Assembly: GCA_024698145.1 (NCBI GenBank)
Contig: JAILRO010000054.1
Span: 1-64,000 of the forward strand
Reading direction: 5' to 3'
Origin: Lachnospiraceae bacterium
GTDB lineage: Bacteria; Bacillota; Clostridia; Lachnospirales; Lachnospiraceae
Length of the DNA stretch: 64,000 bases
Shown in pieces: positions 1-64,000 of the stretch. Made by a program: the position numbers and the translations under genes. The first letter of the stretch is position 1. The number at the start of each line of letters is the position of its first letter. The notes under the pieces were generated by a model, which had not been told where the DNA came from, did no database searches, and was given only the letters and a program-made list of their open reading frames with translations.

Positions 1-22
1 ACTAATAGGTCGAAGGCTTATC
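1..22 (+). rRNA. 23S rRNA, 3' end only
   Basis: The first bases read ACTAATAGGTCGA followed by a CTTATC-like end. This matches the conserved 3' terminus of Firmicutes 23S rRNA, where ACTAATAGGTCGAGGACTT is typical. The rest of the gene lies outside the window. The exact 3' end is estimated from the family pattern. Confidence 0.7.
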
Positions 23-316
23 TTTTTCCAAGAAAAGGAAGAAAGCGAATATACAGACTATGGACTGGAATGCATGTTCACATGCAATGACAGGACAGAG
101 GATGTATGAACATTTGCTTGCAAATGAAGAACGAGTCGTAGAGAAACGAAGACGAGTGCGCTTTCAGACAATATGCATGCATCGAACTTAGTGAGAGGCA
201 CCCTATGTGAATATGTTAAATGTCGAAATCATCTGTATGAAGTTTTGAAGGTACATTAATTAAATAATTTGTATCTTGAAAGATTACCGCGTTTGTGGTA
301 ATCTTATGTAGTACAT
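23..316 (+). other. 23S-to-tRNA spacer lacking a 5S rRNA gene
   Basis: This spacer of about 290 bases holds no open gene and no recognisable 5S rRNA; the conserved 5S core (CCGAACACGGAAG-like) is absent. A GTTTTGAAGG stretch near 244 resembles the sequence that often ends the 23S processing region in Firmicutes. A hairpin with 9-bp arms lies at 280-305 (AAGATTACC / GGTAATCTT). It has no T-run, so it is more likely a processing stem than a terminator. Confidence 0.5.
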
Positions 317-387
317 AGGGGATTGGTCAAATGGTATGATAGGGGTCTCCAAAACCTTTGGCGGGAGTTCGATTCTCTCATCCCCTG
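317..387 (+). tRNA. tRNA-Trp (anticodon CCA)
   Basis: A full cloverleaf can be drawn by eye. The acceptor arms are AGGGGAT and ATCCCCT with G as discriminator base. The anticodon stem is GGGGT/ACCTT around the loop CTCCAAA, giving anticodon CCA. The T arm is GGGAG-TTCGATT-CTCTC. No CCA is encoded at the 3' end. The gene follows the rRNA operon directly and is closed by a strong terminator, so it is probably co-transcribed with the rRNA. Confidence 0.93.
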
Positions 388-411
388 CTTGATGAATATA
401 TTTCATCGTAG

Positions 412-446
412 AATCAAGCTTTGGTTTACAAAGCTTGATTTTTTTG
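412..446 (+). terminator. Rho-independent terminator after tRNA-Trp
   Basis: A perfect 12-bp stem, AATCAAGCTTTG / CAAAGCTTGATT, closes a GTTTA loop and runs into a T-tract. It ends the rRNA-tRNA transcription unit. Confidence 0.9.
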
Positions 447-490
447 TTGATGAAGATAAAAGTATATTTTATAATAAACAATGCGAATAG

Positions 491-1849
491 ATGGAAAGGA
501 CAAAAAGCACCGGCAAAATGAATGATGAAATAAAAGCAGAAAAGAAAAAGCATAATTTAATAATACATTTTTTGATTTATCCTGTAATATTCGTTGTTAC
601 AGTTTGTATACTTACATTATTTATGGTGTTATCTACATATGTACCGCAGGAGAAGATTGTTGATAATTATAAGGAATCAGCTGATTATCTTTGCGAGAAA
701 GCGGTATTTTTTGATGAGATACAGAAAGTACCGCCCAGCAAAATAGATCGATATGCAGATTCAATATTACTTAATATCGGCTGGTATTTTGACAAAGAAC
801 ATCCTTTTACTTCGGTAATGAGAGATAGCTATTATTATACAAATTACCAGAATGAGAATAATAATCTATATGATGCGCTTAACAAGAATAAGGACGCAAC
901 GTTGCAGTATATAAGGTATTGGCATGGCTCGGCTGCAGTTGTCAGGATACTTCATTTGATCTTTAATATTAAACATATATATATTTTTCATGCAGTGTTG
1001 CTGATAATACTTTTTGTATTGTTAGCTGTTGTGCTTTGCAAACGCAAGCTTTTTGAGGAACTTGTAGCTTTAATAATCGGGTTGGTTATTATAAGCGTTT
1101 GGTTCGTTCCTTTGTCGTTAGAATATACGTGGACATTTATTTGTATGTTTATTGCATGCACTTGTGTGTTGAATATTGAAAAACGTAATAGTGACACTAT
1201 GTTATATCTTGTGTTTATGGTTACAGGAATAATAACCAATTATCTAGATTTTTTGACGACTGAGACACTGACATTATTGGTTCCGCTTTTATTGCTTTAC
1301 AGAGTACGCTTAACACAGTTAAATGATAAGAAACAGTTTACAGATATGTTTGTTAAGAGTAGTGTTTCATGGGGAATAGGATATGTAGGTATGTGGGTTA
1401 CGAAATGGATACTTGCATCATTTATACTACATGAAAATGTTATGCCATACGTTACAGAACACATATCGGAAAGATTGGGTGGTGGCAACTATAATTTTTC
1501 TTTGCCGGAGTATTGTTTTAAAGCGATTGTTAATAACGTGAAATGCCTGTTCCCTCTGGGATACGGAGGTATTGGCGCCGTTATTGCAATATTGCTTATT
1601 TTTGCACTTTTGTATGTCACGTATGTATATCATGGAAAAGATATCAATTTCAAAAATATAATCGTATATAGTATTATTGGATTTGTTCCTTTCGTAAGAT
1701 ATATTGTGTTGCACAACCATTCATTTATTCATTATTTCTTTACCTACAGGGCACAGCTTGTAGGAATTATGGCTTGTTGCTTCGTCGTTTTTGAAATAGT
1801 TGATAGGAGGTATTTTAAGAATGCATTTTCTCACAGACGAAAAGCTTGA
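491..1849 (+). CDS. Polytopic membrane protein, possible GT-C-type glycosyltransferase
   Basis: I do not recognise this 452-residue protein with certainty. After a short basic N-terminus it has one membrane segment (about 25-50), an outside loop of about 100 residues rich in Tyr and Asn, and then some seven or more hydrophobic segments to the C-terminus. One large outside loop followed by many helices resembles GT-C lipid-linked sugar transferases. The next gene, a dolichyl-phosphate-mannose-synthase-like enzyme, would supply such a donor, so this role is an inference. A second in-frame ATG at 518 is a possible start; neither start has a strong ribosome site. The end overlaps the next gene by 29 bases, which suggests translational coupling. 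Confidence 0.6.
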   Translation: MERTKSTGKMNDEIKAEKKKHNLIIHFLIYPVIFVVTVCILTLFMVLSTYVPQEKIVDNYKESADYLCEKAVFFDEIQKVPPSKIDRYADSILLNIGWYFDKEHPFTSVMRDSYYYTNYQNENNNLYDALNKNKDATLQYIRYWHGSAAVVRILHLIFNIKHIYIFHAVLLIILFVLLAVVLCKRKLFEELVALIIGLVIISVWFVPLSLEYTWTFICMFIACTCVLNIEKRNSDTMLYLVFMVTGIITNYLDFLTTETLTLLVPLLLLYRVRLTQLNDKKQFTDMFVKSSVSWGIGYVGMWVTKWILASFILHENVMPYVTEHISERLGGGNYNFSLPEYCFKAIVNNVKCLFPLGYGGIGAVIAILLIFALLYVTYVYHGKDINFKNIIVYSIIGFVPFVRYIVLHNHSFIHYFFTYRAQLVGIMACCFVVFEIVDRRYFKNAFSHRRKA

Positions 1850-2522
1850 TTTATCAATTATTATGCCGTGTTTAAATGAGGAACAAACGGTAGGTATATG
1901 TGTTGACGAGGCATTAGAATACATATCCGGACACAACATAAAAGGAGAAGTTATCGTTGTTGATAATGGTTCGACAGACGATTCATATTTTGTTGCCAGA
2001 AAACATGGGGCACATGTAATCAAGGAACAAACAAAAGGTTACGGAAAAGCTATCAGAACGGGAATATGCAATTCCGCCGGCAAAGTCATTATTATCGGCG
2101 ATTGTGATACAACGTATGATTTCTCGGATTTGGACAATTTTTATAATCCCCTTTCAAAGGGAGAAGCTGATTATATGATGGGAGACAGGCTCAATAAGAA
2201 TATGGAAAAAGGAGCGATGTCGATATCTCACAAGATTGGTGTTCGTTTCTTGTCAGCTTGTGGAAGAAAAAAATATAAAGTCAATGTCAGGGACTTTCAC
2301 AGTGGCCTGCGGGGACTTACAAGAGATGCTGCGCTTAAAATGGACTTACAAACAGACGGAATGGAGTTTGCTACTGAAATGGTGGCCAAAGCAGCAGCTT
2401 CGGAACTTAAGATAGAACAGACTTCAATTGTTTTAAGAAAATGTATGTATAAAAGAGAATCAAAACTTAGAACTGTCAGAGATGGTTTAAGACATTTGAA
2501 TTACATTGTAAGAGGTATATAA
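1821..2522 (+). CDS. Family 2 glycosyltransferase, polyprenyl-phosphate sugar transferase type
   Basis: This 233-residue GT-A enzyme begins with LSIIMPCLNEEQTV, the nucleotide-sugar binding strand. It then shows VVDNGSTDDS, GYGKAIRTG and a DCDTTYDF metal-binding segment, the usual order in dolichyl-phosphate mannose/glucose synthase-like proteins (DPM1/GtrB class). There is no C-terminal membrane domain. The ATG at 1821 is chosen because AGGAGG lies 10 bases upstream; a longer frame from 1800 lacks such a site. It likely charges a lipid carrier with a sugar for the membrane protein encoded upstream. The exact sugar cannot be read from the sequence. Confidence 0.85.
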   Translation: MHFLTDEKLDLSIIMPCLNEEQTVGICVDEALEYISGHNIKGEVIVVDNGSTDDSYFVARKHGAHVIKEQTKGYGKAIRTGICNSAGKVIIIGDCDTTYDFSDLDNFYNPLSKGEADYMMGDRLNKNMEKGAMSISHKIGVRFLSACGRKKYKVNVRDFHSGLRGLTRDAALKMDLQTDGMEFATEMVAKAAASELKIEQTSIVLRKCMYKRESKLRTVRDGLRHLNYIVRGI

Positions 2523-2525
2523 TTC

Positions 2526-3323
2526 ATGGTTGGTATTGTTGTTTTAACACTTCTTTTTATCGCTTTTTGGTTTTTTCTGATAAAGAAGGGGCTGCTTAAA
2601 AAATCAAATAAGAAACATATTGCACGCATTATTGCTGTATTGATAAGTGTATTGTACTTTATTTTAATATTATTGTTGGCAATATCCGGCAAGGGTTATC
2701 AAGCAGAGGAGAGTGCATTTGAGTCGATTAAGAGTGACGATAGTGTTTCTGTTAATAGAATTGATTCTGGATATTACTTTGATGGTCCCGGAACGGATTC
2801 GGCGTTTATTTTCTATCCGGGGGCAAAGGTTCAGCCGGAAGCATATGCACCAATGCTTAATAAGCTTGCCAAAGAAGGTGTGGATTGTTTTCTTGTTGTG
2901 GTGCCTCATGATATGGCGATGTTTGGCATAAATAAAGCGAATAATATAATTGACGGTTACAATTATAAAAAATGGTACGTTGGAGGCCATTCACTCGGTG
3001 GAGCAATGGCAGGAATATATGCTTCTAACAACAATGATAAAATATCCGGTATTGTTTTCCTGGCAGCATTTTCGGTAAAAAAGATTGATGAAAAAGATAA
3101 GGTTCTTTCGATAATAGGAGAGAACGACGGAGTGATAAACAAAGAAAAATATGATTCTAACAAAAGTAATTGGTCAAAAGATGCCACTGAGTTGATTATA
3201 AAAGGTGGAAATCATGCAGGATATGGTTTCTATGGCGAACAGAAAGGCGATAACAAAGCTTCTATAAGTAAGGAAGAGCAACAGCAGCAGACGGTAGATG
3301 CAATATTGCAATTCATGAAATAA
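2526..3323 (+). CDS. Membrane-anchored alpha/beta hydrolase
   Basis: The protein has 265 residues. Two hydrophobic segments fill the first 60 residues, followed by an outward-facing alpha/beta-hydrolase domain. The nucleophile elbow is GGHSLGG, the probable acid Asp is in GENDGVI, and the catalytic His is in GGNHAGYG, so the Ser-Asp-His triad looks complete. The family includes esterases and lipases; no substrate can be assigned. The gene starts 3 bases after the glycosyltransferase stop, which makes it the third gene of the operon, and a strong terminator follows. Confidence 0.8.
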   Translation: MVGIVVLTLLFIAFWFFLIKKGLLKKSNKKHIARIIAVLISVLYFILILLLAISGKGYQAEESAFESIKSDDSVSVNRIDSGYYFDGPGTDSAFIFYPGAKVQPEAYAPMLNKLAKEGVDCFLVVVPHDMAMFGINKANNIIDGYNYKKWYVGGHSLGGAMAGIYASNNNDKISGIVFLAAFSVKKIDEKDKVLSIIGENDGVINKEKYDSNKSNWSKDATELIIKGGNHAGYGFYGEQKGDNKASISKEEQQQQTVDAILQFMK

Positions 3324-3325
3324 GG

Positions 3326-3358
3326 AATGCCCTGTCCAAATGGACAGGGCATTGTTTT
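3326..3358 (+). terminator. Rho-independent terminator of the 491-3323 operon
   Basis: A perfect 12-bp stem (AATGCCCTGTCC / GGACAGGGCATT) with an AAAT loop is followed by GTTTTAT. It lies between convergent genes and probably also ends the minus-strand cyclase message. Confidence 0.9.
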
Positions 3359-3363
3359 ATATA

Positions 3364-5256
3364 TTAATAATCTGATATTGTATCACCGTAGAAAGTGATA
3401 TGTGTACCGGCCTGTTTCTTGCTTACATATCCTGATTTGTCTGCCTGTTTGTATAATGTCTCGTATGAATATGTATCAGATGGCTGGTAGAAAGCAGCAC
3501 CGACGCTTATATCAATCAATCTTTCTGTACGTCTAAGCTCGGGAACATTTATATCATCCAAACAACCGAGAAGACGATTGATAACATGTCCTGCAACTTC
3601 TTTGGTGTAAACATCGGGAGCGAATATTGCAAATTCATCTCCGCTAAGTCTTACAGCAATTTCATTACCGCTAAATGCTTTCTTTAAGCATCTGCCAAGT
3701 TCTGTGATTACACTATCACCAACAACATAGCCGTATTTCTCGTTGATTGATCGGAAATCGTCAATATCGAATAGAATAAGCATACCACCTGTTCTCTTAG
3801 CCAGTGCGCTACGTATCTTGTTGGCACCTGTGCTTCTGTTGTAAAGTCCGGTCATCTCGTCTGTTTCTGAAAGTTGAAGAAGGTTATCGCGAGTCTTTTT
3901 CTCCTCATCGATAGACTCAACCACGAACATAAGACTTCTGAGTTTTCCGCTGCTTTCCCTCTTGGCTTCTATGAATCTTCCACGACACCATGTACCTTGA
4001 GCTGTTAAGAACTCGGTTGTTATGCTTGTTACATATCTCATACGTCCATCAATTGTGTCAAGATCTACAAAGTTAAGGAGATCTTCAGTTGATTTCGAAT
4101 CTGAGAGCTCTTCAGCAGCTTTCTTGAGTGTAAAGCTTGCGCCTGCCTTAACATTCTCAATAACGGCGTTAAGGTCTTCTGACTTACAACTGATTTCTTC
4201 GAAACTGTCCTTGTTAAGATTGATCTTGTAGATTGCAAGATATACTTCTGAAAGAGATTTAAGATTGGTTGTGAAATCTTCCAAATCAATTCTACTTAAA
4301 GCAGATTTTGTAATAACAACAAGGATACTGATTATACCAAGTGCGGCAATTGCTATTGAAAATGCAACATAAATGTATATTGGATAAAAAACTTTCATTG
4401 AATCGGTTGCTGAAACAGCATACCAACCACCGCCAATACTTCTTGAGAAGAATGCATTCTCTCTACCGTGATATACAGTTTTGAAGTTTTCCTTCTTTTC
4501 TGATAAAAGATGTTTGGCAATACTTCTTCCGTCATCCTCACTGACTTCTTTGTAGTTTTTGCCAATTTCTTTATCGTCGGTGTGAGCAGCGACAGTACCG
4601 TCTTCGTCAATAATCATGATTGTAACATCATCGCCGGATTCATTTAATGATTCCATTTTTTCCTGAATTCCCGACATGTTCAAATCGATAGCTACAATGC
4701 TTTCACCATCTGAAAGACATCTGGCAATAGTCATTGTCATATCACCTGTCTGTTCATCAATATAAGGTGAACAATAGGTTATCTCTCCTCCGGCAGCAAG
4801 TGCTTCTTTGTACCAAGGACGACTTGTGGGGTCGAAATCTTCATCGGGAACCCAACCGTCACCATCAAGATATCTACCGTGTACATATCCATACACGCCG
4901 GTAGAAAGATCCATCATATCCTTGTTGAGTGAGCGAGACATGTCCTGATAGTATGCCTCGATTTCTGCACTGGTGTAACCGTTGTCAATCATGTTTTCTG
5001 TTTTATACATGGCATTGTCAACAACGTTTTCGCCACCGTCAAGATACTTTCTGAATTCGTCAGAGAATTCTGAAACCCTGTAATTGCCTTTGTAAACAAC
5101 ATTTTCGGAAGTTGTTTTATATAATGCTGTTGCATTAATCAGCATCAAAACTATAAAGACGACAGGAATCATAAAGTAAACAGCACATTGCTTGAAACCT
5201 ATACGCTTAAGAATCGCAAGCGTAGATTTCTTTTTTGACTTTTTCTTTTTCGCCAT
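3364..5256 (-). CDS. Membrane diguanylate cyclase with dCache sensor (Cache-GGDEF)
   Basis: The protein has 630 residues. A basic N-terminus and a membrane helix (about 20-45) precede an extracellular dCache-type ligand sensor of about 240 residues with an RPWYKEAL motif. A second helix, a linker, and a GGDEF domain (from about 455) follow. The GGDEF domain has DEMTGLYNR, DIDDFRSINEKYG and the signature written as SGDEF, a variant often still active. It should make cyclic di-GMP in response to an outside ligand. The ATG at 5256 is chosen because GAGGGTGG lies 5 bases upstream; a GTG nine bases earlier would overlap that site. It stands alone on the minus strand. Confidence 0.9.
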   Translation of the reverse strand: MAKKKKSKKKSTLAILKRIGFKQCAVYFMIPVVFIVLMLINATALYKTTSENVVYKGNYRVSEFSDEFRKYLDGGENVVDNAMYKTENMIDNGYTSAEIEAYYQDMSRSLNKDMMDLSTGVYGYVHGRYLDGDGWVPDEDFDPTSRPWYKEALAAGGEITYCSPYIDEQTGDMTMTIARCLSDGESIVAIDLNMSGIQEKMESLNESGDDVTIMIIDEDGTVAAHTDDKEIGKNYKEVSEDDGRSIAKHLLSEKKENFKTVYHGRENAFFSRSIGGGWYAVSATDSMKVFYPIYIYVAFSIAIAALGIISILVVITKSALSRIDLEDFTTNLKSLSEVYLAIYKINLNKDSFEEISCKSEDLNAVIENVKAGASFTLKKAAEELSDSKSTEDLLNFVDLDTIDGRMRYVTSITTEFLTAQGTWCRGRFIEAKRESSGKLRSLMFVVESIDEEKKTRDNLLQLSETDEMTGLYNRSTGANKIRSALAKRTGGMLILFDIDDFRSINEKYGYVVGDSVITELGRCLKKAFSGNEIAVRLSGDEFAIFAPDVYTKEVAGHVINRLLGCLDDINVPELRRTERLIDISVGAAFYQPSDTYSYETLYKQADKSGYVSKKQAGTHITFYGDTISDY

Positions 5257-5347
5257 TTGATCCACCCTCTGTTATTTTATTAACCCAATAAAAAAACATA
5301 AAATAATTTTATCATATATATAGGGGAGTGGAAATAGCACAAAATGG

Positions 5348-6364
5348 CTATTTATCTGTATTTTCTTGTTCTTTGGCTTTTTTCTCTGCCTTCTTTTTCT
5401 TTGACTTTTTGATACATCTTCTGATGATTAAAACAATAATTAAAATGATAACTGCTTCCGGAAGAATGAGTATAATGAAGAACAGGAGTCCCTCGCAGAT
5501 ATCAAGGAAGCTGTGAGCAGAACGTTTGATAACATTTAAGAAGCGTCCGCCAAATGATACCTCGGTTTCTTCTTTGTACACTGACTCTGAAAGTGTCAGG
5601 TAAACATAGCTGTAAGCAACGTCAGTTTCAATCTGTGAACGACGGCTCTTTAGCTGTGCAATAGTAACCTGAAGGTCAGTTATTTTGCTTTCTAACTGAA
5701 GCAGAGTAGATTCGTCTTTGATAGTCTTGATTCTTTCGATATATCTTGCAAGTTCAGCTTCGTATATTTCGAGTGCCTTTTCTGTATCACTGTATTCCTG
5801 GGATACATTTTCTGCATTGGAAGACTTGCTTGAAACAGTACCGATATCTCCAAAGGAGTCAATAAATGTATTATAGTTCTTGGAAGGAACTCTGACGGTC
5901 AAGTTGGTTGTTTTGCTTGAGTTATAAGAGGTGTCACTTTCTGAATAGTTTTCGCTCTCAATAAAACCGTCCATGTTGTTGATGAGTTCTTTTAATTTTG
6001 AATATGAATCGTCAAATTTATCGGTTCTGATGGAAACGTTGCAGGTATAAACAAGCATTTCTTTGTTAATTACATTTTTGTCAGCTGCTGAATTCTTTTT
6101 GTTTTCTGCATCATTTAACGCCTCGTTGGAATTGTCTGCAGCTCCTGAAGAATTGCTTGTGTCTTCGGTATATGCCATATCTGCATCTTCGTCAGAACAG
6201 GCTTCTTCGCCTTCGTAGGAAGCGCTTCTGCTTAACCCGGCGCTGTTTGTTTCGTAAGCACCTGCTTCGTAGGAACTATCCGAAGTTGCGGCTTTGTCTT
6301 GGCTTTGACCACATCCGGTAAGAATCATACATGTTACAAGAATAATAGGTAGTAATTTTTTCAT
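5348..6364 (-). CDS. DUF4349-type lipoprotein
   Basis: This protein of 338 residues has a lipoprotein signal peptide with lipobox LTGC (Cys18). A Ser/Glu/Asp-rich linker to about residue 100 leads into a DUF4349-like domain: a strand part with VSIRTDKFDDSY and NLTVRVPSKNY, then a long coiled coil (about 205-260) and a YVYLTLSE strand. A membrane helix follows, and the C-terminus is strongly basic. The protein is therefore anchored at both ends in the cell membrane with the coiled coil outside. The function of the family is unknown to me. AAAGGAGG lies 8 bases before the start. Confidence 0.8.
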   Translation of the reverse strand: MKKLLPIILVTCMILTGCGQSQDKAATSDSSYEAGAYETNSAGLSRSASYEGEEACSDEDADMAYTEDTSNSSGAADNSNEALNDAENKKNSAADKNVINKEMLVYTCNVSIRTDKFDDSYSKLKELINNMDGFIESENYSESDTSYNSSKTTNLTVRVPSKNYNTFIDSFGDIGTVSSKSSNAENVSQEYSDTEKALEIYEAELARYIERIKTIKDESTLLQLESKITDLQVTIAQLKSRRSQIETDVAYSYVYLTLSESVYKEETEVSFGGRFLNVIKRSAHSFLDICEGLLFFIILILPEAVIILIIVLIIRRCIKKSKKKKAEKKAKEQENTDK

Positions 6365-6559
6365 AGGTAATTCCTCCTTTAGAATAACTTTTTTAATGAT
6401 AACATAATATAAAATGTTTGTATAATTATATAGTGCAAGTTATTCGTCAAAGTGTTGCAAGAAATTTATAATTTTTTTCGAGTGTTCAAATGAAAAGATA
6501 TGTGTTATAATATTTGAATATAGTTATGGGGCTTATAATTTAAAAATATGGAGGGTTAT

Positions 6560-7912
6560 ATGGCGGAGAAGGACTTGTATTTTAGAAAAATATCTGAAGC
6601 TCTGCTTAGAGATTATACAAGTGTGTATTATGTGGATGCCGTGACAAACGAATATTATTGGTATTCGTTTGACTCGAAGTATCACTCTCTTAAGCTTGAG
6701 CCTAGCGGTGATGATTTCTTTAAGAATGTCAAGAGGGATGTTCTGTCCGTTGTCTATGAAGAAGACCAGCACATGTTTTTGAAGGATTTTACAAAGGAGA
6801 AGTTGATTAAATCCATGGAAGATGGTTCGGATCAGACGATGCTGTACAGGATTATTTTGGACGGCAAACCGGTGTATCACAGACTTAAAGTTATTCGTAG
6901 TGTAAGTGAAGAGGAAGATTACTTCATTCTGGGTGTCATTAATGTCGATAAGGAGATTCGAAGTAAAAAGAAAGTCGACAAAGAACATGAACGTTCACTT
7001 AAGTTAGCCAATGACAAGGCGCGACGAGATGAACTTACCGGTATCAAGAATGCCAATGCTTATCAAGAAGTCAAGGAAAGCATACAGAACAGGATAAATG
7101 ATTGCGATGAAGAGCTTAAGTTTGCGCTTGTTGTATGCGATTTGAATGACCTAAAGCATATAAATGATACCAAAGGTCATGGCGTGGGAGATGAGTATAT
7201 ACAGAAAACAAGTCATCTTATATGTGACGTGTTTGATCACAGTCCGGTATTTCGCATAGGTGGAGACGAGTTTGTTGCCATTCTTAATGGTAGAGACTAT
7301 TCGGATAGAGATATTCTTTTAAGAAAACTTCGTGAACAGGTAATCGAGAATAGCAGAACAAAAATAGGACCTATAGTTGCAAGTGGTATTGCTGTTTTTG
7401 ATCCGGTAAAAGACATAGATTATTCGGAAGTATTTAATAGGGCTGACAGTATGATGTATCACGATAAGAAGGCGTTGAAATCAAGTCAGACTGTTAATAC
7501 TTTTGTCAGTGACAAGATAGGTGAGGAACTTCCATCCGAGAAAAAGAAGAGGCTTGATGAGTTTTTTGAGGCGATTTATACATTGTCTGACAGCGATTAT
7601 GTTTATCTATGTGATATGAAATATGACTATTCAAGATGGTCGTTGAAATTAGTAGATGATTTTAATATGCCTTCGGAATATATGTATAAGGTTGGCGAGT
7701 TGTGGCAGGAATATATTCATCCTGATGATGTTTCTTTATACAAGAAAGCAATTGACCGGGCGTTTTCTTCGCAAGCGAAGATGACCAGTATGAAATATCG
7801 TGCCAGAAACAAAGATGGGAAGTTTATAACTTGCTATACAAAGGGCTTTGTGCTTGTAGATGACAATGGAGAACCGGATTATTTCGGTGGAGCTATTTAT
7901 ACAGATGATTGA
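6560..7912 (+). CDS. Cytosolic GGDEF diguanylate cyclase with flanking PAS-like domains
   Basis: The protein has 450 residues and no membrane segment. An N-terminal PAS-like part (about 1-145) is followed by a GGDEF domain with RRDELTGIKNANAY, DLNDLKHINDTKGHGVGDEY and an intact RIGGDEFVAIL signature. A second PAS-like domain fills the C-terminus (EYIHPDDVSLYKKA and YRARNKDGKFITC are typical PAS_3 features). No EAL domain follows, so it should only make cyclic di-GMP. The start at 6560 is chosen because GGAGGG sits 4 bases before it; an ATG at 6548 would include that site. Confidence 0.88.
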   Translation: MAEKDLYFRKISEALLRDYTSVYYVDAVTNEYYWYSFDSKYHSLKLEPSGDDFFKNVKRDVLSVVYEEDQHMFLKDFTKEKLIKSMEDGSDQTMLYRIILDGKPVYHRLKVIRSVSEEEDYFILGVINVDKEIRSKKKVDKEHERSLKLANDKARRDELTGIKNANAYQEVKESIQNRINDCDEELKFALVVCDLNDLKHINDTKGHGVGDEYIQKTSHLICDVFDHSPVFRIGGDEFVAILNGRDYSDRDILLRKLREQVIENSRTKIGPIVASGIAVFDPVKDIDYSEVFNRADSMMYHDKKALKSSQTVNTFVSDKIGEELPSEKKKRLDEFFEAIYTLSDSDYVYLCDMKYDYSRWSLKLVDDFNMPSEYMYKVGELWQEYIHPDDVSLYKKAIDRAFSSQAKMTSMKYRARNKDGKFITCYTKGFVLVDDNGEPDYFGGAIYTDD

Positions 7913-7920
7913 TTGTTTCA

Positions 7921-7957
7921 AAAAAAAGGATATGCACATTATGTGCATATCCTTTTC
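7921..7957. terminator. Bidirectional terminator between the cyclase gene and carB
   Basis: Arms of 16 bp (AAAAGGATATGCACAT and its complement) surround one base. Runs of A and T on the two sides give a T-tract in either reading direction, which suits the convergent genes. Confidence 0.85.
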
Positions 7958-7967
7958 TTGTTATATC

Positions 7968-10900
7968 TTATTTGTCAGTTATTTTTGAGTGAAGCTCCTG
8001 TAATGAAGCAATCTGTCCAACTTTGTTTTCGTTGACATATTTGATTCCTTCAGCAGTTGCCCTCGCAGCAGCAATTGTAGTGATGTAAGGAATCTTTGCT
8101 TTTACAGCTGCTTTACGAAGATAACTGTCATCATGAACGCTATCCTTGCCAACAGGTGAATTGATAATGATATCAATCTCGCCGTTAGTTATTGCATCAA
8201 GAATATTAGGACGTCCTTCGTAAAGTTTCTTAATCTTATTACACTCAATTCCTGCTTCGCTTATTAATTCATAAGTGTTACCGGTTGCAAGTATATTGAA
8301 TCCGTCATCTTTGAAGCTCTTCGCAACATCAACAACAAACTCTTTATCTTTGCGGTTAACCGAAATAAGTACTGTTCCTTTAAGTGGAAGCTTAGAACCA
8401 ACACCTTCCTGTGCTTTGTAGAAGGCCTCACCGTAAGAAGCTTGTGAAAGTCCAAGCACCTCACCGGTTGAACGCATCTCAGGTCCGAGTATTGGGTCAA
8501 CCTCCTGGAACATGTTAAACGGAAATGCTGCTTCTTTGACACCAAAGTATGGAATGTTCTGCTCTTTAAGTTCTGCAACAGGAGAAGGTCTTCCTGTAAG
8601 TTCACTTGTAATAATATCAGTTGCAAGAGGAACCATTCTGATGTTACATACTTTTGAAACAAGAGGTACTGTACGTGAAGCACGTGGGTTAGCCTCGAGC
8701 ACGTAAACTTTGCCGTTTTCAATAGCATACTGCATGTTCATAAGACCGCGTACATGCATTTCCTCTGCAATCTTTCTTGTGTATTCTTTGATTGTCTTAA
8801 CGTTCTCTTCTGAAATGTGAATAGAAGGAATAATACATGCTGAATCACCTGAGTGAACACCTGCGAGCTCGATATGCTCCATAACAGCAGGTACAAATGC
8901 ATGCGTTCCGTCAGAAATTGCATCTGACTCACACTCGATTGCGTTATTAAGGAAACGATCGATAAGAATAGGTCTGTCCGGTGTGACACCAACAGCAGCC
9001 TTCATATAATCTGTCATGCTTTCATCATCATATACGACTTCCATTCCGCGTCCACCAAGAACGTATGAAGGACGAACCATAACAGGATAACCAATCTTGT
9101 GAGCAATTTCAATTGCTTCATCAACATTGACAGCCATTCCTGATTCAGGCATAGGAATGTCAAGTTTCTCCATCATTTCACGGAAGAGGTCTCTATCCTC
9201 TGCAAGGTCGATTACAGAAGGAGAAGTTCCTAATATCTTAACACCGTTTCTCTCAAGGTCAGCAGCAAGATTAAGTGGAGTCTGTCCACCGAACTGTGCA
9301 ATAACACCGAGAGGTTTTTCCTTATTATAAATACTTAAAACATCTTCAAGTGTAAGAGGCTCAAAGTAAAGTTTGTCTGATGTATCATAGTCAGTTGAAA
9401 CTGTCTCTGGGTTACAGTTAACGATGATTGTCTCAAAGCCTAACTTCTTAAGAGCGAGTGAAGCGTGAACACAACAATAGTCAAACTCGATACCCTGACC
9501 AATACGGTTAGGACCACCACCAAGAATCATAATCTTCTTGTTGTTTGAAGTTGGATTCTTATCTGTTGCGTTGTAAGTAGAATAGTAGTAAGCACTGTCT
9601 TCTGTACCACTTACGTGTACGCCTTCCCAAGCTTCCTCAACGCCAAGAGCAAGACGCTTGTTACGAACATCATCTTCAGGAATCTCGAGTAACTGACTGA
9701 TGTACTTGTCTGAGAATCCGTCTTTCTTAGACTGAATAAGAAGCTCGTCTGCAGGAAGACTTCCTTTTGATGCAAGAAGTTTCTCTTCTTCATCAACAAG
9801 CTCTTTCATCTGCTCTATAAAGTAATGTTTAACTTTGGTGATTTCGAATATTTCATCGGCTGTAGCACCTTTTCTTAATGCTTCATACATAATGAAGTAT
9901 CTTTCTGAAGAAGGTGTTACGAGTTTCTGAAGTAATTCATCTTTTGAAAGTGAATCAAAGTTCTTGGCATGTCCAAGTCCGTAACGTCCGGTCTCAAGAC
10001 TTCTGATTGCCTTCTGGAAAGCTTCTTTGAAGTTCTTACCGATACTCATTACCTCACCTACGGCACGCATCTGAGTTCCTAACTTATCTTCAACGCCCTT
10101 GAATTTTTCAAATGCCCAACGAGCGAACTTGATAACAACGTAGTCGCCGTCCGGTACATATTTATCAAGAGTTCCGTATTTGCCACAAGGAATATCCTTA
10201 AGAGTAAGTCCTGTTGCAAGCATTGCTGATACAAGAGCAATAGGGAATCCTGTTGCTTTTGAAGCAAGTGCTGAAGAACGGGAAGTACGAGGATTGATCT
10301 CAATAACAATGATACGGTCTGAAACAGGATCATGTGCAAACTGTACGTTTGTACCACCGATAACCTGTACTTTATCAACGATTTTGTATGCCTGCTCCTG
10401 AAGTTTCTTCTGACACTCTTCAGAGATTGTAAGCATAGGTGCTGAACAGAAAGAATCTCCGGTGTGAACACCAAGTGGATCGATGTTCTCGATGAAACAT
10501 ACGGTAATCATGTTACCTTCGCTATCACGAACGACCTCTAACTCTAATTCTTCCCAACCAAGAATAGATTCCTCAACAAGTACCTGTCCAACAAGACTTG
10601 CCTGAAGACCTCTTGCACAAACGGTTTTCAACTCGTCTTTGTTATATACAAGACCACCGCCGGCTCCACCCATAGTGTAAGCAGGACGAAGAACAACCGG
10701 GTAACCAAGCTCATCAGCAATTGAAAGAGCTTCTTCAACAGTGTAGGCAACCTCACTTCTTGCCATCTCGATTCCGAGTTCGTTCATGGTCTTCTTGAAC
10801 TCTATACGATCCTCACCACGCTCAATGGCATCAACCTGTACACCAATAACCTGAACGTTGTACTTATCAAGAATACCAGCCTTGTATAACTCTGAACATA

Positions 10901-11192
10901 AATTAAGACCGGACTGTCCACCCAAATTTGGAAGGAGAGCATCAGGTCGCTCCTTGGCGATGATCTGCTCGAGTCGGTCAACATTTAACGGTTCAATATA
11001 AGTTACATCTGCTGTCTCAGGGTCGGTCATGATAGTTGCAGGATTGGAATTAACCAATACAATTTCATAACCAAGCTTGCGAAGAGCCTTGCACGCCTGA
11101 GTTCCTGAATAATCAAATTCACAGGCCTGACCGATAACAATCGGACCCGAGCCAATGATTAATACTTTGTGTATGTCTGTTCTTTTTGACAT
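7968..11192 (-). CDS. carB: Carbamoyl-phosphate synthase, large subunit
   Basis: This 1074-residue protein has the usual length for CarB. It makes carbamoyl phosphate from bicarbonate, ammonia and two ATP, for pyrimidine and arginine synthesis. The two homologous ATP-grasp halves are clear: SGPIVIGQACEFDYSGTQ in the first and GGGPNRIGQGIEFDYC in the second. The C-terminal MGS-like regulatory domain carries NSPVGKDSVHDD. The ATG at 11192 is preceded by AGGAGG with good spacing; an upstream frame to 11234 lacks support. The glutaminase subunit carA, normally directly upstream, is absent; the upstream neighbour is divergent apbE. No PyrR-type attenuator is evident in the leader. Confidence 0.97.
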   Translation of the reverse strand: MSKRTDIHKVLIIGSGPIVIGQACEFDYSGTQACKALRKLGYEIVLVNSNPATIMTDPETADVTYIEPLNVDRLEQIIAKERPDALLPNLGGQSGLNLCSELYKAGILDKYNVQVIGVQVDAIERGEDRIEFKKTMNELGIEMARSEVAYTVEEALSIADELGYPVVLRPAYTMGGAGGGLVYNKDELKTVCARGLQASLVGQVLVEESILGWEELELEVVRDSEGNMITVCFIENIDPLGVHTGDSFCSAPMLTISEECQKKLQEQAYKIVDKVQVIGGTNVQFAHDPVSDRIIVIEINPRTSRSSALASKATGFPIALVSAMLATGLTLKDIPCGKYGTLDKYVPDGDYVVIKFARWAFEKFKGVEDKLGTQMRAVGEVMSIGKNFKEAFQKAIRSLETGRYGLGHAKNFDSLSKDELLQKLVTPSSERYFIMYEALRKGATADEIFEITKVKHYFIEQMKELVDEEEKLLASKGSLPADELLIQSKKDGFSDKYISQLLEIPEDDVRNKRLALGVEEAWEGVHVSGTEDSAYYYSTYNATDKNPTSNNKKIMILGGGPNRIGQGIEFDYCCVHASLALKKLGFETIIVNCNPETVSTDYDTSDKLYFEPLTLEDVLSIYNKEKPLGVIAQFGGQTPLNLAADLERNGVKILGTSPSVIDLAEDRDLFREMMEKLDIPMPESGMAVNVDEAIEIAHKIGYPVMVRPSYVLGGRGMEVVYDDESMTDYMKAAVGVTPDRPILIDRFLNNAIECESDAISDGTHAFVPAVMEHIELAGVHSGDSACIIPSIHISEENVKTIKEYTRKIAEEMHVRGLMNMQYAIENGKVYVLEANPRASRTVPLVSKVCNIRMVPLATDIITSELTGRPSPVAELKEQNIPYFGVKEAAFPFNMFQEVDPILGPEMRSTGEVLGLSQASYGEAFYKAQEGVGSKLPLKGTVLISVNRKDKEFVVDVAKSFKDDGFNILATGNTYELISEAGIECNKIKKLYEGRPNILDAITNGEIDIIINSPVGKDSVHDDSYLRKAAVKAKIPYITTIAAARATAEGIKYVNENKVGQIASLQELHSKITDK

Positions 11193-11323
11193 TATCTTTT
11201 GCCTCCTAACTTCATACTGTTCTACATTATCCATGAAAATAAGAAAAAGTACAAGTATAAATTAAATTTTTTTTCTAATTTCTATATATTATTTTAAAAT
11301 ATTGAAGAGAATGCAAATATGTG

Positions 11324-11376
11324 TTGACAAACAAAAAACGTAATGATATAATCCGTCACGGTTAGCAACTGCTAAC
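11324..11376 (+). promoter_or_regulatory. Consensus promoter with palindromic operator at the flavin operon
   Basis: TTGACA at 11324-11329 and TATAAT at 11347-11352 are spaced by 17 bases, a perfect consensus. The palindrome GTTAGCAACTGCTAAC (7-2-7) at 11361-11376 covers the likely transcription start. This placement suggests strong expression that is shut by a repressor. The TTAG...CTAA half-sites recall metal-dependent DtxR-type boxes, but the regulator is not identified. A matching site lies at 16096-16117. Confidence 0.82.
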
Positions 11377-11419
11377 TACATAACTTTTATTATTTTAATT
11401 GATATGAGGAATTTATTTT

Positions 11420-12445
11420 ATGAAAAGAATATACACCTGTTTTTTGATTCTCGTCTTATTGTTATGCGGAGGTTGTTCGTATGGTAAGACACAAAATGAG
11501 AATGCTTCTTCAAGCTGTGACATTTTTGCAATGGATACATACATGACGTTGACTGCATATGGAAAGAATTCGGATAGGGCATTAGAAGAGGCAGAAAACA
11601 GGATAAACGAATTGGATAAAAAGTTATCCACGGGAAGTCCCGATAGTGAAATAGCTCTGTTAAATAAGAACGGAAGTGGAAAACTGTCTGATGATACACT
11701 TTATCTACTTGATAAATCACTGGAAATATCAAAAGAGACTAACGGGGCTTTTTTGCCGACAATATATCCATTGATGGAGGCGTGGGGGTTTCCGACAAAA
11801 GATTTTAAGGTGCCGGATGATTCCGTAATTGAAAACTGTTTCTCTTTATTTGATACCGATTTGATAAATGAGAATAAGAAAGAGGGGACAGTCTCTTTTA
11901 AAAAACAGGGGATGAAACTTGATTTTGGTGGTATTGCAAAGGGGTATACATCCAATGAAGTAATTGAAATTTTCAAGAAAAGCGGTATTGAAAACGCTAT
12001 TATAAACCTTGGTGGAAATGTTCAAACGTTGGGTAAGAAGCCTGATGGTAGTTTGTGGCGAGTTGCAATACAAAGTCCCAATGAAGGTGATGAATATTTG
12101 GGAATATTAGAGATTAGTGATAAGGCAGTTATAACTTCGGGAGGATATGAGCGGTATTTTGAAGAGAATGGTGTTACGTATCATCATATTATCGATCCCA
12201 AGACAGGGTATCCGGCCGATAATGAACTTGTTTCTGTAACAATTGTATGTGATGATGGGTTACTCGCGGATGGACTATCCACTGCACTTTTTGTTATGGG
12301 ACTGGATGAGGCTATACAATTCTGGCAAAACCACAGTGAGATGTTTGATGTAATACTAATGACAAAAGATAATGAGATATACGTTTCTGATGGTATATCG
12401 GACCTCTTTTCGACAACTTATGAGATGAATGTTATAGAAAGGTGA
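11420..12445 (+). CDS. apbE: FAD:protein FMN transferase (ApbE), lipoprotein
   Basis: This 341-residue protein attaches FMN from FAD to Thr or Ser of target proteins outside the membrane. The signal peptide ends in a probable lipobox with Cys19 (a Cys rather than Leu at -3 is unusual). Family motifs are intact: FAMDTYMTLTAYG, KLDFGGIAKGYT, INLGGNVQTLG, the HHIIDPKTGYPA metal-binding stretch, and ADGLSTALFVMG. Four SGAT motifs in the two following genes are its obvious substrates. It is the first gene of the operon, downstream of a consensus promoter and palindromic operator. AGGAA-like bases precede the start. Confidence 0.95.
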   Translation: MKRIYTCFLILVLLLCGGCSYGKTQNENASSSCDIFAMDTYMTLTAYGKNSDRALEEAENRINELDKKLSTGSPDSEIALLNKNGSGKLSDDTLYLLDKSLEISKETNGAFLPTIYPLMEAWGFPTKDFKVPDDSVIENCFSLFDTDLINENKKEGTVSFKKQGMKLDFGGIAKGYTSNEVIEIFKKSGIENAIINLGGNVQTLGKKPDGSLWRVAIQSPNEGDEYLGILEISDKAVITSGGYERYFEENGVTYHHIIDPKTGYPADNELVSVTIVCDDGLLADGLSTALFVMGLDEAIQFWQNHSEMFDVILMTKDNEIYVSDGISDLFSTTYEMNVIER

Positions 12446-12453
12446 TATGAAGA

Positions 12454-13827
12454 ATGAAGGATTGGAAAGACAAGATAAAAGTATTGCTTAATGTATTACC
12501 TGCCTGTCTGGTAGTAGTTGTTGTCGGGGTTTCGTTGAAAGATTATGACCAACCGGTTTATGAAGTTAAAGCAGCCAAGAGTATTGAAAGATTTGTGCAA
12601 ACAGAGAAAGAAGTGCCGGACAATAGCATAAACTTTGATGATGTAGAGATAGAGCTTCCGCCCACAAAAGCAAGTTCAAGTAAGTCTTCCAAAGCTACAA
12701 AGACGATAAAGCACTCAAAAGAAGCAAAAGGTTACAAAAACGGTACTTATTACGGTGTTGGTAATGGATTTGCCGGCGAGATTAAAGTGAAAGTTCTTGT
12801 GAAAAAGAACAAGATCAAGGAAATTAAAATTGTCGAATCCAATGATGGGTCATCATACATTTCATCAGCCTCTTCGTTATTAAAAAAGATAATCAAAACT
12901 CAAAGTACAAATGTTGATACTGTATCAGGAGCTACATACAGTTCTGTTGGACTTATCGAAGCAGTAAGAGATGCTCTTAAAGATGCAGGTCTTAGCAAAA
13001 AGAGCAATAAAAAGAAGGAAAAAAAATCGAACTCAAAGACTGATAAAAACGAAAAAACAACAAATGAATCGGACAATAAGAATGTAAACGAAAAAGAAAC
13101 TGTAATTCCAGAAGGAAAAGTGCCGTATAAAGACGGAGTGTATTATGGAACTGGAGAGGGATACAAAGGTGATATCACTGTCGCAGTTACAATAAGCAAT
13201 CAGACAATAAAAGAAATAGTTGTAACTAATTCGTCGGATGATGAAGCATTTTTTTCAAAAGCAAAAACACTTCTCAACACAATTTTAAGCAAGCAAAGTA
13301 CAGATGTTGATACTGTTTCCGGCGCAACGTTCAGTTCGAGAGGTCTCATAGAAGCGGTGAATGAGGCATTGTTGCAGGCAAAGAAAGCAACAGAAAACGT
13401 AGATGATACACCGGAAAAAAATGAGGAAAATAATCCGGATACAACAGAAGAGATACGTGAAACGCAAATTAAATACAAAGATGGAACATACACGACTGCT
13501 GTGTTATGCAATCCTGATGATGATAATGATTTTCTTCCATACACATTATCGGTTACTTTAACTATCAAGAATAATTTTGTTGAGTCTATAAGTGATATAT
13601 ACCAGGTGGAATGCGAGGATGGTGAGGATAATTCGTGGTATATAGATAGAGCAGTGAATGGCACAAAGAAAAATCCGGGCATTCTTTCTCAAATTGTTCA
13701 AAAGAATGATGCAGATAAAATTGACGCGGTTTCCGGAGCAACATGTTCGTCTAACGCTATAATATCTGCGTTAAAAGAGCTACTTAAAAATGCGAAAACA
13801 GATGCCGAAAATCAGGAAGGACTATAA
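12454..13827 (+). CDS. Membrane-anchored triple FMN-binding protein
   Basis: The 457-residue protein has a short cytosolic start, one signal anchor (about 10-28), a Ser/Lys linker, and three FMN_bind domains outside the cell. Each domain carries an ApbE attachment motif: DTVSGATYSS, DTVSGATFSS and DAVSGATCSS. The first two begin with a NGTYYG/DGVYYG strand and are close copies; the third is diverged and longer. Low-complexity Lys/Glu/Asn linkers separate them. Three covalent flavins on one chain suggest an electron wire at the cell surface, as in PplA-like proteins of flavin-based extracellular electron transfer (family knowledge; the role here is inferred). It starts 8 bases after apbE. Confidence 0.9.
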   Translation: MKDWKDKIKVLLNVLPACLVVVVVGVSLKDYDQPVYEVKAAKSIERFVQTEKEVPDNSINFDDVEIELPPTKASSSKSSKATKTIKHSKEAKGYKNGTYYGVGNGFAGEIKVKVLVKKNKIKEIKIVESNDGSSYISSASSLLKKIIKTQSTNVDTVSGATYSSVGLIEAVRDALKDAGLSKKSNKKKEKKSNSKTDKNEKTTNESDNKNVNEKETVIPEGKVPYKDGVYYGTGEGYKGDITVAVTISNQTIKEIVVTNSSDDEAFFSKAKTLLNTILSKQSTDVDTVSGATFSSRGLIEAVNEALLQAKKATENVDDTPEKNEENNPDTTEEIRETQIKYKDGTYTTAVLCNPDDDNDFLPYTLSVTLTIKNNFVESISDIYQVECEDGEDNSWYIDRAVNGTKKNPGILSQIVQKNDADKIDAVSGATCSSNAIISALKELLKNAKTDAENQEGL

Positions 13828-14307
13828 ATGAATCGTTATTTTATAAAAATAATTAATCTGCTTTTGATATTGGGAGCAATATATATTTACAACAATACTT
13901 TGGAAAACAGAGTAAAAGCGGAAGAGATAGCCAGACTTTCAGCAGAACTTGAAAGTGCTAATAATCAGTTGGATGAGTATGAAAAGTTTTTTGATGTTGA
14001 AAAAACAGATGGTAATATCGTTGAATCTGACTATGTTGACGGAAAGTACGAAGGATCCGCAAAAGGTTACGGTGGAGACATAACCGTAGAAGTGACAATT
14101 AAAAATGGTAGTATGACGGATTTAAGAATTGTATCTGCGCCTAATGAGGATGGTGCTTATCTCAAAATGGCAAGCTCGATTGTCAAGGATATTCTAAAAG
14201 AACAATCGTCGTCGGTAGATACGGTAAGCGGTGCGACGTACAGTTCAACGGGAATACGTGATGCTACAAAAAATGCACTTGAAAATGCAAAAAAGAATAA
14301 GGAATGA
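13828..14307 (+). CDS. Single FMN-binding protein, RnfG/NqrC-like
   Basis: The protein has 159 residues. One N-terminal membrane helix and a short coiled coil (about 30-50) lead to a single FMN_bind domain with DGKYEGSAKGYGGDITV and the flavin attachment site DTVSGATYSS near the end. Its ATG directly abuts the stop of the preceding gene, and AGGAAGG lies upstream. It likely passes electrons between the membrane polyferredoxin encoded next and the triple-flavin protein. No cytochrome genes are present, so the chain seems to use flavin and FeS only (inference). Confidence 0.9.
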   Translation: MNRYFIKIINLLLILGAIYIYNNTLENRVKAEEIARLSAELESANNQLDEYEKFFDVEKTDGNIVESDYVDGKYEGSAKGYGGDITVEVTIKNGSMTDLRIVSAPNEDGAYLKMASSIVKDILKEQSSSVDTVSGATYSSTGIRDATKNALENAKKNKE

Positions 14308-14312
14308 CCAAC

Positions 14313-15167
14313 ATGAAGGAAATGACACCACTAAAAAAAAGAAAGATACACGCGGGTGTTAGAGCGGGCATACAGTTGATGTTTTTTATCCTGATGCCAT
14401 CGGCTTTCACAACTGCATTTGCAGGCGTAAAATATATATTTGTCCAATTAGGAAACAGAGAACCGATTGAGTTTAACGCATTTATCAAAGTTTTATCTGT
14501 ATTGCTGGTATATACCGCAGTTTTTGGTAGGTTTTTCTGTGGGTATGCATGTGCTTTTGGAAGTTTGGGCGACGCGGTTCGTGCGCTATATATGAGCATA
14601 TGCAAGAAAATGAAAAAGAAGCCGGTTGCGATTAATGAGACAATGAATAAGCTCTTTATATATGTAAAGTATTTGGTTCTTTTAATGATTGTTTTTGTCT
14701 CGTACAAAGGCATGGCAACTTCAACTAAAGGAATGAGTCCGTGGGATGTTTTTTCAATGTTACGTGCGGGAAACATAGAAATGGGCGCATACATAATAGG
14801 AACAGTATTACTTGTGTTGATACTTATAGGTATGGCGATTTGTGAAAGATTTTTCTGTCGGTTCTTGTGTCCTATGGGAGCGGTATTTACACTCATACCG
14901 TCCATTCCATATCTTTCTCTTCGGAGGACAAGAACAAATTGCATAAATGGTTGCTCTGCATGTAAGAGAGTCTGTCCATGCAATATTGAACTTTCGGATG
15001 TGTCTTCGATAGAAATATCCGGTGAGTGCATACAATGCGGAAAATGTCGGGGAATATGTCCGAAGCAAAATGTTAAACGCACGCTTGTGCCACAGAACTT
15101 TGAATTGTGTTTTACAATTATTCGTGCTGCAATTTTGGTAGCTATACTTATTTGGGCAGGTCTTTAG
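14313..15167 (+). CDS. Membrane 4Fe-4S polyferredoxin (NapH/NosR-like)
   Basis: The protein has about 284 residues, with five or so membrane helices. Two NosR/NapH-type cysteine motifs lie at helix ends (FCGYACAFGSLGD and FCRFLCPMGAVF). Two 4Fe-4S ferredoxin motifs follow on the cytosolic side (CSACKRVCPCNIEL and CIQCGKCRGICPKQNV). A final hydrophobic helix ends the chain. Such proteins bring electrons from the cytosol through the membrane to flavin domains. An ATG at 14304 overlaps the upstream stop as ATGA, but AAGGA sits directly before it; the ATG at 14313 has proper spacing and is preferred. Confidence 0.9.
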   Translation: MKEMTPLKKRKIHAGVRAGIQLMFFILMPSAFTTAFAGVKYIFVQLGNREPIEFNAFIKVLSVLLVYTAVFGRFFCGYACAFGSLGDAVRALYMSICKKMKKKPVAINETMNKLFIYVKYLVLLMIVFVSYKGMATSTKGMSPWDVFSMLRAGNIEMGAYIIGTVLLVLILIGMAICERFFCRFLCPMGAVFTLIPSIPYLSLRRTRTNCINGCSACKRVCPCNIELSDVSSIEISGECIQCGKCRGICPKQNVKRTLVPQNFELCFTIIRAAILVAILIWAGL

Positions 15168-15169
15168 AA

Positions 15170-15541
15170 ATGAATAAAAAGGATATTATGCTTATGATTA
15201 CTATGTTATTGATTGCCGGTGTTTGTTATCTTATTTCAAATTTAACAAGGAATGAAAACGGTAATCAGGTAAAAGTCAGTGTTGATGGAAAAATATACGG
15301 TACGTATCCGCTATATGAGGATAGAGAGATTGATATAAAAACAGATAAAGGAAATAACGTCATAGTAATTTGTGACGGGTCAGTGAGTGTAAAAAATGCT
15401 GATTGCAAGGATAAGTATTGTGTAAAGCAGGGACATGTCTCTAAGAAAAATGAGAGTATCATATGTCTGCCGCACAAACTTGTCGTTGAAATAACAGGTA
15501 AAAATGAGGCTGACAAAGCGATAGATTCTATCGCAAAGTAA
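15170..15541 (+). CDS. NusG domain II-containing membrane protein
   Basis: This short protein of 123 residues has one N-terminal membrane helix and a NusG_II domain outside. Typical features are VDGKIYGTYPL, the DCKDKYCVKQG cysteine pair, and ICLPHKLVVEI near the end. Proteins of this type often sit with ApbE, FMN-binding and Gx-transporter genes in Firmicutes; their role is unknown to me. The ATG at 15170 lies just after the ferredoxin stop. A longer frame reaching back to 15107 would overlap the ferredoxin gene and is less likely. Confidence 0.88.
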   Translation: MNKKDIMLMITMLLIAGVCYLISNLTRNENGNQVKVSVDGKIYGTYPLYEDREIDIKTDKGNNVIVICDGSVSVKNADCKDKYCVKQGHVSKKNESIICLPHKLVVEITGKNEADKAIDSIAK

Positions 15542-15566
15542 TTATGTTAAAAAGAAAGGATCAGAG

Positions 15567-16067
15567 ATGTCAAAAGATATTACAAAAATTGGAATATTTA
15601 TAGCGCTTGCAATGGCATTTGGCTACCTTGAGGTATTGATTCCGTTTAGCTTTGGGATTCCCGGGGTGAAACTTGGAGTGGCTAATATTGTAGTAGTAAC
15701 AGGGCTTTTTTTGTTAAAACCCGGCGAGGTTTTTACTGTTTCAATTTTGAGAATAATGATGATGGGTTTTCTTTTTGGTAACGGGATTTCAATATTATAC
15801 AGTCTTGCCGGTGGCTTATTAAGCTTTGTTGTAATGCTGATTCTCAAAAAAACAAAAGTATTCTCAATTACCGGAATAAGTGTTGCGGGAGGAGTATTTC
15901 ATAATTTGGGGCAGATTATGGCTGCTGCATTGATATTACACAATAGAATACTGTTTTATTATCTTCCTGTGCTTATAATAGCCGGAGTTATTACAGGTTC
16001 TTTAATAGGATTGTTATCCGACAGAGTTGTAAAAACGTTACGATTACAGGATTTTGATGTTTTGTAA
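15567..16067 (+). CDS. Gx transporter family protein (Hpre_diP_synt_I)
   Basis: The 166-residue protein consists almost entirely of five or six membrane helices. It has the pattern of the family named heptaprenyl diphosphate synthase component I, which looks like a small membrane transporter: GYLEVLIPFSFGIPGVKLGVANI near the start and GGVFHNLGQIMAA in the middle. In Listeria-type electron-transfer loci a similar gene accompanies quinone synthesis (family knowledge). AAAGGAT precedes the start. This ends the tight operon begun by apbE; no clear terminator follows before the next gene. Confidence 0.85.
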   Translation: MSKDITKIGIFIALAMAFGYLEVLIPFSFGIPGVKLGVANIVVVTGLFLLKPGEVFTVSILRIMMMGFLFGNGISILYSLAGGLLSFVVMLILKKTKVFSITGISVAGGVFHNLGQIMAAALILHNRILFYYLPVLIIAGVITGSLIGLLSDRVVKTLRLQDFDVL

Positions 16068-16095
16068 AGTATAATTGTTGTATATTTTTTGTATC

Positions 16096-16117
16096 AAAGT
16101 TAGCAAATGCTAACTTT
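16096..16117 (+). promoter_or_regulatory. Second palindromic operator, before the surface-protein gene
   Basis: A perfect palindrome with 10-bp arms (AAAGTTAGCA and its complement) around AA shares its GTTAGCA...TGCTAAC core with the site at 11361-11376. A TATAAT at 16070-16075 lies 20 bases upstream, but no good -35 box is visible. The shared operator implies common control of the surface protein and the flavin operon. Confidence 0.75.
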
Positions 16118-16152
16118 AGATAGATTATTTCATTTTAAGGAGGGCTTGAGGA

Positions 16153-18213
16153 ATGAGAAAGAATCATTCTATCAAACGTGTTGCGGCACTTGCTATTGCC
16201 GGCGCGTTATCATTTAGCAGTTGTCCTGTACAGGCTGCGCAACCACAACAAAACACAGTAGAGGAGTATATATACGGTACTATCAATTTGCCTTATGCAG
16301 ATTACTATTACGGTGAATTGAACGAAGTTGAAGAAAATGCAACTCTTCAACTTGACGTTGCAGATAAGGCAGTATCTCTTCGTGGCGAAGGTGTATTAGA
16401 TGCTGTTTCAAGTGCAACAAAGAGTAAATGGAAAACATATAGTACTGCTTATTTCGAACAGCATGATGGTGACGAAGGCGGAAATATATATGGTGTAGGT
16501 GCTGTATCCGTTGCAATTCCTAAAGCTTTATATGATGCAGCGAAGGTATATGTTGATGACAGCATTGCTGATTCAACACAGTGCAATAATCAGTTGTTAA
16601 AGTTTGTTAAGGATTTTACGAAAAATGAGGATCAGAGCAAACCGGCTGAATACAAGGTTTTGAATGGTGATGGAACACTTACGGCTGTTAAGGATAGTGC
16701 AACAAAGATTATTGTTGATACCACAGCTGAAAATAGTACAGCCACAGCAACAATTTCAAATTCGAGCAATTACGGACACTATGGAATTAACATTAGTGAT
16801 AAGGAAAAAGTCGATGGAAAGACGCAGGATAAAGAGTATTTCCCTAAAGGAAGAGACAATCTCGAAGGTGCATTAATAGAGACATCAGACGGAGCTAAGT
16901 ATGCGTTATTGCATTTAGATAACCTGTGGTTTAGTGCCGGAAGTATTGCATTTGCTGCAAAAGAAGGATTTACAACGCATGGTAATTCTATAAAATACAA
17001 GCAGTTTGAAGATATCCAGGGTAAAACTATTATAAAAGTTACCTACATTATTCGTGGTGGCGCAGATGTAGAGTACAAAACCAATCTTTTATGCAAGAAG
17101 TTGTTAAACTCTGATCAGAAGGTATCTGCTCCTGTAGAGGCAGCTGTATTTGCAGACGGTGTTAGCGCTGAGCTTACCAATACATTACCTGCAGATAGTA
17201 ATTACAGCCTTTTGTCTGTAAAGTATAGAAACAAGGAATTGGTAAAAGGTACTGATTATACCTATGCTGCCAATACACTTACGGTAAAAGCTACAGAGAA
17301 TACAGGTGTTGGTAAGTACACATTAACATATACCGATGATTCATATGAAAATACATCTGTACAGGTTAAGTTCCTTTCAACTCTTAAGGCTGAGGATATC
17401 AAAATCGAAGCAGGTAAAGTTGTTATAACAGACGCTAATGTGAATATTGCTGATTATGTAAAGGGCATTGATAGCGTTACGGTAGGTTCTGTTTCAGCAA
17501 CTTCAGCAAACGGTATTATTGATGAAGAGGGTAACATTAATTTTGAAGCTAAGAAAAGCGGTAGAGGTAGTTCAACTCCTTTCTTCCCTGAAGAAGGCAA
17601 GGAATATGAGATTGTAATAAATGCAACAGGCTATCCTACAGTAACAGGTAAGGTTACATCACCTGTTAAAAATGAGTCAAAGGAAGAAGAGTCGAAGAAA
17701 GAAGAACCTAAGAAAGAAGAACCTAAGAAAGAAGAGCCTAAGAAGGAAGAGCCTAAGAAGGAAGAGCAAAAAAAGGAAGAACCTAAACAGGCTACAGAAA
17801 ATAAAAACAACGAAACAAAACAGACAGCGGAAGCACCTGTAGAAAAAGCACCTGCAGTAGAAGTTGGAAAAACATATACTAAAAACGGACTTAAGTTTAA
17901 AGTACTCAACAATTCTTCAGTAGAGGTTGCCGGAGTAGCAAAGAAGAAAACAAAATCAGTTACAATTCCTGCAACGGTTAAGATTAACGGAGTGGTTTTG
18001 AAGGTTACATCCATTGGTGCAAGTGCATTCAAGGATTGTTCTAACCTTAAGAACATTAAAATTAAAACGGCAAATCTTAAAAAGGTTGGAGCTGATGCAT
18101 TTAAGGGAATCAGCAAAAAGGCTAAGATTAAAGTGCCAAAATCAAGATTTGCTGCATACAAGAAGTTATTGAAGAAAAAAGGACAGGCCAAGACAGTTAA
18201 AATTACAAAGTAA
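16153..18213 (+). CDS. Secreted surface protein with Lys/Glu/Pro linker and LRR_5-type C-terminus
   Basis: The protein has 686 residues. A Sec signal peptide (cleavage near AQAAQ, about 30) leads to a domain with INLPYADYYYGELNEVEE and LDAVSSATKSKW. The latter resembles an FMN attachment motif but has Ser in place of Gly. A second region (about 330-500) has beta-strand repeats typical of surface adhesion modules. Next come six 5-residue KEEPK-like repeats, then one BspA-type leucine-rich unit (TSIGASAFKDCSNLK) and a very basic tail of the kind that binds the cell wall in Lachnospiraceae. Function is unknown. AAGGAGGG precedes the start, and the operator shared with the flavin operon suggests a role in electron transfer or metal/haem handling. 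Confidence 0.75.
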   Translation: MRKNHSIKRVAALAIAGALSFSSCPVQAAQPQQNTVEEYIYGTINLPYADYYYGELNEVEENATLQLDVADKAVSLRGEGVLDAVSSATKSKWKTYSTAYFEQHDGDEGGNIYGVGAVSVAIPKALYDAAKVYVDDSIADSTQCNNQLLKFVKDFTKNEDQSKPAEYKVLNGDGTLTAVKDSATKIIVDTTAENSTATATISNSSNYGHYGINISDKEKVDGKTQDKEYFPKGRDNLEGALIETSDGAKYALLHLDNLWFSAGSIAFAAKEGFTTHGNSIKYKQFEDIQGKTIIKVTYIIRGGADVEYKTNLLCKKLLNSDQKVSAPVEAAVFADGVSAELTNTLPADSNYSLLSVKYRNKELVKGTDYTYAANTLTVKATENTGVGKYTLTYTDDSYENTSVQVKFLSTLKAEDIKIEAGKVVITDANVNIADYVKGIDSVTVGSVSATSANGIIDEEGNINFEAKKSGRGSSTPFFPEEGKEYEIVINATGYPTVTGKVTSPVKNESKEEESKKEEPKKEEPKKEEPKKEEPKKEEQKKEEPKQATENKNNETKQTAEAPVEKAPAVEVGKTYTKNGLKFKVLNNSSVEVAGVAKKKTKSVTIPATVKINGVVLKVTSIGASAFKDCSNLKNIKIKTANLKKVGADAFKGISKKAKIKVPKSRFAAYKKLLKKKGQAKTVKITK
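17701..17790 (+). repeat. Six tandem 15-bp units coding for the KEEPK linker
   Basis: Units of the form GAAGAACCTAAGAAA repeat six times inside the surface-protein gene, the last two being degenerate. They encode a flexible charged linker and are a likely site of length change by slipped replication. Confidence 0.9.
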
Positions 18214-18228
18214 ATTTCGTAACGTTTG

Positions 18229-18259
18229 TTGCATAATGATGGAAAATCTGATATATAAT
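18229..18259 (+). promoter_or_regulatory. Probable promoter of the small gene at 18306
   Basis: TTGCAT at 18229-18234 is followed by overlapping -10 candidates, TATATA (17-base spacing) and TATAAT at 18254-18259 (19-base spacing). It lies in the gap between the surface-protein gene and the small gene. Confidence 0.45.
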
Positions 18260-18305
18260 AAGGATATTGTGATGCACCAAATGATATGAAAAGAGGTTAT
18301 ACATT

Positions 18306-18530
18306 ATGAATCCTATGGCATTAATGCAAATGAAAGGTCTTTATGACAGATTTAAGAAGAATCATCCAAAGGTTCCGATGTTTTTCAAGGCGGCCGGAAC
18401 TAGTATAGGCGAGGGTAGCATAATAGAGATTAGTGTTACCGATCCAGCCGGCAAGAAAATGACAACCAACATGAGAGTGTCAGCAGAGGATTTGGAAATG
18501 TTTAATCAATTAAAGTCGATGCTTGGATAA
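18306..18530 (+). CDS. Small conserved hypothetical protein (74 aa)
   Basis: I do not recognise this protein of 74 residues beyond its likely conservation in Clostridia. It has no signal peptide or membrane helix. A basic helix (about 10-30) is followed by a small beta-rich part with IIEISVTDPAGKKMTTNMRV and an acidic helix at the end. It has its own probable promoter, an AAAGAGG ribosome site, and a strong terminator directly after the stop, so it is a genuine single-gene unit. Confidence 0.75.
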   Translation: MNPMALMQMKGLYDRFKKNHPKVPMFFKAAGTSIGEGSIIEISVTDPAGKKMTTNMRVSAEDLEMFNQLKSMLG

Positions 18531-18537
18531 AAGAAGC

Positions 18538-18566
18538 TCCGCAGGTTTATGACCTGCGGATTTTTT
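18538..18566 (+). terminator. Rho-independent terminator
   Basis: A 9-bp GC-rich stem (TCCGCAGGT / ACCTGCGGA) with a TTATG loop is followed by six T. It ends the small gene at 18306. Confidence 0.92.
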
Positions 18567-18570
18567 CTTG

Positions 18571-18635
18571 TGTAAGAAATCTGTAAGAATTATTAAGAAT
18601 TGTGTAAAGATGTCTATGACGATAAGTGTTATAGT
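18571..18635 (+). promoter_or_regulatory. Phased direct repeats and -10 box upstream of the ABC operon
   Basis: TGTAAG-like units start at 18571, 18582, 18593 (TTAAG variant) and 18603, spaced 11, 11 and 10 bases. Each pair of units therefore faces the same side of the helix, as in OmpR-family response-regulator sites. A -10 box TATAGT lies at 18630-18635, with no good -35, as expected of an activated promoter. The response regulator encoded at 23915 is the natural candidate (inference). Confidence 0.6.
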
Positions 18636-18669
18636 GGGCTCATAAGAATAGTGAAGGAGACGATAATCT

Positions 18670-19428
18670 ATGGATACTATTTTAAAAACAGAGAAACTTT
18701 GCAAGTCATTTTCAAATGCAGGACTTCAACAACATGTAATAAAGAATATGGACCTCGAGATTTTTGAAGGTGATTTTACAGTTATCATGGGTTCTTCGGG
18801 ATCTGGTAAGAGTACATTATTATATGCTCTTTCGGGCATGGATAAACCGACACTTGGAAAAGTATATTTTGGTGAAGATGAAATATCAGATCTTTCTAAT
18901 GACCAGCTTGCGGTCTTTAGAAGAAATCATTGTGGATTTGTTTTTCAAAGTATCTACTTATTGGATAACATGAATGTACTTGATAACATTTTGACAGGAG
19001 CGCTCGTGGTACAGAAAAACACCCCGGAGCTTGTTGAGAATGTAAAAACACTTTTGAAGAAAGTCGGAATTGAAGAGGATATGTGGAAAAAATATCCGAA
19101 CCAGTTATCAGGTGGAGAATGTCAGAGAGTTGGAATTGTTAGAGCGGTTATCAACAATCCCAAGATTCTTTTCGCTGATGAACCGACAGGTGCGCTTAAT
19201 TCAGCTTCAGGACAGGACGTGCTTGATGTCTTTACCGAACTTCATAAGAAAGGACAGAGTATTGTGATGGTAACGCATGATTTGAAAACTGCACTTCGCG
19301 GCTCAAGGGTTATCTACTTAAGGGACGGTGGCGTTGTCGGAGAACACAGAATGCCGGATTATGAAACTGACGATGTGGTAAGACGTAGAGAATCATTACA
19401 GAATTTCTTAAATGAGATGGGATGGTAG
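18670..19428 (+). CDS. ABC transporter ATPase of the MacB/BceA type
   Basis: The 252-residue nucleotide-binding protein has all motifs intact: Walker A GSSGSGKST, Q-loop FVFQSIYLLDNM, signature LSGGECQRVGI, Walker B ILFADEPTGALNS, and the H-loop MVTHD. It pairs with the large FtsX-type permease encoded 3 bases downstream. Such pairs, joined to a two-component system as here, often sense and resist antimicrobial peptides (BceAB/VraFG class). A GAAGGAG ribosome site precedes the start, and phased repeats lie upstream. Confidence 0.95.
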   Translation: MDTILKTEKLCKSFSNAGLQQHVIKNMDLEIFEGDFTVIMGSSGSGKSTLLYALSGMDKPTLGKVYFGEDEISDLSNDQLAVFRRNHCGFVFQSIYLLDNMNVLDNILTGALVVQKNTPELVENVKTLLKKVGIEEDMWKKYPNQLSGGECQRVGIVRAVINNPKILFADEPTGALNSASGQDVLDVFTELHKKGQSIVMVTHDLKTALRGSRVIYLRDGGVVGEHRMPDYETDDVVRRRESLQNFLNEMGW

Positions 19429-19431
19429 GTT

Positions 19432-21912
19432 ATGAATAATATCTTGAGATTATCATTTGCAAATATAAAAAAGCATAAGAAAGAATCAATTCTTTTCATG
19501 ATTTTAATCACTCTAGGTATGGTGCTTTTGTCTGCATCTGTTTCGTCGGTGATGACTATCAAAAAGATAACACCACAAATGGTAAAAGAAAGCGGATGTT
19601 TCGAAAACTTCGTGCAGTTTATGCAGAAAGATTATTCGGATCGTTTTCTTAGCTTCCTTGCCGAAAGCAAAGACGTTGAAAGTTTTGAACACACCAGCGT
19701 AGTAACGGATATCATCAATGTTAAGAATTACCAGGGACTTGGAGATGATATGCTCGTTGATTTGAGCTTTGTGCCGGTAAGCGGTGAGAAAAAAATGGAA
19801 GACTTCAAAACGGACGCTGATTTTTCGTCGGCAGAGCATCCAATCGTGATTGATAATACTAAAAAAGCGGATTTTGAAGTATCAAAAGGTGATGAACTTA
19901 CAATTGTATGGGAAAATAAGGAATTTACATTTACTGTTGTAGGTTTCTATGATGCAGGTATTTGGAATCTTGGCTCGAAGGCTATCGTAAGTGAAGAAGA
20001 TTTTGCATATCTAGAAAACTGCATGAACCGATATGAAATGGTTGGTATCAATACGGTAGATGGAGCTGACAACGGCAAAGTGCTTAAGGATTTCAAGGCA
20101 TTTTGCGAGGACTTATCAATAAATGATATTTCTGAATCTGCATACACGATCGCTTATGAAGATACGGTTTCGGCAAACAATGTCAATATGTCGCTTTTAA
20201 GCATTATCATATTGTTTATGTCGAGTGTAATCGTAATAGCAATCATGATTATGATACGTTTCAGAATCGTGAGTGATATCAAGGAACAAATAGTGTCAAT
20301 CGGAGTGCTTGAAGCACTTGGTTATAAATCAAATCAGATAGCAGCTTCTTATATCGCCGAGTATGTGTTAATTGCGATTATAAGTGCTCTTATCAGCGCG
20401 GTTCCTTCGGTATGTATGGCAAAAGGACTTTTGAAAAATGCGGCCGTGTCGATTTGTTATTCGGGTCCGGTAGAAGTTACTGCTATTCCGGTGTTTGTAT
20501 GCATCCTTGCAATCATTTTGTTTGTGGGCGGTATCGCGTGTACCAAAGCGGTTTCGGTTAGAAAGTACCCGCCTGTTTTGGCGTTTAGAAAAGGTATCGA
20601 CACTCACAATTTTAAGAAAACTATCCTGCCTCTTGAAAAGGCCGGAGGCAATGTTCATATAAGACTTGCACTTAAAGACCTTTACCGGGGCGCAAAGGAT
20701 CATATTGGACTTTCGGTTTGTATTATGGCTTGTACGGTTATGGTACTTCTTGGATTCATGATAGGAAGTTTCTTTGGAAACTCAAATAGGATACTTAATG
20801 CAGTTTGCGGACATGAGTTATGTGATATAAGAATTGAAACTGCATGCGATATGGAGCCGGAAGTTTTTGCTAACGAACTTGAAAGCATGCCGGAAGTAGA
20901 AAAGGTTCTGTTGCCTGCGATTGATTTGGGTGTAAAGTTAGGCAATGATTCTGCAACGTTGGAAGTCTATGAAGATTATTCAAAAACAACAACAATCATC
21001 ATGACAGAAGGCAGACTTCCTGAACATGAAAATGAAGTCGCTTTCACGGTTCAGCAGCTTAAGAACTCGGACGTAAGTGTTGGTGAAACCGTTACTCTTG
21101 ATTATGGAAAAGTCAAGAAAGATTACATTATAACAGGTGTTGTTAACTCGGCTGTAGATCCCAAAGCGGTTTATCTTACAATACAAGGTTTTAAGCGCAT
21201 GTATCCGCCATATACACCGTCAACTTTTGACATTTATTTAAATGAGGATGTTAATAAGGATGATTTCGCCAATCTTTTGAGAGAGCGTTACGGAAAAGAG
21301 ATGGCGGAGTATAAAGATGATGACGCAGCGGGAGATACATTAGAAGACAGGATTAGAAATCTTGCGAATAAAAAGATGGCTGAGGCGATGACTGATAAAG
21401 GTGTCAGTTACATGGAGTACGCGATACAAGTAGGCGATAAGATCATTACCGGCAGTACTTCGCTTATGAAGATTAAAAATATTACATTTGTAAGACGGGA
21501 AAGTGAAGAGATAGCTCATATGCTCTGTGTATCATTTGCCGGTATAGCAGTTATACTTACCATTGTATCTGCTGTTGTAGTTATACTTATACTTTCAATT
21601 CTTATGGCATCGACAATCAGGAAACAGTACAGAGAACTCGGAATCATGAAAGGCATGGGTTACACTTCAAGAGAGCTTAAGTTCCAGATGGCATTTAAGA
21701 TTGTGCCGGTTGCTGTTTTGGGAGTGATTGTTGGAACGATTCTATCGATGCTGTTGCTTAATATTGTTAATGTATATGTTGCAAAGATTACCGTATCGGC
21801 GCTTCAGATTCTGCTAATGGATGTTGCAATTCTTGCTTATTGTTTCATCTGCGCATATGTAAGTGCAAGAAGAATCAAGAAGATTTCGGTATATGAATTA
21901 ATTTCTGAATAA
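19432..21912 (+). CDS. FtsX-family ABC transporter permease
   Basis: The protein of 826 residues has the long-permease layout: an N-terminal helix (about 18-40), an outside domain of about 200 residues, three helices (about 255-370), a second outside domain, and three C-terminal helices with the GIMKGMGYTSRELK cytosolic loop typical of FtsX/MacB permeases. Two FtsX modules are thus present, as in large peptide-stress transporters. It works with the ATPase encoded just upstream and probably signals to the histidine kinase encoded in the same operon (inference). Confidence 0.92.
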   Translation: MNNILRLSFANIKKHKKESILFMILITLGMVLLSASVSSVMTIKKITPQMVKESGCFENFVQFMQKDYSDRFLSFLAESKDVESFEHTSVVTDIINVKNYQGLGDDMLVDLSFVPVSGEKKMEDFKTDADFSSAEHPIVIDNTKKADFEVSKGDELTIVWENKEFTFTVVGFYDAGIWNLGSKAIVSEEDFAYLENCMNRYEMVGINTVDGADNGKVLKDFKAFCEDLSINDISESAYTIAYEDTVSANNVNMSLLSIIILFMSSVIVIAIMIMIRFRIVSDIKEQIVSIGVLEALGYKSNQIAASYIAEYVLIAIISALISAVPSVCMAKGLLKNAAVSICYSGPVEVTAIPVFVCILAIILFVGGIACTKAVSVRKYPPVLAFRKGIDTHNFKKTILPLEKAGGNVHIRLALKDLYRGAKDHIGLSVCIMACTVMVLLGFMIGSFFGNSNRILNAVCGHELCDIRIETACDMEPEVFANELESMPEVEKVLLPAIDLGVKLGNDSATLEVYEDYSKTTTIIMTEGRLPEHENEVAFTVQQLKNSDVSVGETVTLDYGKVKKDYIITGVVNSAVDPKAVYLTIQGFKRMYPPYTPSTFDIYLNEDVNKDDFANLLRERYGKEMAEYKDDDAAGDTLEDRIRNLANKKMAEAMTDKGVSYMEYAIQVGDKIITGSTSLMKIKNITFVRRESEEIAHMLCVSFAGIAVILTIVSAVVVILILSILMASTIRKQYRELGIMKGMGYTSRELKFQMAFKIVPVAVLGVIVGTILSMLLLNIVNVYVAKITVSALQILLMDVAILAYCFICAYVSARRIKKISVYELISE

Positions 21913-21955
21913 GAGATTACGGAGCGATTGAGACATTGTTTGAGAGGTGAAATAA

Positions 21956-23896
21956 ATGATAGGGAAGAATAAAAAGAACAGATCAACAATATATCTTGGA
22001 ATCGGTATGTGTGTGGTTATTTCTTCGGGAGTATTCCTTGCAAATGCCGGCAATAACAAAAATGCAATTATACCTGCGGCAGTTAGAGCAGAAAGCGTGA
22101 AAAACAATGAGTCTGAAACAGCAGATGAGACCGGAATCCTTAATGTTGCCTCTGTAAGCAAAATGTATGTTGTAACGGCAGTAATGCAGCTTGTTGATCA
22201 AGGAAGGGTTGAACTTGATGCGCCTGTAACAGATTACATTCCTGATTTTGAGATGGCGGATGAACGATATAAGGACATCACGGTTAAAATGCTCATGAAT
22301 CATACATCAGGACTTATGGGCTCGGTTTATGAAGGATGTCTGCTTTTTGATGAAAAGAGTACAGATTACCATGATACATTTTTAAGTAAGTTAAAAAAAG
22401 AACACTTAAAAGCCAATCCCGGAGAGTTTAACTGTTATTGTAACGACGGTTTTACTTTGCTTGAGATTTTGGTTGAGCGTGTGAAAGGTAAGAGTTTTAC
22501 AGATTATCTCAAAGAGAATATAAGCAAACCACTTTCGTTGGGTGACACGGGAACAATGTGGGATTCGGATTTTGATAGGCAGATTCCTGTTTATATTAAT
22601 GAAAAAGAAAAACTTGCCAATCAGATTCCGCAGCTTATTGGTGCAGGTGGAATCATGTCGGATGCAAAGGATGTTTGCAGATTCGGAACAGCATTTTTTG
22701 CCGGAGATAATTCGTTGTTGTCTGAAAACGCAAAGAAAGAAATGGCCAATAATAACAAAGTCGGAGATTGTGCGGAATCATTTGGACTTGGCTGGGATAC
22801 GGTAGAGAAAGAGGACTATGAAAAGGCGGGGATTAAAGTTCTTTCAAAAGGTGGAGACACCAGTCAGCATGCAAATCTTCTTGTCGCACCTGATGAGAAG
22901 ATAAGCGTGGCAGTTCTTTCGTCAGGCGGAAGCAGTACTAACTGTGAGGAGATATGTTTAGACCTTTTAGATGAGGCTCTTGCATCAAAAGGAATCACGG
23001 TTGAGCATCCGGAGAAGGAAGTGGCAGAGCAAATCGATGTTCCTGACAAGCTTCTTAAATACGAGGGTGTGTATGCCACTACAGATAAAACATTTTGCGT
23101 AAGTTTTCCTGATAAGAAGTATATGAAGATTGTTTCCGTAACTTCAGAGGATAATTTTGAATACCAGTATATATATACAAAAGATGAAGTGTTTGTAGCT
23201 GTTAGCGGAGATGTTGCGTCGGGAAATGCAATACCTGATAAGCCTGTGCAGGAAATGATATTTGAAGAAAAGAACGGACAGGAATATCTTTCTGATTGCG
23301 AGGCGGGCTTCCAGGCTTATAAAGTTCCTGAAAATAAGGTGAGTGAAAAAGTTCAGAAGGCGTGGGATGAGCGAGATGGTGCATACTATTATCTCGTTTC
23401 CGGAAAATGTTCGGACACCGGTTATACCGATAACAACCGTATGATGATAAAAACCAGTGACAAGGCACCGGGATACGTGAACGGTTATGCAATGAGAGAC
23501 GAAAACAATGCAGGTTATGATGTTATTATCCCGGGCACTGCGTCAAGAGATATCAGTGATCTTAGAATGGAAAATGTTGACGGGAAAGAATATATTTGTC
23601 TGGATGCACTTGGATTTAGACTAATATCCGAAAAGGACATTCCTGTGTTTGACAGCGGTGTTACAAGCGTCGAATTAAAGTCCGGCGAAGCAAGCTGGTT
23701 CAAGCTTGATGGAATAAAAGATGAAACAATCAGGCTTGATATTCCGGATAATGCATCTGTGTATGTGTACGATAAGTACATGAATATAAAATATTCCAGC
23801 TACATGACGCAATATGGGTATAGCGTTCCGTTGCCAGAATATGGTATGATAGTATTCATAGGAGAGACAGGTTCGACAGTAAACATCAGTCAATAG
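21956..23896 (+). CDS. Secreted serine hydrolase, beta-lactamase/penicillin-binding-protein fold
   Basis: The protein has 646 residues. A signal peptide or anchor (about 10-31) is followed after only some 35 residues by SVSK (Ser66, Lys69), the SxxK nucleophile motif of class C beta-lactamase-like enzymes. The second motif is YCN in NCYCNDGFTLLEI, and a TSQHANL stretch may supply the third. The first strands of the fold, normally about 50 residues before SxxK, seem missing. A C-terminal region of about 300 residues, mostly beta, is unassigned. It lies between the transporter and the two-component genes, suggesting a cell-wall or peptide-degrading role. AGAGGTG precedes the start. Confidence 0.85.
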   Translation: MIGKNKKNRSTIYLGIGMCVVISSGVFLANAGNNKNAIIPAAVRAESVKNNESETADETGILNVASVSKMYVVTAVMQLVDQGRVELDAPVTDYIPDFEMADERYKDITVKMLMNHTSGLMGSVYEGCLLFDEKSTDYHDTFLSKLKKEHLKANPGEFNCYCNDGFTLLEILVERVKGKSFTDYLKENISKPLSLGDTGTMWDSDFDRQIPVYINEKEKLANQIPQLIGAGGIMSDAKDVCRFGTAFFAGDNSLLSENAKKEMANNNKVGDCAESFGLGWDTVEKEDYEKAGIKVLSKGGDTSQHANLLVAPDEKISVAVLSSGGSSTNCEEICLDLLDEALASKGITVEHPEKEVAEQIDVPDKLLKYEGVYATTDKTFCVSFPDKKYMKIVSVTSEDNFEYQYIYTKDEVFVAVSGDVASGNAIPDKPVQEMIFEEKNGQEYLSDCEAGFQAYKVPENKVSEKVQKAWDERDGAYYYLVSGKCSDTGYTDNNRMMIKTSDKAPGYVNGYAMRDENNAGYDVIIPGTASRDISDLRMENVDGKEYICLDALGFRLISEKDIPVFDSGVTSVELKSGEASWFKLDGIKDETIRLDIPDNASVYVYDKYMNIKYSSYMTQYGYSVPLPEYGMIVFIGETGSTVNISQ

Positions 23897-23914
23897 TTCA
23901 TAGGAGGTTTTTTG

Positions 23915-24649
23915 ATGATTTGTAAATGTCTGATTGTGGATGATGACCTTACAATCGCCGAGAATACCGCGGAATATTTTAATATATTTGACATACCTAC
24001 CGCATTTGTAACAAGCTATGATGACGCAGTAAGTTTTCTTGAGAAGAACGAGACGTCGCTTGTACTTTTGGATATCAATTTGGGTGACAAATCCGGATTT
24101 GAACTTTGTAAGAAGATACGTCAGGAATTCGATATGCCTATTTTGTTTGTAAGTGCAAGGAAAAGTGATGATGATATTCTTACGGCTCTTAATATAGGCG
24201 GAGATGATTACATCAGCAAACCTTTTACAATGAGCATACTTCTTGCCAAGGTTAGGGCGGTTCTTAACCGTTATGAGAAAGCTATCAGCATGGCAAATGC
24301 CGGTGCCAATACATCAGTACAATCTGACATGGAAAGTGCGCCTGATAACGATGGTAAGATACTTATAACGGACGGCATATTTCTGGATACATCAACTCAT
24401 AAGCTGTTAAAGAATGGAGAAGAGATAGACTTAAAGATTAGAGAATACAATATGCTTTTCTATATTCTTAAGAACAGAGGAAGAGTTGTTACGAAGGACG
24501 AATTGTTAAAATACGCCTGGGAGGATGAGTATATCGGGGAAGGAACACTTCCGGTTCATGCCAGACGTATCAGAGTGAAGCTGGAGGAAGACCCGGACAA
24601 TCCGCAGATTTTAAAGACTATCTGGGGCGTGGGGTATATGGTTGAATGA
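23915..24649 (+). CDS. OmpR-family response regulator
   Basis: This 244-residue protein has a receiver domain (about 1-120) with acidic pair VDDD, phospho-acceptor Asp in LVLLDINLGD, and Lys in DDYISKPF. A C-terminal winged helix follows (about 145-244) with VVTKDELLKYAWED and the closing IWGVGYMVE. AGGAGG lies 7 bases before the ATG at 23915; a TTG three bases earlier is less likely. The stop overlaps the kinase start. It probably controls its own operon through the phased repeats at 18571-18609. Confidence 0.95.
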   Translation: MICKCLIVDDDLTIAENTAEYFNIFDIPTAFVTSYDDAVSFLEKNETSLVLLDINLGDKSGFELCKKIRQEFDMPILFVSARKSDDDILTALNIGGDDYISKPFTMSILLAKVRAVLNRYEKAISMANAGANTSVQSDMESAPDNDGKILITDGIFLDTSTHKLLKNGEEIDLKIREYNMLFYILKNRGRVVTKDELLKYAWEDEYIGEGTLPVHARRIRVKLEEDPDNPQILKTIWGVGYMVE

Positions 24650-25923
24650 TGAAAGGTTTTAAAGGCTTTTTTGTTTATTTGAGAATAGTGCTTATCGTGT
24701 CGCTCTTGCTGCTTGTTATGGTAGCGGGAGCGTCTCGTTATGCTGAAATTGACGGTGTGATGTTAAATGATATAACCCAGACAGTGAAAGAGAATTGGGA
24801 TAATATAGATGCGTTAAATGAAGAACGCTTTGACACGGACATCATGGTATTTGACTGCAATAACATATGTATATATTCATCGTCAGATACAGCATTTAAA
24901 GGCGTTAATGTACCACTTGATGCCACAAGGGAAGGTATGATTACAATGCCGGTTAATGAGGGCGAAGTGTTTCTTGGTACGGTAGTTTTAACTAATCCGG
25001 CAAGGACGACATATCATAAGACAATTACAAAGCTTGTTTTGTTTACGATTGGCATGATTGTATTGTTATTGGTTTCGTATATGGCATTTTCGTATTACAT
25101 TAACAGAAGTATCATAAAGCCTTTTAATCGCATGAAGGAATTCGCAACTTTGATTGCCCGCGGACAGCTCGATGAACCGCTTATTATGGATAAGGATAAT
25201 ATATTCGGAGTGTTTACGGAAAGCTTTGATATTATGAGGGAAGAGCTTAAAGCGGCAAAACAAAGAGAGATTGATCTTAAAATGAAAGAGAAGGAGCTTG
25301 TAGCATCTCTAAGTCATGATCTCAAAACTCCGGTTACCGGAATAAGAGCGATATGCGGCGTTCTTTCAGTAAAAATCGAAGATGAATACTTGAAAGCCAA
25401 GGTAGAAAAAATCGAGCAGAAAACAAGAGATATCAACACATTGATAAATGATTTGCTGGCTTCAGCGTTAGATGACCTTGGAGAAATGAATGTATGCATT
25501 ACGGAAGAAACATCGGATATTTTGAATAAGATTGTAGAAGAATACGATATCTACGGCAAAGCAAGTCTTTCTACAGTACCGGAATGTATAGTTAAAATCG
25601 ATACCAATCGTATGTCTCAGGTTATTGGTAATATAATCAACAACTCTTATAAGTATGCTGATACAAAGATAGATATCAGTTATGGTTTTAATGGAAGTTT
25701 GCTTGAGATGAAGATTCGTGATTACGGGGAGGGCGTTGACCCTGAAGAGGTCGATTACCTGACCAATAAGTTCTATCGCGGCAAGAAGAATACTGCCGGC
25801 AAAGAAGGCAGCGGACTCGGTCTCTACATATCCGGTGAACTGATGAAGAAGATGGGTGGACAACTCATCTGTATCAGTGATAAAGACGGATTTGAAGTGA
25901 CACTTATGATTCCGCTGGCATAA
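24646..25923 (+). CDS. Sensor histidine kinase
   Basis: The protein has 425 residues. Two membrane helices (about 8-28 and 128-150) enclose a small outside domain of about 100 residues, followed by a HAMP-like segment and a HisKA dimerisation part with the phospho-acceptor His in SLSHDLKTPVTG. The ATPase domain has an N-box NIINNSYKYAD, G1 RDYGEGVDP and G2 GKEGSGLGLYIS, all intact. ATG codons at 24646 and 24649 overlap the regulator's stop, so the two proteins are translationally coupled. It partners with the preceding regulator. Confidence 0.95.
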   Translation: MMKGFKGFFVYLRIVLIVSLLLLVMVAGASRYAEIDGVMLNDITQTVKENWDNIDALNEERFDTDIMVFDCNNICIYSSSDTAFKGVNVPLDATREGMITMPVNEGEVFLGTVVLTNPARTTYHKTITKLVLFTIGMIVLLLVSYMAFSYYINRSIIKPFNRMKEFATLIARGQLDEPLIMDKDNIFGVFTESFDIMREELKAAKQREIDLKMKEKELVASLSHDLKTPVTGIRAICGVLSVKIEDEYLKAKVEKIEQKTRDINTLINDLLASALDDLGEMNVCITEETSDILNKIVEEYDIYGKASLSTVPECIVKIDTNRMSQVIGNIINNSYKYADTKIDISYGFNGSLLEMKIRDYGEGVDPEEVDYLTNKFYRGKKNTAGKEGSGLGLYISGELMKKMGGQLICISDKDGFEVTLMIPLA

Positions 25924-25947
25924 TAAACATATTAACCGGAGATAAAA

Positions 25948-26256
25948 TTATTTATCTTCCATGGAATTGAATTCCTCTTCGTCAAGAAGCTCTTCGAACT
26001 TATCTTCAGCAGCTTCTAATTCTTCTTCAGATTCAATATCGCTAAGTTCTACGTTCTCTCCGTCAGAAGCGTAGCGGTAGAGGAAATACTCGTCCTCTTC
26101 GAAACCTTCAATAGGAGTCTGCGGCATGATTGCAATGTAGAATTGCTCTCTAACCGGGAAGATGGCAAGTATATCACATTCGACTTCTTTGTCGTTCTCT
26201 AACACGATAGTGATTGTGTCTTCTGTGTAAGTAATATTGTCTTTTTCCGTACTCAT
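25948..26256 (-). CDS. DUF1292 family protein
   Basis: This small, very acidic protein of 102 residues has no membrane segment or signal. The first half (TITIVLENDKEVECDILAIF and FYIAIMPQ) fits the DUF1292 fold seen widely in Firmicutes; the second half is a Glu/Asp-rich tail. The function of the family is unknown. AAAGGAG lies at good distance upstream. It follows the GGDEF-EAL gene by 15 bases on the same strand and is probably co-transcribed with it. Confidence 0.85.
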   Translation of the reverse strand: MSTEKDNITYTEDTITIVLENDKEVECDILAIFPVREQFYIAIMPQTPIEGFEEDEYFLYRYASDGENVELSDIESEEELEAAEDKFEELLDEEEFNSMEDK

Positions 26257-26271
26257 TGTCTGTTACTCCTT

Positions 26272-28698
26272 TCATTTCTCATTGAGCATTGCAAAAAACT
26301 CTTCTTCGTTAAGTGCTTTTGAGAAGAAATATCCTTGGAGTATATCACAAGTTTCTTCTTTTAACAAATTGAGCTGTTCAATATTCTCAACACCTTCAGC
26401 AATAACCGTAATACCAAGCTTGTGAGCAAGGTTGATAATGGTATCTGCAATGTAGGCATCTTTCTCATTGTTGTTAATCTTGGCTACAAAACTTCTGTCG
26501 ATCTTAAGTGTATCGATAGGAATTTTTGTTAGATAGTTAAATGATGAATATCCGGTTCCAAAATCATCAAGTGCAATACGAACACCGAATCCCTTGAGCT
26601 TGTTAATAATCTCGAGATTGTGCTCAAAGTTCTTAAGAAGAACATTCTCTGTAAGTTCAATTTCAAGATATTCAAGAGGCATCGCTGTACGCTGTGGTAT
26701 TGATTTGACAATGTTAAGCAACTTGTCGCCACGAAGCTGTGCAGTTGAAATGTTAACCGATATGTTAAGCGGTTTAAAGCCGGCTTCGATTATTCTGTGA
26801 TTGAAACTGCATGCTTCGATAAGTGCCCATTCACCAAGTTCATCAATAAGTCCTGATTCTTCCGCAACAGGTATAAACTCATCGGGTGTTACCGTTCCAA
26901 GTTCTATGGAATCAAGTCGCATAAGCGCTTCTGCACCTATTATTTCATGATTCTTTGAGTTAAACTGTGGCTGATATACGAGATGTACATCATGCATTTC
27001 AACGGACTCTCTTAATATCTCTATAAGATCATTTCTTCTTCGCACTTCATTCTCCATATCGAGATTGAAGAATGTGTAGCTGTTCTTACCACTGTTCTTT
27101 GAAGAATACATGGCGATATCCGCTTTCTTCATAAGGTCTGTAAGAGTTGTTCCGTTCTGTGGATAGACAGCAACTCCGGCGCTGATTGTAACTCTAACTG
27201 TCTCGTCACCAAGTACAAAAGGATGACTTGCAATGTTGACAAGTGATGCCATGAAGTTCTGCAAATCTTTGTCGGTTCCGGTTGAGTTTCTAAGTATTAC
27301 GAACTCGTCACCACCGTTTCTGGCAAGTATATCATCTGCGGCAACACGTTCAGACAAATCTGCCGTAACAGCCTGAAGCAACAAATCACCGTAGTCATGT
27401 CCAAGTGTATCGTTGATTGATTTGAATCCGTCAAGGTCGATAAAGATTACCGCATGACGTTGCTTTGACGATCCCGGTGATGTCAGTATATCGTCTGCAA
27501 ACTTGAAGAATGCCATACGGTTATACAAACCGGTAAGTGCATCAGTATAAGCGATTCTTTTGATGTTAAGGTAGTTATCCTTAAGTTCTATCTGGTTCTC
27601 TTCAAGCTTCTTGTGAGAAGCGCTGATTTCTTTGTAGTTGGCGAAAATGATATCCATCATCTGGTTGAAGTTGTTGGCAAGGTCGCCAAACTCATCGTCC
27701 GTATCAACATCACAATGAACATCGAGCTTACCGGCAGCAGCTTCGCGGATATCTTCCTGCAATTCGAAAATTGGTTTCGTATAACTGTGTGCAAGTCCGT
27801 TACTTATTACACTTGAGAAAATGATAACTATTACAAGAAGTACAATAAGTATAAGCGGAAGACTTGAAACGATGTTAGTGTATCCGGATGTGTCCTGCTT
27901 AACAACATATATCCAATCATAAAGCGGGATAGTTGCATAACCGTACAGGTACTCGGTATTCTCTGAATAGGCATCATTGACATCGTCCATAACTGCCTTA
28001 TCGGAAAATGATGCTATAACTTCTTTGATGTAATCATAGAATGGTCCGTCACCTTCATCTAAAGGATATCCAAACATTGGATTGCCTTCGTTATCCAGAA
28101 GAAATGTTCCTCGTTCTTCGGAAAGGAATATTCCAAAATATTCTCTTGAAATATTAGTTCTCAAAAGTCCGACAATCTGATCCTTGACTGTAACCGGTGC
28201 GATTATATCAAGGGTTTCCTGATTGAAGTTGGATTTGGGAAGAATAGTAGTATTGGTAAACTCGGAAATAGGTTTATCCATGACTTCCGCCCAATCCGAA
28301 TTGGAATCGCTGTCGGTAGTTATTGTAAGATAACCGTCAATATCATAGAAGTAGTAGTTGACGCTATGATCGGCATTGTTGGACAACTGTATTATTGATT
28401 CCTTGATACTTTGATATTCAACAGAACTTTTATCCACCAAAGCATCAGGAGAATTAACCTTCTCCAATAAATAACTTTTGATACTGTTGGTAGAGGCGAG
28501 GGCCTCGGTTTCTATTATTTGTGATTCTAATTGTGATACAAGTCCGTAACTGTAATCGGAAGCAATCTTGGTAGTATTGACTTCGTTGATGCTTGCATAC
28601 TTTGAAAGTGATACAAAGTATGCAAGTAATGCCATTAATATTACCGGTATGACTGCCAAAAACAATATCGAACTTTGAAGCGATTTCTTAATTGACAT
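26272..28698 (-). CDS. Membrane cyclic-di-GMP enzyme with Cache, HAMP, GGDEF and EAL domains
   Basis: The protein of 808 residues has an N-terminal helix (about 10-30), an outside Cache-like sensor of about 240 residues, a second helix, a HAMP domain (about 310-365), then GGDEF (about 385-550) and EAL (about 560-808). The GGDEF signature RNGGDEFVIL is intact. All key EAL residues are also visible: GAEALMRL, SVNIS, EIELTE, ALDDFGTGYSS, LKIDRSF, IAEGVEN and ILQGYFF. It could therefore both make and break cyclic di-GMP; which activity dominates cannot be read. The ribosome site (AAAGGG) is only moderate. Confidence 0.93.
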   Translation of the reverse strand: MSIKKSLQSSILFLAVIPVILMALLAYFVSLSKYASINEVNTTKIASDYSYGLVSQLESQIIETEALASTNSIKSYLLEKVNSPDALVDKSSVEYQSIKESIIQLSNNADHSVNYYFYDIDGYLTITTDSDSNSDWAEVMDKPISEFTNTTILPKSNFNQETLDIIAPVTVKDQIVGLLRTNISREYFGIFLSEERGTFLLDNEGNPMFGYPLDEGDGPFYDYIKEVIASFSDKAVMDDVNDAYSENTEYLYGYATIPLYDWIYVVKQDTSGYTNIVSSLPLILIVLLVIVIIFSSVISNGLAHSYTKPIFELQEDIREAAAGKLDVHCDVDTDDEFGDLANNFNQMMDIIFANYKEISASHKKLEENQIELKDNYLNIKRIAYTDALTGLYNRMAFFKFADDILTSPGSSKQRHAVIFIDLDGFKSINDTLGHDYGDLLLQAVTADLSERVAADDILARNGGDEFVILRNSTGTDKDLQNFMASLVNIASHPFVLGDETVRVTISAGVAVYPQNGTTLTDLMKKADIAMYSSKNSGKNSYTFFNLDMENEVRRRNDLIEILRESVEMHDVHLVYQPQFNSKNHEIIGAEALMRLDSIELGTVTPDEFIPVAEESGLIDELGEWALIEACSFNHRIIEAGFKPLNISVNISTAQLRGDKLLNIVKSIPQRTAMPLEYLEIELTENVLLKNFEHNLEIINKLKGFGVRIALDDFGTGYSSFNYLTKIPIDTLKIDRSFVAKINNNEKDAYIADTIINLAHKLGITVIAEGVENIEQLNLLKEETCDILQGYFFSKALNEEEFFAMLNEK

Positions 28699-28874
28699 AT
28701 GTGTAAGACCCTTTCCGGAAAATTGGTAGTTTCATATTAAAATGATTATCGGTTACATTATATAAAATCAAAAAATATATTTCAATGTGAAATTTGTAAA
28801 AAACGATGTTGTTAAAGTTATATTTTTTATGGCAAAATTTGTACTTAAAATATCAAAAATTTACCGTAATTTAT

Positions 28875-28903
28875 TTGCTTTACAACGACGTATGTGATAT
28901 AAT
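28875..28903 (+). promoter_or_regulatory. Promoter of the MshEN-CheX/CheY operon
   Basis: TTGCTT at 28875-28880 and TATAAT at 28898-28903 are spaced by 17 bases, about 60 bases upstream of the start codon at 28965. The region is divergent from the GGDEF-EAL gene. Confidence 0.65.
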
Positions 28904-28964
28904 AATTGTGCGGTTTTATGTAAATAATTGGGGTTATTTTTTATATGGAGAATGGAGACTACTT

Positions 28965-29861
28965 ATGTTTGAAGCTTATTTTGGTAAATACCTTGAGAAT
29001 CAAGGCATAATTACAAAGGAACAGTACAATGAGGTTGTTATAGCCAGCCAGAGTTCAAGAGTTAAGCTTGGTCTTTTAGCTGTAGCTGAAGGATTCATGA
29101 CAGAAGAAGAGGCGGAAGAGGTTAACGATGCGCAGCATAGATTGGACAAGCGTTTCGGTGATATAGCCGTAAGCCGTGGATATCTTACCGAATCTCAGGT
29201 TGAGATGCTTCTTGCAAAACAGGGAGACAGTTATCTTCTTTTCGTTCAGGCTATGGTTGAGCGTAACATACTTACACTAGAAGAGATACAAGAGCATGTT
29301 AAGGCTTACAAGACGGCACAGAACTTATCGGATCTCGATGTAGATGCCATTAAGAGTGGTGACGTTGATAAGATTATTCCTGTACTTCTTAGGGATTGCA
29401 ACATTTCTCCTGTGGTTAAGGATTATATAGCTCTTACAGCAAGAAATATTGCACGATTCATTGACCGACAGTTCAGAATTGAGAAGGTCAAGGTTGTTAA
29501 TGAAGTATCGGCACCATTTGCTGCAGCACAGGTGCTTGATGGTGATTATAAGATATTTACAGGATTTTTCGGAGAGGGTGAAGCGCTTAAGCTGATTGCA
29601 GAGGCCTATGCGAAAGAAGAGTTTGAGGTTATTGATATCGATGTTGTCGATGCAACCTGTGAATTCCTTAATTGTAACAACGGTCTTTTTGCAACAAAAC
29701 TTAGCAATGAGTATGTCGATATAGATATGCTTCCACCTATACTTAAGGACACCCCTGCCAAAGTGACAGATGTTAATAATGTGGTTCTTGTTCCCATTTA
29801 TATAAGAGATCAGCATGTTGACCTTGTAATATGCAGAGAATCAAAATGGCGTTTAGAGTGA
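28965..29861 (+). CDS. MshEN-like repeats fused to a CheX/CheC-like domain
   Basis: The protein has 298 residues and no membrane segment. Its first 90 residues hold three repeats in the style of the GspE/MshE N-terminal domain, at about 5-29, 34-57 and 63-86. The third matches the spacing of the cyclic-di-GMP-binding MshEN motif closely, with Arg63, Gly65, Gly72 and Gln86. Residues 145-298 resemble the CheX/CheC phosphatase fold, with CEFLNCNNGLFATKLSNE and a DIDMLPP turn. A CheY gene follows directly. A role as a signal-controlled CheY phosphatase is inference. The start at 28965 has GGAG 7 bases upstream; a frame reaching further back lacks a ribosome site. Confidence 0.75.
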   Translation: MFEAYFGKYLENQGIITKEQYNEVVIASQSSRVKLGLLAVAEGFMTEEEAEEVNDAQHRLDKRFGDIAVSRGYLTESQVEMLLAKQGDSYLLFVQAMVERNILTLEEIQEHVKAYKTAQNLSDLDVDAIKSGDVDKIIPVLLRDCNISPVVKDYIALTARNIARFIDRQFRIEKVKVVNEVSAPFAAAQVLDGDYKIFTGFFGEGEALKLIAEAYAKEEFEVIDIDVVDATCEFLNCNNGLFATKLSNEYVDIDMLPPILKDTPAKVTDVNNVVLVPIYIRDQHVDLVICRESKWRLE

Positions 29862-29906
29862 TGCATTTGTCACGGGTGTTTTATAGTTGACAGGAAAAGG
29901 GGACAT

Positions 29907-30272
29907 ATGATTATGACAACAGTTTTGATTGTTGATGATTCAAGAACTTCCAGGAAGATATTAAGAGGAATACTTGAATCGGAAGGGTATGAAATCGTTG
30001 GTGAGGCCACCAATGGATTAGAGGGATATGAGAAATACGGCGAGCTTAAGCCGGATGTTGTGACTATGGATATTACTATGCCGGTGTTAGATGGCATAGA
30101 ATCTCTTAAGAAGATTAAGACAGATTATCCTGAAGCCAAGGTGATTATGATTACGGCAGCGGGACAGAAAACCAAGATGGTTGAGGCTATAAGAAGCGGT
30201 GCAAGCGAGTTCATCGCCAAACCTTTTGAGCCGGAGCACCTTAAAACTATTATAGATAAAGTTACCAAATAG
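29907..30272 (+). CDS. CheY-like single-domain response regulator
   Basis: This stand-alone receiver domain of 121 residues has the acidic pair VDDS, phospho-acceptor Asp in VVTMDITMPVLDG, Thr in MITAAGQ, and Lys in EFIAKPFEP. No output domain is present, as in CheY. It lies 45 bases after the CheX-like gene and is closed by a terminator, so the two form one unit. Starts at 29907 and 29913 are both possible, as AAGGGG lies 4 or 10 bases upstream. Confidence 0.93.
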   Translation: MIMTTVLIVDDSRTSRKILRGILESEGYEIVGEATNGLEGYEKYGELKPDVVTMDITMPVLDGIESLKKIKTDYPEAKVIMITAAGQKTKMVEAIRSGASEFIAKPFEPEHLKTIIDKVTK

Positions 30273-30281
30273 TCTATGTAT

Positions 30282-30316
30282 AGGAGTAAGAATCGTAAGA
30301 TTTTTGCTCCTTTTTA
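30282..30316 (+). terminator. Rho-independent terminator after the CheY gene
   Basis: AGGAG pairs with CTCCT outside and AATC with GATT inside, with a small mismatch between, followed by a T-run. It separates the CheX/CheY unit from purL. Confidence 0.8.
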
Positions 30317-30366
30317 TGTATATTTTCTGCATGTTATACAATCATTTATTTTATCTGTAATACATG

Positions 30367-30395
30367 TTGCAATAACAGAAAAGTTTGATTATAAT
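30367..30395 (+). promoter_or_regulatory. Promoter of purL and the following genes
   Basis: TTGCAA at 30367-30372 and TATAAT at 30390-30395 are spaced by 17 bases. A leader of about 55 bases precedes the purL start. I see no purine riboswitch in this short leader. Confidence 0.7.
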
Positions 30396-30455
30396 TACAT
30401 GGTATCATTTTGGATAAATAATAATCAATGATTATTACAATACAAGGAGGACATT

Positions 30456-33400
30456 ATGAGCAAGGTAAAGAGAGTTTACGTTGAGAAGAAACCTGATTAT
30501 GCAGTTAAGGCAAAGGAGCTTTATGAGGAGCTTACCGATTACCTTGACCTTAATATAGAAAGTGTCAGAGTGCTCGTTCGTTATGATGTTGAGAACGTGT
30601 CTGACAAGACTTATGAGAAAGCGTTGAAGACCGTTTTCTCTGAGCCACCTGTAGATTTCGTTTATGAGAATGAGTTCCCTAAGGATGCCGGAGATAAGGT
30701 ATTCTCTGTAGAAGCACTTCCGGGACAGTTCGACCAGAGAGCAGACTCGGCTGAACAGTGTGTTAAGTTGTTAAATGAGAAAGAAGAGCCAATTATTCGT
30801 TGTGCTACGACATATATCATCAAGGGTGATGTCAATGATGAGCAGTTTGAGAAGGTTAAGTCTTACTGTATCAACCCTGTAGATTCAAGAGAAACAGACG
30901 ATGCGTCTATCCCGGAGACATTAGTTCAGGTATTTGATGAGCCTGATGATGTTGCTCTTTTTGATGGATTTAAGGATATGGCAGAAGACAAGTTAAAAGA
31001 GCTTTATGACAGCTTGGGACTAGCTATGACATTTAAGGATTTCCTTCATATTCAGAATTACTTCAAGAATGACGAGAACAGAGATCCTTCCGTTACAGAG
31101 ATAAGAGTTTTGGATACATACTGGTCAGACCATTGCCGTCATACAACATTTGCAACAGAGCTTACCAATGTTACATTTGAAGACGGTTACTACAAGAAAC
31201 CTATCGAGGATACTTACAATTCTTACCTTGCAGATAAAGAAGAACTTTATAAGGGACGCGACGACAAGTTCACTTGTCTTATGGATATTGCGCTTATGGC
31301 TATGAAGAAGCTTCGCTCTGAAGGAAAGTTACAGGAGATGGAAGTTTCTGATGAGATAAATGCATGCTCTATTGAAGTTCCTGTTGTAATTGATGGAGAA
31401 GAAGTTCCTTATCTTATTCAGTTTAAGAACGAGACACATAACCATCCTACAGAGATTGAACCTTTCGGTGGTGCTGCAACATGTCTTGGTGGATGTATCA
31501 GAGATCCGCTTTCAGGACGTTCATATGTATACCAGGCAATGCGTGTAACAGGTGCTGCAGATCCTACAAAGTCACTTTCAGAGACATTGGAAGGTAAGCT
31601 TCCACAGAGAAAACTTGTTACTGTTGCTGCACACGGTTACAGCTCATATGGTAACCAGATTGGACTTGCAACAGGTCTTGTTAATGAGGTATATCATCCT
31701 AACTATGTTGCAAAGAGAATGGAGATTGGTGCGGTTGTAGCTGCTGCCCCTAAGGAGAACGTTAAGCGTCTTACATCTGATCCGGGTAATGTAATTATCT
31801 TAATCGGTGGAAGAACAGGACGTGACGGAATCGGAGGAGCTACAGGAAGTTCTAAGAAGCACACAACCCAGTCAATTGATACATGTGGTTCAGAGGTTCA
31901 GAAGGGTAATCCTCCTACAGAGAGAAAGATTCAGAGATTGTTCAGAAGAAGCGAGGTTGCTTCTATTATAAGAAAATGTAACGACTTCGGTGCAGGTGGT
32001 GTTTCCGTTGCAATCGGTGAGCTTGCTGACGGACTTACAATCGACCTTGATAAAGTACCTAAGAAATATGCAGGTCTTGACGGAACAGAAATTGCTATTT
32101 CCGAGTCACAGGAAAGAATGGCAGTTGTTGTTGACAAGTCTGACGTAGATAAGATGCTTGGATATTGTGAAGAAGAGAACCTTGAAGCAATCGTTGTTGC
32201 AGAGGTTACAGAAGATCCAAGACTTGTTATGACATGGAGAGGCAAAGAGATAGTTAATCTTAAGCGCTCATTTATTGATACAAACGGAGCTCATCAGGAG
32301 AGCGATGTTACAGTAACAATGCCTGAGAAGAAAGATTACTTTGATGATAACAATAAGGTTACTGATGTTAAGAAGACATGGCTTGAGACACTTTCAGACC
32401 TCAATGTATGTTCACAGAAAGGACTTGTTGAGATGTTCGATAGCTCAATCGGTGCAGCAACAGTTGTAATGCCTTACGGTGGTAAGTATCAGCTTTCACC
32501 TACACAGACAATGATCGCAAAGCTTCCGCTTGATAAGGGTAAATGCGATACTGTAACAATGATGTCTTACGGTCTTGACCCTTACATGATGAGCTGGTCA
32601 CCATATCATGGTGCAATATATTCAGTAGTTCATTCTGTTGCAAAGATTGTTGCCTCAGGCGGTGACTGGAAGAAGATTTACTTCACATTCCAGGAGTACT
32701 TCAAGCGTCTTGGTAGTGATTCAAAACGTTGGGGCGAGCCAATGTCAGCACTTCTTGGTGCATATGACGCACAGCTTGGCTTCGGTCTTGCTTCAATCGG
32801 AGGTAAGGATTCAATGTCGGGTTCATTTAACGATATTGATGTTCCACCTACACTTTGTTCATTTGCAATCGACGTGGCAAGAACAGGCGACGTTGTTACA
32901 CCTGAATTAAAGAGTGCCGGCAACACATTGATTAAGATTGATATTAAGAGAGATGAATATGGTCTCCCTGATTACGAGAGCATCAAGGATACTTATTCAG
33001 CACTTTACAAAGATATGCAGGAAGGCAAGATTCTTTCAGCGTTTGCAGTATCTTACGGGGGTATTATCGAGGCTGTTTCTAAGATGGCGTTCGGTAACGG
33101 AATCGGTGTAAGCCTTGATAAGACTGTATCAAGACAGGATCTTGTTAAGAAGGATTACGGTGCAATTATTTGCGAAATCAAAAATGACGACCTCACATCA
33201 CTTAATGTTGGTGCAACAAGAATCGGTGAGACAATCGAGGAAGAGAAGTTTATTTACGATAATGTCAAGATTGCCATGAAGGATGCCGTAAGCGCATGGA
33301 CAGGCAAGCTTGAGAAAGTATTCCCTACTTCTTCAGGAGTTAAGGAAGAGAAAGTAAGAAATGACGTATATAAGGCAGACAGCATATACGTATGTAAGAA

Positions 33401-34208
33401 TAAAGTTGCAAAACCTAAGGTATTCATTCCGGTATTCCCGGGAACTAACTGCGAGTACGATTCAAGAAAAGCATTTGAAAGAGCAGGCGCAGAAGTTGAG
33501 ACTATCGTATTTAAGAATATGACAGAGCAGAATATCCTTGATTCGGTTGATGCATTTGAAAAGGCAATTAATCAGTCGCAGATAGTAATGATGCCGGGTG
33601 GTTTCTCTGCCGGTGATGAGCCGGAAGGTTCAGCTAAGTTCTTCGCAACTGCTTTCCGTAACGAGAAGCTTAAGGACGAACTTATGAAGCTCTTGAATGA
33701 AAGAGACGGTCTTGTACTTGGTATCTGTAACGGCTTCCAGGCTCTTATCAAGCTTGGTCTCGTACCTTACGGTAAGATTACATCACAGAAAGAGGATTCA
33801 CCGACACTTACAATGAACAGTATCGGTCGTCATCAGTCTAAGATGGTTTATACAAAGATAGTCAGCAATAAGAGCCCATGGCTTGGAAAAGCAACTCTTG
33901 GCGAAGTGTACACAGTACCTATTTCACATGGTGAGGGACGATTCGTTGCAGATAAGGAATGGCTTGATAAGTTGTTTGAGAACGGCCAGGTTGCTACTCA
34001 GTATGTAGACGTTAACGGTGTGCCTACAATGAATGAGGATTACAATGTAAATGGTTCTTATGAGGCTATTGAGGGTATCACAAGTCCTGACGGAAGAGTG
34101 CTTGGTAAGATGGCTCATTCAGAGAGACGCGATACAGATGTTGCAATCAATATTTTCGGAGATCAGAATCAGTTGATCTTTGAGAGCGGTGTTGAGTACT
34201 TTAAGTAA
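30456..34208 (+). CDS. purL: Phosphoribosylformylglycinamidine synthase, single-chain type
   Basis: This 1250-residue enzyme converts FGAR, glutamine and ATP to FGAM in purine synthesis. Unlike the separate PurS, PurQ and PurL of Bacillus, all parts lie on one chain: an N-terminal PurS-like part, two AIRS-like halves with YWSDHCRHTTF and NETHNHPTEIEPFGGAATCLGG (given here as two adjoining motifs), and a C-terminal class I glutaminase from about residue 985. In the glutaminase PGTNCEYDSRKAF, MMPGGFSAGDE, the nucleophile Cys in GICNGFQAL and the HGEGRF motif are intact. AAGGAGG precedes the start. It leads a long run of co-directional genes. Confidence 0.96.
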   Translation: MSKVKRVYVEKKPDYAVKAKELYEELTDYLDLNIESVRVLVRYDVENVSDKTYEKALKTVFSEPPVDFVYENEFPKDAGDKVFSVEALPGQFDQRADSAEQCVKLLNEKEEPIIRCATTYIIKGDVNDEQFEKVKSYCINPVDSRETDDASIPETLVQVFDEPDDVALFDGFKDMAEDKLKELYDSLGLAMTFKDFLHIQNYFKNDENRDPSVTEIRVLDTYWSDHCRHTTFATELTNVTFEDGYYKKPIEDTYNSYLADKEELYKGRDDKFTCLMDIALMAMKKLRSEGKLQEMEVSDEINACSIEVPVVIDGEEVPYLIQFKNETHNHPTEIEPFGGAATCLGGCIRDPLSGRSYVYQAMRVTGAADPTKSLSETLEGKLPQRKLVTVAAHGYSSYGNQIGLATGLVNEVYHPNYVAKRMEIGAVVAAAPKENVKRLTSDPGNVIILIGGRTGRDGIGGATGSSKKHTTQSIDTCGSEVQKGNPPTERKIQRLFRRSEVASIIRKCNDFGAGGVSVAIGELADGLTIDLDKVPKKYAGLDGTEIAISESQERMAVVVDKSDVDKMLGYCEEENLEAIVVAEVTEDPRLVMTWRGKEIVNLKRSFIDTNGAHQESDVTVTMPEKKDYFDDNNKVTDVKKTWLETLSDLNVCSQKGLVEMFDSSIGAATVVMPYGGKYQLSPTQTMIAKLPLDKGKCDTVTMMSYGLDPYMMSWSPYHGAIYSVVHSVAKIVASGGDWKKIYFTFQEYFKRLGSDSKRWGEPMSALLGAYDAQLGFGLASIGGKDSMSGSFNDIDVPPTLCSFAIDVARTGDVVTPELKSAGNTLIKIDIKRDEYGLPDYESIKDTYSALYKDMQEGKILSAFAVSYGGIIEAVSKMAFGNGIGVSLDKTVSRQDLVKKDYGAIICEIKNDDLTSLNVGATRIGETIEEEKFIYDNVKIAMKDAVSAWTGKLEKVFPTSSGVKEEKVRNDVYKADSIYVCKNKVAKPKVFIPVFPGTNCEYDSRKAFERAGAEVETIVFKNMTEQNILDSVDAFEKAINQSQIVMMPGGFSAGDEPEGSAKFFATAFRNEKLKDELMKLLNERDGLVLGICNGFQALIKLGLVPYGKITSQKEDSPTLTMNSIGRHQSKMVYTKIVSNKSPWLGKATLGEVYTVPISHGEGRFVADKEWLDKLFENGQVATQYVDVNGVPTMNEDYNVNGSYEAIEGITSPDGRVLGKMAHSERRDTDVAINIFGDQNQLIFESGVEYFK

Positions 34209-34231
34209 TCAATAAGCAAAGGAAATAGCGT

Positions 34232-35728
34232 ATGGAATATATCGTAACCAAGAATGAAATGCAGTCGATTGACGCATATACAATTGAAAAGATTGGTATA
34301 CCACAAGCGGTTTTAATGGAGAGAGCGGCACTTGCTGTTGTCGAAGTCGTTGAGGAAATCAATCCTAATAAGGGAAGAGTTCTTGTTGCTGTTGAGGGTG
34401 GCAATAACGGTGGTGACGGACTTGCTGTTGCCAGAATTCTTAGTGAAAAGTGTTATCCTGTAGATGTTTATTATGTAGGTGGAATTAATAAAACTACGGA
34501 AATGTTTGAGTGCCAGAAAACGATAGCAAATCAGCTTGGTATTAGGCTTCGTAAGAACATTCCAAATAAGGATTTTGCCGTTGTTGTTGACGGTATATTT
34601 GGAGTAGGACTTTCAAGAGAAGTTGAGGGTGAACAGAAAAAGGCTATAGATAAACTTAATCAAATAAATGCTGTTAAGGTTGCAATCGATGTTCCTTCGG
34701 GACTTGATGCAACTACGGGAGATATATTAGGAACAGCATTTCGTGCTGATTACACGGTTACATTCGGACTTAAGAAACTTGGAATGTTTTTCTCTGACGG
34801 TATTGATTACTGTGGGAAAATCATTTGCAGGAATATAGGTTTTCCGGATAATGCGATAAGGCAGGCAAAGCCTAAGATATATGCATACGAAGAGAAGGAT
34901 CTTAGCAGACTTCCGAAGAGATTCAATAATTCCAACAAGGGTAGCTACGGAAGAGTGGCGGTTATTGCGGGAAGTAAGAACATGTCGGGTGCGGCTTATC
35001 TTTGTTCAAAGGCGGCTTATTCGACAGGAGTAGGACTTGTTAAGATATATACACATGAAAGTAACAGAACGATAATACAGTCTCAGCTTCCTGAGGCTGT
35101 TATGATGACATACAACGATTACGAGGGAGCACTTTCCAGCGTGGAGGATGCTATAAAATGGGCATCTGTTATTGTTGTGGGTCCTGGACTTGGCGTTGAC
35201 TCGACATCAGAGCGTATGCTTTATGAACTTCTTCTTAATTCGGAAGTTCCTATGGTACTTGATGCTGATGCGCTTAACATTCTGTCCAATAATTTAGAGA
35301 TGATAAGAACGACATCTGTTCCGATAGTTATGACACCACATATGATGGAAATGAGCAGACTTATCGGTAAGAAAGTCTCTGTGCTTGCCAAGGACAGATT
35401 CAAGATTGCTACAAAGTTTTCGAGAGAGTACGATGTTACGTTGGTACTTAAGGATGCCAAATCTATTGTTACAGATGGAAGAGAACAGATATACATGAAT
35501 CTTGCAGGTAATAATGGTATGTCAACCGGAGGCTCGGGAGATGTGCTTGCCGGAATTATTGCCGGAATGCTTGCGGGAGGACTTCCGTTATTTGAGGCGG
35601 CGCAGATAGGTACTTATGTACATTGTCTTGCCGGCGACAAAGCCGCAGAAAAGAAAGGCAAATACGCAATGCTTGCTTCTGATATTATTGATGGTATCAG
35701 TGAGGTAATGAAAGACGAGTGTTGTTAA
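34232..35728 (+). CDS. nnr: Bifunctional NAD(P)H-hydrate epimerase / ADP-dependent dehydratase
   Basis: This 498-residue enzyme repairs damaged NAD(P)H hydrates. The N-terminal YjeF epimerase domain (about 1-215) has ERAALAVVEVV, VEGGNNGGDGLAVAR and IDVPSGLDATTG. The C-terminal ribokinase-like dehydratase has GSYGRVAVIAGSKNMSGAA, VVGPGLG, VLDADALNIL and NGMSTGGSGDVLAGIIAG. The fusion order matches the usual bacterial form. AAAGGA lies upstream. It lies 23 bases after purL and before alr. Confidence 0.95.
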   Translation: MEYIVTKNEMQSIDAYTIEKIGIPQAVLMERAALAVVEVVEEINPNKGRVLVAVEGGNNGGDGLAVARILSEKCYPVDVYYVGGINKTTEMFECQKTIANQLGIRLRKNIPNKDFAVVVDGIFGVGLSREVEGEQKKAIDKLNQINAVKVAIDVPSGLDATTGDILGTAFRADYTVTFGLKKLGMFFSDGIDYCGKIICRNIGFPDNAIRQAKPKIYAYEEKDLSRLPKRFNNSNKGSYGRVAVIAGSKNMSGAAYLCSKAAYSTGVGLVKIYTHESNRTIIQSQLPEAVMMTYNDYEGALSSVEDAIKWASVIVVGPGLGVDSTSERMLYELLLNSEVPMVLDADALNILSNNLEMIRTTSVPIVMTPHMMEMSRLIGKKVSVLAKDRFKIATKFSREYDVTLVLKDAKSIVTDGREQIYMNLAGNNGMSTGGSGDVLAGIIAGMLAGGLPLFEAAQIGTYVHCLAGDKAAEKKGKYAMLASDIIDGISEVMKDECC

Positions 35729-35762
35729 TTAAGATGTTTTGCATCTTGGGAGGTTGTAAACG

Positions 35763-36926
35763 ATGGGTGAATACTATCGGGTTGAGGCAGATATTGATTT
35801 ATCTGCCATTAGAAGAAACATTGAAACTATGAAAGGATGTGTTCCCGAAGGGAAAAAGTTACTTGCTGTAATCAAGGCTAATGCATATGGACATGGTTCT
35901 GTGCAGGTTGCAAGGGCATTGGATGATTTGTCCGATTATTACGGTGTTGCTTGTATTGAAGAGGCTATAGAACTTAGAAAAGCCGGCATTACAAAGCCTA
36001 TACTTATATTAGGTTATACACATGACAGTCAGTTTGAACAGCTTGTTAATTACGATATAACTCAAACTATATACACGTATGTGCAGGCAGCAACCCTTTC
36101 AAAGGTGGCAAAACGTATAGGAAAGACCGCCAAGATTCATATTAAACTCGATACCGGTATGAACAGAATCGGTTTTAAATGTAACGCAGACAGCGTTTTT
36201 GAAATAGTTAAGATAAGCAAATTACCGGGCCTTAATATGGAGGGTGTTTTCACTCACTATTTCAAGGCTGACAGTGTTGATAAAACAAGTGCGATGGAAC
36301 AGTTGGCACGATATACGAAGATGGTTGACTGGTTAGAAGAGGCAGGAATCCATTTTTCTATAAGACATATATCAAACAGTGCAGGAATAATGGAGATGCC
36401 TAATGATACATATGACATGGTACGTTCGGGAATCTCAACATACGGACTTTATCCGTCAGAAGAGATGGATAAGGAAGCTTGCGTGCTTTATCCTGCGATG
36501 TCTTTTAAGAGTCATGTGTCTCACGTTAAAGTTGTTGAGGCAGGTGAAACTGTCGGATACGGCGGAACTTATGAACTTCCTTGTGAGAAACGTATAGCAA
36601 CGGTTGGTGTCGGTTATGCCGACGGATATCCTAGAGCACTTTCTAACAAGGGAAGAGTTCTTGTTCGCGGAGAGTTCGCACCAATTGTCGGAAGAGTTTG
36701 CATGGATCAGATTATGATAGATGTAAGTGACATTACAGGTGTTACTGTCGGTGATGAGGTTGTGCTTTTTGGTAAGCAAGGAGGCAAAATGATTCCTGTA
36801 GAAGAACCTGCCGATATGTCATCAAGTTTTAATTATGAGTTTGTATGCGATGTCAACAGACGTGTACCGAGAGTATTTTTCAAAGACGGACAGCAGGTAG
36901 AAGTTGTTAATTACCTTGAAAACTAA
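35763..36926 (+). CDS. alr: Alanine racemase
   Basis: This 387-residue PLP enzyme makes D-alanine for peptidoglycan. The N-terminal barrel has the PLP-binding Lys in LLAVIKANAYGHG, and IKLDTGMNRIGF and RHISNSAGIME follow. The C-terminal domain has the catalytic Tyr in ETVGYGGTY, plus VGRVCMDQIMIDV. Length and motif order are normal. GGAGG precedes the start. Its place between nnr and a MazF-type gene is common in Firmicutes. Confidence 0.97.
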   Translation: MGEYYRVEADIDLSAIRRNIETMKGCVPEGKKLLAVIKANAYGHGSVQVARALDDLSDYYGVACIEEAIELRKAGITKPILILGYTHDSQFEQLVNYDITQTIYTYVQAATLSKVAKRIGKTAKIHIKLDTGMNRIGFKCNADSVFEIVKISKLPGLNMEGVFTHYFKADSVDKTSAMEQLARYTKMVDWLEEAGIHFSIRHISNSAGIMEMPNDTYDMVRSGISTYGLYPSEEMDKEACVLYPAMSFKSHVSHVKVVEAGETVGYGGTYELPCEKRIATVGVGYADGYPRALSNKGRVLVRGEFAPIVGRVCMDQIMIDVSDITGVTVGDEVVLFGKQGGKMIPVEEPADMSSSFNYEFVCDVNRRVPRVFFKDGQQVEVVNYLEN

Positions 36927-37006
36927 CTCATTATTTTTGAATAATACAACAAAACAATGGTAATACTTTCATTAAAGAATCGATGATTGAATGGAGGTTG
37001 ATACCA

Positions 37007-37348
37007 TTGCCTGTTACACGGGGAGATATTTTTTATGCAGATTTAAGACCGGTTGTAGGGTCAGAGCAGGGCGGAGTCCGTCCGGTACTTATAATACAGA
37101 ATGAGATGGGAAACAAACACAGTTCGACAGTTATATGTGCGGCTATTACAAGTCGTCAGAACAAGGCGAAGATTCCAACTCATGTAGAGCTTGCAGCGCA
37201 GAAATGCAATATTTCAAAGGATTCAGTAGTGCTGCTTGAACAGGTACGAACAATAGATAAGAAGCGACTTCTTGAGAAAGTCAGTCATTTGGATGACGAT
37301 GTTATGGGTAATGTTAATCGTGCGCTGATGGTAAGTTTGGCGTTGTAA
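37007..37348 (+). CDS. mazF: MazF/PemK-type endoribonuclease toxin
   Basis: The protein has 113 residues, close to the 116 of Bacillus NdoA. MazF motifs are clear: [27 protein letters not shown], the ICAAITS strand, and [13 protein letters not shown]. These residues form the mRNA-cutting site in the family. A TTG start at 37007 is chosen because GGAGG lies 9 bases upstream and it gives the family's usual N-terminus; an ATG at 36983 would place that site inside the gene. No antitoxin gene fits in the 80-base gap to alr, although the Bacillus order is alr-antitoxin-toxin. Confidence 0.9.
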
Positions 37349-37417
37349 ATACACTTGTGTGCAGAATTTGCATAATATACATGCGATATTCATAGGAAAA
37401 GAAAGGAAATATTAAGT

Positions 37418-38251
37418 ATGGGGTCGGGAGGTTTACTCGGACTGTTTGGAAAGAAGACAAGCGAAGAACAGGCTGAAGCAGTTGAAGAAGAGATTCGTTC
37501 GATAATAGAAGAAGGACATGAACAGGGTGCAATTCAGACCGATGAAGCGGAGATGATAACCAACGTTTTCGAGTTTGGTGATAAGATTGTACGAGATGTT
37601 TGTTGTCCGAGACAGAAGATAGTTGGAATAGAAGCTGGTACGGAAGTAATGGATGCTCTTAATATCATGTTGGAGAACAGTTATTCAAGATATCCGATAT
37701 ACGAAGAAAACATCGATAATATTGTCGGTGTTTTACATATCAAAGAAGCTGTACTTGCATATCTTGACGATGCGAATCAGACAGTACGTGAACTGGGAAG
37801 TGAACCATATTACGTACATCCGACACAGAAGATTAGAAAGCTCTTTAACGAGATGCAAAACAGCAAGAATCATTTGGCGATTGTTGTCGATGAGTATGGT
37901 CAGACAGAGGGACTTATTGCTCTTGAAGATATATTAGAGGTTATTGTTGGTGATATTCTTGATGAGCATGATGAGAAAGAGATAGACATCATGAAGCTTG
38001 CTACCGGTGACGGTTACATAGTTAACGGTACTACGGAGCTTGCAGAACTTGAAGATTTGTTCGGAATAAAGTTTCCGGATGAGGATATCAACACCGTTAA
38101 TGGTTTTATGTTATATGAGATTGGCAGTCTTCCGGAGGATATGGAGCACATACAGGTTGAGTATCAGGGATTTCTGTTTGTTGCTACAAAGTGGGAGGAG
38201 CATTCGATAACGAAAGTAAGAATCAGAAAACTGAAGATTAACTCTGATTGA
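37418..38251 (+). CDS. CorC/HlyC-like CBS-domain protein
   Basis: The soluble protein of 277 residues starts with an acidic helical part, then two CBS domains (about 65-185, with YSRYPIYEENIDNIVGVLHIKEAV and HLAIVVDEYGQTEGLIALED) and a CorC_HlyC domain (about 200-275) with DGYIVNGTTELAELEDLFG. The DUF21 membrane domain found in related transporters is absent, so this is the CorC-type soluble form. The family is linked to magnesium and cobalt export; the role here is not shown by the sequence. AAAGGAAA precedes the start. Confidence 0.88.
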   Translation: MGSGGLLGLFGKKTSEEQAEAVEEEIRSIIEEGHEQGAIQTDEAEMITNVFEFGDKIVRDVCCPRQKIVGIEAGTEVMDALNIMLENSYSRYPIYEENIDNIVGVLHIKEAVLAYLDDANQTVRELGSEPYYVHPTQKIRKLFNEMQNSKNHLAIVVDEYGQTEGLIALEDILEVIVGDILDEHDEKEIDIMKLATGDGYIVNGTTELAELEDLFGIKFPDEDINTVNGFMLYEIGSLPEDMEHIQVEYQGFLFVATKWEEHSITKVRIRKLKINSD

Positions 38252-38268
38252 ATAGGGAGGGTGATTAT

Positions 38269-39459
38269 ATGCAGTATAGAAAAGATAAGTATGGAAATGA
38301 TATTTCGTTGCTGGGTTTTGGTTGTATGAGATTTACCAAAAAGGGTAATTCGATTGACATTGATAAAGCAGAGAAGGAAATAATGGCTGCATATAATGCC
38401 GGTGTCAATTATTATGATACAGCTTACATATATCCGGGAAGCGAAGTTACAATCGGAGAGATATTCGAGAGAAACGGTATTCGTGAGAAGATTAAGATTG
38501 CCACAAAGCTTCCGCAGTACATGATTAACAACAGAGCAGCGATAGATAAGTATTTTGACGAGGAGCTCTCAAGACTTCGAACCGATTATATTGATTATTA
38601 TCTTATGCATCAGCTTACAGATATCTTCATGTGGGAGAAGCTTAAAGAGGTAGGAATAATTGAGTGGATAGCTGACAAGAAGGCTAAGAAGCAGATAAGA
38701 AACATCGGTTTTTCATATCATGGAAATACAGAAGGATTTCTTAAGATATTAGAAGACTATGATTGGGATTTCTGCCAGATACAGTATAACTATTTGGATG
38801 AGAATACTCAGGCAGGAGTTGAAGGCCTTAAGGCTGCAGCAGCAAAGGGCATTCCTGTCATTATCATGGAGCCGCTTAGAGGCGGCAAGCTTGTTGACAT
38901 GCTTCCGGATACTGCGAAGAAGACAATAGCAAATAATGAGCATGGCTGGTCAGCTGCAGAGTGGGCATTTCGTTGGTTATACAATCAGCCGGAGGTTACG
39001 TGCGTATTATCCGGCATGAATTCCATTGAAATGGTAGAAGAGAATTGCAAGATTGCAGATGAGTCGGTTGCCGGTCATTTAACAGAGGAGGATTTTGCTG
39101 TTATCGATAAGATAACCAAGCAGATTCGAGAGAAAGAAAAGGTTGGATGTACAGGTTGCAAGTATTGTATGCCTTGTCCGAAAAATGTTGATATTCCGGG
39201 AACTTTCCGCTGTTACAATTCTATGTACACGGAAAAGAAGAGCAGTGCAAGATTTGAGTATGCACAGACGGTGGGACTTACAAAGGAGCCATCTTTTGCG
39301 TCACAGTGTATAGAGTGTGGCAAGTGTGAGAAACATTGTCCTCAGAACATTCCTATTCGTGAGAAGCTTAAGGAAGCTGACAAGGCGCTTCGTCCATTAC
39401 CGTATAAGATTGGTATCAACATTGCTAGAAAGTACATGCTTAGAAAAATGAAAAAATAA
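38269..39459 (+). CDS. Aldo/keto reductase with C-terminal 4Fe-4S domain
   Basis: The protein of 396 residues has an AKR barrel (about 1-285) with LGFGCMRF, DTAYIYPGSE (catalytic Tyr nearby), TKLPQY and YYLMHQL. The C-terminus has a first cysteine group GCTGCKYCMPCPKNVDIP and a second ECGKCEKHCPQNIPI, typical of two clusters in anaerobic AKRs. The substrate is unknown. AGGGAGGG lies 8 bases before the ATG at 38269, so an upstream in-frame ATG at 38248 is not used. Confidence 0.93.
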   Translation: MQYRKDKYGNDISLLGFGCMRFTKKGNSIDIDKAEKEIMAAYNAGVNYYDTAYIYPGSEVTIGEIFERNGIREKIKIATKLPQYMINNRAAIDKYFDEELSRLRTDYIDYYLMHQLTDIFMWEKLKEVGIIEWIADKKAKKQIRNIGFSYHGNTEGFLKILEDYDWDFCQIQYNYLDENTQAGVEGLKAAAAKGIPVIIMEPLRGGKLVDMLPDTAKKTIANNEHGWSAAEWAFRWLYNQPEVTCVLSGMNSIEMVEENCKIADESVAGHLTEEDFAVIDKITKQIREKEKVGCTGCKYCMPCPKNVDIPGTFRCYNSMYTEKKSSARFEYAQTVGLTKEPSFASQCIECGKCEKHCPQNIPIREKLKEADKALRPLPYKIGINIARKYMLRKMKK

Positions 39460-39511
39460 GAGAGTAATCTGCTCATTGCAAATATATTGAACAACTCTAG
39501 GAGGAATAACA

Positions 39512-40810
39512 ATGGGTACCATTTATATTACAGGACATAGGAATCCTGATCTTGACAGTATATGCAGCGCGTATGGTTATGCTGCACTTATGAATCTGCA
39601 GGATCCGGATAATACATATGTGCCTGTTAGGTGCGGTCATTTGACGGATAGTGCAAGGAAAATATTAGAAGAGCTGGACATAGAGATTCCGGATTATAAG
39701 AGGGATGTTTTCCCAAAAGTAAGAGATATTATGTTAACTCCCGATTACAGGATAGATGCTGATGATCCGCTTACAAGCGTTGCGGCTATTTATGAGAAGA
39801 ATCATTCGAGTGCTATTCCGGTGTTTGATGACGGAGTTTTTTACGGACTTCTTACAGTGGATGATATAACCGATTGGACTATGCGTGAGCTTTCAAGAGA
39901 CAATAAGATAACGGCTATTCCGAAGGTCAGAGATATCATGACCAAGCAGGAGCCGGGACTTGATGCGGATGATTTGTTTGATGAGGCAAAGTCGATGCTT
40001 CAAAGCTCGGAAAAAAGAGGACTTGCGGTATACGACGAAGATAAGTATGTCGGCTATGTTACAAGACGATGCTTCCTGAAAGTGCCAAGATGTAACGTGG
40101 TTTTGGTCGATCACAACGAATCAAGACAGAGTATTCACGGAATAGAGACTGCCAATATAATCGGAATTATCGATCATCACAGATTGGATGCAATCAAGAC
40201 TGACCAACCTATATTCATATATGCAGAGCCGTTGGGAAGTACTTGTACGCTCATTTATCAGCAGTACATAAGGAACAATCGTACACCGGACGCTGTTACG
40301 GCGAAGGTTTTGCTTACAGGACTTATATCCGATACGTTGATACTTAAGAGCCCGACAACAACGGGAGATGATGTCGTTGCTGCTCACGTTCTTGCGTCTA
40401 TATGCCGAGTTGACCTTGAGGAGTACGGACTTTCAATGTTCTCGAAACTTGAAGGACTCAAAGACAGAGAACCTAAGGATGCGATTACATCAGATTTCAA
40501 GACTTATACCGAGAATGGTATTCGCATTGGAATCGGTCAGTGCGAGGTTACTACGTTAAATGATCTTTCGGATTATGCGGATGATTACATGACGGCACTT
40601 GAGGAAGTTCGTGCTGCACAGGGACTTGGATGGGCTGTGCTTATGGTGACGGATGTTGTGCATGAACACAGTGCACTTATTTGTACAGAGCACAGAGGCA
40701 ACAGGAAACTTCCGTATAAAGCGGTTAGGAAGAATCTTTTTGATATGCCACAGGTAATGAGCCGTAAGAAACAGCTTCTTCCTGAAATAATTCATGCTGT
40801 TGAGGAATAG
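39512..40810 (+). CDS. ppaC: Manganese-dependent inorganic pyrophosphatase with CBS pair
   Basis: This 432-residue family II pyrophosphatase has metal-binding residues in GHRNPDLDS (His9, Asp13, Asp15), LVDHNE and GIIDHHRL. The DHH domain is split by an inserted CBS pair (about 68-190), which in this family binds adenine nucleotides and adjusts activity. A DRTGG domain, present between the two CBS units in the Clostridium perfringens enzyme, is absent here. The C-terminal DHHA2 domain with RGNRKLPYKAVRKNLFDMP completes the fold. AGGAGG precedes the start. Confidence 0.94.
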   Translation: MGTIYITGHRNPDLDSICSAYGYAALMNLQDPDNTYVPVRCGHLTDSARKILEELDIEIPDYKRDVFPKVRDIMLTPDYRIDADDPLTSVAAIYEKNHSSAIPVFDDGVFYGLLTVDDITDWTMRELSRDNKITAIPKVRDIMTKQEPGLDADDLFDEAKSMLQSSEKRGLAVYDEDKYVGYVTRRCFLKVPRCNVVLVDHNESRQSIHGIETANIIGIIDHHRLDAIKTDQPIFIYAEPLGSTCTLIYQQYIRNNRTPDAVTAKVLLTGLISDTLILKSPTTTGDDVVAAHVLASICRVDLEEYGLSMFSKLEGLKDREPKDAITSDFKTYTENGIRIGIGQCEVTTLNDLSDYADDYMTALEEVRAAQGLGWAVLMVTDVVHEHSALICTEHRGNRKLPYKAVRKNLFDMPQVMSRKKQLLPEIIHAVEE

Positions 40811-40813
40811 AAT

Positions 40814-41620
40814 ATGACCGAAATATCTGCTAAATATGAACAATTAAAAGATTATCTTAAGGGATTTGGTAGTGTGGCGATAGCATTTTCAAGCGGTGTA
40901 GATTCCACATTTTTGCTATATGCGGCAAAGGAGGCGCTTGGGGATAAGGTGATTGCAGTTACAGCATCATCGTGTTCATTTCCAAAAAGAGAGTTAAATG
41001 AAGCAAAGGAATATTGCGATAAATTAGGTGTAAGACATTTTGTAATCGAATCAGAAGAACTTAAGATAGAAGGGTTCTTAAGTAATCCAAAGAATCGCTG
41101 TTATCTGTGCAAACGCGAATTGTTTGAAAAGATATGTGCGCTGGCAAAAGAGCAGGGGATAAATGAAGTTGCGGAAGGTTCTAATCTTGATGATAACGGT
41201 GATTACAGACCGGGACTTATTGCTGTAGATGAGCTTGGCGTCAAGAGTCCACTTCGTCATGTTGGATTAACCAAACAGGAAATTAGGAATTTGTCGAAAC
41301 AACTTGATATTCCTACGTGGGACAAACAATCATTTGCCTGTCTTGCAAGCAGATTTCCGTATGGTGAGGAGATTAACGAGAAGAAGCTTGGAATGGTTGA
41401 TAAGGCAGAGCAGTTGTTGCTTGATAAGGGATTTCATCAGTTGCGCGTAAGGATTCACGGTGATGTGGCAAGAATCGAGTTGATGCCTGAGGAGTTTCCT
41501 AAGTTCATGGAGGAAGATACAAGAAAAGAGGTATATGACAAGTTCAAGGAATATGGCTTTTCATACGTTGCGCTTGACGTTATAGGATATAGAACGGGAA
41601 GTATGAACGAAACATTGTAG
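40814..41620 (+). CDS. larE: LarE-type sulfur transferase
   Basis: This 268-residue protein has the PP-loop motif SSGVDSTF, then CYLCKRELF, EGSNLDDNGDYRPG and SFACLASRFPYGEEI, all typical of LarE. LarE gives sulfur to the nickel-pincer cofactor of lactate racemase. Several cysteines are present, so a sacrificial Cys or an FeS-assisted mechanism is possible. The partner genes larA, larB and larC are not in this window. It starts 3 bases after ppaC and ends the long operon. Confidence 0.92.
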   Translation: MTEISAKYEQLKDYLKGFGSVAIAFSSGVDSTFLLYAAKEALGDKVIAVTASSCSFPKRELNEAKEYCDKLGVRHFVIESEELKIEGFLSNPKNRCYLCKRELFEKICALAKEQGINEVAEGSNLDDNGDYRPGLIAVDELGVKSPLRHVGLTKQEIRNLSKQLDIPTWDKQSFACLASRFPYGEEINEKKLGMVDKAEQLLLDKGFHQLRVRIHGDVARIELMPEEFPKFMEEDTRKEVYDKFKEYGFSYVALDVIGYRTGSMNETL

Positions 41621-41623
41621 AAT

Positions 41624-41657
41624 AAAAACCTGCTGTAGAAAAATACAGCAGGTTTTT
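41624..41657. terminator. Bidirectional terminator between larE and the adenosyltransferase gene
   Basis: Arms of 14 bp (AAAAACCTGCTGTA and its complement) surround a 6-base loop, with A- and T-rich flanks on both sides. On the minus strand it overlaps the stop codon of the convergent gene. Confidence 0.9.
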
Positions 41658-42189
41658 ACATTTCAATTCCGAGTCTTTCCCGTACGCCTTTTTGATATGG
41701 ATGTTTGTGCATGCATACTTCCGAATAGTAATCGGCGCAGTCTTTCATGTAATCAAGAGGGTCGCGGCCTGTCATAACAAGCTCAATGTTATCCGGAAGG
41801 TTATTAAGAATATCCTGTAACAGACTGTCGTCAATCAAGTGCCAGTTGCAGGGATAGGTTATTTCGTCAAGGACGATGAGTAGTTTGGGAAGGTATTCGT
41901 CACAACTGTAATTATTGATTCTTTCTGCGATTTCCTTAAGAATATCATTGTGACACTTTGTGATATCAACTTTATCTTTGTCGGTCATATTGCCGTAGAA
42001 AGGAAAGTTGCGTTCTGCCTTGATGACTTCTACATTATCAAGAGAGCGAAGAATATTAAGTTCGGAACTTTCGTTACCTTTCATGAACTGGGCAAAGATT
42101 ACGTGACCGCCGGCGCCTGCCATTCTTATTGACATTCCAACGGCGATGCTTGTCTTTCCTTTTCCGTCCCCTGTATATAAATGAATCAT
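41656..42189 (-). CDS. cobO: Corrinoid (cob(I)alamin) adenosyltransferase, CobO type
   Basis: The 177-residue enzyme makes adenosylcobalamin. It has the P-loop GDGKGKTSIAVG near the N-terminus, FAQFMKG, the LIVLDEITYPCNW segment and LVMTGRDP, as in the CobO/BtuR/CobP family. The ATG at 42189 gives the family's normal start MIHLYTGDGKGKT; a longer frame running to 42312 would overlap the neighbouring gene and lacks support. It follows a MetH-activation-like gene by 19 bases on the same strand. Confidence 0.93.
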   Translation of the reverse strand: MIHLYTGDGKGKTSIAVGMSIRMAGAGGHVIFAQFMKGNESSELNILRSLDNVEVIKAERNFPFYGNMTDKDKVDITKCHNDILKEIAERINNYSCDEYLPKLLIVLDEITYPCNWHLIDDSLLQDILNNLPDNIELVMTGRDPLDYMKDCADYYSEVCMHKHPYQKGVRERLGIEM

Positions 42190-42208
42190 AATAATACCAG
42201 CCTTTTTA

Positions 42209-42907
42209 TTAGTCAGAATGTTTGCCAAATATCTGTGCGATACCGTACGAATATGCGGCATTTTTCTCGTTGATGCTGTAATCGTTTTGCTTACGTTCCT
42301 TGCGCTGTACAATATTGCGGAAGCTACATGTTAGGTTACTGCATTGTTCACAGTTGTGACAGCCGCTTTCGGAACGTTTTTTGCTATAATCGGCAGTGAA
42401 GATAACGCTTTTTAGCGGATTGATCATTCCGTTCTTCCATGTGATATTGAAGCTGTCATCGTCACTATCTTTGGATGTCTTGTCACCTGAAAAAGCAGAA
42501 GAGAATTCCTTCAAGTAGGTTTCTATATCTTCTAATTCATCATCACCAAGGAAGTGATATTCACCCATCCATTTGCCGGTTTCTTCATATACTGTTTCGT
42601 TCATTTTCTCATAGGTTCGAGATAAGAATTCCATCGCAAAACATTCCATGCTGTAAGCAAGTAACAGATGCTTGGAGTCGGCAACCACGTCAAAAAGTCT
42701 GTCATAACGCTCGCCAAGCGTAGCAACACACACAACCTTGTCGTCAAAGTAGGCAATTCCGGCCTCGACCTGATTAAGTTCGGCAAGGAACTTGCCTGTA
42801 GCAGACAAAAGATCTCTATCTTCGGTGTTGAAATGATACCTTTTGATGAATTTTTCAATGGTTATCATGTTCTGTTCAATTGAATAAGTGTATTTTTTGC
42901 ATTTCAT
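42209..42907 (-). CDS. Divergent MetH-activation-domain-like protein with C-terminal cysteines
   Basis: The protein of 232 residues has a mixed alpha/beta layout with CVATLGERYDRLFDVVAD, a long helix, and NPLKSVIFTADYSKKR followed by a cysteine group GCHNCEQCSNLTCSFR. This order fits the small proteins related to the S-adenosylmethionine activation domain of B12-dependent methionine synthase. The match is by pattern only, so the call is tentative. CGGAGT precedes the ATG at 42907. The neighbouring adenosyltransferase supports a corrinoid link. Confidence 0.6.
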   Translation of the reverse strand: MKCKKYTYSIEQNMITIEKFIKRYHFNTEDRDLLSATGKFLAELNQVEAGIAYFDDKVVCVATLGERYDRLFDVVADSKHLLLAYSMECFAMEFLSRTYEKMNETVYEETGKWMGEYHFLGDDELEDIETYLKEFSSAFSGDKTSKDSDDDSFNITWKNGMINPLKSVIFTADYSKKRSESGCHNCEQCSNLTCSFRNIVQRKERKQNDYSINEKNAAYSYGIAQIFGKHSD

Positions 42908-42976
42908 GGTGTGACTCCGATTCTTAAAGTTATTTTAATATATCATCTACATACCGGACTGTAAAGAGTGGGTGTT

Positions 42977-43035
42977 GATAACATAATACTTGTATAATCA
43001 CATAAAATATGTTATTGTAAAATAAAAATGTTATC
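42977..43035 (+). promoter_or_regulatory. Three ATGTTAT boxes before the AbiEi-like regulator gene
   Basis: GATAACAT at 42977-42984 is the reverse complement of ATGTTATC at 43028-43035; a third box ATGTTATT lies at 43009-43016. The boxes surround a TATAAT at 42993-42998 and reach the ribosome site. This is the layout of an autoregulatory operator (inference). Confidence 0.5.
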
Positions 43036-43046
43036 GAGGTGGTTGG

Positions 43047-44006
43047 ATGCTTGAAAAAACATTAAAATCAACATTTGGATTGAACTGTAATATTGAAACG
43101 ACAAAAATAAAAGGATTGCCATTATACATGATGTCCGGAAGGAAGTTTTACAAGGTTACCATGGGGGAGATTTCGTTCGTTGTTGTTGAAATCTCAAACA
43201 AAGAGAAGTTCGGAGTGGTTGCTCTTAAGAAGCAACTTGTCCAATATAGCGAACAATCTAACCTTAATGTGGCATATAATTTTGATGGACTGACAAGGAT
43301 ACAACGTGATTCATTGATTTCGAAGGGAATACCTTTTTTATCGATGCCTGATCAGATATATCTTCCTTTTCTTGGTGTTATGTTGAACAATAATTTTAAG
43401 AAAATAATGCAATTCTCAGCTGAACGTATGATGCCTGCAACACAATGTCTTTTTCTGTATTTGTTATATCATTACGATTGCGATTTTGTTATAAAAAAAC
43501 AGGCGGCAGACGAACTCGGTTTAACAAGAACATCAATAACGAGAGCTTCAAAGCAGCTTAATCAGATGAAATTGATAAATGAAAAAACATACGGTAAGGA
43601 AACAAGAATGTATCCAATTGCAAAAGGATTGGAGTTTTACAGAATGGCTAAGGAATATCTTATCAATCCTGTTCAAAAAGTGATTCATGCGGAAGTTAAT
43701 GATAACAAAGGTTTGTATATTGCCGGAGAAAGTTCGCTTTCAAAACATAGTATGCTCGCAAGCCCGCAGGTGGATACCTTGGCTGTTTTCAAGGGAGACA
43801 AAACAGCGAGCAGTTTTATTGATATTGATTCAAGATGGAATGAAGATTTAAAACTTTGTCGCATAGAACTATGGAAATACAATCCTTCACTTTTTTCGAA
43901 AAATGGCGAAGTTGACCCGATATCCTTGGCATTGAGTCTTTCTGAAAATGATGACGAACGTGTACAGGGTGAATTACAGACGTATTTGGAGGAGTACAAA
44001 TGGTAG
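43047..44006 (+). CDS. Winged-helix regulator with AbiEi-like C-terminus
   Basis: The protein has 319 residues and no membrane segment. An N-terminal part of about 120 residues with a QIYLPFLGVMLNN strand precedes a winged helix (about 140-195, with AADELGLTRTSITRASKQL as recognition region). The C-terminus has GLYIAGESSLSKHSML and DTLAVFKGD, similar to AbiEi-type antitoxins of type IV toxin-antitoxin systems. No AbiEii-type nucleotidyltransferase gene follows, so a pure regulator role is also possible. GAGGTGG precedes the start. The call rests on pattern, not on a search. Confidence 0.6.
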   Translation: MLEKTLKSTFGLNCNIETTKIKGLPLYMMSGRKFYKVTMGEISFVVVEISNKEKFGVVALKKQLVQYSEQSNLNVAYNFDGLTRIQRDSLISKGIPFLSMPDQIYLPFLGVMLNNNFKKIMQFSAERMMPATQCLFLYLLYHYDCDFVIKKQAADELGLTRTSITRASKQLNQMKLINEKTYGKETRMYPIAKGLEFYRMAKEYLINPVQKVIHAEVNDNKGLYIAGESSLSKHSMLASPQVDTLAVFKGDKTASSFIDIDSRWNEDLKLCRIELWKYNPSLFSKNGEVDPISLALSLSENDDERVQGELQTYLEEYKW

Positions 44007-44022
44007 AAAGGTAGCGTTTGTT

Positions 44023-45141
44023 ATGAAAAGAAAACTATTAATAATATATTTAGGTATATTGGTTTTGCTTACAGGTTGCATACCGCAAGAGTCCGAGTCA
44101 TATGACAGAAGCATGCCGATTGATGATCCGACCACAGAGGATATTGTAGTAAGCAGCGAAGTTATTATATCGGAAGAACCTACAACGGAATCCGTTACGA
44201 CAGAATTATCTACGGAGCCTGTAAGTGAGGATGAAGCTGACAAGGAAATCAAAAACGAAGAACTTACGAAGGATGATTCGCGGAATATAGATGTAGCGGA
44301 TATCCCACCATATTCCGGAAAACCTTACATCGAACTGAATAATAACGTTCCGATGTTCACAGAAGAGGAAAAGAAATCCACGGAAGCCTTCGAACGCTAC
44401 AGCAATCTTGACAAACTTGGAAGATGCGGTGTGGCATACGCTAATGTGTGCAAAGAGTTGATGCCGACAGAAGAGCGCGGAAGCATTGGAAACGTCAGAC
44501 CATCGGGATGGCACACGGTGAAATATCCGGATGTGATTGAGGACAATTATCTGTACAACCGCTCGCACCTCATTGCGTACAGCCTTGCGGGCGAGAATGC
44601 TAACGAGAAGAATCTGATAACGGGAACAAGATATCTCAATCACATAACAATGCAGATATTTGAAATGCAGGTATTGGATTACGTCAGAGCCAAAGATAAT
44701 CATGTCCTGTACAGAGTGACACCAGTGTTCGAAAATGACAACCTGCTTGCAACCGGTGTCATCATGGAGGCGTGGTCGGTTGAGGATGATGGTCGTGGTA
44801 TATGTTTTAATGTGTTCTGCTACAACGTACAGCCGGGAATCGAGATAGATTATACCACGGGCGAAAGTAAGAGAGATGAAAGCGTTGCCGGCACAACCAC
44901 GGAACAAACAACCGAAACCACAACGGAACAAGCAACAACGTCTGATAATGCAGCAACATCAGATAGTGATTGGTATAATACAAAGATGACGTTTATATTA
45001 AATACTCACACTAAGAAGATACATATGCCTGATTGTCGTGGTGTCAAACAGATGGCTGATCGGAATAAGTTGGAGTGTGAGAGTACGATAAATGAGCTTA
45101 TAAAGCAGGGATATGAACCGTGCAAGATGTGTTTGAAATAA
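44023..45141 (+). CDS. Lipoprotein DNA/RNA non-specific endonuclease
   Basis: The protein has 372 residues. A lipoprotein signal (LTGC, Cys19) and a Thr/Glu/Ser-rich linker lead to an Endonuclea_NS_2 domain (about 125-285) with LGRCGVAYANVCKE, YNRSHLIAYSLAG (catalytic His) and EKNLITGTRYLNH. The C-terminal 50 residues have KKIHMPDCRGVKQM and GYEPCKMCLK, a small cysteine-bearing module often seen on such nucleases. The protein probably cuts DNA outside the membrane. The start at 44023 begins the signal peptide; the frame extends further back but overlaps the gene before it. Confidence 0.88.
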   Translation: MKRKLLIIYLGILVLLTGCIPQESESYDRSMPIDDPTTEDIVVSSEVIISEEPTTESVTTELSTEPVSEDEADKEIKNEELTKDDSRNIDVADIPPYSGKPYIELNNNVPMFTEEEKKSTEAFERYSNLDKLGRCGVAYANVCKELMPTEERGSIGNVRPSGWHTVKYPDVIEDNYLYNRSHLIAYSLAGENANEKNLITGTRYLNHITMQIFEMQVLDYVRAKDNHVLYRVTPVFENDNLLATGVIMEAWSVEDDGRGICFNVFCYNVQPGIEIDYTTGESKRDESVAGTTTEQTTETTTEQATTSDNAATSDSDWYNTKMTFILNTHTKKIHMPDCRGVKQMADRNKLECESTINELIKQGYEPCKMCLK

Positions 45142-45150
45142 TTGGACATA

Positions 45151-45219
45151 CCTCAAAAACACACAACAAAATACCTCAAAAACACGCAACAAAACGCCTC
45201 AAAAATGCACAATAACAAT
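45151..45219 (+). repeat. Three tandem 23-bp repeats upstream of the ATPase gene
   Basis: Units beginning CCTCAAAAACAC start at 45151, 45174 and 45197. The first two differ at about three bases, while the third is more diverged. They end exactly at the -35 box of the next gene, so they may bind a regulator. There are no spacers between units, so this is not a CRISPR array. Confidence 0.8.
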
Positions 45220-45247
45220 TGACAAATACATATATTTGGTGTAATTT
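45219..45247 (+). promoter_or_regulatory. Promoter of the DUF4143 ATPase gene
   Basis: TTGACA at 45219-45224 and TAATTT at 45242-45247 are spaced by 17 bases. A TATAAT at 45251 has no matching -35. The tandem repeats lie immediately upstream. Confidence 0.6.
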
Positions 45248-45280
45248 GATTATAATAAAGGCATTACGGAGGTGCTTGCA

Positions 45281-46573
45281 ATGAAGGAATATTTGAAAAG
45301 AATTGTTGATAGTGAATTGGCACTTAGACTTGATGCTTTTGGGGCTACCTTAATTGAGGGTCCAAAGTGGTGTGGTAAAACGACTACAGCAGAGCAACAG
45401 TCGAAAAGTATATTGAAAATGCAAGATCCTGATATGCGAGAAGCATATATGGCGACTGTTGGTACAAAACCATCACTTCTGTTAAAAGGTGAGAATCCAA
45501 GGTTGATTGATGAATGGCAGGAAGCCCCCGTTTTGTGGGATGCGGTCAGAACGGCTGTAGATAACAGGCGAGAAGATGGTCTTTTTATCCTAACAGGGTC
45601 TACATCTGTGGATGATAGTAAAATACATCATACAGGTACAGGTCGTATTTCAAGGATGAAAATGTATACGATGAGTCTATACGAATCAAGAGAATCCAAT
45701 GGACAAATATCGCTTAAGGAATTATTTGATGAACCGAATAAAGACATAGATGGGATTCTGTCTGATATGAGCGTGGAAGAGATGATTTTTGCTGCGTGTA
45801 GAGGTGGCTGGCCGTCGACATTGAATAAAAAAAGTCAGGCTGCACAATTACTTATAGCCAAAGATTATATACGCAATGTGTGTGAATCAGATGTATCAAC
45901 GGTTGATGGCGTCTCAAGGAACCCGAGACTTGCTGAATTGATATTGAAATCGTATTCAAGAAACATTTCAACTTTAGCAAAAAAAAGCAATATTTATAAG
46001 GATGTGAGTGCGAATGCAGACAGTATTTCAAAAAATACATTTGACGCTTATATTACTGCATTGGAAAGATTGTTTGTAATTGAGGATGTAGAGGCGTGGT
46101 GTCCTGCTATACGTTCTGCTACGACAATTCGTTCGGGATTCAAAAGAGAATTGATTGATCCGTCGGTTGCCGTTGCGGCATTAGGTCTTACTCCGGAGTA
46201 TTTGGAAACAGACCTTAAAACATTTGGTTTTATTTTTGAATGTATGTGCATACGAGATTTGAAAGTTTATTCTCAAGCATTAAATGGAAAATTGTCCTAT
46301 TATCATGATAGATATGGACTTGAGGCTGATGCGGTGCTGCATATAGATGACGGACGATATGCACTTATTGAGTTTAAATTAGGAAGTGCAGAGATTGAGG
46401 AAGGCTCAAGACATTTGTTGGAGATTAGTAGCCTTATAGAAAAATACAACGAAAAAGAAAAACAGGTTCCGCTTAAAGTTCCCGATTTACTAATCGTAAT
46501 CACAGGTGGTCAGATGGCCTATACACGTGATGATGGAGTGAAAGTTATACCTATAAGTTGCCTGAGGGACTAA
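45281..46573 (+). CDS. AAA ATPase with DUF4143 domain
   Basis: The protein has 430 residues. An AAA domain starts with Walker A EGPKWCGKTTTAE, followed by Walker B-like RLIDEWQEAP and a GLFILTGST strand. The C-terminal DUF4143 nuclease-like domain has the ELIDPSVAVAALG segment, DAVLHIDDGRYALIEFKLG and a final VIPISCLRD. These ATPases are widespread in anaerobes and lack a settled function. The ATG at 45281 has GGAGG 8 bases upstream; a GTG at 45272 overlaps that site. Confidence 0.92.
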   Translation: MKEYLKRIVDSELALRLDAFGATLIEGPKWCGKTTTAEQQSKSILKMQDPDMREAYMATVGTKPSLLLKGENPRLIDEWQEAPVLWDAVRTAVDNRREDGLFILTGSTSVDDSKIHHTGTGRISRMKMYTMSLYESRESNGQISLKELFDEPNKDIDGILSDMSVEEMIFAACRGGWPSTLNKKSQAAQLLIAKDYIRNVCESDVSTVDGVSRNPRLAELILKSYSRNISTLAKKSNIYKDVSANADSISKNTFDAYITALERLFVIEDVEAWCPAIRSATTIRSGFKRELIDPSVAVAALGLTPEYLETDLKTFGFIFECMCIRDLKVYSQALNGKLSYYHDRYGLEADAVLHIDDGRYALIEFKLGSAEIEEGSRHLLEISSLIEKYNEKEKQVPLKVPDLLIVITGGQMAYTRDDGVKVIPISCLRD

Positions 46574-46596
46574 ATAATTCAAAAAGGAGGCTAACC

Positions 46597-46806
46597 ATGG
46601 ACGAAATGAAGGATATAGACAATATCATCGCGCTGCTTGACGGTAAATGTGAAGCAGGCGTATCAAGAATCAAAGTCAATGTATCAGAGGAGCAGGAACC
46701 AGAAAGTGTGACCGAGCAGTATCATCGCGGAAGATGTGATGTTGGTAGCCCGTGGGCTACAGGCAAGGTAAGAAACTTTGACCAGATTGATGGGGAATGT
46801 GGTTGA
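46597..46806 (+). CDS. Small hypothetical protein (69 aa)
   Basis: I do not recognise this protein of 69 residues. It is acidic with a helical first half (EMKDIDNIIALLDGKCEAG) and a second half with YHRGRCDVGSPWATGK, a motif that looks conserved rather than random. It has a good AAGGAGG site and lies between the DUF4143 ATPase and the WYL regulator genes, with gaps of 23 and 19 bases, so all three are probably one unit. Confidence 0.65.
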   Translation: MDEMKDIDNIIALLDGKCEAGVSRIKVNVSEEQEPESVTEQYHRGRCDVGSPWATGKVRNFDQIDGECG

Positions 46807-46825
46807 AGTAACGGGAGGATGAGTT

Positions 46826-47821
46826 ATGCCAAGAGGAGAGAATCAGAAACTAAAACTGTTATATCTGCTCGATATTCTCAATGAAAACACAGATGATGAA
46901 CATACTATTACCATGCAGGAGATTGTAAGTAAACTTTCTGATTGCAGTGTAAATGCTGAAAGAAAATCAATCTATACTGACATTGAAGAACTTCGTAAGT
47001 ACGGTGTGGATATTATAGGCGAGAAGGACGGTCAGAGTTACAGTTATCATATAGGTAATCGTGAGTTTGAACTTGCAGAACTTAAGCTTCTTGTAGATGC
47101 CGTACAGTCATCAAAGTTCATTACAAAGGGAAAGTCGTCACAATTAATCAAGAAGATTGAGGGCTTGACCAGTAAGTACCACGCAGATGAACTTAATCAC
47201 CAGGTGTATGTAGCGGGACGTGTTAAGACAATGAATGAGAGCATATACTATAATGTTGACCTAATTCATACGGCAATTGCAGACAATGTGAAGATACGTT
47301 TTCAATATTTCATGTGGGACGAGAACAAAAAACAAGTACTTCGCCGTGACGGAGCATATTACAGTGTATCACCATGGGGATTGACGTGGGATGATGAGAA
47401 CTATTATTTGATTGGGTATGATGATGATAAGAAAGGCATCCGACATTTTCGCGTAGATAAGATGAAGAAAATAACACTGACAGACGAGAAACGTGTTGGC
47501 AAGTCGAGTTTTAAATCTATGGACATGGCGGCATATTCAAAGAATCGATTCGGTATGTTTGATGGAAAAGAGACAGAGGTAAAACTTCTTTGCAGAAATG
47601 ATATGGCAGGAGTTATTATAGACCGTTTCGGAAAGAATACACCATTTATCAAACAAGATGATGAATATTTCGTTGCCTATGTATCTGTAGCAGTCAGCAT
47701 TCAGTTCTTAGGCTGGGTAATGTCGCTTGGTGAGGGCGTGAAGATTATCGGTCCGGATGAGGTGGTAGGGCAGATGAGAAATGAGGTCGAAAGATTAAAG
47801 AATACATATCTTGATAATTAA
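46826..47821 (+). CDS. WYL-domain transcriptional regulator
   Basis: The protein of 331 residues has an N-terminal winged helix (about 1-65, with ITMQEIVSKLSD and SIYTDIEELRKYGV) and a WYL domain (about 150-235) with IRFQYFMWDENKK, YSVSPWGLTWDDENYYLIGYD and IRHFRVDKM. A WCX-like C-terminus follows. WYL regulators often control defence and DNA-damage genes and may bind nucleotides or nucleic acid (family knowledge). GGGAGGATG precedes the start. Confidence 0.93.
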   Translation: MPRGENQKLKLLYLLDILNENTDDEHTITMQEIVSKLSDCSVNAERKSIYTDIEELRKYGVDIIGEKDGQSYSYHIGNREFELAELKLLVDAVQSSKFITKGKSSQLIKKIEGLTSKYHADELNHQVYVAGRVKTMNESIYYNVDLIHTAIADNVKIRFQYFMWDENKKQVLRRDGAYYSVSPWGLTWDDENYYLIGYDDDKKGIRHFRVDKMKKITLTDEKRVGKSSFKSMDMAAYSKNRFGMFDGKETEVKLLCRNDMAGVIIDRFGKNTPFIKQDDEYFVAYVSVAVSIQFLGWVMSLGEGVKIIGPDEVVGQMRNEVERLKNTYLDN

Positions 47822-47850
47822 GAAAAATAAATAATTGCAATATGTAATGT

Positions 47851-47899
47851 TATCGCATCGGAGAAAAATCCGGTGCGATTTTTTGCGTAAATGAGTACT
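47851..47899 (+). repeat. Dispersed hairpin element, copy 1
   Basis: The stem TCGCATCGGA / TCCGGTGCGA (one G-T pair) closes a 6-base loop and is followed by six T and a conserved GTAAATGAGTA tail. It may end the WYL transcript. Three further copies lie at about 51134, 53225 and 54256. Confidence 0.88.
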
Positions 47900-48020
47900 G
47901 ATTTTTGGACAGGTCCCTGTGGTAAACTTTGTACATCGAAACAAAAGGAAGGTGTATTACGATATCTGCAAATGCGATAGAGTATAAGGAATGATACATC
48001 TGCAGGAAGGAGGATGTCCT

Positions 48021-48647
48021 ATGAATGTATGTGTAAGTGCTAATGTTTCCGAGAAAAAAAGAGTTTATCATAAGCAGGGCTGTATTTATGAAAGAAGAAT
48101 AAAATATCAGAATAAAATGCAGGTCACAGAAGAAATAGCTATTAAGAACAGGTATCGTGAATGTAAGTATTGCGCAGGTCTCAAAGGAGAATTAAGGGCA
48201 TATGCGCATCAGATTGACAAATGGAAGATTAGCGAGCATATCGGTACATCGTATGATGCTGTGACGGATACTTTATATATCACAACCGATATAGGGGCAT
48301 GGAAGATATTCATGAATAGAAAAGGTAAATATGTCCTTTTCCATATGAATCAATATTCAAAAGATATGTCCTTCTATCAGATTAAGAAAGCGGATTATCA
48401 CTGCCAGAAGGATGTGAAAGCTACAGATTCCTTTGAGAAAATTATGAGGTACATAATTAATCATGACAAAGCCAAAGTCATAATCATGGATGATTACAGA
48501 AAACTTCCGCGAAGAACTAAAAAGCAGAAAATGTATTATAAAAATGCAGAACAAAAGGCAAAAAGAAAGCAGAAATATAGAGTATACGAGTTGTTTGCTA
48601 GATTGGAAAGAAATGATCCTGAGTTGATAAAGTTGTCGATGTGTTAG
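48021..48647 (+). CDS. Hypothetical protein with Cys-rich N-terminus (208 aa)
   Basis: I do not recognise this basic protein of 208 residues. Its first 60 residues hold YHKQGCIYERR and RECKYCAG, a spacing that suggests a small metal-binding unit similar to Ada-type modules. The middle (about 75-150) is mixed alpha/beta with TLYITTDIGAWKIFMN, and the C-terminus is very rich in Lys and Arg, so it may bind nucleic acid. It lies between hairpin copy 1 and the HigBA operon. AAGGAGG lies 9 bases before the start. Confidence 0.6.
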   Translation: MNVCVSANVSEKKRVYHKQGCIYERRIKYQNKMQVTEEIAIKNRYRECKYCAGLKGELRAYAHQIDKWKISEHIGTSYDAVTDTLYITTDIGAWKIFMNRKGKYVLFHMNQYSKDMSFYQIKKADYHCQKDVKATDSFEKIMRYIINHDKAKVIIMDDYRKLPRRTKKQKMYYKNAEQKAKRKQKYRVYELFARLERNDPELIKLSMC

Positions 48648-48657
48648 ATGGTTGGAA

Positions 48658-48730
48658 TTAACCTTTGAGGTAAATTTGGATTTGACAAAATGAGAAAGAT
48701 GGATTATTATGAATTTACCTCAAAGGTAAA
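48658..48730 (+). promoter_or_regulatory. HigBA promoter flanked by two palindromic operators
   Basis: TTGACA at 48682-48687 and TATTAT at 48705-48710 are spaced by 17 bases. A palindrome TTAACCT-TTG-AGGTAA lies upstream (48658-48673), and TTTACCT-CAA-AGGTAAA lies just downstream of the -10 (48714-48730). The two sites share the ACCT-N3-AGGT core. This is the standard layout for autorepression by a HigA dimer. Confidence 0.8.
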
Positions 48731-48747
48731 CTTGAGGAGGCGATAGA

Positions 48748-49044
48748 TTGAATGTTACGTACAGGAATAAGAAAATCGAGAAGGTGTGTACAAATGCCAA
48801 AATGGCAGAGAGAACATACGGGAAAGAGATGGCTGATAAAATACATCAACGTATAGATGAAATTATTGCGGCGGACACTGTTGAGATGATGGTTCAGTTT
48901 CACATTGGAAGATGTCATCCTCTTACACAAAATAGGAAAGGGCAATACGCAGTGGATTTGATTCATCCTTACAGATTGGTATTTGAAAAGAAGGGTTATG
49001 AGATTCAAATAGCAAATATTTTGGAAATAGTTGATTATCATTAG
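48748..49044 (+). CDS. higB: HigB/RelE-family toxin
   Basis: The small basic protein of 98 residues has the HigB order: an N-terminal helix with AERTYGKEMADKIHQRIDE, then HIGRCHPLTQNRKGQYAVDLIHPYRLVFEK, whose basic strands form the mRNA-cutting surface in the family. It is followed after 32 bases by its HigA-type partner, the toxin-first order usual for higBA. GAGGAGG precedes the start. Confidence 0.9.
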   Translation: MNVTYRNKKIEKVCTNAKMAERTYGKEMADKIHQRIDEIIAADTVEMMVQFHIGRCHPLTQNRKGQYAVDLIHPYRLVFEKKGYEIQIANILEIVDYH

Positions 49045-49076
49045 TAATCAAGAGGATAAGTTTGGGAGGTATAAGT

Positions 49077-50123
49077 ATGCGGAAAAGTCGTAGTTATATT
49101 GCAACTCCACCTGGGGAAACAATTAAAGAACAACTGAATGATAGAGGTATGAGTCAAAAGGAGTTTGCAGCTAGGATGGATATGTCGGAGAAACATATCA
49201 GCAAACTTATTAATGGTGATGTACAACTTACATCGGAGACTGCAGTTAGATTAGAGATGGTTTTAGGGGTGCCTGCAAGATTTTGGAATAATCTTGAGGC
49301 GATTTACAGAGAGAAGATTATTAAGGTAGAAGCAGAAAACTCAATGGAGACCGATGAAAAAATAGCAAAACAATTTCCTTATAGCGAGATGGCGAAATTT
49401 GGATGGGTTCCGCAGACTAGAAATGTTAAGGAGAAGGTAATTAATCTTAGAAAATATTTTGAGGTTGTTGAACTTTCGTTGCTTGGTAGTGAGCAGATTA
49501 CGAGAATTGCATGCAGGCGTCTTGCAATTACGGAAAAAAGTGATTTGGCGTTAATGGCATGGGCGCAAGAAGCAAAGATTAAGGCTCGTGATATACAAAC
49601 TGCTCCAATCAATATAAAAGGTTTGATAGCTGCATTGCCCCAGATAAGAAAGATGACAGTTCTCAAACCTAAGGAATTCTGTCCGCAAATAAAGAAATGT
49701 CTTGAGGAATGTGGTGTGGCTTTGGTTTTTCTACCTCACCTTAAAGGATCCTTTCTTCAGGGTGCTTCTTTTGTGGACGGTAATAAGATTGTTGTTGGAC
49801 TTACAGCAAGAGGGAAGGACGCAGACAAGTTTTGGTTTAGTTTGTTCCACGAAATTGCTCACATTGCACTTGGTCATGTAATGCAGCTTAATGGTACATC
49901 AGAAGATGATGAAAAGGAGGCTGATATATGGGCTGGTAATACACTAATTCCTTCTGGGGATTTTGAGTCTTTAAAAAAAGAAGGAGATTATTCAGAAAAA
50001 AGAGTGATACAATTTGCAAAAAGCCAAGGCATTTCGCCCGGAATAGTGGTTGGTAGACTGCAGAGAGAAGGAATGATTAAATATAATATGCTTAATAATC
50101 TAAAAGAAAAATATGAAATGTAG
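49077..50123 (+). CDS. higA: HigA-type antitoxin fused to an ImmA/IrrE peptidase domain
   Basis: The protein has 348 residues. Residues 1-85 are a HigA-like XRE domain with TPPGETIKEQLNDRG and MSEKHISKLINGDVQLT. The C-terminal part carries a zinc peptidase motif HEIAHIALGH and a distal EKEADIWAGNTLIP that supplies the third ligand, as in the ImmA/IrrE family. The enzyme may cut the protein itself or another regulator under stress (inference). GGGAGG lies 9 bases before the ATG at 49077. Palindromes upstream of higB are its likely binding sites. Confidence 0.92.
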   Translation: MRKSRSYIATPPGETIKEQLNDRGMSQKEFAARMDMSEKHISKLINGDVQLTSETAVRLEMVLGVPARFWNNLEAIYREKIIKVEAENSMETDEKIAKQFPYSEMAKFGWVPQTRNVKEKVINLRKYFEVVELSLLGSEQITRIACRRLAITEKSDLALMAWAQEAKIKARDIQTAPINIKGLIAALPQIRKMTVLKPKEFCPQIKKCLEECGVALVFLPHLKGSFLQGASFVDGNKIVVGLTARGKDADKFWFSLFHEIAHIALGHVMQLNGTSEDDEKEADIWAGNTLIPSGDFESLKKEGDYSEKRVIQFAKSQGISPGIVVGRLQREGMIKYNMLNNLKEKYEM

Positions 50124-50151
50124 CTTTATCATGTATAAAAGATTATGTGGA

Positions 50152-50183
50152 AATCCTCACCGTTTTGGTGGGGGTTTTTCTTT
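50152..50183 (+). terminator. Terminator after higBA
   Basis: A 10-bp stem (AATCCTCACC / GGTGGGGGTT, two G-T pairs) with a GTTTT loop is followed by TTTCTTT. Confidence 0.75.
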
Positions 50184-50226
50184 ATATAAAATGTTATCAT
50201 CAAGAAAAAACGAAAGGGTGATTGAC

Positions 50227-51105
50227 ATGATACAAAAATGTTTTAGGAAAATGAGTGTTTGTTTTCTTGTCGGATTATCAATTGTCATGCTTACAGCCTG
50301 TGGTGGTAATGGCAATTCACAATCTTCAAATAAGTCGTCAAAAGACAAAGGTTACGAAGAATCGGCCGAGAAAATGGAGCTTAAGATTGAAGATATAGAT
50401 TGGCAAGTAGAGGAAAGCATACTTGACGGAGAGAAGTTCCTATCACTTAATTATACTAATAACAGTGATTATACGATAATGGACGTTGAGATAAAATTTA
50501 AGCAAAAAGAAGGAATCACTAAGGAACAGCTTAGTGTATTTGATGAATACAAAGAAACGTACGATTATTCAGATGAAGAGGTAGCCGAAATCTATATTTT
50601 AGGATACAACAGAAAATGCACAAGACCAGGTGAAACAGCCAAAGATTCTCCGTTGGTGTTAAATGGTACATACTATATGGCGGAAAGCATGGCACAATAT
50701 GAACTTATGGAACCGGAAACAATAACTGTCGCATTTATAGGTAGTAACGATAAGGGCTATATAATGTACTATGATTATAATTCTCAAGTTTATGGAAGCT
50801 CAACCCATGATGCAGCCAATATCCATGAGTGGTCCGATAAAGAACTTGCAAAGTTGATTGATGCTCCTGATTGTGTGGCTATTTCTGTTGATATAGATGA
50901 TGACGACATCTTCCGGTTCACAGGGTACGGAGTTAAGAAAGAAATGTATAAAAGTTACGTTGAAGAAATAAAAAGCAAAGGATTTACAGAGGATGCAGAT
51001 GAGTATGATGATTGGTATGAGGCTAAGAATTCAGACGGCATAAGTTTTGATATAAGATTTTCTGCAATTGAGGAGTCCATTGATGTGAATGTTTCAAAAG
51101 ATTGA
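50227..51105 (+). CDS. Hypothetical lipoprotein (292 aa)
   Basis: I do not recognise this protein of 292 residues. It has a lipoprotein signal ending in LTACGG and a Ser/Asn/Lys linker. A first domain (about 50-160) has LSLNYTNNSDYTIMDVEIKFKQKEG, the pattern of an extracellular beta-sandwich. A second, acidic domain at the C-terminus has KEMYKSYVEEIKSKGFTEDADEYDDWYEAKN, which resembles a repeated cell-surface unit. An AAAGGG site lies upstream of the ATG at 50227. It lies just before hairpin copy 2. Confidence 0.7.
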   Translation: MIQKCFRKMSVCFLVGLSIVMLTACGGNGNSQSSNKSSKDKGYEESAEKMELKIEDIDWQVEESILDGEKFLSLNYTNNSDYTIMDVEIKFKQKEGITKEQLSVFDEYKETYDYSDEEVAEIYILGYNRKCTRPGETAKDSPLVLNGTYYMAESMAQYELMEPETITVAFIGSNDKGYIMYYDYNSQVYGSSTHDAANIHEWSDKELAKLIDAPDCVAISVDIDDDDIFRFTGYGVKKEMYKSYVEEIKSKGFTEDADEYDDWYEAKNSDGISFDIRFSAIEESIDVNVSKD

Positions 51106-51133
51106 TGGTAAGATAGATCAATATCATTATTAT

Positions 51134-51182
51134 TATCGCATCGGAGCAAAATTCGGTGCGATTTTTGTATAAATGAGTAATA
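51134..51182 (+). repeat. Dispersed hairpin element, copy 2
   Basis: The stem TCGCATCGGA / TTCGGTGCGA with a GCAAAA loop is followed by five T and the tail GTATAAATGAGTAATA. It ends the lipoprotein message, and a consensus promoter starts 11 bases after it. Confidence 0.88.
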
Positions 51183-51192
51183 GCAACTATTG

Positions 51193-51221
51193 TTGACGCA
51201 AGTATATATAATATCTATAAT
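51193..51221 (+). promoter_or_regulatory. Promoter of the kinase operon
   Basis: TTGACG at 51193-51198 and TATAAT at 51216-51221 are spaced by 17 bases, directly after hairpin copy 2. The promoter before the Lrp gene, after copy 3, has the same two boxes. Confidence 0.8.
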
Positions 51222-51252
51222 TATAATCATAAAAACGAATGGGGTAGCTAGA

Positions 51253-52290
51253 ATGATTGATGGAGTAGAATTCTGTCCGCGTTGTCAGGCAAATCTGACA
51301 TTACAAAAAGGATTTGATAATACCTTGCCGTATTGGATATGTCGAGGATGTGGAGAAATGCTGGTTAACCCCGACGTGGACTTTGAATCGGGTATTGCGT
51401 GGATCTGTGATGAATGTAGTGCTATGCTTAACATTCAAACGGGATTTAGTGAGGATTGTGGTGAGTGGACATGTACAGAATGTGGCTATGTCAATAAGAT
51501 AAATGCCAAAGAAGTATATGCCTATGAGGATGAATATCAGTCGGATAAATATAACCCATACAGGGGATTGTCGGATGAGGATTTGCTGGAATTATCTACG
51601 TATGTAGAGGTAGATTATGTCGAAAATATGGGGGATGTTATACCGGTCAAGAGCCTTGAAACGGGAAAGATATTCATCAAAAAGATTCTTTATTTTTACG
51701 ATAAGAATATTTATCAGGCTTTGATTGATGCTCCGGTTGCCCATATGCCACGAATAATAGGAATGTATGAAGGCGAGAATACCTTAGTCGTAATTGAGGA
51801 GTATATTGACGGCAAGACAGTCGAAGCTATGATTGAAGAGAATCTGATAGACCGCCGACAGGCTGTTGAAATTACTAAGAAGGTATGCAACATTTTAAAA
51901 GAACTGCATAATAGACTGACACCAATCATTCATAGAGATATCAAACCTTCTAATGTCATGGTCGATTCAGATGGCGAGGTCTGGCTGATTGATATTAATG
52001 TTTCAAAACTCTATCATCCTGGAGAGCAAGAAGGCATGCGATATACAGGTACTTTGAATTATGCTGCACCTGAACAGATTGGATTCGGTATTGCAGCATC
52101 TACTCCAGGGACTGATATCTATGCGGTCGGAGTGTTATTAAATGTTATGCTGACCGGACATTTACCCCAAGAGAGAAAGGCAAAACAGCCGATGTGGGAT
52201 ATAATTAAGAAGTGTATAAGCCTTGAAGTCGATGACAGATATACTGCGTCAGAACTGATTGATGAACTTGAAAGGATAGGAGACGTTTAA
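51253..52290 (+). CDS. Zinc-ribbon Ser/Thr protein kinase
   Basis: The protein has 345 residues and no membrane helix. Two zinc ribbons lie in the first 85 residues (CPRCQAN with CRGCGEM, and CDECSAM with CTECGYV). The Hanks-type kinase domain follows, with Lys in KIFIKKIL, the catalytic loop IHRDIKPSNVMVD, LIDINVSK in place of the DFG motif (the metal-binding Asp is kept), and the APE equivalent YAAPEQIGFG. The kinase is therefore probably active. The next gene starts 2 bases after its stop. Substrates are unknown. Confidence 0.9.
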   Translation: MIDGVEFCPRCQANLTLQKGFDNTLPYWICRGCGEMLVNPDVDFESGIAWICDECSAMLNIQTGFSEDCGEWTCTECGYVNKINAKEVYAYEDEYQSDKYNPYRGLSDEDLLELSTYVEVDYVENMGDVIPVKSLETGKIFIKKILYFYDKNIYQALIDAPVAHMPRIIGMYEGENTLVVIEEYIDGKTVEAMIEENLIDRRQAVEITKKVCNILKELHNRLTPIIHRDIKPSNVMVDSDGEVWLIDINVSKLYHPGEQEGMRYTGTLNYAAPEQIGFGIAASTPGTDIYAVGVLLNVMLTGHLPQERKAKQPMWDIIKKCISLEVDDRYTASELIDELERIGDV

Positions 52291-52292
52291 TT

Positions 52293-52748
52293 ATGCAGAA
52301 AATACCTACCGGTGAACTGAATAAAATGCTTGAAAATACGTCTCCGAATAAACTTGACGAGTATTTCAAGAAAAACAATAAATATATGGCAGAAGACGGC
52401 AAGGCATACTATTATTATATGAAGGATGTGCTTAACGAGAAGAATATCCGTTTGAAAGACGTATACATATCTGCCGGTGTTAGCGAGTCGTACGGTAGCA
52501 AGATTATTAGCATGGAGAAGCACACTAAGAATCGAGACCTTATCATCAGATTTTGCATTGCCGGTCATTTTAACTGGGACGAGACGAACAGGGCACTCAA
52601 ATTATATGGGTTGAATGAATTATATGCGAAGGATGCGCGTGATGCCTGCATAATAGTTGCAATCAATAACAGAATATTTGATACATCGCAGATTGATGAT
52701 ATATTGGACGAGCATGGATTAAAGCCTTTGTCACAACAGGATGAATGA
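52293..52748 (+). CDS. Kinase-associated HTH-like protein
   Basis: The soluble protein has 151 residues. After a short acidic start (ELNKMLENTSPNKLDEYF) it has an HTH-like helical region with YYYYMKDVLNEKNIRLKDVY and SAGVSESYGSKIISME. The remainder, with DLIIRFCIAGHFNWDETNRALKLYG and DACIIVAINNR, is helical. Proteins of this shape commonly follow zinc-ribbon kinases in gut Clostridia, so it is likely the kinase's partner or target (inference from gene order). A terminator follows. Confidence 0.75.
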   Translation: MQKIPTGELNKMLENTSPNKLDEYFKKNNKYMAEDGKAYYYYMKDVLNEKNIRLKDVYISAGVSESYGSKIISMEKHTKNRDLIIRFCIAGHFNWDETNRALKLYGLNELYAKDARDACIIVAINNRIFDTSQIDDILDEHGLKPLSQQDE

Positions 52749-52755
52749 TGATTTT

Positions 52756-52784
52756 TGAGATGCCAAATTGGCATCTCATTTTTT
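52756..52784 (+). terminator. Terminator after the kinase pair
   Basis: A perfect 10-bp stem (TGAGATGCCA / TGGCATCTCA) with a 3-base loop is followed by a six-T run. Confidence 0.9.
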
Positions 52785-52843
52785 GAACTATAATTTAACT
52801 GGGCAAAATGGCAATATATCGTAGGATATGTGGTTGTATACTC

Positions 52844-52872
52844 TTGTTTGTATTAATAATACATGCTATAAT
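52844..52872 (+). promoter_or_regulatory. Promoter with palindrome in its spacer
   Basis: TTGTTT at 52844-52849 and TATAAT at 52867-52872 are spaced by 17 bases. The perfect palindrome TGTATTAATAATACA (52849-52863) fills most of the spacer. A bound protein there would block RNA polymerase, as expected for an autorepressed toxin-antitoxin operon. Confidence 0.65.
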
Positions 52873-52927
52873 AACCACGATTATTTATTTTGCAGTATAA
52901 AGTTGTTTGGATTTGAAAGGAGCATCC

Positions 52928-53101
52928 ATGGAGTCGATAAAAAATGTTGATGATTTCAAAAAATTTTTGGAAGCTAATAGAGAACGATTCTATTCAATAG
53001 CCGAAAATGCTGATGATATATCTGTGGATGATGAATGGATGCAAGAAAATCAGTGGGATGAATTGTATAGGCAGAAGGAGAATCAATATGGGAAAGTATA
53101 G
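52928..53101 (+). CDS. Probable antitoxin of a PemK/MazF-type pair (57 aa)
   Basis: This small acidic protein of 57 residues (NVDDFKKFLEANRERF, ISVDDEWMQENQWDELYRQ) has no similarity I can name. Its size, acidity, AAAGGAG site, operator-bearing promoter and overlap with a PemK-like reading frame all point to an antitoxin. The toxin frame is truncated, so the protein may now act alone. Confidence 0.6.
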   Translation: MESIKNVDDFKKFLEANRERFYSIAENADDISVDDEWMQENQWDELYRQKENQYGKV

Positions 53102-53219
53102 AATTGGTGAAGTGTGGTGGACACAATTCCCGTTTGAGGATATTGATGAAGACAAAAGAAGACCAGCAATAGTTTTTGATGATAATACAATTGCATTTGT
53201 AAAAACTAGGTGTAAATGA
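53088..53219 (+). pseudogene. Truncated PemK/MazF-type toxin (43 aa)
   Basis: The reading frame begins GKYRIGEVWWTQFPFEDIDE and continues with KRRPAIVFDDNTIAFV, the first strands of a PemK/MazF toxin. It stops after 43 residues, where the family needs about 110. A good site (AAGGAG) and overlap with the antitoxin show it was once a real gene. Hairpin copy 3 begins within ten bases of the stop, so the 3' part may have been lost when that element arrived or by a deletion at it. Confidence 0.7.
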
Positions 53220-53224
53220 TAAAG

Positions 53225-53275
53225 TGTCGCATCGGAGCAAAATCCGGTGCGATTTTTGTATAGACGAGTAATATC
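53225..53275 (+). repeat. Dispersed hairpin element, copy 3
   Basis: The stem TCGCATCGGA / TCCGGTGCGA with a GCAAAA loop is followed by five T and the tail GTATAGACGAGTAATA. It directly follows the truncated toxin gene. Confidence 0.88.
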
Positions 53276-53314
53276 AACGCATTACTTGTCGGTTTCGTTT
53301 CGTAACCACCTCTG

Positions 53315-53343
53315 TTGACGTACATACTCCCCCTTATTATAAT
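53315..53343 (+). promoter_or_regulatory. Promoter of the Lrp/alpha-CTD pair
   Basis: TTGACG at 53315-53320 and TATAAT at 53338-53343 are spaced by 17 bases, about 38 bases before the Lrp start codon. Confidence 0.8.
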
Positions 53344-53380
53344 TATTTCATCAGAGTCGACACTGATGGGAGTGAAGTCA

Positions 53381-53884
53381 ATGGATAAAACAGATGAGAA
53401 AATACTCAATATGCTCAAAGGCAATGCCAGAATGAGTTATCAGGATATAGGTGACGCTATCGGTATGTCAAGAGTTGCTGCCAAGAAACGAGTGCAGAAG
53501 CTGGAAAAAGAAGGCATAATACGTGGCTATAATACCTGTATCTATAAGCCGGGAGAAGTGACGGTATTTATTGATATTGTGACAGCGCCGGATAAATATG
53601 ATGACGTGCTTGAATACGTATCTACAAGAACGGCGTACATACGTCAGATATTCAAAACTTTAAAGGATAACCATATTCACATGGTTGCTACATCTGATTC
53701 TGTTGACGAGCTCAAGTATCTAATCAAAATGATCCAAAAGAAATGTGGAGATGATATACAAGAACTGCATTGTAATGCGGTCAAAGAGGTCATCAAAGAT
53801 GTGTATGGAGGTATAAGATATGAGCAACGATCAGAGTCGAACAGTAATGCAGGTAATGAACGAGATAGAAGGAGTAAGACTTAA
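53381..53884 (+). CDS. Lrp/AsnC-family transcriptional regulator
   Basis: The protein of 167 residues has the family's N-terminal HTH (MDKTDEKILNMLKGNARMSY, then QDIGDAIGMSRVAAKKRVQKL and EGIIRGYNT) and a RAM-like effector domain (about 65-145) with VFIDIVTAPDKYDDVLEYV and IHMVATSDSVDELK. Lrp proteins bind amino acids and form multimers. The last 20 residues are Ser/Asn/Arg-rich and are also read in another frame as the start of the next gene, so the real Lrp end may have shifted. GGGAG precedes the start. Confidence 0.9.
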   Translation: MDKTDEKILNMLKGNARMSYQDIGDAIGMSRVAAKKRVQKLEKEGIIRGYNTCIYKPGEVTVFIDIVTAPDKYDDVLEYVSTRTAYIRQIFKTLKDNHIHMVATSDSVDELKYLIKMIQKKCGDDIQELHCNAVKEVIKDVYGGIRYEQRSESNSNAGNERDRRSKT

Positions 53885-54209
53885 AGAGAAACACGGAGGA
53901 AAGTTTCATTTTCGATTCCATATGACAGAGAAAATGAGCGAATTGCCAATAGAGGTACTTGATCTTAGCACAAGGGCACATAACGGTATAAAGAGACGTG
54001 GATTTAACACGATTGGAGATCTTGTGAATTCAATAGCTGCAGGAAATGATATAAGACAAACAAGAAGTCTTGGTCCAAAATCAGCAAGAGAGATTATGGA
54101 GAAGCTTTTCTTGTTCCAGTATGATTTGTTATCAGATAGAAAGAGAGAAGACTTTCTTGCAGAAGTGTTGTTGATTAATTGCCGACAGTTACTTCAGGAC
54201 GGGGAATGA
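53820..54209 (+). CDS. Free-standing RNA polymerase alpha-CTD-like protein
   Basis: The protein has 129 residues and overlaps the end of the Lrp gene by 65 bases in another frame. Residues about 40-100 match the helix-hairpin-helix C-terminal domain of RpoA: EVLDLSTRAHNGIKRRGFNT, IGDLVNSI and SLGPKSAREIMEKLF. There is no alpha N-terminal domain, so it cannot replace RpoA. It may bind DNA or an activator in the way the alpha-CTD does, perhaps with the Lrp protein (inference). GGAGG precedes the ATG. Confidence 0.8.
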   Translation: MSNDQSRTVMQVMNEIEGVRLKEKHGGKFHFRFHMTEKMSELPIEVLDLSTRAHNGIKRRGFNTIGDLVNSIAAGNDIRQTRSLGPKSAREIMEKLFLFQYDLLSDRKREDFLAEVLLINCRQLLQDGE

Positions 54210-54255
54210 GCTATAGAAATGCCAAAGCCAATTAGATAATAGAATGTGTTGAACG

Positions 54256-54300
54256 TTATCGCATCGGAATAAAATCCGGTGCGATATTTGTATATATGGG
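54256..54300 (+). repeat. Dispersed hairpin element, copy 4
   Basis: The stem TCGCATCGGA / TCCGGTGCGA with an ATAAAA loop is followed by TATTTG, a weaker T-run than the other copies, and the tail GTATATATGGG. It separates the alpha-CTD gene from the restriction system. A small inverted repeat AACGC/GCGTT lies further on at 54390-54405, before hsdM. Confidence 0.82.
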
Positions 54301-54454
54301 CTAAAAAACACGTGATAAATTCAACTAAAAAAATAGCTGGAAATTTTCTCGGAAATCTGTATTTATTGTCGAAAGTATGGTAAAATAATAACGCATTAAA
54401 GCGTTAAAATATTAAAAATATAATTACAACTATTGGTGTTTGGAGGATAAGTAA

Positions 54455-55963
54455 ATGGCATCAAAGACTAATGCTAACATAGGATTTGAAAAACAGTTAT
54501 GGGATGCGGCGTGTGTATTGTGGGGACACATTCCAGCGGCTGAGTATCGTAAGGTTATTATCGGATTGATATTCCTTCGTTATATTTCAGCGGCTTTTGA
54601 TAGAAGATATCAAGAACTCGTTGATGAGGGTGATGGATTTGAAGATGACATTGATGCATATACAATGGAGAATGTTTTCTTCGTTCCGGAAGAAGCTAGA
54701 TGGAATACAATTGCATCAGCCGCTCATACCCCTGAGATTGGTACGGTGATTGATAATGCAATGCGTGCTATTGAAGCAGATAATAAAGTTCTTAAGAATG
54801 TACTTCCTAAGAATTATGCAAGCCCAGACCTCGATAAGAGAGTATTGGGTGAAGTCGTAGATATCTTTACCAACAATATCGATATGAGTGACACTGAGGC
54901 GAGTGAAGATCTCCTCGGTCGTACTTATGAATATTGTATTGCTCAGTTCGCGGAAAAGGAAGGTGTAGGTGGTGGAGAATTCTATACACCGTCAAGCGTA
55001 GTAAAGACATTGGTTTCTATTCTTAGACCGTTTGAAAATTGTCGTGTGTATGATTGCTGCTGTGGTTCTGGTGGTATGTTTGTTCAGAGTGCTAAGTTTA
55101 TTGAAGCTCATTCCGGCAACAGAGGGGCTATTTCTGTATATGGTCAAGAGGCAAATGCAGATACATGGAAGATGGCAAAAATCAATATGGCTATCCGTGG
55201 TATTGATGCGGACTTTGGGCCTTATCAGGCAGATACATTCACAAATGATTTACACCCAACTTTAAAGGCAGATTTCATTCTTGCAAATCCCCCATTTAAC
55301 TATCATCCGTGGAATCAGGATAAATTGGTCGATGATGTTAGATGGAAATATGGTTTACCGCCAGCAGGAAATGCCAACTATGCTTGGATTCAGCACATGA
55401 TTCATCATCTTGCTCCTAACGGAAAGATAGGATTGGTCTTAGCGAATGGTGCGCTTTCAACACAGACTAGTGGTGAAGGAGATATTAGAAAAAATATTAT
55501 AGAGGACGACTTGGTTGAAGGTATTATCGCAATGCCTACACAGCTTTTTTACAGCGTAACAATTCCGGTAACACTTTGGTTTATTACTAAGAATAAAAAG
55601 CAGACTGGTAAGACGTTATTCATTGATGCAAGAAACATGGGACACATGGTTGACCGTAAGCATCGTGACTTTGATGATAAAGATATCCAGAAGCTCGCAG
55701 ATACATTTGAAGCATTCCAAAATGGAACACTTGAGGATGTAAAGGGATTCTGTAAGGTTGCTGCAACAGAAGAGATAGAGAAACAGGATTATATCCTTAC
55801 TCCAGGTAGATATGTTGGTATTGAAGAGCAGGAAGATGATGGCGAACCATTTGAAGAAAAAATGGGAAGATTAACATCAGAGCTTTCTGAAATGTTTGCA
55901 AAATCTCATGAACTCGAAGCTGAGATTAGAAGAAAGTTGGGGGCTATTGGATATGAAATCTAA
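54455..55963 (+). CDS. hsdM: Type I restriction-modification methyltransferase subunit
   Basis: The 502-residue N6-adenine methyltransferase has an HsdM N-terminal domain (WDAACVLWGHIPAAEYRKVI, LIFLRYIS) and a catalytic part with GGGEFYTPSSVV, the SAM-binding CCCGSGGMFVQ and the catalytic NPPF in ILANPPFNYHPW. Length and motifs are complete. GGAGG lies before the start. Its stop overlaps the first hsdS gene by 11 bases. It would work with either HsdS for DNA methylation, and with HsdR for cutting. Confidence 0.97.
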   Translation: MASKTNANIGFEKQLWDAACVLWGHIPAAEYRKVIIGLIFLRYISAAFDRRYQELVDEGDGFEDDIDAYTMENVFFVPEEARWNTIASAAHTPEIGTVIDNAMRAIEADNKVLKNVLPKNYASPDLDKRVLGEVVDIFTNNIDMSDTEASEDLLGRTYEYCIAQFAEKEGVGGGEFYTPSSVVKTLVSILRPFENCRVYDCCCGSGGMFVQSAKFIEAHSGNRGAISVYGQEANADTWKMAKINMAIRGIDADFGPYQADTFTNDLHPTLKADFILANPPFNYHPWNQDKLVDDVRWKYGLPPAGNANYAWIQHMIHHLAPNGKIGLVLANGALSTQTSGEGDIRKNIIEDDLVEGIIAMPTQLFYSVTIPVTLWFITKNKKQTGKTLFIDARNMGHMVDRKHRDFDDKDIQKLADTFEAFQNGTLEDVKGFCKVAATEEIEKQDYILTPGRYVGIEEQEDDGEPFEEKMGRLTSELSEMFAKSHELEAEIRRKLGAIGYEI

Positions 55964-56513
55964 TTGGAAAGAATATTGTTTGGGAGATATAGTTTCATTA
56001 GTAATTGATCATAGAGGCTTAACCCCTAAAAAGCTAGGTGGAGATTGGGCTAACGAAGGATATAGAGCGCTATCGGCAAAAAATGTTAAAACAGGAAGAA
56101 TTGTGCAACCAAATAGTATTAGATATGTGGACGATGAGATGTATCATCGATGGATGCCTGATGAGATAGAACGTGGAGATATTTTAGTTACATCAGAAGC
56201 CCCTTTTGGAGAAGTTCTTCAGTGGAATTCTGATGAAAAAATTATATTAAGTCAAAGATTGTTTGGTTTAAGAATATCAGAAGAATTTAATTCGGATTAC
56301 GTATATCACTATATGACAACTACAGCGTTCTTAGCAGAAATGCATTCAAGAGCGACTGGAACTACTGTTATTGGTTTAAGACAGCCTGAATTATTAAAAT
56401 GCAAGCTTTTTTGTCCTGATATCGAAACGCAGAACAAAATAGCGTCTTTGTTAAATGGATTAGATAGGAAAATAGAATTAAATGAACGTATAAACGATAA
56501 TTTAGCAGCTTAG
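55953..56513 (+). CDS. hsdS: Half-length HsdS, truncated at an inverted repeat
   Basis: The protein of 186 residues holds one target-recognition domain (WKEYCLGDIVSLVIDHRGLTP, ILVTSEAPFGEV, GLRQPELL) and a conserved helix (ETQNKIASLLNGLDRKIELNERINDN), then stops with LAA. A full HsdS has two such halves and about 400 residues. The stop lies just after the repeat at 56490-56506. Reading instead into the inverted half (from 57157 downwards on the minus strand) gives LAEQARIMFKQR in frame. The present form is therefore one state of a switch. Half-length HsdS proteins can sometimes dimerise, so it need not be inactive. Confidence 0.9.
   Translation: MKSNWKEYCLGDIVSLVIDHRGLTPKKLGGDWANEGYRALSAKNVKTGRIVQPNSIRYVDDEMYHRWMPDEIERGDILVTSEAPFGEVLQWNSDEKIILSQRLFGLRISEEFNSDYVYHYMTTTAFLAEMHSRATGTTVIGLRQPELLKCKLFCPDIETQNKIASLLNGLDRKIELNERINDNLAA
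56490..56506 (+). repeat. Inverted-repeat recombination site 1 (plus orientation)
   Basis: ATAAACGATAATTTAGC lies at the end of the first hsdS gene and codes for INDNLA. The 14-bp core AAACGATAATTTAG is shared by four sites: here, 59268-59283 in the same orientation, and 57156-57170 and 59973-59989 in the reverse orientation. Confidence 0.9.
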
Positions 56514-57139
56514 ATGTCGAGGTTGGAAACATCCAGTTCACCGGACATTAGCCGAGGCAGCAATGTGTCACGTAACTCGGCAAGCCGTCGATTTTCCTCG
56601 TTATTGGAGGCGATACTATCGAAAATCGTTATTATTGCATTAGTGAAATCCGTATCGTCTTGCTGCGGTTCAGGAATAACACATGCATTCAAATCAAGTG
56701 GCTTAATTGACGGATACGTGGATACACTTTGTTCTGCCAGCTGATGCATTTTCTCCACAAAAGTTGGATCAGTTAGTGCAAGGTATATAATTTCATTCGG
56801 AATAGTCTTTCTTTTGCTACGGATCACGGCGAACCCAGTTGAGCCGAGCATATTCGGCAATGGATTTGAGATAATACCGTAATGTAACTGGTTAGGTCGC
56901 ACTGTGGAATATACAATATCGTTTTTGCGGAGTATCCTGCGAGCTCGACTTGGAAGTTTTTCTTGAGATGGTTGAATACACTGAACCTCTGCAATAGTAC
57001 CATTTGTGATGTTACTGGTATCGAGATAATTAACAAATTCCCAATTATCTTTTGTTGAATAGGTTTCCGGGTTAATATCAGCAATCTCTGCAAGATGGCA
57101 CAAAGACCCTGTAGCATCTGTAAGCCGTTGTTTGAACAT
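56510..57139 (-). CDS. Inverted hsdS half-gene (silent second target-recognition cassette)
   Basis: The minus-strand frame of 209 codons from an internal ATG continues in frame upstream to the repeat at 57156. It encodes one target-recognition domain (HLAEIADINPETYST, NDIVYSTVRPNQLHYG) and the C-terminal HsdS helix ending RDTLLPRLMSGELDVSNLDI, which is close to the end of the second hsdS. It has no ribosome site of its own and no first domain, so it is probably silent in this orientation. Inversion would attach it to the first hsdS in frame. Confidence 0.88.
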   Translation of the reverse strand: MFKQRLTDATGSLCHLAEIADINPETYSTKDNWEFVNYLDTSNITNGTIAEVQCIQPSQEKLPSRARRILRKNDIVYSTVRPNQLHYGIISNPLPNMLGSTGFAVIRSKRKTIPNEIIYLALTDPTFVEKMHQLAEQSVSTYPSIKPLDLNACVIPEPQQDDTDFTNAIITIFDSIASNNEENRRLAELRDTLLPRLMSGELDVSNLDI

Positions 57140-57155
57140 TATACGAGCTTGCTCA

Positions 57156-57170
57156 GCTAAATTATCGTTT
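57156..57170 (-). repeat. Inverted-repeat recombination site 2 (minus orientation)
   Basis: GCTAAATTATCGTTT is the exact reverse complement of 15 bases of site 1. Beyond that the match breaks (G for A). With site 1 it borders an invertible segment of about 0.68 kb. Confidence 0.88.
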
Positions 57171-57202
57171 GTAGAAACTATTAATAAACAGGAGAAGGAA
57201 AA

Positions 57203-57532
57203 ATGACAATAGAAGAGACTGCAGAAAAATTACGTGTAAATAAAAAAACAGTTGAAAAATGGTGTGAGAAGAAATGGATTAGAGGTGTAAAAAAGGAGAA
57301 AAACGGAATGTATAATATTCCACAAAGTGTAAAAAGACCTTATTTTAAAAGAAGAGCGAAAGGTGATTCTATTTATACTAGTATTGTGAAGGCGGTTTTG
57401 GAGGGGTGTGACACTTCAGCTGCACTCTATGGTTTAAGTGACGATGAATATGAAAAATACATTTGTCAACTGAAAGATGCAGGAGTGATTGATTCGTATG
57501 TTGATTCGTTTACGGGAATTAGTTATTTATGA
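57203..57532 (+). CDS. Small excisionase-like HTH protein (109 aa)
   Basis: The protein of 109 residues starts with a MerR/excisionase-like HTH (TIEETAEKLRVNKKTVEKWCEK, then WIRGVKKEKNGMYNIPQSV), followed by a helical C-terminus. A ribosome site AGGAGAAGG precedes the start. It lies between the invertible cassette and the recombinase gene, the place where a recombination directionality factor or a repressor might be. This role is inferred from position and size only. Confidence 0.65.
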   Translation: MTIEETAEKLRVNKKTVEKWCEKKWIRGVKKEKNGMYNIPQSVKRPYFKRRAKGDSIYTSIVKAVLEGCDTSAALYGLSDDEYEKYICQLKDAGVIDSYVDSFTGISYL

Positions 57533-57652
57533 ATGACACCCCAAAGTAGTGATTTTTCAAAACTTAGCGTGAATAGGATAAAGAGTTTTCTTAAAGATGC
57601 AAAGATGAATATAAGTGTGAATGTAGGAATTAATATAATGTAGGTTTAGACA

Positions 57653-57706
57653 ATTCTCATCAACGGCGAGAATAAAGCCAACAGAACAGCCGTTGATATC
57701 GTTCTC
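57653..57706 (+). promoter_or_regulatory. Possible RNA structure before the recombinase gene
   Basis: Several short complementary parts overlap: ATTCTC (57653) can pair with GAGAAT (57668), while TCAACGGC (57660) can pair with GCCGTTGA (57689). These pairings exclude each other, as in an attenuator. A frame reading INGENKANRTAVDIVLWKEM also crosses the region, so it may instead be a gene remnant. The surrounding 57533-57731 gap holds nothing else I can name. Confidence 0.3.
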
Positions 57707-57731
57707 TGGAAAGAAATGAAGGAGATACGAT

Positions 57732-58718
57732 ATGAAAGATGAATTAATAACAGAAGTAATGCAGAGGATGTTGCCATACTTAGATAACGCTCAATTAAAG
57801 AGGTTGAAAATAGTTATGAGTCAGACGTTCTCTGATTATAAGGTAAAGAATGTAGAAGATAAGTTGGAAAAGGACGATAATGGTGAAATTATAACAATGT
57901 TTATATCTTCTAAAAGAGTTGAAGGATGCTCTGAAAAAACCTTGAAGTATTATCGTAATACAATTGATGATATGATTTCAGTAATTAACAAGAATGTTCG
58001 TCACATACTCACCGAGGATTTGAGAAAATATTTAACCGATTATCAAACTAAAAATCAGACAAGTCGGGTAACAATAGATAATATTCGTCGGATTTTGTCT
58101 AGTTTTTTTTCATGGCTAGAGGATGAGGATTATATTATCAAGAGTCCCGTACGACGTATTCATAAGATCAAGACGTCAAGTTGTATAAAAGAGACATATT
58201 CGGATGAAGATTTGGAAAAGTTGCGTGACAATTGTGATGAGTTGAGAGATTTAGCAATGATTGATTTGCTTGTATCAACAGGAATGCGTGTTGGAGAAAT
58301 GGTGATTTTAAACCGTGGTGATATTAATTTTACAGAAAGAGAGTGCATTGTGTTTGGTAAAGGAAATAAAGAGCGGATAGTGTATTTTGATGCCAGAACG
58401 AAGTTGCACTTAAAGAAGTACCTTGATAGTCGCACAGACGATAACCCTGCTCTTTTTGTAACGCTTCGTGCACCATACAAACGTTTACAAATCGGTGGTG
58501 TGGAGTGTAGACTTAGAGAACTCGGGAGAAGAATGAGTATTGTTAAAGTTCATCCACATAAATTTAGACGAACACTTGCTACAATGGCAATTGATAAGGG
58601 TATGCCTATAGAACAGTTACAGAGACTTTTGGGGCATCAAAGAATAGATACGACATTGCAGTATGCGATGGTTAAACAGTGTAATGTAAAAAATGCACAT
58701 AGAAAATATATAAGTTAG
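57732..58718 (+). CDS. Tyrosine recombinase (phage-integrase family)
   Basis: The protein has 328 residues, with an N-terminal SAM-like DNA-binding domain (about 55-150) and a C-terminal catalytic domain. The catalytic residues are visible: Arg in STGMRVGEM, Lys in GKGNKERIV, HKFRR, LLGHQRIDTT and the nucleophile Tyr in TLQYAMV. It is complete and probably active. Its position between two hsdS genes that carry inverted repeats makes it the likely enzyme of hsdS inversion. GAAGGAG precedes the start. Confidence 0.95.
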   Translation: MKDELITEVMQRMLPYLDNAQLKRLKIVMSQTFSDYKVKNVEDKLEKDDNGEIITMFISSKRVEGCSEKTLKYYRNTIDDMISVINKNVRHILTEDLRKYLTDYQTKNQTSRVTIDNIRRILSSFFSWLEDEDYIIKSPVRRIHKIKTSSCIKETYSDEDLEKLRDNCDELRDLAMIDLLVSTGMRVGEMVILNRGDINFTERECIVFGKGNKERIVYFDARTKLHLKKYLDSRTDDNPALFVTLRAPYKRLQIGGVECRLRELGRRMSIVKVHPHKFRRTLATMAIDKGMPIEQLQRLLGHQRIDTTLQYAMVKQCNVKNAHRKYIS

Positions 58719-58727
58719 GATGGTGAA

Positions 58728-59969
58728 ATGATGGATAATTGGAAAAAGGTTATACTATCCGATGTACTAAAGGAAAAGGGATATATTCGAGGACCTTTTG
58801 GGTCAGCATTAAAACGAGCAGAATTGTTATCAGAGGGAATTCCTGTATATGAGCAACAGCACGCTATATATAACAGTCGTGATTTTCGCTTTTATATAGA
58901 TGAAAAAAAACTCGTGGAAATGAAACGATTTCAAGTGAAAACAAATGATTTGATTATAAGTTGTTCGGGTACGGTCGGTAAGGTGTCAATTATTGAGGAT
59001 GACGCCCCTAAAGGAATTATTAGTCAAGCATTATTGCTTTTGCGAGTTAATGAAGATGTTATCTTGCCGTTATATTTGAAGTATTTTTTTACATCACGAG
59101 AGGGATATAACGCAATAGTGTCTCGGTCAAGTGGATCTGTTCAGATAAATATATCGAGGCGAAATGTGATTGAAAACATTCCATTATACCTACCGTCGCT
59201 TGATATCCAGCAAAAGATTGTAGGAATATTATCCAGTGTTGATGAAAAAATACGAAAGAATAATGAAATAAACGATAATTTAGAGGAGCAAGCGTTAGCC
59301 CTTTTCCGTCATTACTTCATGGATTTTGCACCATATGGCGGTGTTGCTCCTTCTAACTGGAAAGAAGTATCGCTAGATGATGTATGTACCCGGATAACTG
59401 ACGGATCGCACTATAGTCCCGCAGATGCTCCTGAATCTCCATACCCTATGTATTCCGTCAAGGATATGGAAACTTATGGTTTCAACTCTTCGTCCTGTAA
59501 GCACATCTCCGAGGAAGATTTCCGAAAAATGCAAAAAGGCGACTGTGTTCCTCTGCTTAATGACATCTTGGTCGCTAAGGATGGCAGTTATCTGAAAGCG
59601 ATATTCATCTGTTCCGAAGAGAAAGAAGAAGCAATACTTTCATCCATCGCTATTTTTAGACCAGATACAAATATCATAATTCCAGAGATTCTCCTATACC
59701 TCCTTAAGCAGCCTTCCGTTCGAAAAGATGTAGGCGATAACTATGTTTCTGGCTCAGCATTACCAAGAATAGTCCTTAAAGACTTCAAGAAATACCGTTT
59801 TATGCTTCCACCAATGGATGAACAGCTGAAAATTGGTTCTGTACTTCATACAATTAGGATGCAAACCAAGGCAAAGATCGACGAAATACAGTGCTTGTCA
59901 TCCACGAGAGATGCACTCTTACCAAAGTTGATGTCTGGTGTGCTGGATGTCTCTGATATTGACCTCTAA
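58728..59969 (+). CDS. hsdS: Full-length HsdS specificity subunit
   Basis: The protein has 413 residues and two target-recognition domains. The first (about 5-150) has WKKVILSDVLKEKGYIRGPFGS and DLIISCSGTVGKVSI. The central conserved helix NNEINDNLEEQALALFRHYF carries the repeat at 59268. The second domain (about 205-385) has VSLDDVCTRITDGSHYSP, and the end is RDALLPKLMSGVLDVSDIDL. Another repeat follows the stop. The second half is visibly richer in C and G than the first, which suits a cassette of separate origin. AGGATGG precedes ATG codons at 58728 and 58731. This is the intact specificity subunit in the present state. Confidence 0.94.
   Translation: MMDNWKKVILSDVLKEKGYIRGPFGSALKRAELLSEGIPVYEQQHAIYNSRDFRFYIDEKKLVEMKRFQVKTNDLIISCSGTVGKVSIIEDDAPKGIISQALLLLRVNEDVILPLYLKYFFTSREGYNAIVSRSSGSVQINISRRNVIENIPLYLPSLDIQQKIVGILSSVDEKIRKNNEINDNLEEQALALFRHYFMDFAPYGGVAPSNWKEVSLDDVCTRITDGSHYSPADAPESPYPMYSVKDMETYGFNSSSCKHISEEDFRKMQKGDCVPLLNDILVAKDGSYLKAIFICSEEKEEAILSSIAIFRPDTNIIIPEILLYLLKQPSVRKDVGDNYVSGSALPRIVLKDFKKYRFMLPPMDEQLKIGSVLHTIRMQTKAKIDEIQCLSSTRDALLPKLMSGVLDVSDIDL
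59268..59283 (+). repeat. Inverted-repeat recombination site 3 (plus orientation)
   Basis: ATAAACGATAATTTAG lies in the middle of the second hsdS gene, between its two target-recognition domains, in the same codon frame as site 1. Confidence 0.88.
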
Positions 59970-59972
59970 GCC

Positions 59973-59989
59973 GCTAAATTATCGTTTAT
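59973..59989 (-). repeat. Inverted-repeat recombination site 4 (minus orientation)
   Basis: GCTAAATTATCGTTTAT is the reverse complement of site 1 over 17 bases and of site 3 over 16, placed 3 bases after the hsdS stop. With site 3 it borders a 0.72-kb segment holding the second recognition domain. Confidence 0.9.
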
Positions 59990-60000
59990 AGGGGGAGAAT

Positions 60001-60783
60001 ATGAATTTATTTGATGATGAAAATAAAATAATAGAACATTTTCAACGTATACAGGATAAAGAAGTTTTCTTTCCAAGCTTAGATGATGAAATTGAGTCCC
60101 TTTATAGATCAATACATGAGACAGCAGAGTGGACTAATTGGACTTACAGTGCAGGTAAAGATGATCCGCCTCCGGATTATTACAACGATGTTATATCGGT
60201 AATGATGGATGTGATGCGTGTTGATGATCATGCATTTTTAAGTAAAAAAGGAAAAGTTATTAATCCAACGAATGCTGGAGAAAGCAAGCTTAGAAAAGAA
60301 TTGGATGAGAGTGGAATCTTAGAACTCTTTCCTAATTGCAAAGAAGTATTTATTAATGCAAAGACTCTACTGCCGACGGAAGAGGATCACAATTACACAT
60401 TTTATAAAGAGAACTTTGCACGTGTAGTTCGTGAACATGCAAAGAAGATAGAGTTATATAAGCAGAATCATCCGGGTTACAAAACAGTTTTCTTTGTAAT
60501 GGATGAGTCCTCAGCATATTTTCGTATATACGATAAGTCAATAAAAATTGAAGAAGGAAAAGGTGTTAAAGGCGCACCACATTTATTCTTTTTTGATAAA
60601 TCCTTTGTAGATGTGATGCAAGATGCACAAATTGATTATTTGATATGGTATGCGCCATTCAAATTACTAAGAACAAAAGATGGGATTTTTACAATGCCAC
60701 AAGCAGTTATTTACAATATTCACGAAATTGATTTCGAAGATATTGAGTACGATCAATCTGAAATGCGTAGTAGTGAAGTATAG
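60001..60783 (+). CDS. Hypothetical protein between hsdS and hsdR (260 aa)
   Basis: I do not recognise this soluble acidic protein of 260 residues. It has an acidic start (DDEIESLYRSIHETAEWTNW), a central basic helix, then a core with KTVFFVMDESSAYFRI, HLFFFDKSFVDVM, DYLIWYAPFKLL and MPQAVIYNIHEIDFED. This alternation of strands and acidic turns could be a nuclease-like fold, but no motif proves that. GGGGGAG precedes the start. It is 9 bases before hsdR, so it is probably made together with the restriction subunit and may be an accessory part of the system. Confidence 0.75.
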   Translation: MNLFDDENKIIEHFQRIQDKEVFFPSLDDEIESLYRSIHETAEWTNWTYSAGKDDPPPDYYNDVISVMMDVMRVDDHAFLSKKGKVINPTNAGESKLRKELDESGILELFPNCKEVFINAKTLLPTEEDHNYTFYKENFARVVREHAKKIELYKQNHPGYKTVFFVMDESSAYFRIYDKSIKIEEGKGVKGAPHLFFFDKSFVDVMQDAQIDYLIWYAPFKLLRTKDGIFTMPQAVIYNIHEIDFEDIEYDQSEMRSSEV

Positions 60784-60792
60784 GAGGAAGGT

Positions 60793-63700
60793 ATGACGTC
60801 ATTATACACGGAAGCTGATTATGAAAACTCAATAATAGAGCTATTTCAAGAAATGGGATATCAGCATATATATGGACCTGATGTTGAGAGAGATTTTACT
60901 AATCCTTTATTTGAATCAGAATTACTAGCTGCGTTATCAAGGATTAATCCAGATATGCCTTCCGATGCGATTTCAGATGCATTATTCAAACTTAAGAATT
61001 TTGAAAATGCTGATTTAGTACAGAAGAATGCTGTGTTTATGGATTATTTGCAAAATGGTATCGAAGTGCGTTATTTAGTAAAGGGTGAAGAACACTCAGG
61101 ACTGGTATATCTAATTGACTATAAAAATCCGTCTAATAATTCTTTCGTAGTAGCTAATCAATGGACGTTTGTTGAAAACAGTAACAAACGTCCGGATGTT
61201 TTGCTATTAATAAATGGATTGCCACTTGTATTAATTGAATTAAAATCCCCATCTAGAGAAGAAACAGATGCATCTGAAGCATATATGCAGATTCGTAATT
61301 ATATGCACGAAATTCCTTCAATGTTTATCTACAACTGTATTTGTGTAATGAGTGATCACCTTACATCAAAAGCAGGTACCATAACATCTGGCGAAGACAG
61401 ATTTATGGAGTGGAAGACCAAGGATGGTAATTATGAGAATACGCAATATGCTCAGTTTGATACTTTCTTCGAAGGTATTTTTGGCAAAGAGAGATTTCTG
61501 GATATCATAAAGAATTTTATCTGCTTTTCGAATGAGGGCATTAAAAAAGTAAAAATTTTAGCTGGATACCATCAGTATTTTGCTGTAAATAAGGCTGTGA
61601 TATCAACTAAAAATGCGACAGAGACAGACGGTAAGGGTGGTGTTTTTTGGCATACACAAGGTAGTGGTAAATCCTTATCTATGGTTTTCTATGCTCATTT
61701 GCTTCAGGATGCTTTAGAGAGTCCTACAATTGTTGTTATTACAGATAGGAATGATTTGGATGACCAGCTTTTTGGACAGTTTGCAAAGTGCAAAGATTTC
61801 TTGCGTCAGGAACCGATACATGCCGAGAGTAGAGAACACCTTAAAACATTATTAGATGGTCGTAAAGCAAATGGAATCATTTTTACTACGATGCAAAAGT
61901 TTGAAGAATCAGATGAGCCGTTATCAGAGAGAAGAAACATTGTTGTGATGGCTGATGAAGCACATCGTGGTCAGTATGGTTTAAAAGAAAAGGTTGATGC
62001 TAAAACAGGTGAGATAAAAATTGGTACAGCAAGAGTAATCAGAAATAGTCTGCCAAATGCTACATATATCGGCTTTACAGGTACTCCGATTTCTATGAAG
62101 GATAGAAGTACAAGAGAAGTATTTGGTGACTATATTGATGTTTATGATATGACACAGGCCGTTGAAGATGGGGCTACACGTCCTGTTTATTATGAGAGTC
62201 GTGTAATTAAGCTTAAACTGGATCAGGATACACTAAAGCTTATAGATGCAGAGTATGACATTATGGCAAATAATGCTGATCCTGAAGTTATCGAGAAAAG
62301 TAAGAAGGAACTCGGCCAGATGGAAGCAATACTCGGAAATGATGAAACGATTGCTTCTTTAGTAGATGATATCTTAGATCATTATGAGAATAACCGTGAA
62401 AATCTTTTGACTGGAAAAGCTATGATTGTAGCCTATTCTCGTGCAATTGCATTAAAAATCTATCGTCGAATATTAGAGATTCGTCCAGGATGGGAAGAAA
62501 AAGTTGCTGTAGTAATGACGGAGAGTAATAAAGATCCGGAAGATTGGCGAGGAATTATTGGAAATAAACGACATAGAGATGAATTGGCGAAAGAGTTTAA
62601 AGATAATGAAAGTCCTTTGAAAATAGCGATAGTTGTAGATATGTGGCTCACGGGATTTGATGTGCCATCTCTTGCGACAATGTACGTGTACAAGCCTATG
62701 CAGGGATATAATTTGATGCAGGCTATCGCTCGTGTTAATAGAGTATTCGAAGACAAAGAAGGTGGGCTTGTCGTTGATTATGTAGGTATTGCATCTGCTC
62801 TTAAGCAGGCGATGAATGATTACACAATAAGAGATAAAAAGAACTATGGTGATACAGATATTGCAACGGTAGCATATCCAAAATTCTTGGAAAAACTTTC
62901 TGTGTGTCGAGATTTATTCCATGGTTATGATTATTCAAAATTTACCAATGGTATAAATCTTGAAAGATCAAAAGCCATTAGTGGAGCTGTAAACTTTATT
63001 GTTGATGTGAATAGAGAAAAGGAACGGGAGGATTTCTTAAAAGAGGCATTATTACTACGTCAAGCATTGTCATTGTGCTCCTCTCTTGCAGAAGAAGAAC
63101 TTCGAATTGAAGCAGCGTTCTTTGAGTCTGTTCGCGTTCTTGTAATGCGAATTATGAATAAAGGTGAAGGGAAGAAGATTTCTTTGCCGGAAATGAATGC
63201 AAGGGTTAACGCTCTGTTGGAACAGAGTATCAAGAGTACAGGAGTTATTAATTTATTCTCTGATGTTAATGGAGATTTCTCTTTATTTGATCCAAAATTC
63301 TTAGAGGAAATTGGTAAAATGAAAGAGAAAAACCTTGCAGTTGAGTTGTTGAAAAAACTGATTTCAGAGCAAGTTATTATTTACAAACGTACCAACGTTG
63401 TTAAGTCTGAAAAATTTAGTGAAATTATTCAGCAGGCAATGAACAGATATCTTAATGGAATGCTTACCAATGAGCAAGTTATTGAAGAATTACTTAATCT
63501 TGCCAATCAAATTCAGGCTGCTCAACAAGAAGGACAGAAACTGGGACTCACAGCAGATGAATTGGCGTTTTATGATGCGTTAACGAAACCACAAGCTATA
63601 AAGGATTTTTATGAGAATGAAGAACTAATAGCTATCACTAAGGAATTGGCTGATGCATTAAGAAAGAATAAGACGATAGATTGGCAGAAACGTGATTCCG

Positions 63701-63894
63701 CTAGAGCGAAAATGCGTATGCTTATTAAGAAACTTTTGAAGAAACATAAGTATCCGCCAGAGGGCATGGATGATGCAGTTCAGACAGTTATGCTTCAGTG
63801 TGAACTTTGGACGGATAATAATGATATGATGGAAAAAAGAGTGATAAAATACGCTTCTAGAATGGGGGAGTATGTTTCCGAAATCAATAAATAG
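60793..63894 (+). CDS. hsdR: Type I restriction subunit HsdR
   Basis: The protein has 1033 residues, the usual HsdR size. The N-terminal nuclease has RPDVLLLINGLPLVLIELKSP (acidic residue and ExK). The translocase motor has Walker A FWHTQGSGKSLSM, DEAH box MADEAHRGQYG, IGFTGTPI, and the motif VI region AIARVNRVFEDKEGG. The C-terminal helical part binds the methylase core. It cuts DNA far from the site recognised by HsdS. AGGAGG precedes the start. The gene is intact, so changes in HsdS would alter restriction as well as methylation. Confidence 0.97.
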   Translation: MTSLYTEADYENSIIELFQEMGYQHIYGPDVERDFTNPLFESELLAALSRINPDMPSDAISDALFKLKNFENADLVQKNAVFMDYLQNGIEVRYLVKGEEHSGLVYLIDYKNPSNNSFVVANQWTFVENSNKRPDVLLLINGLPLVLIELKSPSREETDASEAYMQIRNYMHEIPSMFIYNCICVMSDHLTSKAGTITSGEDRFMEWKTKDGNYENTQYAQFDTFFEGIFGKERFLDIIKNFICFSNEGIKKVKILAGYHQYFAVNKAVISTKNATETDGKGGVFWHTQGSGKSLSMVFYAHLLQDALESPTIVVITDRNDLDDQLFGQFAKCKDFLRQEPIHAESREHLKTLLDGRKANGIIFTTMQKFEESDEPLSERRNIVVMADEAHRGQYGLKEKVDAKTGEIKIGTARVIRNSLPNATYIGFTGTPISMKDRSTREVFGDYIDVYDMTQAVEDGATRPVYYESRVIKLKLDQDTLKLIDAEYDIMANNADPEVIEKSKKELGQMEAILGNDETIASLVDDILDHYENNRENLLTGKAMIVAYSRAIALKIYRRILEIRPGWEEKVAVVMTESNKDPEDWRGIIGNKRHRDELAKEFKDNESPLKIAIVVDMWLTGFDVPSLATMYVYKPMQGYNLMQAIARVNRVFEDKEGGLVVDYVGIASALKQAMNDYTIRDKKNYGDTDIATVAYPKFLEKLSVCRDLFHGYDYSKFTNGINLERSKAISGAVNFIVDVNREKEREDFLKEALLLRQALSLCSSLAEEELRIEAAFFESVRVLVMRIMNKGEGKKISLPEMNARVNALLEQSIKSTGVINLFSDVNGDFSLFDPKFLEEIGKMKEKNLAVELLKKLISEQVIIYKRTNVVKSEKFSEIIQQAMNRYLNGMLTNEQVIEELLNLANQIQAAQQEGQKLGLTADELAFYDALTKPQAIKDFYENEELIAITKELADALRKNKTIDWQKRDSARAKMRMLIKKLLKKHKYPPEGMDDAVQTVMLQCELWTDNNDMMEKRVIKYASRMGEYVSEINK

Positions 63895-63950
63895 TAAGCT
63901 GTTAAGCTAGTTTATATATAATTAAGATTTAGGAAGAAGATACTGTAATT

Positions 63951-64000
63951 GTGGAACAATTCAAATGGGATAACTTTTATGAGGAGTTTGCGTCAAAGTT
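63951..64000 (+). CDS. Start of a gene cut by the window end, possibly McrB-like
   Basis: The frame reads EQFKWDNFYEEFASK from a GTG start. An aromatic WxxFYxEFAxKL opening is typical of McrB-type restriction ATPases. Only 16 codons are visible, the start codon is uncertain, and the AGGAAG site is far upstream, so this is a guess supported by the neighbouring restriction genes. Confidence 0.35.
   Translation, partial: MEQFKWDNFYEEFASK

Follow-up and report, generated by a model that had tools for sequence, protein, structure and literature searches.

The 64-kb stretch of DNA analysed here (the window), from a Lachnospiraceae bacterium, contains a complete type I restriction-modification operon, with hsdM, hsdS and hsdR at one locus by Pfam and NCBIfam, and we consider it very likely that this locus is a four-site specificity switch of the SsuCC20p type with coordinated exchange. 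Two hsdS heads lie on one strand, on either side of a tyrosine recombinase gene, with both hsdM and hsdR in the locus. Judged from its sequence, the switch is probably active in this strain. The parts, by position in the window, are:

54455-55963, + strand: hsdM, N6 adenine methyltransferase subunit, 502 aa (Pfam N6_Mtase, E 1.6e-107; HsdM_N, E 2.9e-24)
55953-56513, + strand: hsdS-A head, first recognition domain, half length, 186 aa, from the ATG at 55953 to INDNLAA-stop
56492-56505, + strand: R1, site core AAACGATAATTTAG, exact match
56505-56513, + strand: half-state ending, codons GCA GCT TAG (-AA-stop), read from the sequence, with TAG at 56511-56513
56510-57156, - strand: tail A, hsdS 3' half (listed ORF 56510-57139, open back to R2)
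57157-57170, - strand: R2, site core AAACGATAATTTAG, exact match
57203-57532, + strand: cargo ORF, 109 aa, helix-turn-helix/excisionase-like (HTH_17), between R2 and the recombinase
57732-58718, + strand: tyrosine recombinase, XerA-like, 328 aa (Phage_integrase, E 7.3e-31; NF040815, 239 bits, cut-off 220)
58728-59969, + strand: hsdS-B, full-length specificity subunit, 413 aa (Methylase_S in two stretches, E 3.1e-28)
59270-59283, + strand: R3, site core AAACGATAATTTAG, exact match, inside hsdS-B between its recognition domains
59974-59987, - strand: R4, site core AAACGATAATTTAG, exact match, directly past hsdS-B
60001-60783, + strand: ORF of 260 aa between hsdS-B and hsdR, without a Pfam or NCBIfam family
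60793-63894, + strand: hsdR, type I restriction subunit, 1033 aa (TIGR00348, 616 bits; HSDR_N, SWI2_SNF2 and C-terminal domains)

The start of hsdS-A overlaps the 3' end of hsdM, and its head matches Methylase_S (E 3.7e-14) over residues 1-182 of the translated stretch 55959-56510. Tail A, which alone gave no Pfam match, appears to carry the second recognition domain and the C-terminus GELDVSNLDI in an unexpressed orientation; its stop codon, on the minus strand, overlaps the half-state ending of hsdS-A. In hsdS-B, which begins with an ATG 9 bp past the recombinase stop and on the same strand, the corresponding parts are a head (58728-59283) and tail B (59284-59969). The 260-aa ORF is outside the switch and has relatives in 2 other loci among those searched (L073 and L074). 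Upstream of hsdM, a 36-bp direct repeat (53227-53262 and 54259-54294, 92% identical, 1 kb apart; TCGCATCGGA...TCCGGTGCGAT) is hairpin-like, its copies possibly being terminators.

Four exact copies of the 14-bp core AAACGATAATTTAG are present in the 64 kb, in the order + - + -; about 0.002 copies are expected by chance on both strands, and no further copy was found in the 64 kb with up to 2 mismatches allowed. Between 55.9 and 60.1 kb there are 11 exact inverted 14-mer pairs, with overlapping 14-mers counted separately; 300 first-order Markov shuffles gave 0.4 on average and at most 3.5. R1 and R2 share one base more, the common 15-mer AAACGATAATTTAGC; the longer inverted pairs I1 and I2 are extensions of the R1-R4 sites, and a single core type is present in all four. 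Between the recognition domains, the core sits in the I-N-x-N-L motif. R1 and R2, 665 bp apart, bracket the inverted tail A beside the half-length hsdS-A, while R3 and R4 bracket the 3' half of the complete hsdS-B downstream of the recombinase: each second TRD is bracketed by inverted repeats, in two identical sets, and R1/R3 and R2/R4 form direct pairs.

All four head-tail joins are in frame, giving 399, 412, 400 and 413 aa. In the window, H2 (the head after the recombinase) is joined to tail B in a complete gene of 413 aa, and H1 (the head after hsdM) is in its half state of 186 aa. Inversion of R1-R2 in silico converts the 186-aa ORF into a 399-aa HsdS without an internal stop; inversion of R3-R4 leaves two half genes, both ending NDNLAA-stop. 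The initial annotation had described one invertible segment caught in its half-length state, and many of its elements stand: the 15-bp repeat with its reverse copy at 57156-57170 is real, the second half of an hsdS does lie on the opposite strand between the copies, inversion does yield the predicted product of about 399 residues in frame, and the complete tyrosine recombinase placed 560 bases away starts 562 bases from the end of R2. The hsdS-A stop does follow just past the 15-mer, with TAG beginning 4 bases after it rather than 9. What does not hold is the single segment: that account lacked R3, R4 and the full-length hsdS-B, and its repeats are half of a device with four sites and two hsdS genes, the second of them already complete, so that a flip of R1-R2 alone leaves two complete hsdS genes. 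A single two-repeat inverton is rejected on account of the four sites.

In the mechanism that we propose, H1 and H2 and tails A and B would be joined through the four identical sites, and the linked tyrosine recombinase would swap whatever lies past each site. As both tails fit both heads in frame, four full-length HsdS proteins would be possible. The exchange would be coordinated, either as paired inversions or as excision and reintegration via the direct pairs R1/R3 and R2/R4. Reasoned from the site order, single-cassette flips would alter the number of half genes, while the outer and inner inversions together (R1-R4 with R2-R3), or direct-pair exchange (R1-R3, then R2-R4), would keep it; these number-keeping exchanges together would reach all four head-tail pairs. 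We infer the action of the recombinase on R1-R4, the route of exchange, activity in the strain and the effects on methylation.

Relatives of the locus were collected by their recombinase. A scan of genome_contigs returned at least 539 relatives, of which the best 80 (67-80% identity) were kept; further, overlapping searches covered same-genus (26), family (397), order (392), class (391) and phylum (398) genomes, and 75 stretches were taken from these taxon-level searches, strong matches though not all of them. Among plasmids, 17 records matched and 13 were fetched. From the 169 loci with a recombinase match, 11 were dropped as duplicates (identical recombinase DNA) and 15 had fewer than three sites; another 44 fell outside, 24 without any repeat and 20 whose best repeat failed the motif filter, which missed site-like repeats in L041, L168, L171 and L226. 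This left 99 non-duplicate loci with at least three sites, and 78 after setting aside 21 outside the four complete forward states.

The same + - + - site layout recurs in these relatives. With all four sites classified, the 78 non-redundant loci (window included) divide into 41 half/full, 35 full/half, 2 half/half and no full/full, where about 18 full/full are expected under independence (Fisher p 3.7e-20, a guide only, the loci being related by horizontal spread and thus not strictly independent). With few exceptions, the locus therefore has one hsdS complete and the other half-length, which argues that the normal switch is coordinated and not an independent flip of each cassette; since an R1-R2 flip would yield full/full, seen in 0 of the 78, switching is probably coordinated.

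The one-complete rule is not absolute, because half/half and reversed loci exist. The half/half loci are L077 and L118, and L036 is likewise half/half (two sites in the filter, cut by a contig end). Four of the 99 loci (L044, L053, L060 and L064) are reversed, with the recombinase and second head flipped, and have one complete gene; L062 is probably another, and L127 and L244 are further reversed loci. The arrangements of L105, L110, L210 and L222 agree with a single complete gene, a tail being broken or a site missing; L059 and L191 are aberrant, and in the rest of the 21 a contig end cuts the locus or the arrangement is resolved in part. A state with two heads and two complete genes has a single candidate, L190. 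On this 3.2-kb contig, which breaks off at or close to sites (directly at a site on one side, 88 bp away from a site on the other), there are probably two complete hsdS; that the left edge is a head was judged by eye. Three heads are present in L103 and in L245, two of them belonging to complete hsdS and one to a half gene. In L103, which enters the tally as half/full, the additional complete hsdS lies further downstream. On account of these two loci, "one half" may be a better rule than "one complete".

An independent check used 31 loci from viral_contigs, the nearest 23 of which were classified. One of them, L247, is in the full/half state and another, L262, in half/full; L244 is reversed and has one complete gene, and L245 is the three-headed locus. 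L254 looks reversed at other distances, and L246, L248, L249 and L252 have sites but are cut. Sites of this type are absent from the remaining 14 of the 23. Overall, the layout is found in many Firmicutes and in a few draft genomes outside, labelled Succinivibrionaceae, Ruminobacter and Spirochaetia. The strain's own genome has a second, incomplete locus of the same type (C56:1-4556; L165, L031), with a recombinase 68% identical, a half-length head ending INDNLSA, an inverted tail and a KilA-N cargo gene, and a similar contig is present in G015 (L225). Two contigs of about 3.2 kb, L065 and L081, have the repeat exactly at both ends and combine the same site with a different layout: besides a head and hsdM, they carry a recombinase gene that diverges from hsdM.

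Close relatives have the parts in different arrangements. In four Lactococcus plasmids (L119-L122), the compared parts outside the tails are identical save for one base in the downstream stretch of L122, and the two tails, P and Q, come in three arrangements: L119 and L122 have [H1-P; H2 half, Q], L120 has [H1-Q; H2 half, P], and L121, with P twice and Q absent, has [H1 half, P; H2-P]. In L121 (plasmid pJM1A), the two copies of the 649-bp tail are inverted and 100% identical, which could reflect exchange between plasmid copies or a mixed-culture consensus. L087 and L088 share both heads (100%) and one tail (99.8%) in opposite states, their other tails being unmatched; a tail flipped in place is seen both in this pair and in L160/L205. 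The initial reading of a phase-variable type I locus is thus borne out as far as a shuffling locus with its own recombinase goes, with arrangements that vary in relatives such as the Lactococcus plasmids; the strain's own 80-kb contig crosses the locus unbroken, so no switching is visible in its assembly.

Contig ends were compared with site positions in 21 non-duplicate loci that bear sites and whose contig ends between -3.0 and +4.3 kb relative to the start of the recombinase. Twelve of the 27 ends lie within 105 bp of a site (p 1.8e-5) and six within 12 bp (p 1.2e-6); with the 17 ends of site-less loci added (44 ends), the p values are 3e-3 and 2e-5. Such clustering is as mixed populations would give in an assembly graph, although conserved hsdS sequence can also break contigs without switching.

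The segment between the second site and the recombinase is variable. In 26 loci with at least three sites (window included), the gap exceeds 330 bp and contains an ORF, and the nine cargo proteins scanned gave Zeta_toxin, Fic, nucleotidyltransferase, YhcG/DUF1016, HepT-like, KilA-N, DUF3990 and DUF4160, with one unmatched. Zeta_toxin, Fic/DOC, nucleotidyltransferase, YhcG/DUF1016 and HepT-like cargo is carried by L045, L091, L082, L042 and L188 and, by eye, L096, L161, L163, L108 and L059. Toxin-antitoxin-like cargo would fit protection of an excisable segment. The cargo ORF of the window matches HTH_17 (E 9.9e-06, 26.2 bits, slightly below the 27-bit cut-off) and TIGR01764 excise (E 1.2e-4, below cut-off), and it may act as a recombination directionality factor; a role as conserved partner of the recombinase is unsupported, since phmmer in 89 loci returned only the window's own copy.

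These observations bear on how the switch would work and on the alternatives to it. That only R1 and R2 invert, turning hsdS-A between half and full length while hsdS-B stays on, is very unlikely: the pair is inverted and 665 bp apart, its flip is in frame, and L190 may be such a two-complete state, but R3 and R4 are identical to R1 and R2 and bracket an equivalent segment, and the product, two complete hsdS around the recombinase, is seen in none of the 78 resolved loci and, as far as the consulted portions of PMC10790761 go, was not found in long reads or PCR of S. suis either. Exchange by excision and reintegration via R1/R3 and R2/R4, as in pneumococcal tvr/SpnIV, instead of by inversion, is a possibility we take seriously while thinking it somewhat unlikely. 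By that route, a tail moves from head to head and never leaves zero or two complete genes or a reversed recombinase, in keeping with the rarity of the single-inversion products of half/full in the 99 loci (2 half/half, 0 full/full, 4 reversed), with the 35 full/half loci, full/half being the product of one excision and reintegration, and with the toxin-antitoxin-like cargo (Fic, Zeta_toxin, nucleotidyltransferase, HepT-like) on the segment to be excised. The tvr locus has Doc/Phd homologues on the corresponding segment, although its authors, in the sections of the paper used here, see no evidence of an addiction role (PMC6265443). Against excision, L119 and L120 swap tails at fixed states, needing an outer and an inner inversion, the tails of L087/L088 and L160/L205 are flipped in place, and the reversed loci show that inversion does occur. 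It is also conceivable, if on balance unlikely, that all inversions are free and that cells with two or no complete hsdS are selected against. Selection would account for the missing full/full and the rare half/half without a special recombination rule; reversed states, however, which would be neutral, are rare too, the three-headed L103 and L245 hold two complete genes, and solitary hsdS are common on lactococcal plasmids (77 reported in the part of PMC6458302 consulted), so that extra specificities seem to be tolerated. Broth cultures of S. suis were likewise without such forms by long reads and PCR, according to the same portions of PMC10790761.

Two further readings concern the half gene and the locus as a whole. 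A working half-length HsdS, acting as a dimer of halves so that the switch toggles between a full and a half enzyme, has a precedent in the truncated HsdS of NgoAV, which has its own specificity (PMC7394358, as excerpted), but is highly improbable here: the truncation falls at the INxNL motif, in the conserved inter-domain region where full-length relatives continue and where N182, N184 and L185 are invariant in 52 sequences, the other hsdS is complete in the same operon, and the ending resembles a degron. That the locus is a decayed, fixed remnant without activity agrees with there being no direct evidence of switching in the strain, yet it has hardly any probability in our view, given that the ORFs of hsdM, hsdR, the recombinase and hsdS-B are intact, the four cores are identical and the frame is kept for all four joins.

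The four-site switch with coordinated exchange, which we prefer to all of these, may have a further element in the ending of the half gene. We put forward tentatively, and as somewhat less than probable, that the recombination sites encode a conditional self-destruct tag on half-length HsdS. The C-termini -LAA and the tolerated variant -LVA are ClpXP (ssrA-type) signals, and the INDNLAA end of the window's half HsdS matches the -LAA rule. Where a head meets the wrong end of a tail, translation would cross the site into a built-in stop after -AA or -VA, and the ssrA-like C-terminus would route the half-length HsdS to ClpXP; when the head is joined to a tail start, the tag would never be translated. 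Together with coordinated exchange, such a tag would ensure one working specificity, with no lingering half subunit poisoning HsdM. If true, this would couple DNA rearrangement to proteolysis in a new way, the DNA site that truncates a protein also marking the truncated product.

At the tail-end flanks readable in the 99 loci, the half HsdS would end in -AA or -VA in 157 of 189 (AA 108, VA 49; alanine last in 169), one broken tail start each of L105 and L210 being counted as an end; the analysed loci contain 1,073 other stop-to-stop ORFs of 200 aa or more, and 15 of these end in this way. Among the 161 ends of standard length, 148 have Ala or Val as the first codon past L and 148 have Ala as the second; 24 are neither AA nor VA. 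Changes are uneven over the two codons: the wobble base of the first is off-consensus in 38 of 161 and the first base of the second in 3 (p 1.2e-9), and T replaces C at the second base 49 times in the first codon and 6 times in the second (p 6e-11). Ends of other length still give AA or VA in 20 of 28. The non-standard ends include NLCAA, NLYAA, NLAAA, NLYDVAA, NLDYQLVA, NLPYQSLMVA, NLRLQAA, NLMSA and NLLLQAV, among others, and a 47-codon insert ending SSLLAA in four loci; by themselves, in-frame insertions could reflect the need for a nearby stop rather than for -AA. Against the pattern, L112 has lost the stop and one end each of L188 and L192 is off; one site of L161 is unreadable. The viral_contigs loci have AA or VA at 10 of 15 ends, the others being -TA, -VD, -TT, -AV and one that reads on.

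Conservation at the DNA level, for binding of the recombinase, is disfavoured as the sole explanation of the GCGGCTTA flank: the recombinase must use tail starts too, yet these do not share the flank, and the changes are uneven over the codons. The strain's genome has clpX, and its tmRNA tag, ADNKLAYAA, also ends in -AA. ClpXP is described as acting on HsdR in restriction alleviation (abstract of PMC4231737). By titles and beginnings of abstracts, no report of an HsdS degron was found among the matches listed from the open-licence PMC literature, and a literature search on half-length hsdS with inversion found nothing; in the main text of the SsuCC20p paper (PMC10790761), "degrad-", "proteas-", "ClpX" and "stop codon" are all absent.

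Of the known systems, compared here through the portions of the cited papers available to us, the pneumococcal one named by the initial annotation is a looser relative: the kinship in shuffling holds, and SpnIII as the nearest system is set aside in favour of SsuCC20p. SpnIII/ivr/cod of Streptococcus pneumoniae likewise shuffles hsdS TRDs by a tyrosine recombinase and inverted repeats, but has three unlike repeat pairs where the window has one core, and only the hsdS co-transcribed with hsdM is active there, the others being DNA donors (PMC7096588, PMC7394358). In P. gingivalis and T. forsythia, the second hsdS is silent, on the opposite strand and without a start codon or promoter (PMC7394358). 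The window differs from that type in both respects: hsdS-B, by its sequence, lies on the same strand with an ATG, and R1-R4 share one core in place of more than one kind of repeat set. SpnIV/tvr of S. pneumoniae also shuffles TRDs by a recombinase and shares the toxin-antitoxin-like genes beside it, but has two direct-repeat types and circular intermediates (PMC6265443). The CC8 hsd locus of Listeria monocytogenes likewise has two hsdS around an integrase and four variants formed by inversion; it differs in the opposite orientation of its hsdS, and in two unlike repeat pairs, one of them at the 5' end (PMC4783014). The "type I RM shufflon" of Lactococcus megaplasmids pMPJM1 and pMPJM2, which we take to be the plasmids of L121 and L119, has the layout of the window and a recombinase 63% identical, with different sites and recognition domains (PMC6458302).

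The closest described system is SsuCC20p of Streptococcus suis (PMC10790761, PMC5198162). As far as those papers' consulted sections describe it, it matches the window in its type I operon, which includes a tyrosine recombinase and four TRDs, in 14-bp repeats that form two identical sets, and in one complete hsdS per locus; its four alleles have their counterpart in the four joins possible in the window. In SsuCC20p, the repeat sets flank TRD2 and TRD4, switching depends on the linked xerD, and the hsdS downstream of the recombinase is expressed (PMC10790761, mBio 2023). Every assembly with a complete locus has a single complete hsdS, and the authors report no two-complete, only-truncated or reversed forms in assemblies, long reads or PCR (PMC10790761). 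The Lactococcus relatives L119-L122 have the SsuCC20p repeat, TAAATCATCATTTA, as their site, and the core of the window, TAAACGATAATTTA, differs from it; the window adds the HTH/excisionase-like cargo ORF, and its host is a member of the Lachnospiraceae, with switching shown in S. suis and inferred in the window. Because the authors of SsuCC20p already report a single complete hsdS, the one-complete rule is already known, and what is added here is its breadth. The four-site switch has so far been experimentally characterised in one species; with the layout and the near one-complete rule extending across many Firmicutes, coordination looks like a general property of such switches, testable in hosts such as Lactococcus.
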